From NCBI GenBank assembly GCA_003283025.1, contig QBYC01000007.1:1-37464 (forward strand): a stretch of 37,464 nucleotides of DNA, read 5' to 3'. Position numbers and translations under genes: made by a program. This DNA is from Pelagibacteraceae bacterium AG-325-C03. Its GTDB lineage: Bacteria > Pseudomonadota > Alphaproteobacteria > Pelagibacterales > Pelagibacteraceae. Positions 1-37,464 of this stretch are shown here, piece by piece (the stretch's first letter is position 1; every line of letters starts with the position of its first letter). The notes beneath the pieces were generated by a model. That model did no database searches. It worked only from the letters and a program-made list of their open reading frames with translations, and was not told the origin of the DNA.

Positions 1-3000
1 TTGTTAATAACGTCATCTACATTTAGAATTTTTTTAACATTTACTCTTTTTTTTTCGATGTCTCCAGAAATTTTATCCTTTTGTAATGTTAATACAAATG
101 ACTCCGACTCTTTTAATTTTTCTCTATTATTTATTAGAAGTTCAGCGAAAAGAAAAAGTTCGAATTCTGCCAGTTGATCACTGAATTTTACAATAGCATA
201 AGGAGTTCCTTTTGCACTTTTTTTTTCTTGAATTGACATTATCGTACCTGCAACTAAACCTTCTTTATTTTGGCTCTGATAAAATTGAGAATAAGAAGTT
301 ATATTTAACTGGTTAAAGAAATCTTTAAATTCATTTAATGGATGATTAGTTAAATAAAATCCAATTGATTTAAATTCTTCAGATAAAAGTTTTTTTTGTT
401 TCCATGGTGTTGAAGGTAAAAATTCAAAATCCATTTGATTACTATCTTGATCGCTAAAAAGATTAGTCTGATGGTTATTTTTTTCATCATTAATATTTTT
501 TATTTTTTGTATTATTTTAGGTATTGAATTAAAAATTTTACTTCTATCAACGTCAAACTCATCAAATACACCTGCTTTTACTAAACCCTCTAATTGAAGT
601 TTGTTCACATCTTTTATACTGACTCGATTTATAAAATCAACAAAAGATTTGAAAGATCCATTTTTTTTCCTCTCGTTAATAATATTTGTAATAGCTTCAA
701 ACCCGACATTCTTAATTGCACCAAGTCCATAAATTAGTTTTCCATTTATAGCTTTAAAATCTGAAAAACATTTATTAATTGAAGGTTTAATAATTTCAAT
801 TTTAAGTTTCTTTAATTCTTCCACAAACTCTCTTAATTTAGAGGTATTTGTAAGCTCTGTTGACATCGTTGCTGCTATAAAATCCTCTTTATAATATGTT
901 TTTAAAAAAGCTGTTTGATACGCAATTATAGCATAGGCTGCAGCATGACTTTTATTGAAACCATACTGTGCAAAAGGTTCAATTTTTGTAAAAACGAAAT
1001 TAGCTACATCTTTAGTAATTCCATTTTTTAAAGCGCCATTAATAAATCTTTCTTTTTGTCTATCTAATTCAGCTTTCTTTTTTTTACCCATTGCTCTTCT
1101 TAAAATATCTGCTTCGCTAGCTGTAAAACCAGCCAAGATTTGGGCGATTTGCATTACTTGTTCTTGATAAATTATAATTCCATAGGTTGGTTTAAGAATT
1201 TCTTTTAAAGTTGGATGAATATAGTCAGGTTCTTTAATAGCGTTTTTACAATCATTGTATTTAGGAATATTGCTCATTGGCCCAGGTCTATATAAAGCTA
1301 CAAGAGCAATAATATCGTCAAGCTTGTTAGGCTTCATTTGTTTAATTGCTTCCCTCATTCCAGCACTTTCAAGCTGAAACAATCCCGTAGTTTCACCTTT
1401 TGAAAGCATAGAAAAAACTTTTTCATCATTATGATTAATTTTACTGATTTCTAAATCAATTTTTTTTGATTTTAATCTCTTTATAGTGTTATCAATTACA
1501 GTAAGAGTTTTTAAACCAAGTAAGTCAAATTTTACTAGTCCTGCGTTTTCAGAAGAATACATATCGTATTGTGTTGAAGGTAAAGTTAAATTTGAACTGT
1601 GATCAATATATAGTGGAAATTGTTCAGACAATTTCTCTCCGGCAATTACAACACCAGCAGCATGAGTTGCCATATTACGATTAAGTCCCTCAAGTTTTAA
1701 TGATAACTCTAAAAGTTTTTTAACTTTTGAATTATTTTTAACTTCTTCTTTAAATCTTGGTTCTCGATCAATAGACTCTTGAAGGGTAAGAGGCCTAGAT
1801 GGATCGAATGGTACCATTTTACAAATTTTATCTACATACCCATAAGAAAGTCCTAATACACGACCAACATCTCTTAAAACCATTCTAGCTTTTAATTTGC
1901 CAAACGTTATGATGTGAGCAACACCATTTTTATATTTTGTTTTTAAATAATCAAATACCAAATCTCTTTTTTCTTCGCAAAAATCTATGTCGAAATCAGG
2001 CATAGAAATTCTATCTGGATTTAAAAATCTTTCGAAAATTAAATCAAATTCTATTGGGTCTAAATCTGTTATATCTAAAGAATATGCAACTAATGATCCA
2101 GCTCCAGAACCTCTTCCAGGGCCAACTGGTATACAATTTTTTTTAGCCCATTTTATATAGTCAGAAACTATCAAAAAATAACTTGCATAATTCATAGAAT
2201 TAATAATTTCTATTTCATGTTTTAATCTACCTTCGTAAATTTCTTTAATCTGTGCTTTTGATTTATTTTTGTTTTTTTTTAAAATGAAATTTTCTAATCT
2301 ATTTTCTAATCCTTTTATTGCTAAATTTGATAATTCCTCCTCTGGAGAATCGCTTTTTTTACTAACAATAGAAGGTAAGATTGGTTTCGATTTTTTTGGT
2401 TTAAAATTAAATCTCAGGTGAAAACTATAGTTATTTTCTAATGCTTCAGGTATATCAGAGTATAATTTTTCTAGTTCCTCTTGAGATTTAAAGTAGTGTT
2501 GATTGCTATATCTAAATCTTACTTTATCATCTATGAAATTTTTTTTCCCAATGCAAACTAATGCATCATGAGCCTCGTACATTTCTTTATTCAGGTAAAA
2601 AATTTCCTGAGTAGCAATTAATGGTAATTGTATAGATTTCGATATATTAAGTAAATAATTTTCAAAGTGTTTTTCTTGAAATTCATTATGACGTTGAATT
2701 TCTAAATACAATCTATTTTTATAACTTTTTTTTAGAGTACTTAATATTTGTTTAAAATCTTTGAGTTTATTTTTATAAAAAAGCTGGCCAAAAAAGTTAT
2801 TATAATTACCCGTAAGCAATATTAAACCTTCATTATTATCAATAAGATCTTTTAAAATACAAAATGGATCTTTCATTGAGCTATGTTTTAAATAACTTAA
2901 TGAAGATAATTTCGTTAGATTCTTATATCCCTCTTCAGATGTTGCATATAGTGAAACTTTACCTATTATATCTGATGAATATAAGTTTATTTGCGTTCCA

Positions 3001-3203
3001 ATGATTGGAAGAGTTCCAACTTTGGATATTTTTTCAGAAAATTCGAGAGCTCCACATAAATTGTAACTATCCGCTAAACCTATCGATTTAATTTTGTTTA
3101 ATTTACAAAAATCAGTTAGATCATCAATCTTTAAGGCGCCTTCACATATTGAATATTGAGTATGTACTTTAATTTGATTAAATTTCTTATTATGGACGAG
3201 CAT
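1..3203 (-). CDS. dnaE: DNA polymerase III subunit alpha, 3' end outside window
   Basis: Replicative DNA polymerase catalytic subunit (C-family), which extends DNA at the fork. The minus strand is open from an ATG at 3203 to the window edge, giving about 1067 residues. The family is usually near 1150, so roughly the last 80 residues are missing. The start reads into a PHP-domain opening (VHTQYSICEGALKIDD). The palm carries GPGRGSGAGS and then PDFDIDF at residues 402-408, with D403 and D405 as catalytic aspartates by comparison with E. coli D401/D403. Fingers, helix-hairpin-helix and OB-like regions follow. The histidine that usually precedes VHS in the PHP domain is absent here, so PHP chemistry may be degenerate, as in E. 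coli. The gene overlaps the end of lolD by 14 nt and is the last of a long same-strand run. No frameshift was noticed. Confidence 0.97.
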   Translation of the reverse strand, partial: MLVHNKKFNQIKVHTQYSICEGALKIDDLTDFCKLNKIKSIGLADSYNLCGALEFSEKISKVGTLPIIGTQINLYSSDIIGKVSLYATSEEGYKNLTKLSSLSYLKHSSMKDPFCILKDLIDNNEGLILLTGNYNNFFGQLFYKNKLKDFKQILSTLKKSYKNRLYLEIQRHNEFQEKHFENYLLNISKSIQLPLIATQEIFYLNKEMYEAHDALVCIGKKNFIDDKVRFRYSNQHYFKSQEELEKLYSDIPEALENNYSFHLRFNFKPKKSKPILPSIVSKKSDSPEEELSNLAIKGLENRLENFILKKNKNKSKAQIKEIYEGRLKHEIEIINSMNYASYFLIVSDYIKWAKKNCIPVGPGRGSGAGSLVAYSLDITDLDPIEFDLIFERFLNPDRISMPDFDIDFCEEKRDLVFDYLKTKYKNGVAHIITFGKLKARMVLRDVGRVLGLSYGYVDKICKMVPFDPSRPLTLQESIDREPRFKEEVKNNSKVKKLLELSLKLEGLNRNMATHAAGVVIAGEKLSEQFPLYIDHSSNLTLPSTQYDMYSSENAGLVKFDLLGLKTLTVIDNTIKRLKSKKIDLEISKINHNDEKVFSMLSKGETTGLFQLESAGMREAIKQMKPNKLDDIIALVALYRPGPMSNIPKYNDCKNAIKEPDYIHPTLKEILKPTYGIIIYQEQVMQIAQILAGFTASEADILRRAMGKKKKAELDRQKERFINGALKNGITKDVANFVFTKIEPFAQYGFNKSHAAAYAIIAYQTAFLKTYYKEDFIAATMSTELTNTSKLREFVEELKKLKIEIIKPSINKCFSDFKAINGKLIYGLGAIKNVGFEAITNIINERKKNGSFKSFVDFINRVSIKDVNKLQLEGLVKAGVFDEFDVDRSKIFNSIPKIIQKIKNINDEKNNHQTNLFSDQDSNQMDFEFLPSTPWKQKKLLSEEFKSIGFYLTNHPLNEFKDFFNQLNITSYSQFYQSQNKEGLVAGTIMSIQEKKSAKGTPYAIVKFSDQLAEFELFLFAELLINNREKLKESESFVLTLQKDKISGDIEKKRVNVKKILNVDDVIN

Positions 3204-3879
3204 TAACTCGTTTTATATTACCATTAGAAATAAACAACTTGTAATCTGCTCTGTTAGCAAGTTCTCTATTATGAGTTGCAAAAATTATGGTTTTTTTTAA
3301 TTTTCTTAATTTTAAAAAATAAGAAAATATTTCTTTTGAGGTTTTAAAATCCAAATTACCAGTTGGCTCATCTGCTAAGATTAAATTTGTTTCAGCTATT
3401 AAAGCTCTTGCAATAGCTACTCTTTGTTGTTCTCCACCTGAAAGTTCGTTTGGGAAATGTTGAGACCTATCAAAAATTTTAACAGCTCTAAGAATTTTAT
3501 GAGCTACTTTTTTAGCATTTGCTAAAGTCTCTCCCTTAATAATTAATGGCATCATTACATTTTCAATAGCAGTAAAATCATTTAATAAATTATTATCCTG
3601 AAAAATAATTGATATATTTTTTCGTCTAGTTTCATCTTTTTTTTCATCTGTAAATTTTTTTGTAAAGACATCGTTTATTTTAACGTCCCCTCTGGTTGGC
3701 TCATCTAATAAAGCTAATAGGTGAAGCAATGAAGATTTTCCCGATCCAGATGGACCAACTAACGCTACAAGCTCTCCTTGCTTGATTTTTAAATTCAGAT
3801 TATTAAATAATTTAATATCTCCATTAAAATGATGGTAAGTTTTTGTAAGATTTACAGTTTCAATTAAAATTTTATTCAT
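3190..3879 (-). CDS. lolD: Lipoprotein-releasing ABC transporter ATPase LolD
   Basis: Cytoplasmic ATPase of the Lol complex, which extracts outer-membrane lipoproteins from the inner membrane. The 229 residues show all ABC motifs: Walker A GPSGSGKS at 42-49, Q-loop Q94, signature LSGGEQQR at 146-153, Walker B LILADE at 166-171 and H-loop H203. Length is normal for LolD. The ATG overlaps the end of the lolC-type gene by 8 nt, and its own stop overlaps the dnaE start, so translation is probably coupled. The membrane partner immediately upstream makes the Lol assignment much more likely than a MacB or FtsE type ATPase. Confidence 0.93.
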   Translation of the reverse strand: MNKILIETVNLTKTYHHFNGDIKLFNNLNLKIKQGELVALVGPSGSGKSSLLHLLALLDEPTRGDVKINDVFTKKFTDEKKDETRRKNISIIFQDNNLLNDFTAIENVMMPLIIKGETLANAKKVAHKILRAVKIFDRSQHFPNELSGGEQQRVAIARALIAETNLILADEPTGNLDFKTSKEIFSYFLKLRKLKKTIIFATHNRELANRADYKLFISNGNIKRVNARP

Positions 3880-5104
3880 ATTTTAACGCCCTAAATGTTT
3901 TCATTTTTGAGATATGTCTAGCTGGTATATATGAAGCAATAGCTGAAACTAATATAGAAAGAATAAATATTATAAATATTGAATATAGGTTTATTTCACT
4001 TGGTAATTCTTCTAAAAAATAAATGTCACTTGGAAATATTTCTAATTTAAATACTGTTGATAGAAATATTCTTATTTTTTCAATATTTAATGCAAATATT
4101 GTTCCTAAAATAATACCAGATATTGTAGCAAAAAAACCTATAGTGAAGCCTGTTAAAAAAAAAGATTTCTTTATTGAGGTATTGTTTAAACCTAAAGTTT
4201 TTAAAATAGCTATTTCTTTAGTTTTATTTTTAATTAATATTGTAAGCCCTGAAATAATATTAAAAGCAGCTACGATAATTATTAAAGTGAGTATTATAAA
4301 CATAACATTTCTTTCAACTTTCAATGCACTAAAAAAAGATTGATTTAGATCTGCCCAGGTATAAATAAAATAATTTTGATTAAATTTTTCAAATTTCTTT
4401 TTATATAAATTTGCTTCAAGCGGATCTTTTAAATAAATTTCTAAGTTTTGGTCTTTGGTATTCTTATCAAAAATCGACAGAGCATCCTCTGTAGTTAAAA
4501 AAATTATATTTTGATCAAACTCTATAAATCCAGTGTTAAAAATTCCTGCTATACTAAAACTTTCCTGTTTTGGTAAATTACCCAATGGAGTGGCTACGAA
4601 TGCTGATGACATTAAATTTATCTTGTCTCCTTCATATAAATTTAAATTAAAAGCAAGTTCAGATCCAATAAAAACACTGTTTCTTTTAAATTTTTTTACA
4701 TCTCCACTTACAATGTTTTCTTCTAAAAATTCTTTAATTTTTTTTTCTTCGTTATTAACCCCTTTGAAAATAATACCTTTTGCTTGTTCATTATTAATTA
4801 TTACGCCTTCGCCTGAATAAGTTTTGCTAATAGAAATATCATTAAAATTATTTTTTATTTTGGAAATATAATTTTCATCAATATTAAAACCGTTAGGTTG
4901 GATAACAATATGTGGATTTAAACCAAGTATTTTATTTGTTAATTCATTTTTAAAACCATTCATTACTGACATAACAATAATTAAAATTGCTACACCAAGC
5001 ATTATTCCTAAAAAAGAAAAAACAGAAATTATCTTTAAAAAACCCTCTTTTTTTTTAGGTCTTAGATTTCTTGATGAAATTAATCTCTCTACTTTTGTGA
5101 ACAA
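3872..5104 (-). CDS. lolC: Lipoprotein-releasing ABC transporter permease, LolC/LolE family
   Basis: Inner-membrane subunit of the Lol lipoprotein-release transporter. It has one N-terminal membrane helix (about 24-48), a large periplasmic domain, then three C-terminal helices (about 267-291, 315-340, 373-393), the usual FtsX-like fold. The opening KKKEGFLKIISVFSFLGIML is typical of LolC/E. There is no in-frame ATG before residue 35. I chose TTG at 5104, 4 nt after the proS stop, because it gives the family-like start MFTKVERLISSRNL and has AGAAG about 9 nt upstream. A TTG at 5140, inside proS, would add 12 residues. Only one permease gene lies here, so the complex may use a homodimer (LolF-like), but a second gene elsewhere cannot be excluded. 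Confidence 0.9.
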   Translation of the reverse strand: MFTKVERLISSRNLRPKKKEGFLKIISVFSFLGIMLGVAILIIVMSVMNGFKNELTNKILGLNPHIVIQPNGFNIDENYISKIKNNFNDISISKTYSGEGVIINNEQAKGIIFKGVNNEEKKIKEFLEENIVSGDVKKFKRNSVFIGSELAFNLNLYEGDKINLMSSAFVATPLGNLPKQESFSIAGIFNTGFIEFDQNIIFLTTEDALSIFDKNTKDQNLEIYLKDPLEANLYKKKFEKFNQNYFIYTWADLNQSFFSALKVERNVMFIILTLIIIVAAFNIISGLTILIKNKTKEIAILKTLGLNNTSIKKSFFLTGFTIGFFATISGIILGTIFALNIEKIRIFLSTVFKLEIFPSDIYFLEELPSEINLYSIFIIFILSILVSAIASYIPARHISKMKTFRALKYE

Positions 5105-5108
5105 AATA

Positions 5109-6422
5109 TTATCTTCTAATTTTAGATTTAATATCTTCAAGACTCAATATTTCACTTTCAGAATTCAATTCTTTAAACTCAAATTTATTTTCTTCAGATT
5201 TTGAACCAATTATTATTTGGAAGGGAATGCCGATCAAGTCATGTTTTTTAAATTTATTTGACATATTCTCATCAACATCATCTAACAATACGTCAATATT
5301 TTGTTTTTTCAATTCTTGATAAATTTTTTCTGCTTTTTGTAAGTTTTCTTTGTTATTTTTGCTGATGCTTGGAATGATAACTGCATCAAATGGTGATATT
5401 GGCTTTGGCCATTTCATTACACCATTATTGTAATTAGCCTCAATTGTAGCACCTACAAGTCTAGAAACACCTATGCCGTATGAACCCATTTTAACTGAAA
5501 TTTTCTTTCCACTTTTGTCATCTATTAAACAATTCATTGGTTTTGAATATTTATCACTGAAGTAAAAAATATGTCCTACCTCAATGCCTTTTGTTTTAAT
5601 TTGATTTATTTTATCAACTTTTGTATTAAATTGTTCTTCTTTATATTTTTCATCTGTAACTGCATAAATATCTGTAAAATCTTTTCTCATTTTTGAGAGA
5701 GAAGCGTCGCTGAAATCATATTTATCTAAATTAATCTCAAATATTCTTTTATCAGCAAATATTTGGCTTTCACCTGTTTCTGCTAAGATAATAAATTCGT
5801 GAGAAAGATCTCCGCCAATTGGTCCTGTATCTGCGGCCATAGGAATAGCTTTTAAACCTAATCTATTAAATGTTTTTAAATAAGAAAAAAACATTTTGTT
5901 GTAAGATTTTTTTGCATCATGATCTGTTAGATCAAATGAATAAGCATCTTTCATAAAGAACTCTTTACATCTCATTACACCAAATCTGGGTCGTATTTCA
6001 TCTCTGAACTTCCATTGTATGTGGTAAAGAATTTGTGGAAGTGATTTATATGATTTGACGCTTGCTCGAAAAACATCTGTAATTAATTCCTCGTTGGTAG
6101 GGCCATAAAGCATTTCTCTTCCTTGTCTATCTTTTATTCTCAACATTTCTTCACCATAATCTTCATACCTGCCACTCTCTTTCCAAATTTCTGCTGATTG
6201 GATAGTTGGCATTAGCATCTCTTGAGCTCCAATAAAATTTTGTTCTTCTCTTACTATTTGTTCGATTTTTTTCATAACTTTAAACCCTAATGGAAGCCAA
6301 GAATAAATACCTGCTGAAGACTGTTTAATCATTCCAGCTTGCAACATTAATTGATGTGACTTAATTTTTGCCTCTGCTCGTAAATCTTTGGATATCGGAA
6401 CAAATAATTTTGATAAGTACAT
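5109..6422 (-). CDS. proS: Prolyl-tRNA synthetase, short form without editing insertion
   Basis: Class II aminoacyl-tRNA synthetase that charges tRNA-Pro. The 437 residues contain the motif 2 region (FRDEIRPRFGVMRCKEFFMK, about 139-158), the ATP/proline-site segment MLYGPTNEE (104-112), motif 3 GSYGIGVSRLVGA (313-325) and a C-terminal anticodon-binding domain (about 345-437). Long bacterial ProRS is about 570 residues because of an editing (INS) domain of about 180 residues between motifs 2 and 3. That domain is absent here, as is usual in Alphaproteobacteria. The ATG at 6422 directly abuts the stop of the DUF1467 gene. Confidence 0.96.
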   Translation of the reverse strand: MYLSKLFVPISKDLRAEAKIKSHQLMLQAGMIKQSSAGIYSWLPLGFKVMKKIEQIVREEQNFIGAQEMLMPTIQSAEIWKESGRYEDYGEEMLRIKDRQGREMLYGPTNEELITDVFRASVKSYKSLPQILYHIQWKFRDEIRPRFGVMRCKEFFMKDAYSFDLTDHDAKKSYNKMFFSYLKTFNRLGLKAIPMAADTGPIGGDLSHEFIILAETGESQIFADKRIFEINLDKYDFSDASLSKMRKDFTDIYAVTDEKYKEEQFNTKVDKINQIKTKGIEVGHIFYFSDKYSKPMNCLIDDKSGKKISVKMGSYGIGVSRLVGATIEANYNNGVMKWPKPISPFDAVIIPSISKNNKENLQKAEKIYQELKKQNIDVLLDDVDENMSNKFKKHDLIGIPFQIIIGSKSEENKFEFKELNSESEILSLEDIKSKIRR

Positions 6423-6677
6423 TTATAGTAAATATTCTCTTAGATTTAGTAAATTAAATTTAACAAGATAATATATTACAATAAAGATTATTGAAGTAAT
6501 TATCGTAGTTATTAAAAATTTCGCTACTATTTTAGGATTTTTCGGAGCACCAGGATCGACACCCTCAATTTTTTCTTGAAATTTTTCTTTATTTGATTGA
6601 ATCCCAATAGGTAAAACTGAAAAAAAAATTATCCACCAAATTAATACGAAAACAATTATAGAACCAGTAATTCCCAC
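6423..6677 (-). CDS. DUF1467 family small membrane protein
   Basis: An 84-residue protein with two predicted membrane helices (about 4-24 and 51-71). The loop between them carries VDPGAPKNPKI, and the N-terminus is MGITGSIIVFVLIWWI. This matches DUF1467 proteins, which I recall sitting between rnj and proS in many Alphaproteobacteria. The start is GTG. It shares one base with the rnj stop (TAGTG), and the stop directly precedes the proS ATG, so expression is probably coupled. Function is unknown. Family and context are fairly sure. Confidence 0.85.
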   Translation of the reverse strand: MGITGSIIVFVLIWWIIFFSVLPIGIQSNKEKFQEKIEGVDPGAPKNPKIVAKFLITTIITSIIFIVIYYLVKFNLLNLREYLL

Positions 6678-8338
6678 TAAATTCTCGCTATATTAATATT
6701 TGTAAACGGTTTTTTTCCTGTTTTTTCTCTAACGATTCTTCTACAATTTTGCTTAATAGTATCAATAAGATTTTTCTGTTGATTTTTATTATACAAAGAA
6801 AAAGTTCTGCAAATATTAAAAATTTCATCCTCCATATCAAAAATAAAGTGATCTGTGTTTTCTCTTTCAGGAATTCCTTTAAAAGAAATAATTGGTTTTT
6901 TTATTTTTCCATTATTAGATACTAGAAGTGTAATTTCTAAATATCCATTTACTGATAAATTTTTTCTGTCTTTAATTGATTGAGCATCTGTTTCTACATT
7001 AACGCTCCCGTCTAAATAAACTTTACCAGAGGGTGCTTTATCTATAATTTCAGGTTTATCTCCAGGTAATATTTTTACAATATCTCCATTTTCTATTAAT
7101 AAAGTTTTTGGAACTTGCATTTCTTTTGCAAAAGAAACATGTTCTGTCATGTGTCGATGCTCGCCGTGAACTGGAATGACGCACTGAGGTTTAACCCATT
7201 TATACATGTCCTTTAAATCATCACGATTAGGGTGTCCAGATACATGAACAAAAGCGTTTTCCTCACTTATCATCTCAATCTTATTTTTTACTATTAAATT
7301 TTGTATAGAGTATAATTTTTTTTCGTTACCGGGTATTATTTTTGATGAAAAAATTATACAATCTCCGCTTTCCACAAAAACATCTGGGTGATTACCATTA
7401 ATTATTCTGTTCATCGCACCCATTGGCTCCCCTTGACTTCCAGTTGCTAAATACAGAATTTTATTTTTTGGGACTTTTTTTGCGTCTCTTGGATCTAATG
7501 GGTTTATTAAACCTTTTAGATACCCACATTTTCTAGCTACTTTATAAATTCTTTGCATAGACCGACCAACTAGGCAAATATTTCTTTCTGTTTTTTTTGC
7601 ACAATAAAAAATGGACTCCATTCTAGCCACATTTGATGCAAAAGAAGTAACCAAAATTCTATTAGTCTTAATTTCCATTATTTTTAATAGACTATCTCTA
7701 ACGTCTGACTCTGAACCTGCTCTACCTGGGCTGAAAATATTTGTTGAGTCACAAATCATTGCGGACACACCACTTTCGCCAATAGATTTTAATTTTTTTT
7801 CGTCTATTTGGCTCCCAATTAATGGGTTAGAATCGATTTTCCAATCGCCAGTATGAAGGACTGTTCCAAGAGGAGTTTTAATACTTAATCCATTTGGCTC
7901 TAAAATAGAGTGAGTTAATGTCACGAAGTCGATTTCAAAAACACCAAGATTAATTTTACTATTTAAATTCACTACGTTCAATGAAGATGTTATATCAATT
8001 TTTTTTTCTTTAAATTTTTCTAAAATTAGTGCTGCTGTGAACGGTGTAGCATAAATCTTACATTTTAAACTTGGCCATATATGAACTACGGCTCCGATAT
8101 GATCCTCATGGGCATGCGTTAAAACTATCCCGAGTAAATCATCTTTTTTATCAATTATAAATCCTGCATCCGGCATAATCAGATCGATACCAGGAACAGA
8201 GTCGTCAGCAAAAGATACGCCCATATCAACAATTATCCATTTTTGATCATCCTCCTTTCCATAGGCGTATAAATTCATATTACCGCCTATTTCACCAGAT
8301 CCGCCTAATGGACAAAAAATTAACTTTTCTTTAATCAT
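6677..8338 (-). CDS. rnj: Ribonuclease J
   Basis: Metallo-beta-lactamase/beta-CASP nuclease with endonuclease and 5'-3' exonuclease activity in RNA decay and maturation. It has 553 residues, normal for the family. The zinc-binding motif HAHEDH is at 75-80 (HxHxDH), followed by the downstream histidine in LTHS and the aspartate in HTGDW. The beta-CASP and C-terminal metal-site signatures FVHVSGHPNRDD and PVHGEHRH are present. The ATG overlaps the coaX stop as ATGA (4 nt), and its own stop overlaps the next gene by one base. A gene for methylmalonyl-CoA epimerase, which I recall between rnj and DUF1467 in some relatives, is missing here. Confidence 0.96.
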   Translation of the reverse strand: MIKEKLIFCPLGGSGEIGGNMNLYAYGKEDDQKWIIVDMGVSFADDSVPGIDLIMPDAGFIIDKKDDLLGIVLTHAHEDHIGAVVHIWPSLKCKIYATPFTAALILEKFKEKKIDITSSLNVVNLNSKINLGVFEIDFVTLTHSILEPNGLSIKTPLGTVLHTGDWKIDSNPLIGSQIDEKKLKSIGESGVSAMICDSTNIFSPGRAGSESDVRDSLLKIMEIKTNRILVTSFASNVARMESIFYCAKKTERNICLVGRSMQRIYKVARKCGYLKGLINPLDPRDAKKVPKNKILYLATGSQGEPMGAMNRIINGNHPDVFVESGDCIIFSSKIIPGNEKKLYSIQNLIVKNKIEMISEENAFVHVSGHPNRDDLKDMYKWVKPQCVIPVHGEHRHMTEHVSFAKEMQVPKTLLIENGDIVKILPGDKPEIIDKAPSGKVYLDGSVNVETDAQSIKDRKNLSVNGYLEITLLVSNNGKIKKPIISFKGIPERENTDHFIFDMEDEIFNICRTFSLYNKNQQKNLIDTIKQNCRRIVREKTGKKPFTNINIARI

Positions 8339-9081
8339 ATTAGTTCTCTATAAACATTAGCTATCCCTTTAATAGTTATATTTGGGTCAATTACTACTTT
8401 TTTTTTAATCATTTTTTTGAAAAAGTTTGCATATCCACCTGTCAATAAAATTTTATATTTAATTTTGCTTTTAGAAATTATTTTATCTATTATATTATTG
8501 ATTAAACCTTCATATCCCCAAACAAAGCCAGCGTTAAGAGCTTCTATTGTATTTTTTCCATAGCTATTTTGGCCGTTTTTGAGATTAATAAAAGGAAGTA
8601 AAGCAGTAGCTTGACTTAAGTTTTTTATAGATAGTTTAACACCAGGCGCAATCACTCCACCTTCATATACACCATTTTTAATAACATCGAAAGTCGTTGC
8701 TGTTCCAAAATCTAAAACTAAACAATTTTTAAATTTTTTTACTCCAATTGCATTCGCTATTCGGTCTGAACCTAATTTTTTTTTATTTTTAATATTTATT
8801 TTAATAATTTTATTTAATTTTAAATTTTTTATTTCTAAAATTTTAAATTTAGTAAATTTTAATCTCTTTTGAAGATTAATTAATACTTTAGGTACAACAC
8901 TCGAAAACAAAAAAACTGGATTTAAGTTTTTATTATTTTTTTTTCTAATAATTTTCTTCAAAAGATTTCCTCTATACATTTTGATAGTTTGAAAATTATA
9001 TGATCTCAAAATTCTAAACTTTTTATTTAAAATACAAATCTTTGTCGAAGTATTGCCTATATCTCCAATTAGAAATTTCAT
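8335..9081 (-). CDS. coaX: Type III pantothenate kinase
   Basis: Catalyses the first step of coenzyme A synthesis, ATP-dependent phosphorylation of pantothenate, in the cytoplasm. The 248 residues show the ASKHA-fold signatures of CoaX: DIGNTST at 7-13 (phosphate-binding), GSDR at 104-107, LDFGTATTFD at 123-132 with the catalytic aspartate, and GGVIAPG at 141-147. Length is typical. It overlaps birA upstream and rnj downstream by 4 nt each (ATGA). The very high lysine and isoleucine content reflects the AT-rich genome. Confidence 0.95.
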   Translation of the reverse strand: MKFLIGDIGNTSTKICILNKKFRILRSYNFQTIKMYRGNLLKKIIRKKNNKNLNPVFLFSSVVPKVLINLQKRLKFTKFKILEIKNLKLNKIIKINIKNKKKLGSDRIANAIGVKKFKNCLVLDFGTATTFDVIKNGVYEGGVIAPGVKLSIKNLSQATALLPFINLKNGQNSYGKNTIEALNAGFVWGYEGLINNIIDKIISKSKIKYKILLTGGYANFFKKMIKKKVVIDPNITIKGIANVYRELI

Positions 9082-9647
9082 AATTTTTTAGTAAATTTTT
9101 TTAACTCCGAATAAGAGTATTGGTTTGTTTTATGTAAAAATTCTTCATATTTATTTTTAATCATAATAAATAATTTTTTATTATCTATATTTTTATTTAT
9201 AATTTGTTTCAAAGAAGACGAGGAAAAACTGCTATTATTTGGATTTATATTGGTATTTATGCCTATTCCAACTATTAAAATTTTTTTTCCTTTCTTAAAA
9301 ACAGTCTCTTGTAAAATTCCACAAATTTTTTTTTTTTCAAATAACAAATCATTTGGCCACTTAATTTTAATTTTTTGTGAGAATTTTTTTGCCAGAATAT
9401 TTTTAAGTAAGTATGCATTTAAAACTGCAAATTCTTTGAAATCTATTTTTTTTTCACTAATATCAAAAAAGATAGATAAGAATAAATTACCTTTTTTAGA
9501 TAACCATTTTTTTCCCATTGTCCCTCTACCTTTGGTTTGCTTTTCAGATAAAACTATTGTCGGTATAATTTTTTTTTTCTTAATAAGTATATGAGCTACA
9601 TCATTAGTGCTTTTAACACTTTTAAATTTTAGTGACCTAAATTTCAT
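9078..9647 (-). CDS. birA: Biotin--[acetyl-CoA-carboxylase] ligase, minimal form
   Basis: Attaches biotin to carrier proteins such as the BCCP of acetyl-CoA carboxylase. The 189 residues cover essentially only the catalytic domain: STND near 13-16, the biotinyl-AMP loop GRGTMG at 40-45, KWPND at 96-100 and KKICGILQE at 106-114. There is no N-terminal helix-turn-helix, so it should not act as a repressor. The small C-terminal SH3-like domain present in most homologues appears to be absent or reduced. The ATG shares one base with the nuoN stop (TAATG), and the stop overlaps the coaX ATG. Its position after nuoN is usual in Alphaproteobacteria. Confidence 0.93.
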   Translation of the reverse strand: MKFRSLKFKSVKSTNDVAHILIKKKKIIPTIVLSEKQTKGRGTMGKKWLSKKGNLFLSIFFDISEKKIDFKEFAVLNAYLLKNILAKKFSQKIKIKWPNDLLFEKKKICGILQETVFKKGKKILIVGIGINTNINPNNSSFSSSSLKQIINKNIDNKKLFIMIKNKYEEFLHKTNQYSYSELKKFTKKL

Positions 9648-11062
9648 TAATATAAAAATAACTTATCTACTACATTATTTAAAACAGATGGATACAAGAA
9701 GAAAGTTAATAGAATACTACAACTTATAAAAATTGATAATTGTGCAAATTTATTTTTTGTGTCATCAAAACTTGTAACGTTATCATCAAAATAAATTGTC
9801 TTAATTATTTTAAGATAATAAAAAGCTGATATTACAGTGGTTAATAATCCAATTATCGCTAAAGCAAACATCTTTTGTTCGACAACAGCTGTGAAAACAT
9901 AAAATTTTGCAAAAAATCCTCCTAGCGGAGGAATACCTGCTAATGAAAATAAAATTATTAAAAAAGAAATTGCTATTATCGGATGTTTTTTTGAAATACC
10001 AGATAAATCAGAAATATTTTCTTTATATTCCCCATCTTTTTTAAACAAATACAAACATGAAAAAGCTCCGATATTCATTACAACATAAATCGCTATATAG
10101 ACTATTGCACTTTCATAACCAGTAATCACACCAGTCGCTACACCAGCTAAAGCGTAACCTATATGTCCTATTGAACTATACGCTAATAATCTCTTAATAT
10201 TTTTTTGACCTATTGCAGCAACTGCACCTAAAATCATTGAAGCTATAGATATAAAAATAATTATTGTTTGCCACTCCATTAGAATTTTTGAAAATGGGAT
10301 AAACATAAACTTAATTAAAACAGCCAGTCCCGCGACTTTTGGAACTACAGCAAAATAACTTGTTATTGACGTAGGTGCTCCTTCGTAAACGTCTGGTGTC
10401 CACATATGAAAGGGAACTGCTGAAACTTTAAATGCAAGACCAACTAGAATGAATACCATGGCAAAAACTGCCCCTGTATTTTCTTTTGTCAGTTCGTTTG
10501 CAATTAAATCAAAATTAGTAGAACCTGTAAAACCATACAATAGTGAGCAGCCGTATAGTAACAAACCTGATGATAAAGCGCTTAATACAAAATATTTTAT
10601 ACCTGACTCAGATGACTTTAAATTATCTCTATCAATTGCTGCTAAAATATAAAGAGATAATGATTGTAATTCTAAACCTAGATAAAATAAAATTATATCA
10701 TTAGAACTTACCATAAAGAACATACCTAAAATTGAGAGTAATATTATTATTGGATACTCAAATTTTCCTAATTTGTTGTCTAAAATAAAATTTTTTGATG
10801 AATTAAGCACAAATAAGCTTGCAACAAGTATTAAAATTTTAAAAAAATTTGAAAAAGCATCTCGTGTGAAACTTTCCAAAAATATTTTTTCTTCATTATT
10901 TGAGCTATTTAAGATGATAGCAATAGTTAATAAAATAATCAATGAGCTTAAGTTAAAAATTAAATTGAAACTATTTTTTATAAAAACTCCAATCATTAAG
11001 ATTGAAAATATTGATAAAGTTAAAAAAATTTCTGGAAGTAATATATTTAGATTATTTATCAT
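9647..11062 (-). CDS. nuoN: NADH-quinone oxidoreductase subunit N
   Basis: One of three antiporter-like proton-pumping membrane subunits of complex I. It has 471 residues and about 14 membrane helices. Conserved charged residues of the family are visible: E131 in YLGLELQSLSLY and K212 in LAFKVSAVPFHMWTPDVYEG. It is the last nuo gene, 9 nt after nuoM, and its stop overlaps the birA start. Confidence 0.97.
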   Translation of the reverse strand: MINNLNILLPEIFLTLSIFSILMIGVFIKNSFNLIFNLSSLIILLTIAIILNSSNNEEKIFLESFTRDAFSNFFKILILVASLFVLNSSKNFILDNKLGKFEYPIIILLSILGMFFMVSSNDIILFYLGLELQSLSLYILAAIDRDNLKSSESGIKYFVLSALSSGLLLYGCSLLYGFTGSTNFDLIANELTKENTGAVFAMVFILVGLAFKVSAVPFHMWTPDVYEGAPTSITSYFAVVPKVAGLAVLIKFMFIPFSKILMEWQTIIIFISIASMILGAVAAIGQKNIKRLLAYSSIGHIGYALAGVATGVITGYESAIVYIAIYVVMNIGAFSCLYLFKKDGEYKENISDLSGISKKHPIIAISFLIILFSLAGIPPLGGFFAKFYVFTAVVEQKMFALAIIGLLTTVISAFYYLKIIKTIYFDDNVTSFDDTKNKFAQLSIFISCSILLTFFLYPSVLNNVVDKLFLY

Positions 11063-11071
11063 ATAATTTTA

Positions 11072-12550
11072 CTAATTTGTTTTTATTGCAATCTCGTAAT
11101 TATTAATTAGATTGTCCACAGAAACATTTAAAGTTTCCATTAATGGTGCTGGGTAAAAACCAAAAAAAATAACTAATAAAGCTAATATAAATAACATTAA
11201 TAATTCAGATTTATTCACATCTTTTAAATTTTTAATTTGATCATTTTTTATCTGACCAAAAATAACTCTTTTAGTAAGCCAAAGCATATATGCAGCTCCT
11301 AATACGACACCAAAAGTTGCAAAAATAGCAACTAGATAATTTTTTTGAAATGCTCCCGTTAAAACTAAGAACTCACCTAAAAAACCTGAAGTTCCCGGAA
11401 GGCCCAATCCAGCTAAAGCAAAGACTATAAATAAAAAAGAATATTTCGGTAAATAACTTACTAAACCGCCATATGTACTAATCATTCTAGATTGCATTCT
11501 GTCATAAACAACTCCAACACAAAGAAATAATGCAGCTGAAATCAATCCGTGACTAATCATTTGAAAAATACTTCCTTCAATTCCTAACTTTGTAAATGTA
11601 AAAATTCCAAGAGTTACATAACCCATGTGAGCTACTGAGGAATATGCAATCAATTTTTTCATATCTTCTTGCATTAAAGCAACTAAAGAAGTGTAGATAA
11701 TCGCGATAATACTCAATATAAAAATTAATGGAGTAAAATATTCGGAAGCTACTGGAAACATTGGTAGTGAAAATCTTAAAAAACCGTATCCAGCCATTTT
11801 TAAAAGTATAGCAGCTAAAATTACTGACCCTGCAGTAGGAGCTTCTACGTGAGCGTCAGGTAACCAAGTGTGAACTGGCCACATTGGTGTTTTTACTGCA
11901 AAAGAGCTAAAAAAAGCTAGCCATAATAAATTTTGATACTCCTCTGGTATTTTGATTTCATAAATTTGAGTAACATCTGTTGTCCCTGTTATCCAATAAA
12001 TTGAAATAATGGCAACAAGCATTAAGACTGATCCTAAAAGAGTAAAAAGAAAAAATTTAAAAGCTGAGTAAACTCTTCTAGGGCCGCCCCAAACTCCTAT
12101 GATTAAAAACATTGGAATTAATCCAGCTTCAAAAAAAAGATAAAATACAACTAAATCTAGTGAGCAAAAAACTCCAATCATGAAAGTTTCTAGTATTAAA
12201 ATTGCTATTAAAAACTCTTTAATTCTGCTTTTAACACTATTAATGCATGAAATAATACATATAGGTATAATTAATGTTGTAAGTAAAATGAACAGGATTG
12301 AAATTCCATCTACTCCTAATTTAAATTTTATAAAAGTATTTATCCAAGATTGCTCTTCTAAAAATTGAAAATTTGGTGATGTATGATCCATTGAATACCA
12401 AACAAATAAAGATAATACAAATGTTGCCAAACTACTAAATAAAGAAATATAAATTGCACTGTTGTTATTTTTTTGGTCTTTAGATAGAAATATAAATATA
12501 GAACTTACTAGTGGTAAAAATATAAGAGTAGACAATATAGGAAAGTTCAT
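11072..12550 (-). CDS. nuoM: NADH-quinone oxidoreductase subunit M
   Basis: Antiporter-like proton-pumping membrane subunit of complex I. The 492 residues carry the key glutamate E141 in YLFFEAGLIPM and the lysine K220 in VKTPMWPVHTWLPDAHVEAP, both expected for NuoM. It has about 14 membrane helices. It starts at an ATG 3 nt after the nuoL stop. Confidence 0.97.
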   Translation of the reverse strand: MNFPILSTLIFLPLVSSIFIFLSKDQKNNNSAIYISLFSSLATFVLSLFVWYSMDHTSPNFQFLEEQSWINTFIKFKLGVDGISILFILLTTLIIPICIISCINSVKSRIKEFLIAILILETFMIGVFCSLDLVVFYLFFEAGLIPMFLIIGVWGGPRRVYSAFKFFLFTLLGSVLMLVAIISIYWITGTTDVTQIYEIKIPEEYQNLLWLAFFSSFAVKTPMWPVHTWLPDAHVEAPTAGSVILAAILLKMAGYGFLRFSLPMFPVASEYFTPLIFILSIIAIIYTSLVALMQEDMKKLIAYSSVAHMGYVTLGIFTFTKLGIEGSIFQMISHGLISAALFLCVGVVYDRMQSRMISTYGGLVSYLPKYSFLFIVFALAGLGLPGTSGFLGEFLVLTGAFQKNYLVAIFATFGVVLGAAYMLWLTKRVIFGQIKNDQIKNLKDVNKSELLMLFILALLVIFFGFYPAPLMETLNVSVDNLINNYEIAIKTN

Positions 12551-12553
12551 TTT

Positions 12554-14461
12554 CTAATTTAAAATCAAATAAGTAAGTAGTATTGTTAATCCTATTAACA
12601 TTACGAAAGCATAATCGTATATAAAACCTGTTTGAAAAATACCAGCTTTATCAGATAGCTTTTTTATTAATTTAGAAATACCATCAGGCCCAAATCTATC
12701 TATAAAACCTATGTCACCTTGTTTCCAAAAGAATGAACCAATTTTTTTAGCAGGCTTCACAAATATAGACTCATATAGTTCGTCTATATACCATTTATTA
12801 AGTAAAAAATTATATAACGGTGAATTAGTATTTTTAAACTCCTCTAAAATTTTCGTATTAGAAATAAAATAATAATATGAAATAGGTATAGATATCACTA
12901 CTAAAATTGGTGTCAAAATTAAAAACCATAAAGGTATATTATCATGTTTTATATCGTTCAAAAAAAATATTGACGACTGCCAAAAATCACTACTATTGTG
13001 ACCAATAAAAATCTCTTTAAAAAGATAACCAGAAAAAATTGCACCAACAGCTAAAAGTAATAAAGGACCTAGCATTATAAAAGGTGATTCATGAGTTTCA
13101 GTAATTGGAATTTTCGAATTATTGTACGAACCGTGGAAAGTTTTAAATATTAATCGCCAAGAATAAATTGAAGTTAAAAATGCTGTAAAAATTCCAATCG
13201 TAGCCGCATAATTTCCCAAAGAGGAATTTCTTAAATAAGCAAACTCAATAATAGCATCTTTTGAGTAAAAACCAGATAAAAAAGGGAATCCTGTTAATGC
13301 AAGAGTTCCTATCAACATCATAACATAAGTAAAAGGAAGTTTTTTTCTTACACCACCCATGTTCCTTATGTCTTGCTCGTCCTTAAAGGCATGGATAACA
13401 GAGCCGGAGCCTAAAAATAACAAAGCTTTAAAAAAAGCGTGGGTAAATAAATGAAACATTGCGACATGATAAGCTCCTACCCCAGTCGCAAAAAACATGT
13501 AGCCTAATTGACTACAAGTGGAATAAGCTATAATTTTTTTTATATCGTTCTGAACAAGAGCTACAGATGCAGCAAAGACTGCTGTAATCATCCCCACAAT
13601 TGTGACAAGATTTAAAGCAATTTCTGAAAATTCGAATAAAGGTGAGCATCTAACAACTAAAAATACTCCAGCTGTAACCATTGTAGCTGCATGAATTAAT
13701 GCTGAAACTGGTGTAGGCCCCTCCATAGCGTCTGGTAGCCAAGTATGTAATAAAAATTGAGCAGACTTACCCATTGCTCCGATAAATAAAAATAAACAAA
13801 TCAATGTTATTAAAGTTGTTTCAAATCCAAAAAAAACTAATTTTTTTTCTATAAATTCAGGAGCTAAATTAAAAACTTCTTGAAAGTTTATTGTTTTAAA
13901 ATAAAAAAATATCAGAAAAATTCCAATAGCTAAACCAAAATCTCCAATTCTATTTACAATAAAAGCTTTAATTGCTGCGTTGTTAGCATTTTCTTTCTTG
14001 TACCAAAATCCAATTAATAGGTAGGAACAAAGACCTACACCCTCCCAGCCAAAAAATAATTGTAGGAAGTTATCGGATACCACAAGTACCATCATTGAAA
14101 ATGTAAATAGTGACAAGTAAGACATAAATCTAGGTTTATGTGGATCATGACTCATGTAGCCAATAGAATAAATATGCACTAATGCTGAAACAAAAGTGAT
14201 AACTACAAGCATAACTGAACTTAAAGGATCAATATTTATCGACCAGTTTGCAACAAAACTTCCTGAACTAATCCACTCAACTATTTTAAAATTTCCGTAT
14301 GTGTTATTTTGAATTCCACTCCAAAACAAAATTATTGAGAGTAAAGCTGATATACTTACAAACAAACTAGTTGTAATTTCAGAAAAATATTTTAATAAAG
14401 ATTTTCCTAAAAACCCAATTATTGACCCAATTAAGGGTAAAAAAATAATGGCGTACTCCAT
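12554..14461 (-). CDS. nuoL: NADH-quinone oxidoreductase subunit L
   Basis: Distal antiporter-like subunit of complex I, with the long lateral helix at the C-terminus. It has 635 residues. E140 lies in FFGWEGVGLCSYLLIGFWY, and the broken-helix segment LLHTWLPDAMEGPTPVSAL is intact. About 16 membrane helices are expected. The ATG directly abuts the nuoK stop. Nothing is unusual beyond AT-driven composition. Confidence 0.97.
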   Translation of the reverse strand: MEYAIIFLPLIGSIIGFLGKSLLKYFSEITTSLFVSISALLSIILFWSGIQNNTYGNFKIVEWISSGSFVANWSINIDPLSSVMLVVITFVSALVHIYSIGYMSHDPHKPRFMSYLSLFTFSMMVLVVSDNFLQLFFGWEGVGLCSYLLIGFWYKKENANNAAIKAFIVNRIGDFGLAIGIFLIFFYFKTINFQEVFNLAPEFIEKKLVFFGFETTLITLICLFLFIGAMGKSAQFLLHTWLPDAMEGPTPVSALIHAATMVTAGVFLVVRCSPLFEFSEIALNLVTIVGMITAVFAASVALVQNDIKKIIAYSTCSQLGYMFFATGVGAYHVAMFHLFTHAFFKALLFLGSGSVIHAFKDEQDIRNMGGVRKKLPFTYVMMLIGTLALTGFPFLSGFYSKDAIIEFAYLRNSSLGNYAATIGIFTAFLTSIYSWRLIFKTFHGSYNNSKIPITETHESPFIMLGPLLLLAVGAIFSGYLFKEIFIGHNSSDFWQSSIFFLNDIKHDNIPLWFLILTPILVVISIPISYYYFISNTKILEEFKNTNSPLYNFLLNKWYIDELYESIFVKPAKKIGSFFWKQGDIGFIDRFGPDGISKLIKKLSDKAGIFQTGFIYDYAFVMLIGLTILLTYLILN

Positions 14462-14773
14462 CTATCCTTTCATGCTATGGATATCCTCAACTCTTATAGA
14501 GCCTTTGTTTCTGTAATAAATAACAATAATCGCTAATCCTATAGCTGCTTCAGCTGCAGCCACAGTCAAAATTAACATTGTGAATATTTGCCCAAGTATA
14601 TCTTCAGAAAAAATTGAGAATGATATAAGGTTTATGTTTACAGCTAACAATATAAGTTCAATTGACATTAATATTACTATTACGTTTTTTCTATTAAGAA
14701 AAATGCCAATCACACCTAAAAAGAATATAATTGCACCTAAAGATAAATAATGACCTAGTCCGATTTCAATCAT
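14462..14773 (-). CDS. nuoK: NADH-quinone oxidoreductase subunit K
   Basis: Small three-helix proton-channel subunit of complex I, 103 residues from the ATG at 14773. The sequence opens [16 protein letters not shown], as in the family. It carries the conserved membrane glutamates in [11 protein letters not shown] and [11 protein letters not shown]. An in-frame TTG one codon upstream (14776) is possible because an AGGGG lies 6 nt before it and 9 nt before the ATG. The difference is one residue. It overlaps the nuoJ end by 8 nt. Confidence 0.95.
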
Positions 14774-15392
14774 CAATTTTTACCCCTTTATTATTTTCTA
14801 CTTCTATAAGTTCAATCGATGAAGATGGATTTCTAGAAATTTGATTAAAATAACTTTGTTTTTTTACTCCTTTTCTTTGTCTAAAAGTTAAAAGTATAGC
14901 ACCTATCATTGATAATAGTAGAATTACTCCAGCTAATTGAAAATATAAAATATAATCTGTGTACATAACTAAACCTAATTGATGGGTATTTGAAATATTT
15001 GATAAATTAAGAGTGCTACTTGACATTAGATCATCTTTGTACTTCCAACCACCAACAACCACTAATAGCTCTAAAAGAATTAAAATACTCACTATTAATC
15101 CTATTGGTATATGTGTTGCTTTTTTTCCGATAAACCAAGACTGTTTTTGTTCGGCCACATTAAGCATCATCACTACAAATAAGAATAACACTGCTACTGC
15201 ACCAACATAGACAATTAGAATAATCATACCAAGGAATTCAGCACCGACCATTATAAAAAGACACCCGACAGATATAAAATCTAAGATTAAAAAGAAAACT
15301 GAGTTAACAGTATTTCTTGATGTAATTACCATTAAGGATGAAAAAATTGCTATAACAGAAAAAAAATAAAAAAATATGGAATGTGCTAACAT
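14766..15392 (-). CDS. nuoJ: NADH-quinone oxidoreductase subunit J
   Basis: Membrane subunit of complex I (ND6 type), 208 residues with five predicted helices. The conserved pi-bulge helix region reads [20 protein letters not shown]. The C-terminal tail after helix 5 is hydrophilic and poorly conserved. The ATG directly follows the nuoI stop. Confidence 0.95.
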
Positions 15393-15878
15393 CTATCTAT
15401 AAGGCTTATCCAGCTTAATATTTTTAGCTAAAACAGACTCCCACCTGTCTCCATTGTCTAATAGTTTTTGTTTATTGTAGTAGAGTTCCTCTCTAGTTTC
15501 CGTTGCGAATTCAAAATTTGGTCCTTGCACTATCGCTTCCACTGGACAAGATTCTTGACATAAACCACAATAAATACACTTTAACATGTCAATATCGTAT
15601 CTTGTAGTCTTTCTACTTCCATCTTCTCTTTCAGTTGACTCGATGGTAATAGCTTGAGCGGGACAAACTGCTTCGCAAAGTTTACAAGCTATGCATCTTT
15701 CTTCTCCATTTGGATATCTTCTTAAAGCGTGTTCTCCTCTCATACGAGGACTAATCGGTCCTTTTTCAAATGGGTAATTTACAGTTTTAGACTTTTTAAA
15801 CATTTCTTTTACAGCAATTAATAATCCTTTTATAAATTCGAATAAAAAAATAGTTTTAAAAATTCTACTTAAAGTCAT
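15393..15878 (-). CDS. nuoI: NADH-quinone oxidoreductase subunit I
   Basis: Peripheral-arm subunit of complex I carrying clusters N6a and N6b. The 161 residues contain two complete 4Fe-4S motifs, C62-x2-C65-x2-C68-x3-C72 and C101-x2-C104-x2-C107-x3-C111. An amphipathic N-terminal segment contacts the membrane. It overlaps the nuoH stop by one base. Confidence 0.97.
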
Positions 15879-16885
15879 TAGAAATTTCCTTTTGGCAATT
15901 TATCAAAATAAAATAAAAAACTTGCGGTTAATACCAAATATATTAAAGAGAATGGTAGAAAAATTTTCCATCCCAGTCTCATCAATTGATCATATCTATA
16001 TCTTGGCACTATTGCTTTTATCAAAGCGAATAAAAAAAATAAAAATAAAATTTTAAAAGTCATCCAAATCGGAGCAGGTATTAAATTAACTGGGTAAATA
16101 TCAATAATAGGTAACCATCCTCCTAGAAAAAGAATAGAACCTATTGCGCACATCAAAAGAATATTCGCATATTCACCAAGCCAAAACATTGCATACATCA
16201 TTCCAGAATATTCAGTTTGATAACCAGCCACTAACTCAGCTTCAGCTTCAGGTAAATCAAAAGGAGGTCTATTAGTTTCAGCTAAAGCAGAAATAAAAAA
16301 AATTACAAACATTGGGAATAAAGGAATTACGTACCATAATTCACTTTGTGCTAAAACAATGTCTTTTAAATTTAGTGATCCTACACAAAGTAATACGTTT
16401 ATAATTATAATTCCAATAGACACTTCATAAGAAACCATCTGTGCAGCTGATCTAATAGCTCCTAAAAATGGGTATTTTGAATTCGACGCCCATCCACCCA
16501 TAATAATTCCATAAACACCTAAAGATGAAACAGCAAATAAATATAATACACCTACATTAATATCAGACAACACAAAATCTTCACTCATCGGTATTACTGC
16601 CCAGGCTACTAGAGCAAGAGTCATAGTTACTATTGGAGCTAATATAAAAACTGCTTTATTAGCACTAGATGGAATAATTATTTCTTTAAAAATATATTTT
16701 AAAGCATCAGCTAATGTTTGTAATAAACCAAATGGTCCTACAACGTTTGGGCCTTTTCTTTTTTGTACTAAACCCCATACTCTTCTATCTAGCCAAACAA
16801 TCATGGCCACTGAAACTAGTATTGGGATCAATAAAAATAAAATTTTATAAATTTCCTGACCTAAAATTATTACATATTCAAACAT
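15878..16885 (-). CDS. nuoH: NADH-quinone oxidoreductase subunit H
   Basis: Membrane subunit linking the peripheral and proton-pumping arms and forming part of the quinone chamber. It has 335 residues and about eight to nine helices. Signature segments include [20 protein letters not shown] near 34-53 and the acidic loop [20 protein letters not shown]. It shares one base with the ends of nuoG and nuoI. Confidence 0.97.
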
Positions 16886-18939
16886 TAATTATTTGTCCCA
16901 TTTTTTTTTAAATTTTGACGAATTTTTCGACACTCACTCATTGTTTTTGACGAACGTGAAATAGAATTTGTATAATAATAATCAAGTTCTCTCACAAAGA
17001 TCTTTTCACTAAAAAAATTTGACTCAATATTATCTATTTTTACTTTTGATCTTTTTGGTAATTCGTTTAATTCAGAAAAATTAGGAACAATTTGTAGAAT
17101 TTCTTTTCTAAGATTTTCAAAAGTACATAATTTATCTTGATATCCTAAATTTTTGACTATTAGATTAAAAATTTTCCAGTCCTCAAGAGCTTCTCCAATC
17201 GGATAAGATGCTTTTTTACATTCTTGTATTCTTCCTTCTAAATTTTCATACAAACCATTTTGCTCTGTATAAGTTGCACTTGGTAATATAATATCAGCAA
17301 TTTCTGCGCCTCTATCGCCATGACTTCCTTGATAAATTATAAATTCGTTTTTTTTTTGAAATTCCAAATTATCTGAACTTAATAAGTATAAAAGTTTAAA
17401 TTTTCCGTTATTCAATTTATCAAAAAAGAATGGGTCTTTTCCTTTTTGATCTTTTAAAATTTTTAAATCCAAAAGACCAACTGTTGATGCATTTTGTGCA
17501 AGTATATTTAATCCATTCCAACTTTCATTAATCAAATTATTATTAATTAAAAATTTTTTAAATTCTTCAAAAATATATCCTCCACTTTTAAGCTCAAGTG
17601 CTGACTCTCCTATAATAATTATAGGTTTTTTTGATGATAAAAGTTTTTGAGAAAAATCATTCTCTTTACCTAGTATCTTTTTTATATCGTCAGTACTATT
17701 GCCAATTACCCTATATTCGTAGGTTAGATCGCCAGGATTTCCTATTGAAAAAATTGGAATTTTTTTTTGTACAAATGTTTTTCTTATTCTTGCATTTAAC
17801 ATTGAAGCTTCGTGCCTAGGATTAGTTCCAACTAATAATATTAAATCTGAATTTTCAATTCCTGCTATTGAAGAATTAAAAATATAATTCATTTTTTCAT
17901 CAGAATTTACGTAAATATTTTTTTCTCTAAACTCTAAATTTTCACTTTTTAGTATTTCAAAAAATTTTTTGAAACTTAAAGCATTTTCCATATTCACCAT
18001 ATCTCCAATATGTCCGCCTATTTCATGAGGTTGTATTGATTGTATTTTATCAACTAAAAGACTAATAGCTTCATCCCAAGTAGATTTTTGAAATGTTTTA
18101 TTTTTTTTTATATAAGGAACGTCTAATCTTTGTTTTAATAAACCATCGCATGAGTATCTTGTTTTATCTGAAATCCATTCCTCATTAATTTCATTATTCA
18201 TCCTAGGTAAAATTCTTTTTACTTCCCAATTATAAGTATCCACTCTTATATTTGAGCCTACGGCATCCATTACGTCCACACTTTCGGTTTTTTTGAGTTC
18301 CCAAGGTCTAGCTTCGAAAGCATAAGGTTTAGACGTTAGTGCACCGACTGGACATAAATCAATAACATTAGCTGACAACTCTGACTGCATGGATTTTTCT
18401 AAGTATGTTGTGATTTCCATATTTTCACCTCTTCCAATAGCTCCTATTTCTGGAACACCAGCAACTTCCGTGGCAAATCTCACGCACCTAGTACAATGTA
18501 TACATCTTGTCATTTGAGTCTTGATTAAAGGTCCCATATACTTCTCTTTAACTTCTCTTTTATTTTCAATAAATCTTGATTTATCTACCCCGTAATAAAG
18601 GGACTGATCCTGTAAATCACACTCGCCACCTTGATCGCATACAGGACAATCCAAAGGATGATTGGCTAATAGAAATTCCATAACACCTTTCCTAGCTCTC
18701 TCTACTAAAGCAGTATTAGTTTTTATGTTCATTCCCTCTGTAGCAGGCATAGCGCAAGATGCGATTGGCTTAGGAGATTTCTCCATTTCAACTAAACACA
18801 TTCTACAATTTCCAGCTATTGAGAGTTTTTCGTGATAGCAAAATCTTGGAATCTCTACATCAGCAACCTCGCAAGCCTGAAGAACTGTCATTCCTTTTTC
18901 AAACTCAATTTCTTTTCCATTTATTGTAATTTTAGGCAT
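16885..18939 (-). CDS. nuoG: NADH-quinone oxidoreductase subunit G
   Basis: Large iron-sulfur subunit of complex I, 684 residues. The N-terminal ferredoxin domain holds a 2Fe-2S site (C34, C45, C48, C62). It is followed by His/Cys ligated N5 (H94, C98, C101, C107) and N4 (C146, C149, C152, C196). Residues from about 215 form the molybdopterin-oxidoreductase-like domain without cofactor. The extra N7 cluster seen in E. coli and Thermus is not present: no CxxCxxxC occurs near 210-240. This matches mitochondrial and alphaproteobacterial enzymes. It overlaps nuoF by 8 nt. Confidence 0.96.
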
Positions 18940-20263
18940 TGTTATTCTCCAATAAATGTTGATCTACTAAATAGGGATTATTTGATTTTTTCTTAACTAG
19001 AGGTTCTTCTCGACATCGACTTTCTACTTCCTTTCTAAAATGTCTAAGTAAACCTTGAATTGGCCAAGCTGATCCCTCGCCAAAAGCACAAATAGTGTGC
19101 CCTTCAATTTGTTTGGTCACATCAGAAAGTAATTCAACATCGCTATAAGTTGCTTTTCTTTTCACTACTCTATCTAAAATTCTCCACATCCATCCTGATC
19201 CCTCTCTACAAGGTGTGCACTGACCACAACTTTCGTGTTTATAAAACCGTGCAATTCTAGTCATGCACTTAACAATATCCTGGTCTTTATTAATAACTAC
19301 TATTCCAGCAGTGCCTAATCCGCTATTATTTTTAATTAAAGAGTCAAAATCCATAGTTATCGTATCACAAATTTTTTTGGGTAATAAAGGCATAGATGAT
19401 CCACCTGGTATCACAGCTTGAAGGTTATCCCATCCTCCTACTACTCCTCCTGCATATTTTTCGATTAAATCTTTTAATGGTATGCCCATTTCCTCCTCGA
19501 CATTACATGGTGAATTAACATTACCAGAGATGCAAAATATTTTAGTTCCAGTATTTTTTGGTTTACCGATAGAGGCGAACCAGTTGCCACCCTTTCTTAA
19601 AATTGTAGGTACAACAGCGACGGTTTCCACATTGTTTACAATAGTAGGGCAACCATACAAACCAACTAATGCAGGGAAAGGTGGTTTTAACCTTGGTTGT
19701 CCCTTATTGCCCTCAATGCTTTCTAACAAAGCAGTTTCCTCTCCACAAATATACGCTCCAGCACCATAATGAATATGAACGTCAAAATCCCAACCAGAAC
19801 CACACGCATTTTTTCCTAAATAATTTTTTTTATAAGCTTGATCAATTGCATCTTGCAATCTTTTACCCTCGTTGTGATACTCACCTCTTATATAAATGTA
19901 GCAAACATGAGCATTAACCGTGTAGCCCGCGATTAAACATCCCTCTATTAACTTTTGAGGTTCAAATCTTAGAATGTCTCTATCCTTACATGTTCCTGGT
20001 TCAGACTCGTCCGCATTAATTACTAAGTAGTGTGGTCGTGATCCAACCTCTTTAGGAGCAAATGACCATTTTAAACCAGTTGAAAAACCTGCTCCTCCTC
20101 TTCCTCTAAGTTCAGAGGTTTTTACTTCGTTTATTATCCATTCTCGACCCTTAGAAATTAAATCTTTAGTATTTTTCCAATCATCGCGTTTTAATGAACT
20201 TTCAATATCCCAACCGAATTCGTTATAAAGATTTTTAAATATCCTGTTTTCTTTTTTAAGCAT
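18932..20263 (-). CDS. nuoF: NADH-quinone oxidoreductase subunit F
   Basis: NADH- and FMN-binding entry subunit of complex I. With the ATG at 20263 it has 443 residues. The glycine-rich NADH site [13 protein letters not shown] is at 54-66, the FMN region [13 protein letters not shown] at 167-179, and the N3 4Fe-4S ligands at C346, C349, C352 and C392. An in-frame ATG at 20275 would add four residues. I prefer 20263 because GGAG sits 6 nt before it and the protein then starts [13 protein letters not shown], as homologues do. It overlaps nuoE by 8 nt. Confidence 0.95.
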
Positions 20264-20861
20264 TTTTTTCTCCATTAACTATTAAATTTTTCTCAGGCGC
20301 GGTATTTTTTCTTCCTCGATATGAACCAGGCTTAAGAGGTTTGTCATTTATTAAAGAAATGAGTATCTCTTTAGTGCTTTTCTCATCTAAGTCCTCATAA
20401 TAATCATCATTTATTTGAACCATAGGTGCACTTACACATGCTCCGAGGCACTCTACTTCCATCCAAGAACAGCTACCTTTTTTTGAAATCTCATTTTCAT
20501 TAAGAGAAATATTTTCTTTACATAATTTAACTATTTTGTCGGCACCTCTTAATAAACAAGGTGTTGTTGTGCAAACCTGTATAAAATGTTTCCCCACCGG
20601 CTTTAGATTGTACATTGAATAAAAAGTAGCTATTTCATATACTGAAATATAGGGCATGGCTAAATAGCTGGCTATGTGCTTCATTGCTGCTAAAGGTATC
20701 CAGTTATCATTTTGTTTTTGAGCCAAATAGAGTAAAGGCATCACTGCACTTTTTTTATTTTTTTCAGGATATCTACTTAAAATTTGTTCAATCTTTTTAA
20801 TGTTTTCTACTGAAAATTTAAATTCTTTTGGTTGATTATCATGCACTTTTTTTACACTCAT
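20256..20861 (-). CDS. nuoE: NADH-quinone oxidoreductase subunit E
   Basis: Thioredoxin-like subunit carrying the off-pathway 2Fe-2S cluster N1a of complex I, 201 residues. The ligands are C97 and C102 (CTTTPC) and C138 and C142 (CLGAC). It overlaps nuoD upstream by 4 nt (ATGA). Confidence 0.96.
20270..20273 (-). promoter_or_regulatory. Ribosome-binding site of nuoF
   Basis: GGAG on the minus strand ends 6 nt before the ATG at 20263. It lies inside the first codons of the longer reading frame, so it decides in favour of the shorter start. It also lies inside the end of nuoE, consistent with translational coupling. Confidence 0.6.
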
Positions 20862-22033
20862 CTATCTACCTCCCCAAAAACAATATCTAACGAACCAAGT
20901 ACAGCAGGTACATCGGCTAGCATGTGTCCACGAATTAAATAATCCATTGCCTGAAGATGAGAAAAACCCGGAGCTCTTATTTTACATCTATAAGGTTTAT
21001 TGCTACCATCAGATATCAAATAAACACCAAATTCACCCTTTGGAGCCTCTACAGCTGTATAAACGTCTCCTTTTGGAACCCTGTATCCTTCAGTGAATAA
21101 TTTAAAATGATGAATTAATGCCTCCATCGATTGCTTAATATCGTCTCTATTTGGAGGTGAAATTTTATTATCTATAGATTTAATTGGCCCTTTCGGTAAT
21201 TTTTCAATACATTGAAGAATAATTTTAACACTTTCTCTCATCTCTTCTATTCGGCAAAGATACCTATCATAACAATCTCCATTTTTTCCAACAGGTATTT
21301 TAAAATCTAGATCTTTATAAATTTCGTAAGGTTGTGATTTCCTTAAATCCCAAGGAATCCCTGAACCTCTTAGCATGACACCGGAAAAACTATGATCTAA
21401 CGCATCTTGTTTTGAGACTAAACCTATCTCTACATTTCGTTGTTTAAAAATACGATTATCAGTAAGCAATCCCTCCAAATCATCAATTATTTTTGGAAAT
21501 GACTTACAAAATTTTTCAATATCCTCAACAAGTTTAAATGGAATGTCTTTATGTACACCTCCAGTTCTAAAATAATTAGCGTGCAATCTTGAGCCGGATG
21601 CTCTCTCATAAAAAGTCATCAAAGTCTCTCTCTCCTCAAAGCCCCACAATGAGGGCGTCAAAGCTCCAACATCTAAAGCTTGAGTTGTTACATTTAAAAT
21701 ATGACTTAAAATTCTACCAATTTCACAAAATATTACTCTTATATATTTTGCTCTAATTGGAACTTCTACTTTAAGTAACTTTTCAGCTGCTAAAGCAAAC
21801 GCGTGTTCTTGGTTCATTGGAGCAACATAATCTAATCTATCGAAGTATGGTAAAGCTTGAGTGTAAGTTTTTTGTTCAATTAATTTTTCTGTTCCTCTAT
21901 GAAGTAACCCTATATGAGGATCTGCCTTTTCAACTATTTCTCCATCTAATTCCAATATTAATCTTAAAACACCGTGTGCAGCAGGATGTTGAGGACCAAA
22001 ATTTAAACTTAATGATTTAGTTTTTTTTACCAT
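20858..22033 (-). CDS. nuoD: NADH-quinone oxidoreductase subunit D
   Basis: 49-kDa-type subunit lining the quinone-binding site. From the ATG at 22033 it has 391 residues and opens [20 protein letters not shown], the family signature with the GPQHPAAHG loop that contacts quinone. The reading frame stays open upstream to a TTG at 22117, but the extra 28 residues lie wholly inside nuoC and do not resemble NuoD. The chosen start overlaps nuoC by 17 nt. The C-terminus ends with the expected [13 protein letters not shown]. Confidence 0.96.
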
Positions 22034-22631
22034 CTTTTTCTGAATTTTTAATTTCTCTAACGTAATTAGTTCCCTCCCAAGGACTCTCAAAATCAAAGTT
22101 TCTGTAATTTTGCTCAAGTTTTACAGGCTCATAGATAACTTTTTTATTTTTTTCACTGTATCTAACCTCGTTAAAACCAGTTAAAGGAAAATCTTTTCTT
22201 AGAGGATGCCCTTTGAAACCATAGTCAGTCAAAATTCTTCTAAGATCAGGATGATTTTTAAATTTGATGCCATACATATCAAATACCTCTCTCTCCATCC
22301 AATTTGATGAAGGAAAAATTTTCGTTAAACTGTTAATGAATTGATTGACATCAAATCTAATTAGAACTTTTATTCTTGTATTATGCTCATGGGATAAAAA
22401 AAGATAAATCAATTCAAATCTTTTTTCGTTTTCTGGATAATCTACTCCGGCAATATCGATAAGTTGTTTAAACTTACATCCATCGTTAGATTTTAAGAAT
22501 TGGACTACGTCTACTAAATTCTTTTCTTCTATTTCAATAAAAAGTTCCTCATTATTTATAGATGAACTTTTTATTTTACTAGAGAGTTCCGAGTTGATTA
22601 ATTTTTCAATTTTTTTTAATTTTAGGTACAT
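22017..22631 (-). CDS. nuoC: NADH-quinone oxidoreductase subunit C
   Basis: 30-kDa subunit of the complex I peripheral arm, 204 residues. Signatures include [20 protein letters not shown], then the segment [20 protein letters not shown] and the terminal [19 protein letters not shown]. It is separate from nuoD, unlike the fused NuoCD of enterobacteria. It starts 2 nt after the nuoB stop. Confidence 0.96.
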
Positions 22632-22633
22632 TA

Positions 22634-23167
22634 TTATCTTTTTATAGAGCCTTCTCTCCTAATTTTTTTTTGTAATTGTAAAATACCATATAATAACGCT
22701 TCAGCTGAAGGCGGACAGCCAGGAACATATACATCAACTGGAACAATTTTATCACAGCCTCTGACAACAGAATAAGAATAGTGATAATAACCGCCACCGT
22801 TAGCACAACTTCCCATAGATATGACGTATCTAGGTTCAGGCATTTGATCATAAACTTTTCTTAGAGCTGGTGCCATTTTATTTGTTAAAGTACCAGCAAC
22901 AATCATCACATCAGATTGTCTTGGTGAAGCTCTTGGAGCTGCTCCAAATCTTTCTAGATCGTATCTTGGCATAGAAGTTTGCATCATTTCAACTGCACAA
23001 CAAGCAAGACCAAAAGTCATCCAATGTAAAGAACCTGTTCTTGCCCAATTGATTAAATTATCAGTTGATGTTGTTATAAAACCTTTCTCTGCAAAATCTT
23101 TTGCTAAATCTTTAAATTCTTCAGGTATTTCTTTTTGTTTAGAAGAATAATCTAATTTTATTCCCAT
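22634..23167 (-). CDS. nuoB: NADH-quinone oxidoreductase subunit B
   Basis: Carries cluster N2, the last electron carrier before quinone. The 177 residues have the tandem cysteines C56 and C57 (ACCAVEM), C121 (GSCANGGG) and C151 ([10 protein letters not shown]). The start is set at 23167 because AGGAG lies 7 nt upstream. An in-frame ATG at 23188 would add seven residues and would itself contain that site. It overlaps nuoA by 10 nt. Confidence 0.96.
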
Positions 23168-23526
23168 TCTAATGCTCCTTTTTTCCATTCATAAATAAAA
23201 CCGATTGTTAAAACTCCAAGAAACAACATCATGGACCAAAAACCTAATGTTCCTATTCCACCAAGTGATATTGCCCAAGGGAATAGAAAAGCAATCTCAA
23301 GGTCAAATATAATAAAGAGTATTGCAACTAAATAAAATCTGACATCAAATTCCATTCTTGAATCGTCGAAAGGTTCAAATCCGCACTCGTATGCTGATAA
23401 TTTTTCTGGATCAGGGTTGGATGGTGATGCTAGATAGTTAGTAACTACAAAGCCAATACTTAAAAATAAAGAAATAAATAGAAATATTATAATTGATAAA
23501 TATTCGGATAAAAAGTTATAAATCAT
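23158..23526 (-). CDS. nuoA: NADH-quinone oxidoreductase subunit A
   Basis: First gene of the complex I operon, a 122-residue membrane subunit with three helices. The conserved loop [20 protein letters not shown] around 44-63 contains the cysteine that marks the active/deactive switch in mitochondrial ND3. No good Shine-Dalgarno lies in front of the ATG. The upstream 165 nt hold a dyad and possible promoter. Confidence 0.96.
23175..23179 (-). promoter_or_regulatory. Ribosome-binding site of nuoB
   Basis: AGGAG on the minus strand, 7 nt before the ATG at 23167 and inside the nuoA end. It is the strongest Shine-Dalgarno match I noticed in the nuo run and fixes the nuoB start. Confidence 0.6.
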
Positions 23527-23543
23527 TTTTTAATCAATATCTA

Positions 23544-23565
23544 CCTTAATACACGTGGTTTAAGG
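23544..23565 (-). promoter_or_regulatory. 22-bp dyad in the nuo leader
   Basis: An interrupted palindrome 17 nt before nuoA: outer arms CCTTAA and TTAAGG around a central CACGTG, sharing one centre, with 2 unmatched bases on each side between them. A TATAAG (23569-23574, minus strand) lies just upstream. If this is the -10 box, the dyad covers the transcription start, as a repressor operator would. It could instead be an RNA hairpin. No convincing -35 was found for that -10. A TGCTATAAG extended -10-like sequence lies at 23589-23597. Confidence 0.35.
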
Positions 23566-23691
23566 ATTCTTATATTAACTTGATGTTACTTATAGCATTT
23601 AACTGTAAAGAGTACATGACAGAAAGAAGCATTTATGAGGATCAATAAATGTTAATTTATATTGTTTTACATGAAAATCATTATCAATTAG

Positions 23692-23768
23692 TGGCGGGAG
23701 TGACCGGGCTCGAACCGGCGACCTCCTGCGTGACAGGCAGGCGCTCTAACCAACTGAGCTACACCCCC
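23692..23768 (-). tRNA. tRNA-Asp (GUC)
   Basis: A complete 77-nt cloverleaf with encoded CCA. The acceptor stem GGGGGTG pairs with CACTCCC (one G-U). The D-arm begins TAGCTCAG, the anticodon loop CTGTCAC contains GTC, and the T-arm GGTTCGAGCC is standard. It lies 16 nt downstream of tRNA-Val and 165 nt before nuoA. The order tRNA-Val, tRNA-Asp, nuoA is one I recall from other Alphaproteobacteria. Confidence 0.97.
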
Positions 23769-23784
23769 ACATTTGTTTATTTAA

Positions 23785-23860
23785 TGGTGGGCGGTAAAGG
23801 ACTCGAACCTATGACCCTCTCGGTGTAAACGAGATGCTCTACCAACTGAGCTAACCGCCC
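23785..23860 (-). tRNA. tRNA-Val (UAC)
   Basis: A complete 76-nt cloverleaf with encoded CCA. The acceptor GGGCGGT pairs with the ACCGCCC at the 3' end. The anticodon loop TTTACAC gives TAC, and the T-loop is GGTTCGAGTCC. It is probably co-transcribed with tRNA-Asp. It is the last backbone element before the accessory genes at 23961-27970. Confidence 0.97.
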
Positions 23861-23877
23861 ATATTAAATAAAATCGA

Positions 23878-23906
23878 GATATACAATAAAAATTTTATAA
23901 AGTAAA
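23878..23906 (-). promoter_or_regulatory. Possible promoter of the tRNA-Val/tRNA-Asp unit
   Basis: On the minus strand, TTTACT (23901-23906) and TATATC (23878-23883) are spaced by 17 nt and would start transcription about 10-15 nt before tRNA-Val. Each box matches 4 of 6 consensus bases, so in such AT-rich DNA this is only a candidate. Confidence 0.35.
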
Positions 23907-23960
23907 AAAGTATTTAATTACTAATGCAATTTAAATAAATAGCTGTAATATTAGTAAAAT

Positions 23961-24485
23961 ATGATTTTAAGCTGTAATTCGTGCGAAAAAAAATTTGTTG
24001 TTCCAGATCAAGCTATAACTTCATTGGGAAGATTAGTTCAATGCGGCTCTTGTGGAAACAAATGGAAGCAGTTTCCTTTAAATTCAGAAGTTAAAAAAAC
24101 TGAAATTAATAATTTAACTAACAAAAAAAAAAATGAAATAAATCAAATAACTATAACTAAAAAAAACAAACTTAAGAAAAAAAGAGCAAAAAAATCACGA
24201 GAGATAAATCTTTATTCTCCTGAATATTTACGAAAAAAACATGGAATAAATTTAGGTAATATTGAAATAGATAATGCTTTAAATACTAATAAAAAAGTTA
24301 GTTTTGGTTTTTATAATTTGCTTATTCTTTTTATTGTAATAGTTGTAATTATATCGAGAAGTCTTTATTTTTTCCAGGATTTTATTGTTGAAAATTTTCC
24401 TTTTAGTAAATTTTATTTAGACTACTTTTTCGAAAGTATTAGGAATATGTTCGAGATATTTAAAAATCTTATTTTTAAATATTAG
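23961..24485 (+). CDS. MJ0042-type zinc-ribbon protein with one membrane helix
   Basis: 174 residues. The N-terminus is an MJ0042-type zinc ribbon with C5-x2-C8 and C28-x2-C31. The spacing and the VPDQAI/LVQCGSCGNKW pattern are as in alphaproteobacterial homologues. A very lysine-rich, low-complexity linker follows (about 40-95). One membrane helix lies at about 115-137, with about 37 residues after it. No function is established. A role sensing or binding nucleic acid or protein at the membrane is only a guess. It is one of two plus-strand genes in the first 35.9 kb, and its stop overlaps the end of the three-module gene by 11 bp in convergent orientation. No Shine-Dalgarno is visible. Confidence 0.8.
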   Translation: MILSCNSCEKKFVVPDQAITSLGRLVQCGSCGNKWKQFPLNSEVKKTEINNLTNKKKNEINQITITKKNKLKKKRAKKSREINLYSPEYLRKKHGINLGNIEIDNALNTNKKVSFGFYNLLILFIVIVVIISRSLYFFQDFIVENFPFSKFYLDYFFESIRNMFEIFKNLIFKY

Positions 24486-27027
24486 ATTCTAATTCTTTAA
24501 TATTTATAATCTTTTCAGATAAATTAGAATTATTTTTCTTTATATCGTTGAAAAAATTCCAAGCTAAAACTAAAAGTACGTTATTTTTGTTTTTTATTTT
24601 AGATTTACTTTTAATCGGTATTTTCACGCCTGGTATAAACTTATTATGCTTCAATTTATTATCTTCTATTATGAAGTCTATCTCCTTTGAGATTCCAAAA
24701 AAATTCAGAGCAGTTGTTGCTTTAGCAGGAGCTCCATAGCCAACAATTGATTTATTTTTCTGTTTTAATTTTTTTATATTAGCTAATACATTCTCTCTTA
24801 TCTTGTAAACCTTCTCTCCAAATTTTTTGTAAGTTCTCAAATTTTTTATTCCGTAATTTTCCTCTTCTTGAAGCATTTTTTTTACACTCGAATCAATTTT
24901 TGTTTTATTACTTTTTTTTAAATAAACTCTTATAGAGCCCCCATGAGTATTTACTTTTTCTGCTTTATATATCGTTGCACTAAATTGATTAAAAAAGTTT
25001 ACTAAAGATGTCAGTGACCAATAATTGTAATGTTCGTGGTAAATATTATCAAATGTTAAATCTTTAAGGGTGTTCATTAAATACTGAACTTCAATTATTA
25101 TAGTTCCTTTTTTATTAATCAAACTTAACATACATTCTGCCATTTCTTTTAGTTTATCTGAATGAGCAAATACATTGGAGGCTAAAATTAAATCAGCATC
25201 TTTTTTAATTTTTTTAAGATTTTTTTTATTTAAAAATCCATTTAAAGTTTTAATCTTATTTTTATTTGCAAGCTTAGCTAAATTTTTTGCAGGCTCAATA
25301 CCCAAAACTTTTTTAAAACCCATCTCCAAAAAAGGCTTTAGGGCTACACCATCATTGCTTCCAACATCAATTATATAAGATTTCTTTTTATTTAATTTTA
25401 ATTCTTTATTGTATTTTTTTGCTGCGTTTACAAAATGATCTCTAAAAACTTTTGATGTTGATGAGGTATAAAGATAATTTGAAAACATTTTTTTTGGGTC
25501 AACAGACACAGATAACTGACAATTATGACATTTTTTACAATAATTCATCTCCAAAGGGTAAAGTTCACATTTTTCATCTTTTTTATTAATCAAATTATTT
25601 GCCAATGGTTGATAACCAAGCGAGACAACTCTTTTAAGATCAGTATTGCCACACGATCTGCAATCAAATTTATAGGTCTCCAATAATAAATTTTTTTCTT
25701 TTTCGTCTACAAATACATGTTTAATTGTATGCGTAATCCCATAATTTTCATGATCTCGTTCACCTCTTACAAGATTTAAAAATGTTGTATCTTTAGAAAA
25801 AACCATTGTATGAGCAACGTTCGGCTTAATAATCGACAACTGACCTTCATTTACAACTTGAGTTATTTTTGGTGCATTAGGATTAATTATGTCCTGAAAT
25901 ACTTCTATGATTTGTCCTTTTGTAAAAAGACACTTCTGTTCCTGTTGGGGATGATAATGATTAGCTCTAATTGTTCCTTTCTTCGACTTTATCATACCAA
26001 TTAAATTAATTGGCTCAGTTAACTCGTGGTTACTTATAACTCCTCTGTCATCGACATATAAATTTTCTCCGTCTTTAATATGTTCCAAATCTTTAATTAA
26101 ATCTTGCTTAGACCATTTTTGTATCATTTCTTTAATGTTTTGATCCAAGTTATATAAAAATTTAAATCCAGTTTTTAATAATTTCTTGTTTGATAAAGAA
26201 AATCCCAAATTTGGTACCTCGTCATTAGTTTCCTTCAACAATGTTTTAGGATTATGTTTTTTACAAATTTCAGCAACTTCCTTAACAGTCAAAGTCTCTT
26301 TAGTTAAATTAAAAATATCTGAGTTTATTTCACTCTTTTCTTCCATAAATTTAAAACATCTCACCACATCAATCAAAGGTACTAAGCTTTTGATTTGTCT
26401 GCCACCTGCGAATAATTTTAAGGTCCCATTTTGAGATGCTATTTTGGAAAATAAATTAGGCATTATATCAATTCTCATCGAATCAGTTGAATAACCATAA
26501 ACAGAACCAAGTCTTAAAATAATATAGTTTTTCCCTGATTTTTTTAATTGTTCTTCATTTACGGCTTTAGAGGAAGAATATGATAAAACAGGCTTTGTCT
26601 CCTCGTTTTCTCTAATATCTTTTTTCACTACTTCAATACCCTCATAGACAACGTGAGTAGATGGAAAAATAATTTTACATTTATCATTAATTACATCCAA
26701 AATATTTTGAGTTCCTTTTTCACCAACCTCTCTTATATTCTCATCTTGAGCTAATGAAGATTCGCTTTTTGTTCTAGGAACTTCAGTTACACCCGCTAAA
26801 TGATGTATGACATCTGCATCCTCACAATATTTCTTAATCAAATCTCTATCTAAAATATCTCCTTGGACAAATTCCATATTCCAGTTACGAATTTGGTTCA
26901 CTCGTTCTGATATAAATCTATTATCAATCACAATAATTTTATGATTCCAGCTAACACCAGAATACAGTTTACACAGCTCAGTTCCTATATAGCCTAATCC
27001 TCCGGTAATAATGATTTTTTTTTTCAT
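24475..27027 (-). CDS. Three-module sugar enzyme: SDR epimerase/reductase, cupin, C-methyltransferase
   Basis: 850 residues from an ATG at 27027. Module 1 (about 1-305) is an extended short-chain dehydrogenase with Rossmann motif GGLGYIG (9-15), Thr124 and the YxxxK pair Y150/K154. Module 2 (about 320-440) is a cupin with NHYHPQQEQK (356-365) and H406, resembling the cupin half of CapF-like enzymes or WxcM/FdtA-type isomerases. Module 3 (about 455-850) is a NovU/TcaB9-type sugar C-methyltransferase. It has zinc cysteines C456, C459, C497, C500 and C503, SAM motif DVGSNDG (554-560), the active-site block YHEHYNYW (663-670) and the C-terminal segment VGYGAPAKATTALNFF (762-777). These would make or tailor an NDP-linked branched sugar. 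The substrate is not deducible. No frameshift or stop lies between modules. Confidence 0.87.
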   Translation of the reverse strand: MKKKIIITGGLGYIGTELCKLYSGVSWNHKIIVIDNRFISERVNQIRNWNMEFVQGDILDRDLIKKYCEDADVIHHLAGVTEVPRTKSESSLAQDENIREVGEKGTQNILDVINDKCKIIFPSTHVVYEGIEVVKKDIRENEETKPVLSYSSSKAVNEEQLKKSGKNYIILRLGSVYGYSTDSMRIDIMPNLFSKIASQNGTLKLFAGGRQIKSLVPLIDVVRCFKFMEEKSEINSDIFNLTKETLTVKEVAEICKKHNPKTLLKETNDEVPNLGFSLSNKKLLKTGFKFLYNLDQNIKEMIQKWSKQDLIKDLEHIKDGENLYVDDRGVISNHELTEPINLIGMIKSKKGTIRANHYHPQQEQKCLFTKGQIIEVFQDIINPNAPKITQVVNEGQLSIIKPNVAHTMVFSKDTTFLNLVRGERDHENYGITHTIKHVFVDEKEKNLLLETYKFDCRSCGNTDLKRVVSLGYQPLANNLINKKDEKCELYPLEMNYCKKCHNCQLSVSVDPKKMFSNYLYTSSTSKVFRDHFVNAAKKYNKELKLNKKKSYIIDVGSNDGVALKPFLEMGFKKVLGIEPAKNLAKLANKNKIKTLNGFLNKKNLKKIKKDADLILASNVFAHSDKLKEMAECMLSLINKKGTIIIEVQYLMNTLKDLTFDNIYHEHYNYWSLTSLVNFFNQFSATIYKAEKVNTHGGSIRVYLKKSNKTKIDSSVKKMLQEEENYGIKNLRTYKKFGEKVYKIRENVLANIKKLKQKNKSIVGYGAPAKATTALNFFGISKEIDFIIEDNKLKHNKFIPGVKIPIKSKSKIKNKNNVLLVLAWNFFNDIKKNNSNLSEKIINIKELESNI

Positions 27028-27079
27028 AGATTTTTAATTATTATTTACTTATATTATTTTTTATTATAACTCAATTAAG

Positions 27080-27970
27080 ATGAATATATATGACTGCTTC
27101 ATGTATTTTGATGAAGATTTGCTTCTAGATTTGAGATTAAATGCGCTTAATAAATTCGTTAAAAAATTTGTGATAACTGAAGCAACATTCACACATAATG
27201 GTAATAAAAAAAAATTAAATTTTGATATACGCAAATTTAGAAAATTCGAGGATAAAATAATCTATATTGTTGTAGATGAGCAACCTAAAAATATAATGAA
27301 TTTATCTGAGAGTGATACTAAAGAAAAACGAGGAGAAAAATTAATACTAAATGGAATGGCTAGAGATTATTTTCAAAGGGAAAACCTTCTCAAAGGAACT
27401 AAAAATGCCTCAGACGATGACTTAATTTTAATAAGTGATTTAGACGAAATACCGAATTTAAATGAACTTAATTTTTCCCTAATTCAAAATAAAATAGTAA
27501 TGTTTGAACAAAAAATGTTCTACTATAAACTTAATTTATTATATGAGGATTATACCTGGTTAGGAACTAAAGGCGTCAAAAAGAAAAATTTTTTAACTCC
27601 TCAGTGGCTTCGTAATATTAAAGGTAAAAAATATTCAAAATGGAGAATAGATACCTTTTTTTCAAAAAAAAAATACTCTAATTTATATTTTATTAAAAAT
27701 GGTGGTTGGCATTTTACTTGTTTAAGAACTGCAGAAGATTTAGAAAAAAAATTACTTAATTTTGCTCATCATTACGAATACGAAGAGAGCGGGCTAAATA
27801 TTGAAAATTTAAAAAAATTAATTGAAGAAAAAAGAGTTATGTACGATCATAATGTTGATCAAAAAGGTTACAAATGGTCGGGTAAATCAATTTTAAAAAA
27901 CTTAGATATCAGTCAATTGCCTGAGTATGTTTCAGAAAATTTGAATAAATACTCAGATTGGATTGATTGA
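27080..27970 (+). CDS. Glycosyltransferase family 17 protein
   Basis: 296 residues resembling GT17, the family of eukaryotic beta-1,4-mannosyl-glycoprotein GlcNAc-transferase III and its bacterial relatives. Family-like segments are MNIYDCFMYFDEDLLLDLRL at the start, VITEATFTHNG (31-41), the likely metal/donor site SDLDEIP (119-125) and GGWHFTCLR (208-216). There is no signal peptide or membrane helix, so it should act in the cytoplasm, probably on a lipid-linked glycan. The donor is unknown. It is divergent from the three-module sugar gene with only 52 bp between the two starts, suggesting shared control. It converges on lon with an 8-bp gap. No Shine-Dalgarno precedes the ATG. A TATTAT box lies about 15 nt upstream of it. 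Confidence 0.85.
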   Translation: MNIYDCFMYFDEDLLLDLRLNALNKFVKKFVITEATFTHNGNKKKLNFDIRKFRKFEDKIIYIVVDEQPKNIMNLSESDTKEKRGEKLILNGMARDYFQRENLLKGTKNASDDDLILISDLDEIPNLNELNFSLIQNKIVMFEQKMFYYKLNLLYEDYTWLGTKGVKKKNFLTPQWLRNIKGKKYSKWRIDTFFSKKKYSNLYFIKNGGWHFTCLRTAEDLEKKLLNFAHHYEYEESGLNIENLKKLIEEKRVMYDHNVDQKGYKWSGKSILKNLDISQLPEYVSENLNKYSDWID

Positions 27971-27978
27971 TTTGATAA

Positions 27979-30363
27979 TTAATGAGTGCTTAATTCTTTC
28001 TTAATTTTTTCTTTTTTAGATAGCTGATCTACATCAACCCACTCTACTCTTTTTAAGGGTTTAGTTAATGCTACCTTTAAAACTTCATCAACATTTTTTA
28101 CTGGAATTATTTCTATTGAGTCTATAACAGTTTTTGGAACTTCGGCTAAATCTTTTTTATTTTCGATTGGAATTAAAACTTTTTTAATACCAGCTCTATG
28201 AGCGGCTAGCAGTTTTTCTTTCAAACCTCCAATAGGAAGGACCAAGCCTCTAAGGGTAATCTCACCAGTCATGGCAACGTTCTTATTAACTGGTATCTCT
28301 GTTATTGCGGAAACTATTGATGTCACCATTCCCACACCAGCTGAAGGTCCATCTTTTGGAGTTGCTCCTTCTGGTACATGAATATGGAAATCTTTCTTAT
28401 CGAAGATTGGCGGGATTATACCAAACTGTAAACTTTTTGATCTGATATATGATTTAGCTGCTTTAACCGACTCCTGCATTACATCGCCTAGTTTTCCAGT
28501 AATTTGCATTTTTCCCTTTCCTGGCATTACTGCAGACTCTATTTTTAAAATTTCACCTCCCACTTCTGTCCAAGCTAAACCTGTTACTACTCCTACTCTA
28601 TTTTCCTCTTCTATTTCTCCATAATTAAATTTTTGTACTCCCAATAAATCTTTTAAATCTTTTTCGTTAATCGGATTATTTACTTTTTCATTGTTGTCAA
28701 TTTTTTTGACTAATTTACGCGCTACCTTTGAAATTTCTCTTTCAAGATTTCTAACACCTGATTCTCTAGTGTAGTGTCTGATAATTTTTCTATTTATATT
28801 TTCGTCTATAGTCCACTCTTTCTCTTTCAATCCATTATTTTTGCTTTGATTAGGAATTAGATATTTTTGGGAGATGTTAACTTTTTCGTCTTCTGTATAA
28901 CCAGATAATCTAATTACTTCCATTCTATCAAGTAAAGGTGGCAGAATATTAAGAGTATTGGCTGTTGTTACAAACATTACATCTGACAAATCGTAATCAA
29001 CTTCTAAATAATGATCATTAAATTCTTTATTTTGTTCAGGATCTAAAGCCTCCAACAATGCTGAGGAAGGGTCTCCTCTGTAATCATTACCAACTTTATC
29101 TATCTCATCTAAAAGAAAAAGTGGATTTTTAGTTCCAGCTTTTTTCATCATTTGAATTATTTTTCCAGGTAATGATCCAATATAAGTTCTTCTATGACCT
29201 CTTATTTCAGCCTCATCCCTTATACCTCCCAATGAAATTCTTATAAATTTCCTATTAGTTGCTTTTGCGATTGACTTTCCAAGAGAAGTTTTTCCTACTC
29301 CAGGAGGACCAACCAGACATAATATAGGCCCTTTCATTTTTTGGATTCTTTTTTGTACCGCTAGAAATTCAATTATTCGCTCTTTAACTTTTTCCAAACC
29401 ATAATGGTCTTCATCAAGAATTTTTTGTGCATTATTTAAATCAGAATTAATTTTTGATTTATTTGACCAAGGAAGCTCCGTCATCCAATCTAAGTAATTT
29501 CTAACTACAGTAGCTTCTGCAGACATGGGACTCATGGATTTTAATTTTTTTAATTCGGATAAACACTTTTCTCTTGCTAGTTTAGGCATTTTAGCCTCAG
29601 AAATTGCTGAAGCGAGAGATGATAATTCATCTTTTCCTTCATCAATTTCCCCTAATTCTTTTTGGATAGCTTTTAATTGCTCATTTAAATAATACTCTCG
29701 TTGAGTTTTTTCCATTTGATTTTTAACTCTTCCACGAATTTTTTTCTCAACTGATAATACACTTGTTTCTTTTTCTATAAATTGGTGAATTTTTTCTAAT
29801 CTTTTCTTTAAATCTAATATTTCAAGTAATTCTTGCTTTTCAAATATTTGAATACTTAAATTTGAAGAAATATTATTAGCGATCTGAGAGGGATCTTTTA
29901 AGTTTTTTAAATTTATAGAACTATCATTTAAATCTTTTTTGTTAAGAACTTGTAATCTGTCAAATTTTTTTACTAATCCGAAAGCAAGAGGCTCAAGTTC
30001 TTTCGATACATTTTGATCCTCAGCAATTTCAACTTCACAATTTAAATAATTGCTACTATTTTCAATGTGTTTTAAAATTTTAATTCTTTTTTCACCTTCG
30101 ACTAGAACTTTTACAGTACCGTCAGGTAATTTTAAAAGTTGCAAAACTTTACTCAAGCAGCCGTATTGATATAGATCTTTGCTGCCAGGATCGTCAACTT
30201 CAGAATTTTTTTGAGTAACTAAAACTATAGACTTATCTGATTTCATCACTTCTTGAAGTGCCTTTATAGATTTTTCTCTTCCAACAAAAAGAGGAACTAC
30301 CATTGATGGAAATATGACTATATCCCTAAGAGGTAGAACTGGTTTTAAATAAGAAGCTTCCAT
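27979..30363 (-). CDS. lon: ATP-dependent protease La (Lon)
   Basis: Cytoplasmic AAA+ serine protease that degrades damaged and regulatory proteins. It has 794 residues, normal for LonA. It comprises an N-terminal substrate-binding domain (about 1-200), a coiled-coil linker with QREYYLNEQLKAIQKELGE, Walker A GPPGVGKT (352-359), Walker B LFLLDEID (415-422) and the Ser-Lys dyad S674 (PKDGPSAG) and K716 (GGLKEKLL). It is third after clpP and clpX, 50 nt downstream of clpX. No Shine-Dalgarno precedes the ATG. Confidence 0.97.
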   Translation of the reverse strand: MEASYLKPVLPLRDIVIFPSMVVPLFVGREKSIKALQEVMKSDKSIVLVTQKNSEVDDPGSKDLYQYGCLSKVLQLLKLPDGTVKVLVEGEKRIKILKHIENSSNYLNCEVEIAEDQNVSKELEPLAFGLVKKFDRLQVLNKKDLNDSSINLKNLKDPSQIANNISSNLSIQIFEKQELLEILDLKKRLEKIHQFIEKETSVLSVEKKIRGRVKNQMEKTQREYYLNEQLKAIQKELGEIDEGKDELSSLASAISEAKMPKLAREKCLSELKKLKSMSPMSAEATVVRNYLDWMTELPWSNKSKINSDLNNAQKILDEDHYGLEKVKERIIEFLAVQKRIQKMKGPILCLVGPPGVGKTSLGKSIAKATNRKFIRISLGGIRDEAEIRGHRRTYIGSLPGKIIQMMKKAGTKNPLFLLDEIDKVGNDYRGDPSSALLEALDPEQNKEFNDHYLEVDYDLSDVMFVTTANTLNILPPLLDRMEVIRLSGYTEDEKVNISQKYLIPNQSKNNGLKEKEWTIDENINRKIIRHYTRESGVRNLEREISKVARKLVKKIDNNEKVNNPINEKDLKDLLGVQKFNYGEIEEENRVGVVTGLAWTEVGGEILKIESAVMPGKGKMQITGKLGDVMQESVKAAKSYIRSKSLQFGIIPPIFDKKDFHIHVPEGATPKDGPSAGVGMVTSIVSAITEIPVNKNVAMTGEITLRGLVLPIGGLKEKLLAAHRAGIKKVLIPIENKKDLAEVPKTVIDSIEIIPVKNVDEVLKVALTKPLKRVEWVDVDQLSKKEKIKKELSTH

Positions 30364-30369
30364 TTAGTA

Positions 30370-30399
30370 TTAATATGGCAATTAATGAACTAATTTCAA
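30370..30399 (-). promoter_or_regulatory. Possible lon promoter giving a near-leaderless mRNA
   Basis: On the minus strand, TTGAAA (30394-30399, 5 of 6) and TATTAA (30370-30375, 4 of 6) are spaced by 18 nt. Transcription would start almost on the lon ATG at 30363. Only 50 nt separate lon and clpX, so read-through from clpX is equally possible. Confidence 0.3.
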
Positions 30400-30413
30400 G
30401 AAACAAATTTAAC

Positions 30414-31667
30414 TTAAGCCACTGATGTTGTTGATTTTTTCCCATATGTGACAATGGGTTCTGAAATTCCTTTAACTGAAGAGTTATCTACAGTTACTTT
30501 AATTACATTTTCCATATCTGGAAGCTCAAACATTGTTTTAAGTAAAATATTTTCCAAAATTGATCTTAGACCTCTCGCTCCAGTTTTTTTAGATATAGCT
30601 TTTCTTGCAATCTCTGAAATTGCCTCATCTTTAAATTCTAATTCTACATCTTCAAATTCAAATAACCTTTGGTACTGTTTTATTAAAGAGTTTTTTGGTT
30701 CTTTTAAAATTTTTACTAAAGATTTTTCGTCTAAATCATCTAAAGTTGCAATAATTGGCATTCTTCCAATAAATTCAGGTATTAGGCCGTATTTTATCAA
30801 ATCCTCTGGTTCTAGCATTTTCATAATTTCAGAAAGAGGTTGTTCTTTGAAGTTTTTTACTTTTGCTCCAAAGCCGATTGAACTTCCTTTGCCTCTGCTA
30901 TCAATTAATTTATCTAATCCTGCAAATGCGCCTCCACAAATAAATAAAATATTTGTTGTATCTACTTGTAAAAATTCTTGCTGAGGATGTTTTCTACCGC
31001 CTTGAGGTGGAACACTTGCAACAGTGCCCTCCATTATTTTTAACAACGCTTGCTGAACTCCTTCACCTGAAACATCTCTTGTAATAGATGGATTTTCAGA
31101 TTTTCTACTAATCTTATCTACCTCATCTATGTAAACAATTCCTCTTTGAGCTTTTTCAACATTATAATCTGCTGATTGTAGTAATTTTAGTATAATATTT
31201 TCAACATCTTCTCCTACATAACCTGCTTCTGTTAACGTTGTTGCGTCGGCCATTGTAAAAGGAACATCTAAAATTCTTGCTAAAGTTTGTGCTAATAAAG
31301 TTTTACCGCACCCTGTTGGTCCGACTAAAAGTATATTTGATTTTGACAATTCAATATCTTTATTGTTTCTTGTTTCATGATTTAATCTTTTATAATGATT
31401 ATGCACAGCAACAGAAAGAATTTCTTTTGCAAATTTCTGACCAATTACATAATCGTCTAAAACATTGCAAATTTCTTTTGGAGAAGGTACTCCCTCCTGA
31501 TGTTTTACAAGAGAACTTTTATTTTCCTCTTTAATGATATCCATACACAATTCGACACACTCATCACAAATAAACACTGTGGGTCCAGCAATAAGTTTTC
31601 TAACTTCATGTTGGCTTTTTCCGCAAAAGGAACAATAGAGTATATTTTTATTATTTTTTTCAGACAT
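30414..31667 (-). CDS. clpX: ATP-dependent Clp protease ATP-binding subunit ClpX
   Basis: AAA+ unfoldase that feeds substrates to ClpP. It has 417 residues with an N-terminal zinc-binding domain (C12, C15, C34, C37), Walker A GPTGCGKT (116-123), pore loop GYVG (149-152), Walker [10 protein letters not shown] (177-185) and the loop GGRKHPQQE. Length and motifs are canonical. It lies 79 nt downstream of clpP, with its own candidate promoter in the gap. Confidence 0.97.
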
Positions 31668-31684
31668 ATCGAATCAATAAAACT

Positions 31685-31713
31685 AATATAAATCTACCGT
31701 AAATGCTTAGCAA
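31685..31713 (-). promoter_or_regulatory. Candidate clpX promoter
   Basis: On the minus strand, TTGCTA (31708-31713) and TATATT (31685-31690) are exactly 17 nt apart, with transcription predicted about 10 nt before the clpX ATG. The -35 box overlaps the small palindrome TGCTAAGCA. It lies in one of the few same-strand gaps here longer than 60 bp. Confidence 0.45.
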
Positions 31714-31746
31714 GTTGAAGTTCTATGATAAGCTATATATTGTGTT

Positions 31747-32358
31747 TTATTTTCGTTTCTCCACAACAGAGTCTATTAAGCCAAATTTTTTAGCCTCATC
31801 AGCGGTCATAAAATTATCTCGCTCTAGTGCATCAGATATTTCGTTTAACGACTTACCAGTATGTTTTGAGTAAATTACATTTAATCTTTCTTTTAACGAT
31901 AAAATTTCCTTAGCATGAATTTGAATATCAGTAGCTTGACCTTGAAATCCTGCTGAAGGTTGGTGAACCATAATTCTTGAATTGGGAAGAGAAAATCTTT
32001 TTCCATTTTCTCCGGCAGCTAAAAGAAAAGAACCCATTGACGAAGCTTGACCAATGCAGAGAGTCGAAACTGGTGAATTAATATATTGCATAGTATCATA
32101 AATACCTAAACCTGCAGTGACTAAACCGCCAGGGCTATTGATATAAAAATTTATTTCTTTATTAGGATTTTCTGACTCTAAAAAAAGTAATTGTGCGGTT
32201 ACAAGAGAAGCCACAGCATCGTTAACAGGTCCAACCAAAAATACTATTCTCTCCTTTAATAACCTTGAATAAATATCATAAGCTCTTTCACCTTTGCTTG
32301 TTTGTTCAACAACCATCGGGATTAGGCTATTCATCTTTTCTTCCAATTCACGACTCAT
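31747..32358 (-). CDS. clpP: ATP-dependent Clp protease proteolytic subunit ClpP
   Basis: Barrel-forming serine peptidase working with ClpX. From the ATG at 32358 it has 203 residues. The catalytic triad is S107 (QASSMGS), H132 (MVHQPSAG) and D181 (ERDNFM). The frame is open to a TTG at 32373 (five more residues), and an internal ATG at 32334 has GGAAG upstream. I chose 32358 because homologues have a short N-terminal stretch before NLVPMVVEQ. It follows tig closely and is probably co-transcribed with it. Confidence 0.95.
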
Positions 32359-32380
32359 ATTTGGTTTATACAACTATTGA

Positions 32381-33751
32381 TTACTTTTTACTAATTTTTT
32401 TTGATTTAGACTTATCTTTTGCAGAAGACGTACTTTTAGATTTCTCAGTTTCTACATTTTGGTTATTAAATTCAGTAATCAATTTTTCAGCTTCTTTAAT
32501 ATTTATCTCTTTAGATAAAATTTTAATTTTTGATTTAATAAGATCTAAAATTTTTTCCTCATACAAAGATCCTTTTAAACTTTGAGATGCACTTGGGTTT
32601 TTTTGATAATGCTCAAGTACCATTTTTTCTTGACCGGGCATACCTTTTATTTGCTTTTGTATTTCATTTCTAACTTCATCGTCTGATACTTTTAGATTAT
32701 TTTTTTCCCCAAATTCATTCAACAACAAGCCAAGTTTTATTCTAGATTTTGCTAATTTTTCATTATTAAACTTATGTTTTTCTTTTTCTTCAAGTTTAAG
32801 ATTTTGAGTCATAATTGAAATTTCTTGGTCAATCAAGTTTTGAGGTAAATCTACCTGATGGCTTTTTTCAATTTGATCTAAAATTTCTTTTTTAGTAATA
32901 GAATTCAATGCCTGGGAGTATTTACCTGACATTTGTTTTTCAATCAAAGATTTTAAATCTTTAATATCTTTCGCGCCCATCAATTTAGCAAAATCATCAT
33001 CAATTTTACTTACTTTAGGTTTTTTTACATTTAAAATTTTACATTGAAATTTAGTTTTTTTGTTTGATAGTTCTTTTTTAGGATGATTGGCTGGAAGCGT
33101 AGCATCTAATATTTTTGTATCATTTTTTTTCACACCAATTAGTTGATCATCAAATCCTTTTAAAAAAAGATCCTTTCCTAACTCAAGCTGGACACCTTTT
33201 CCTTCGCTTCCATCAAATTCATTTCCATCAACTCTAGCTGAATAATCAAAGGTAATTTGATCTCCATTAACTGCTTTTTCATTTTCGTTTTTGTCTTCAA
33301 ATTGTTTATTTTGATTAGCAATTTCTTTTAACTTTTCTTCAATAATTTTATCTTCAATTTTTAAATTAAAACTTGTAGCTTTAAATTTATCAAAACTTTT
33401 TAAACTTATTTTTGGTAAACAATCTACCTGAAGCTCATAATTTAAATCTTTTCCTTCGCTAAATTGTTTAAGATCAATTTTTGGTTGTCCTGCAACTTTT
33501 AATTTTTTTTCATCTAAAACTTTACTAGTTGTTTCTCTCAAAATCTTATCTACTACCTCCCCATAGATAGATTTACCGAATTGGCTTTTAATTATTTCAG
33601 GAGGTACTTTTCCTGGTCTAAAACCTTTTAAAGATATTTCTTTCTGAAGTTCTTTCAATCTCTCGTCCATTTTTATTTGTATTTTTTTTTTGTCAACTAT
33701 TACAGATAAAATTGTTCTAAGCCCTTTTTTTGATTTTACTTCTACTTTCAT
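32381..33751 (-). CDS. tig: Trigger factor
   Basis: Ribosome-associated chaperone and peptidyl-prolyl isomerase that receives nascent chains. It has 456 residues with an N-terminal ribosome-binding domain holding GFRPGK (43-48), an FKBP-like domain (about 155-245) with FDYSARVDGNEFDGSEGKG, and a helical C-terminal chaperone domain ending in a Lys/Ser-rich tail. The ATG is only 7 nt from the 3' end of the upstream tRNA-Leu, so there is no room for a Shine-Dalgarno in a processed mRNA. The first residues MKVEVKSKKGLR match the family start, so this is not a mis-called start. Confidence 0.96.
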   Translation of the reverse strand: MKVEVKSKKGLRTILSVIVDKKKIQIKMDERLKELQKEISLKGFRPGKVPPEIIKSQFGKSIYGEVVDKILRETTSKVLDEKKLKVAGQPKIDLKQFSEGKDLNYELQVDCLPKISLKSFDKFKATSFNLKIEDKIIEEKLKEIANQNKQFEDKNENEKAVNGDQITFDYSARVDGNEFDGSEGKGVQLELGKDLFLKGFDDQLIGVKKNDTKILDATLPANHPKKELSNKKTKFQCKILNVKKPKVSKIDDDFAKLMGAKDIKDLKSLIEKQMSGKYSQALNSITKKEILDQIEKSHQVDLPQNLIDQEISIMTQNLKLEEKEKHKFNNEKLAKSRIKLGLLLNEFGEKNNLKVSDDEVRNEIQKQIKGMPGQEKMVLEHYQKNPSASQSLKGSLYEEKILDLIKSKIKILSKEINIKEAEKLITEFNNQNVETEKSKSTSSAKDKSKSKKISKK

Positions 33752-33758
33752 AATGTTT

Positions 33759-33843
33759 TGGTGGGCAAGAAGAGACTCGAACTCTTAAGCCTTGCGGCAC
33801 TGGTTTCTAAGACCAGCGCGTATACCAATTCCGCCACTTGCCC
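33759..33843 (-). tRNA. tRNA-Leu (UAG)
   Basis: A complete 85-nt class II tRNA with encoded CCA. The acceptor GGGCAAG pairs with CTTGCCC. The anticodon loop CTTAGAA gives TAG. A long variable arm (TGCCGCAAGGCTT) and T-loop GTTCGAGTC are present. It is placed 7 nt upstream of tig and 29 nt after the preceding glycosyltransferase gene. Confidence 0.96.
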
Positions 33844-33859
33844 CTAACTTAATCGTTGC

Positions 33860-33887
33860 TTTATATATCAAATTAATTTTTTGTAAA
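33860..33887 (-). promoter_or_regulatory. Candidate promoter of the tRNA-Leu/tig unit
   Basis: On the minus strand, TTTACA (33882-33887) and TATAAA (33860-33865), each 5 of 6 to consensus, are spaced by 16 nt. They would start transcription about 10 nt before tRNA-Leu. The -35 box lies in the last codons of the upstream WecA-like gene. It is the best promoter match I found in the window. Confidence 0.5.
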
Positions 33888-34934
33888 ATGATAAAGTCTA
33901 GAATAAATTATTAGATAAACTAACATCAAGATAAAAAACCAATACCTACTAAGCTGGGGATTGTCTAAGAAATACAACCCAGGAATTATCAAAATTAAAT
34001 ACACAATATTTATGATAATTGCATTTAAATAGTTTCCTTTATCTTTTCCGTAAATATTAGAAATTCTATTAAAACTAAGCATATGTAAATGTTTGTTATC
34101 AGGATAAATTGGAGATTTTTTTTGAAAGATTTTTCTGAAAAATGAGAAGAATACCTCAAAAAAAAGATAAAATAGTAGTGTGCAAAAGAAAAATGAAGAA
34201 ATTTCATAATTTGTATTATTTGTAATGATTGTATTTAAGCCAGTCAAAGCTCCCAAGGTATAAGCTCCGCTGTCCCCTAGAAAGATTTTAGCATTTGGAA
34301 AATTAAATAGTAAAAATGACAATAAAATTATAATTTGAGAAATCAGCAAAATTGAAAATTCTAAATTCTCATTATTCATGTTTATATAAGTCAATATTAT
34401 ATTAATGATAATTAAATTTATTGTTAATAAACCATTAAATCCATCTATCAAATTTGCTCCATTAATTACAAATAAAAAACATAATAAAACAAAAATTGAA
34501 GAGAACATGTGGCCAGACATTAAAGGAATTAAAAACGGGATATCAATATTTAAAACTTTAATTGGTAAAATATATATAAACACAAAAAGAAGAATCAACA
34601 TGATAATCAATCTGCTGAATGGTTTAATATTAATCTTTAAATCATCTAAAAAACCCACCAAAAAAACTGAGTAGCTTATAAAAATATAATTGTATAAAAT
34701 TTTAGAATATAACAAGTAATAAATTAAAAAAAAAATAGTTAAAGAAAGTATTACAGCAATACCTCCGCTTCGTGTTACTGGAGAGTTATGAAAAGCTTGG
34801 GGTTTAGAAAAATCTTCATCTAGTAAAGCACCTCTTTTAATTTTTTCTGAAAACTTACTAACGATTAAAAAAATAAAAAAACTTATTAAAGCAAAAATTG
34901 ATAAAAAACTAGCTTCGATTGACTCTGTTCCCAT
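33873..34934 (-). CDS. WecA/MraY-superfamily sugar-1-phosphate transferase
   Basis: Integral membrane enzyme (family GT4/PNPT) that transfers a sugar-1-phosphate to undecaprenyl phosphate, the first step of a lipid-linked glycan. The 353 residues have about ten membrane helices. Diagnostic motifs are the catalytic DD at 97-98 (GFLDDLK), NLIDGFNGL (161-169), LGDSG (219-223) and a cytoplasmic HLH at 282-284 followed by ML. The last resembles the WecA-type HIHH loop more than MraY. It is not in a peptidoglycan (mra) cluster, so an O-antigen or other surface-glycan role is more likely than lipid I synthesis. It overlaps the EamA gene stop by one base. The sugar is unknown. Confidence 0.87.
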   Translation of the reverse strand: MGTESIEASFLSIFALISFFIFLIVSKFSEKIKRGALLDEDFSKPQAFHNSPVTRSGGIAVILSLTIFFLIYYLLYSKILYNYIFISYSVFLVGFLDDLKINIKPFSRLIIMLILLFVFIYILPIKVLNIDIPFLIPLMSGHMFSSIFVLLCFLFVINGANLIDGFNGLLTINLIIINIILTYINMNNENLEFSILLISQIIILLSFLLFNFPNAKIFLGDSGAYTLGALTGLNTIITNNTNYEISSFFFCTLLFYLFFEVFFSFFRKIFQKKSPIYPDNKHLHMLSFNRISNIYGKDKGNYLNAIIINIVYLILIIPGLYFLDNPQLSRYWFFILMLVYLIIYSRLYHFTKN

Positions 34935-35818
34935 TAATTAAATCCTTTATTATTTTTTTTAAATATATAAATTCCTAATAGAATTATAACTAATGAGAGT
35001 AAAACTCTCCATGTAATAATCTCATCCATTAAAAAATATCCAAAGATAATTCCAAAAATTGGAATTAAGTATGCCACTTGAGTTTGAAAAACCAATCCGT
35101 TTATAGTTAAAATTCTAAATCTTATTAGCCACGCTAAACCAGTTGCAATAACACCCAGATACAGTAATGACAAAGTCGATAGTAAAGACGGATTTAACCT
35201 CCATGGTTCTTCAATAATTAATGAAAAGGGTAACAAAAAAATAACCGACCATAATGTGGTAGATGTAGTAACGTTTTCATTTTTTTTATATTTTAATTTT
35301 AAAGTTAACAAGCCGCCTATGCAGTAAAATGTTGATCCTAAAATAGTAATAAAAGCATAAATATAGTTGTCACTATTTATAATAACTTTGTCAAAGAATA
35401 ATAATATAATTCCGCTAAAACCAATTAAAACACCAATGGATTTTAAATAGGATAATTTCTCATCTTTTGTAAAAAAGTGTGCAAGTATTGAACCGCTTAA
35501 AGGTGTTGTGCTCATTAATATAGCAGCAAGGTAACTATTTATTTTTGCAGTACCAATTGCAATTAAAACAAAAGGTATTGCAATATTAAAAAGGCCTATC
35601 AAAGCATACCAATTCCAATTGTTACTAAATGCCTCGATCTTAATTCCATTTATTTTACAAAGGATTAATAAGGGTATGCTTGCAAAGATTACTCTTACTA
35701 AAGCAAGTGTGATTGGCTCGTAAGAATATGTAGCTATCTTTATATTAAAGAAAGATGAGCCCCAAATTATAGCTAGTAAAATTAATAAAGATACATCAAA
35801 GGTATTTGCTTCTTTCAT
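34934..35818 (-). CDS. EamA/DMT superfamily permease
   Basis: 294 residues with ten predicted membrane helices in two EamA repeats (about 6-140 and 150-290). It begins DVSLLILLAIIWGSSFFNIK, the typical drug/metabolite-transporter start. Substrates in this superfamily range from amino acids to nucleotide sugars and cannot be read from sequence. Translation is likely coupled to the WecA-like gene (1-nt overlap), which hints at, but does not show, a glycan-related role. It is divergent from glnA with 118 bp between. Confidence 0.88.
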   Translation of the reverse strand: MKEANTFDVSLLILLAIIWGSSFFNIKIATYSYEPITLALVRVIFASIPLLILCKINGIKIEAFSNNWNWYALIGLFNIAIPFVLIAIGTAKINSYLAAILMSTTPLSGSILAHFFTKDEKLSYLKSIGVLIGFSGIILLFFDKVIINSDNYIYAFITILGSTFYCIGGLLTLKLKYKKNENVTTSTTLWSVIFLLPFSLIIEEPWRLNPSLLSTLSLLYLGVIATGLAWLIRFRILTINGLVFQTQVAYLIPIFGIIFGYFLMDEIITWRVLLSLVIILLGIYIFKKNNKGFN

Positions 35819-35873
35819 TATAAATCTATAGTTTGGATATGTGATAAATGCATAGCTGATATTTATATTTAAT

Positions 35874-35932
35874 TATACTATAAAAAACATCCTTATATAT
35901 GTTCGCACAAATTAAACATAACTCAAAAGGAG
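35874..35932 (+). promoter_or_regulatory. glnA upstream region: -10-like box, small inverted repeat and RBS
   Basis: TATACT at 35874-35879 is a fair -10 box, but no good -35 is seen 16-18 nt before it, so an activator would be needed. A weak inverted repeat TATGTT/AACATA (35898-35903 and 35915-35920) precedes a strong Shine-Dalgarno AGGAG (35928-35932), 4 nt from the ATG. I see no match to the cyanobacterial/marine glnA riboswitch core as I remember it, nor a clear NtrC site. Confidence 0.4.
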
Positions 35933-35936
35933 CAAA

Positions 35937-37343
35937 ATGAGTTCGAAAGACGTTCTTGCGTTAATAAAAGACAAACAAATTGAATTTGTTGATCTAAGAT
36001 TCACAGACCCCAAAGGTAAGCTACAACATTTGACTATGGACTCAACTATTGTTGACGAAGATATGTTAAACAATGGAGTGTTTTTTGATGGTTCATCTAT
36101 AGCAGGATGGAAAGCTATAAACGAGTCTGACATGATTTTAAAACCTGACTTAGATAGACCAATAATTGATCCTTTTAACTCTCACACTACGGTAAATATT
36201 TTTTGCGATATTTTAGATGCAGTAAAAAAAGACCTTTATGGAAGAGACCCAAGGGGAACTGCAAAGAAAGCTGAGGCATATTTAAAAAAATCAGGAATTG
36301 GAGACAAATCATACTTCGGTCCTGAACCAGAATTTTTTGTTTTCGATGATGTAAGATTTAAAAACGATATGAATGAAACAAGTTTCAACATAGATAGTTC
36401 GGAAGGTCCGTATAATACTGGTAAAAAATATGAGAATGGCAACATGGGGCATAGACCAGGAATTAAAGGTGGTTATTTTCCTGTGCCTCCAGTCGATAGC
36501 GCTCAAGATATGAGAGGAGAATATTTAAAAGCTCTAAAAGACATGGGTGTAAAAGTTGAAAAACATCATCACGAAGTAGCACCTAGTCAACATGAGCTTG
36601 GAATGTATTTTGGAACATTAACCAACATGGCTGATAACGTTCAGCTATACAAGTATGCAGTTCAAATGGTTACTCACTCATTTGGAAAAACAGCAACTTT
36701 TATGCCTAAACCAGTAAAAGGTGATAACGGTTCTGGTATGCACTGTCACCAATCAATTTGGAAAGGCAGTACTCCAGTATTTATGGGCAAAGAATACGCA
36801 GGCTTATCTAAAGAAGCTTTGTACTACATAGGTGGTATTTTAAAACACGCTAAAGCTATAAATGCTTTTTCGAATGCTACAACTAATAGTTATAAAAGGT
36901 TAATTCCAGGTTTTGAGGCACCAGTAATTTTAGCATACTCGGCTAGAAATAGATCTGCTTCATGTAGAATTCCTGTAATAATGAATCCAAAAGCAGCTAG
37001 AATGGAAATAAGATTCCCAGATGCTGCAGGAAATCCTTACCTAACTTTTGCATCGATGCTAATGGCTGGAATCGATGGTATTAAAAATAAAATTGATCCA
37101 GGCAAAGCCTTTGATCAAGATTTATATTCTCTCACAGAGGATGAAGTTAAAAAATTACCAACAGTTTGTGGCTCTCTCAGAGAAGCAATGCAAAACTTAG
37201 ATAAAGATAGAAAGTTTTTAACTGAAGGTGGAGTATTTACAGACGACCAAATTGACGCCTACATCGAATTAAAATTCCAAGAAATTTATAAATTTGAACA
37301 TACTCCTCATCCAATTGAATTTGAAATGTATTACAGTGGTTAG
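35937..37343 (+). CDS. glnA: Glutamine synthetase, type I
   Basis: Assimilates ammonium by ATP-dependent amidation of glutamate. It is a cytoplasmic dodecamer of 468 residues, the usual GSI-beta length. Visible signatures are the Asp-50 region FDGSSIAGW, metal ligands in GPEPEFF (E130, E132), MHCHQS, the ATP/glutamate-site segment RNRSASCRIP, and the adenylylation-loop tyrosine Y397 (QDLYSLTED), at the same number as in E. coli. A strong AGGAG is 4 nt upstream. The gene ends convergently with an IscA-type gene, sharing 4 bp (37340-37343). Presence of Y397 shows the site is conserved, not that GlnE acts on it. Confidence 0.97.
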   Translation: MSSKDVLALIKDKQIEFVDLRFTDPKGKLQHLTMDSTIVDEDMLNNGVFFDGSSIAGWKAINESDMILKPDLDRPIIDPFNSHTTVNIFCDILDAVKKDLYGRDPRGTAKKAEAYLKKSGIGDKSYFGPEPEFFVFDDVRFKNDMNETSFNIDSSEGPYNTGKKYENGNMGHRPGIKGGYFPVPPVDSAQDMRGEYLKALKDMGVKVEKHHHEVAPSQHELGMYFGTLTNMADNVQLYKYAVQMVTHSFGKTATFMPKPVKGDNGSGMHCHQSIWKGSTPVFMGKEYAGLSKEALYYIGGILKHAKAINAFSNATTNSYKRLIPGFEAPVILAYSARNRSASCRIPVIMNPKAARMEIRFPDAAGNPYLTFASMLMAGIDGIKNKIDPGKAFDQDLYSLTEDEVKKLPTVCGSLREAMQNLDKDRKFLTEGGVFTDDQIDAYIELKFQEIYKFEHTPHPIEFEMYYSG

Positions 37344-37464
37344 ACTTTAAAAGATTCCCCGCATCCACAACGTTCGGATTCATTGGGATTTTTAAATACA
37401 AATTGGGACGAAAAATTTTCTTTTTTGTAATCCATTTCTGTACCCAAAAGATACATAATTGCTT
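37340..37464 (-). CDS. Iron-sulfur cluster assembly protein, IscA/HesB family, 5' end outside window
   Basis: The minus strand is open from the window edge to a TAA at 37340, giving the last 40 residues. It contains YLLGTEMDYKKENFSSQF, FKNPNESERCGCGESF and then KV. The CxC near the C-terminus plus the earlier (off-window) cysteine bind Fe-S in IscA, SufA, ErpA and HesB A-type carriers. The GCGESF ending is diagnostic of the family, but the paralogue cannot be decided from the fragment. Confidence 0.9.
   Translation of the reverse strand, partial: AIMYLLGTEMDYKKENFSSQFVFKNPNESERCGCGESFKV

Follow-up and report, generated by a model that had tools for sequence, protein, structure and literature searches.

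For the layout described here, the closest known parallel is the tRNA punctuation of animal mitochondrial transcripts, reportedly described by Ojala et al. in 1981. As in mitochondria, a tRNA recurrently abuts the next start codon on the same strand at SAR11 loci, its excision would yield a leaderless or near-leaderless message, and there is no Shine–Dalgarno (SD) sequence. Unlike in mitochondria, only some SAR11 tRNAs are so placed (from 5 of 21 to 11 of 30 in the genomes read), the spacers are 1–16 nt long and never zero, and the ribosomes are bacterial. The SAR11 layout would work like mitochondrial punctuation, the likeness known here being one of gene layout.

In the E. coli tRNA–mRNA operons tRNA-tufB and secG-leuU, the message carries an ordinary leader that includes an SD sequence. 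The SAR11 locus resembles these operons in that a tRNA and a protein gene are predicted to share one transcript, but no such leader with an SD sequence is found at its trigger factor gene, tig. Also unlike tig, SAR11 tuf lies 37–40 nt behind tRNA-Gly and has an SD-like string. A further likeness would be tRNA processing by RNase E, for which one study describes direct-entry cutting of E. coli tRNA precursors beside single-stranded segments (PMC3985628). Actinobacterial leaderless mRNAs have leaders of ≤10 nt, too short for SD pairing (PMC3848588, PMC4681348); their 5′ end is the transcription start, whereas at tig the end would be made by tRNA processing.

The locus is already known as a phage attachment site: tRNA-Leu(TAG) is where HTVC011P, HTVC025P and a phage of Fonsibacter integrate, with trigger factor flanking the prophage (PMC6811365). 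The available part of that source treats the locus as an att site and does not discuss an effect on tig transcription. Five lysogen-like cases at the same tRNA-Leu(TAG)/trigger factor locus were found here. A literature search on SAR11 and bacterial tRNA punctuation, leaderless messages and tRNA–tig co-transcription, with most subscription papers outside its coverage, returned no account of the junction.

Layout of the tRNA-Leu–tig locus

The window (the whole stretch of 37,464 nucleotides that was analysed) comes from a SAR11 assembly (Pelagibacteraceae) of 972,164 bases in 50 contigs. On the minus strand, a 353-aa ORF is followed by a 29-nt gap, tRNA-Leu(UAG), the spacer AAACATT, tig and three ORFs that are presumably ClpP-, ClpX- and Lon-like:

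33873..34934, minus strand: upstream ORF of 353 aa (ORF list); its stop lies 29 nt 5′ of the tRNA
33882..33887, minus strand: −35-like TTTACA, found by eye, outside the consensus scan list
33860..33865, minus strand: −10-like TATAAA within TTGATATATAAA, found by eye, 16 nt from TTTACA
33759..33843, minus strand: tRNA-Leu(UAG) by its anticodon tag, CCA encoded (ARAGORN; RF00005)
33752..33758, minus strand: spacer AAACATT, 7 nt, from CCA to the tig ATG (sequence reading)
32381..33751, minus strand: tig, trigger factor, 456 aa (ORF list and relatives)
31747..32358, minus strand: presumably ClpP-like ORF directly 3′ of tig; listed start TTG 32373, likely ATG 32358
30414..31667, minus strand: presumably ClpX-like ORF downstream of tig (ORF list)
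27979..30363, minus strand: presumably Lon-like ORF downstream of tig (ORF list)

The junction reads CTTGCCC-A-CCA-AAACATT-ATG (tRNA end, spacer, tig start). A preliminary description of this DNA had placed the end of the CCA at 33759 and the ATG at 33751; both positions and the 7-nt spacing proved exact by ARAGORN, the ORF list and the sequence. The two genes lie on the same strand with no terminator-like site between them, and gene ends in the window are often short-spaced or overlapping.

Conservation of gene order and spacing

We collected 205 tig starts, of which 187 were distinct after duplicates had been merged; L047, L053 and L054 were dropped because the tig N-terminus was missing, and the genus labels of L001–L024 are assumed. 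The sample from the window's family (127 distinct rows) is a fetched subset of the 263 of 298 family genomes with a tig match. Of the 234 genomes of the class in which tig gave a match, 46 lying outside the SAR11 order were read as the sample of other Alphaproteobacteria (the best-scoring 26 and 20 picked).

Among these other Alphaproteobacteria, tRNA-Leu(UAG) was found upstream of tig in 38 of the 46 distinct rows, at 16–1058 nt (median 76); in the remaining eight, the upstream stretch that was read contained no tRNA. In the window's family, the spacer measured 4–16 nt in 117 of 127 distinct rows (118 rows had a called tRNA-Leu(UAG) at ≤16 nt, one of which, L183, is a false call in a lysogen). 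A second family of the SAR11 order had spacers of 7–21 nt in 13 of 14 distinct rows, the last row having 64 nt and a shifted frame. The tRNA–tig order is therefore old, and its spacing has collapsed in SAR11.

Spacer length peaked at 7 nt in the window's genus and at 10 nt in another large genus, and spacers of ≤16 nt were 93 % A+T. Three family rows had longer spacers of 21, 34 and 54 nt, with AAGG in the 21- and 54-nt rows. The preliminary description had counted a variable spacer in close relatives against its own reading, and the length does vary within the genus (5–12 nt, one 34-nt row and the lysogens set aside), so that exact spacing is not conserved. What is kept is a spacer that is very short, A/T-rich and rarely contains an SD sequence.

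Start codon and Shine–Dalgarno sequences

The tig frame is open for only 11 codons above its ATG, with no ATG, GTG or TTG among them, and alignments with relatives as distant as 44 % identity begin at residue 1, which makes the start at 33751 firm. ATG is the tig start in all 127 distinct family rows.

Reading of the sequence bore out the earlier statement that AAACATT holds no SD sequence. Only 7 of 31 mechanically called ORFs in the window had an SD sequence of at least 4 nt (longest-ORF starts, some possibly wrong), so that its absence is usual in the window and no mark of tig. Across the SAR11 order (L169, with a shifted frame, excluded), SD-like 4-mers occurred in 2 of 112 tig spacers of ≤10 nt, in 5 of 13 of 11–20 nt and in 2 of 9 above 20 nt, and were thus commoner in roomier spacers; the five SD-bearing rows with 11–13 nt spacers belong to two other genera and carry AAGGA or GAGGA. 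The sparse use of SD sequences in the window offers a possible reason why the tRNA–tig gap was able to become so small. The minimum free energy of the tRNA and start region was not below that of shuffled sequences (z −0.94).

Prophages at the junction

Five family rows (L008/L031, L066, L171, L198 and L183) look like lysogens: a tRNA-Leu 164–194 nt upstream is followed by short repeats, the displaced 3′ half of the host tRNA and tig. In the two genomes read further upstream, G034 and G192, integrase-like and terminase-like ORFs were found; in G034, the one genome on which Pfam was run, both were confirmed. The nearest phage matches of the G034 integrase, 30–38 % identical, are the integrases of one uncultured phage and of the Pelagibacter phages Gjalp, Eyrgjafa, HTVC025P, HTVC011P and HTVC041P. 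Two further rows, L111 (G142) and L101 (G066), have insertions of 115 and 965 nt between a tRNA-Leu and tig, with further tRNA-like fragments. The window itself has no prophage at the tRNA-Leu(UAG) site.

A search of a phage collection with the 61-nt tRNA 3′ half gave no match. One viral contig matched an exact 39-nt pattern; it carries an intact tRNA-Leu and the tig start, looks like host DNA and was rejected. In L031, L066, L171, L198 and L183 the second tRNA-Leu points in the same direction, and tig may stay behind a tRNA promoter. The prophage-side tRNA-Leu of L031 begins GGGGCGATGGCGG, as does the host tRNA-Leu(UAG) of another SAR11 genus (L102–L113 and L190–L209; 24 rows); the tRNA-Leu(UAG) of its own genus begins GGGCAAG, and an exchange of the tRNA between phage and host is possible. 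Lysogens with a prophage between the host tRNA and tig are a natural experiment on the junction.

Promoter evidence

The preliminary description had placed the best promoter of the area before the tRNA. A consensus scan of the window did not support this: it found 18 sites, against 19.4 expected in shuffled sequence, and none immediately before the tRNA. The pair TTTACA-16 nt-TATAAA at 33887–33860 was seen by eye and is excluded by the rules of the scan. The comparison gave the claim some support, since 99 of 118 family rows carry T[AG]NTATA no more than 60 nt ahead of the called tRNA and the other 19 do not, a raw count over related rows without a background model; in 90 of these 99 it lies 24–32 nt before the tRNA 5′ end. 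This promoter-like element is the only one that we found conserved, and the tRNA–tig transcript would probably start a few nucleotides past TATAAA. The comparison also favours the earlier proposal that tig is co-transcribed with tRNA-Leu: the conserved element stands only before the tRNA, and the gene order recurs in 38 of 46 rows outside the SAR11 order.

Alternatively, tig could be transcribed from within the tRNA gene or the upstream ORF, with a tRNA fragment as its leader and no need for processing. Promoter-like strings are as frequent as in shuffled sequence, 66 of 118 rows contain the loose pattern TANNNT within the final 60 nt of tRNA and spacer, and tig is preceded by a displaced tRNA half in the lysogen-like rows, all of which would suit such a start. 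However, TATAAT, TATAAA and TATATA occur in that same interval in only 1, 0 and 0 of the 118 rows, and the element that clusters in position precedes the tRNA. We regard an internal promoter as unlikely.

Candidate processing enzymes and the putative cut site

Each of the 81 tRNAs examined in three SAR11 genomes has an encoded CCA. An RNase E/G family protein scored over the curated cut-off in all 16 genomes searched, 13 of them SAR11. A study on human mitochondria assigns the tRNA 3′ cut there to ELAC2 (PMC11996679). In contrast, the RNase Z model TIGR02651 exceeded its cut-off in none of the 13 SAR11 genomes, but also in none of the three control alphaproteobacteria. Weaker matches occurred in 14 of 16 genomes, including all three non-SAR11 genomes; of the 14 controls named for the model, 9 score above the cut-off. 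The weak match in G063 is presumably a PhnP-type hydrolase. The model thus lends RNase Z no support as the SAR11 cutter and, with the same result in the control alphaproteobacteria, says little against it.

The cleavage consensus of RNase E is RN|WUU, and the spacer AAACATT contains a fitting ACAUU. Of 79 distinct tig spacers, 46 contained RNWUU, a number that none of 1000 shuffles reached (mean 32.7, maximum 44); the spacers share ancestry, and the enrichment may merely reflect a preference for ATT before ATG. At tRNA-Leu(CAA) junctions 9 of 20 spacers had the motif (reached by 32 of 1000 shuffles), and at tRNA-Leu(UAA) junctions 3 of 10 (reached by 477 of 1000). We dropped the motif as a general spacer signal, as it is enriched at tig and not at Leu(UAA). 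The last three letters before the ATG are ATT in 40 of 79 distinct tig spacers; a final T is absent from all 10 distinct Leu(UAA) spacers.

RNase E is the best candidate for a cut after the CCA. It stays a candidate because the motif is weaker or absent at other junctions and because a 1-nt spacer leaves almost no room.

The same layout at other SAR11 tRNAs

We counted distinct tRNAs that have an ATG ORF (≥60 aa) starting ≤16 nt after the CCA. By this rule 5 of 21 tRNAs in G000, 7 of 30 in G063 and 11 of 30 in G068, all SAR11 genomes, have such an ORF. In the one control, the 3.7-Mb alphaproteobacterium G345, the count was 0 of 30 (30 of 41 tRNA matches fetched); the restriction to ATG starts left out an apparently spurious TTG ORF of 97 aa at 2 nt.

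Most of the junction ORFs that were scanned belong to known families. In G063, six of seven had a Pfam match over cut-off (NDUS4, PolyA_pol, NAD kinase, AMP-binding, trigger factor and GIY-YIG), the ORF after tRNA-Thr having no match; the tig orthologue of this genome has Trigger_N, FKBP_C and Trigger_C. In G068, seven of the eight scanned (of 11) were over cut-off, among them tRNA-synt_His, Pterin_4a, EamA and DUF3047, and the ORF after tRNA-Lys was sub-threshold. Apart from tig, the scan of G000 covered a single ORF, the one behind tRNA-Arg(ACG), whose PMT_2 match barely exceeded the cut-off.

Two further junctions were traced in 30 genomes. At 23 of 27 loci tRNA-Leu(CAA) lies 1–8 nt before an AMP-binding gene; of the others, two carry a tRNA 3′ part immediately ahead of the ATG and two lack a tRNA. 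The former two (L326 and L333) have no intact tRNA within 600 nt and are possibly a second integration site. In L346 and L348 a single nucleotide separates tRNA and gene (CCA-T-ATG). Of the 28 NAD kinase loci at which the N-terminus is present, 14 have tRNA-Leu(UAA) 3–8 nt before the gene, 13 show no tRNA over a distance of 600 nt and one has a misplaced start (start checks: L364, at 137 nt, misplaced; L366 and L368 off the projected start by 2 and 1 codons; L369 starting with GTG). Judged by these comparisons, the tRNA–tig arrangement is a result of family-wide compaction and not a device specific to tig.

Two of the neighbours concern tRNAs themselves. tRNA-Gln(UUG) stands 3 nt (L252, G063) and 6 nt (L311, G068) before a gene resembling a poly(A) polymerase/CCA enzyme, and a gene for tRNA 3′-end chemistry may thus itself depend on tRNA 3′ processing. 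In L294 (G068), tRNA-His stands 5 nt before a gene resembling histidyl-tRNA synthetase.

Discussion

We consider it probable that tig is expressed from a transcript shared with tRNA-Leu, that the tRNA is excised from it, and that the resulting near-leaderless message is a product of genome streamlining. tig would come second in a unit that is headed by tRNA-Leu(UAG) and transcribed from a promoter within or close to the 29-nt gap. RNase P would make the 5′ end of the tRNA; an endonuclease, most likely RNase E, would cleave the A/U-rich stretch just 3′ of the CCA, and exonucleases would trim the tRNA. The product would be a tig mRNA with a 5′ monophosphate and a leader of about 0–7 nt, translated without SD pairing, as apparently are most genes of the window. 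An SD-free, near-leaderless message would be the natural consequence of co-transcription with a tRNA that ends 7 nt before the ATG. By the same account, an old alphaproteobacterial gene order had its spacer (median 76 nt elsewhere) squeezed by streamlining, as after many other SAR11 tRNAs. Counting against it, the lysogens and the rows with 21-, 34- and 54-nt spacers indicate that tig is viable without an adjoining tRNA.

Under this account, tRNA 3′ processing is expected to be constitutive and not a control on tig. A regulatory role would mean that trigger factor output is set by how fast tRNA-Leu matures at its 3′ end, or by competition between tRNA and mRNA production, so that the chaperone is coupled to translation capacity. 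Trigger factor acts at the ribosome, the junction is retained in 117 of 127 family rows, and tRNA-linked enzymes stand at similar junctions (the poly(A)/CCA-type gene after tRNA-Gln in G063 and G068, the HisRS-like gene after tRNA-His in G068), as such coupling might lead one to expect. Yet NDUS4, AMP-binding, EamA and GIY-YIG partners have no evident tRNA link, spacer length drifts, and the tRNA of the NAD kinase junction has been lost at 13 of 28 loci; rapid constitutive processing would, moreover, give an identical picture. Regulation of this kind seems improbable to us.

Excision could also act in the opposite sense, the cut destroying or disabling the message and trigger factor being made only from uncut read-through RNA or by internal re-initiation. 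The spacers of 1–4 nt at some Leu(CAA) and Leu(UAA) junctions speak for this, because a cut that spares the ATG would have to be exact there. However, from the structure of tRNA, a folded tRNA 1–7 nt before the ATG should leave little room for the 30S subunit and block its binding on uncut RNA, and relatives aligned from residue 1 do not favour a downstream start. This either-or outcome is in our view quite improbable. Excision followed by near-leaderless initiation remains the simplest account, since a tRNA folded 1–10 nt before the ATG leaves no normal ribosome site. That the adjacency has no consequence, with tig transcribed mainly from further upstream or elsewhere, would suit the frequent short or overlapping gene ends of the window but is very improbable, because any upstream-derived transcript should still carry the tRNA right before tig and with it the problem of ribosome access.

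More tentatively, and with rather more doubt than belief, the excision account might be extended to SAR11 genomes as a whole. A quarter to a third of tRNAs would then make mRNA 5′ ends, for trigger factor, SecE, NAD kinase, a complex I subunit, a poly(A)/CCA polymerase and others, with leaders down to one nucleotide. tRNA maturation capacity would be wired into expression, and pelagiphages at tRNA-Leu(UAG) would replace the tRNA–tig junction with their own.

SAR11 bacteria are among the most abundant cells on Earth, and the kinship of this alphaproteobacterial lineage to mitochondria has long been debated. If the proposed excision is correct, a free-living bacterium would have independently reached the mitochondrial way of defining mRNA 5′ ends. 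SD-free initiation on processed, near-leaderless messages would be testable in cultured SAR11, and tRNA maturation would be tied to a set of housekeeping genes.
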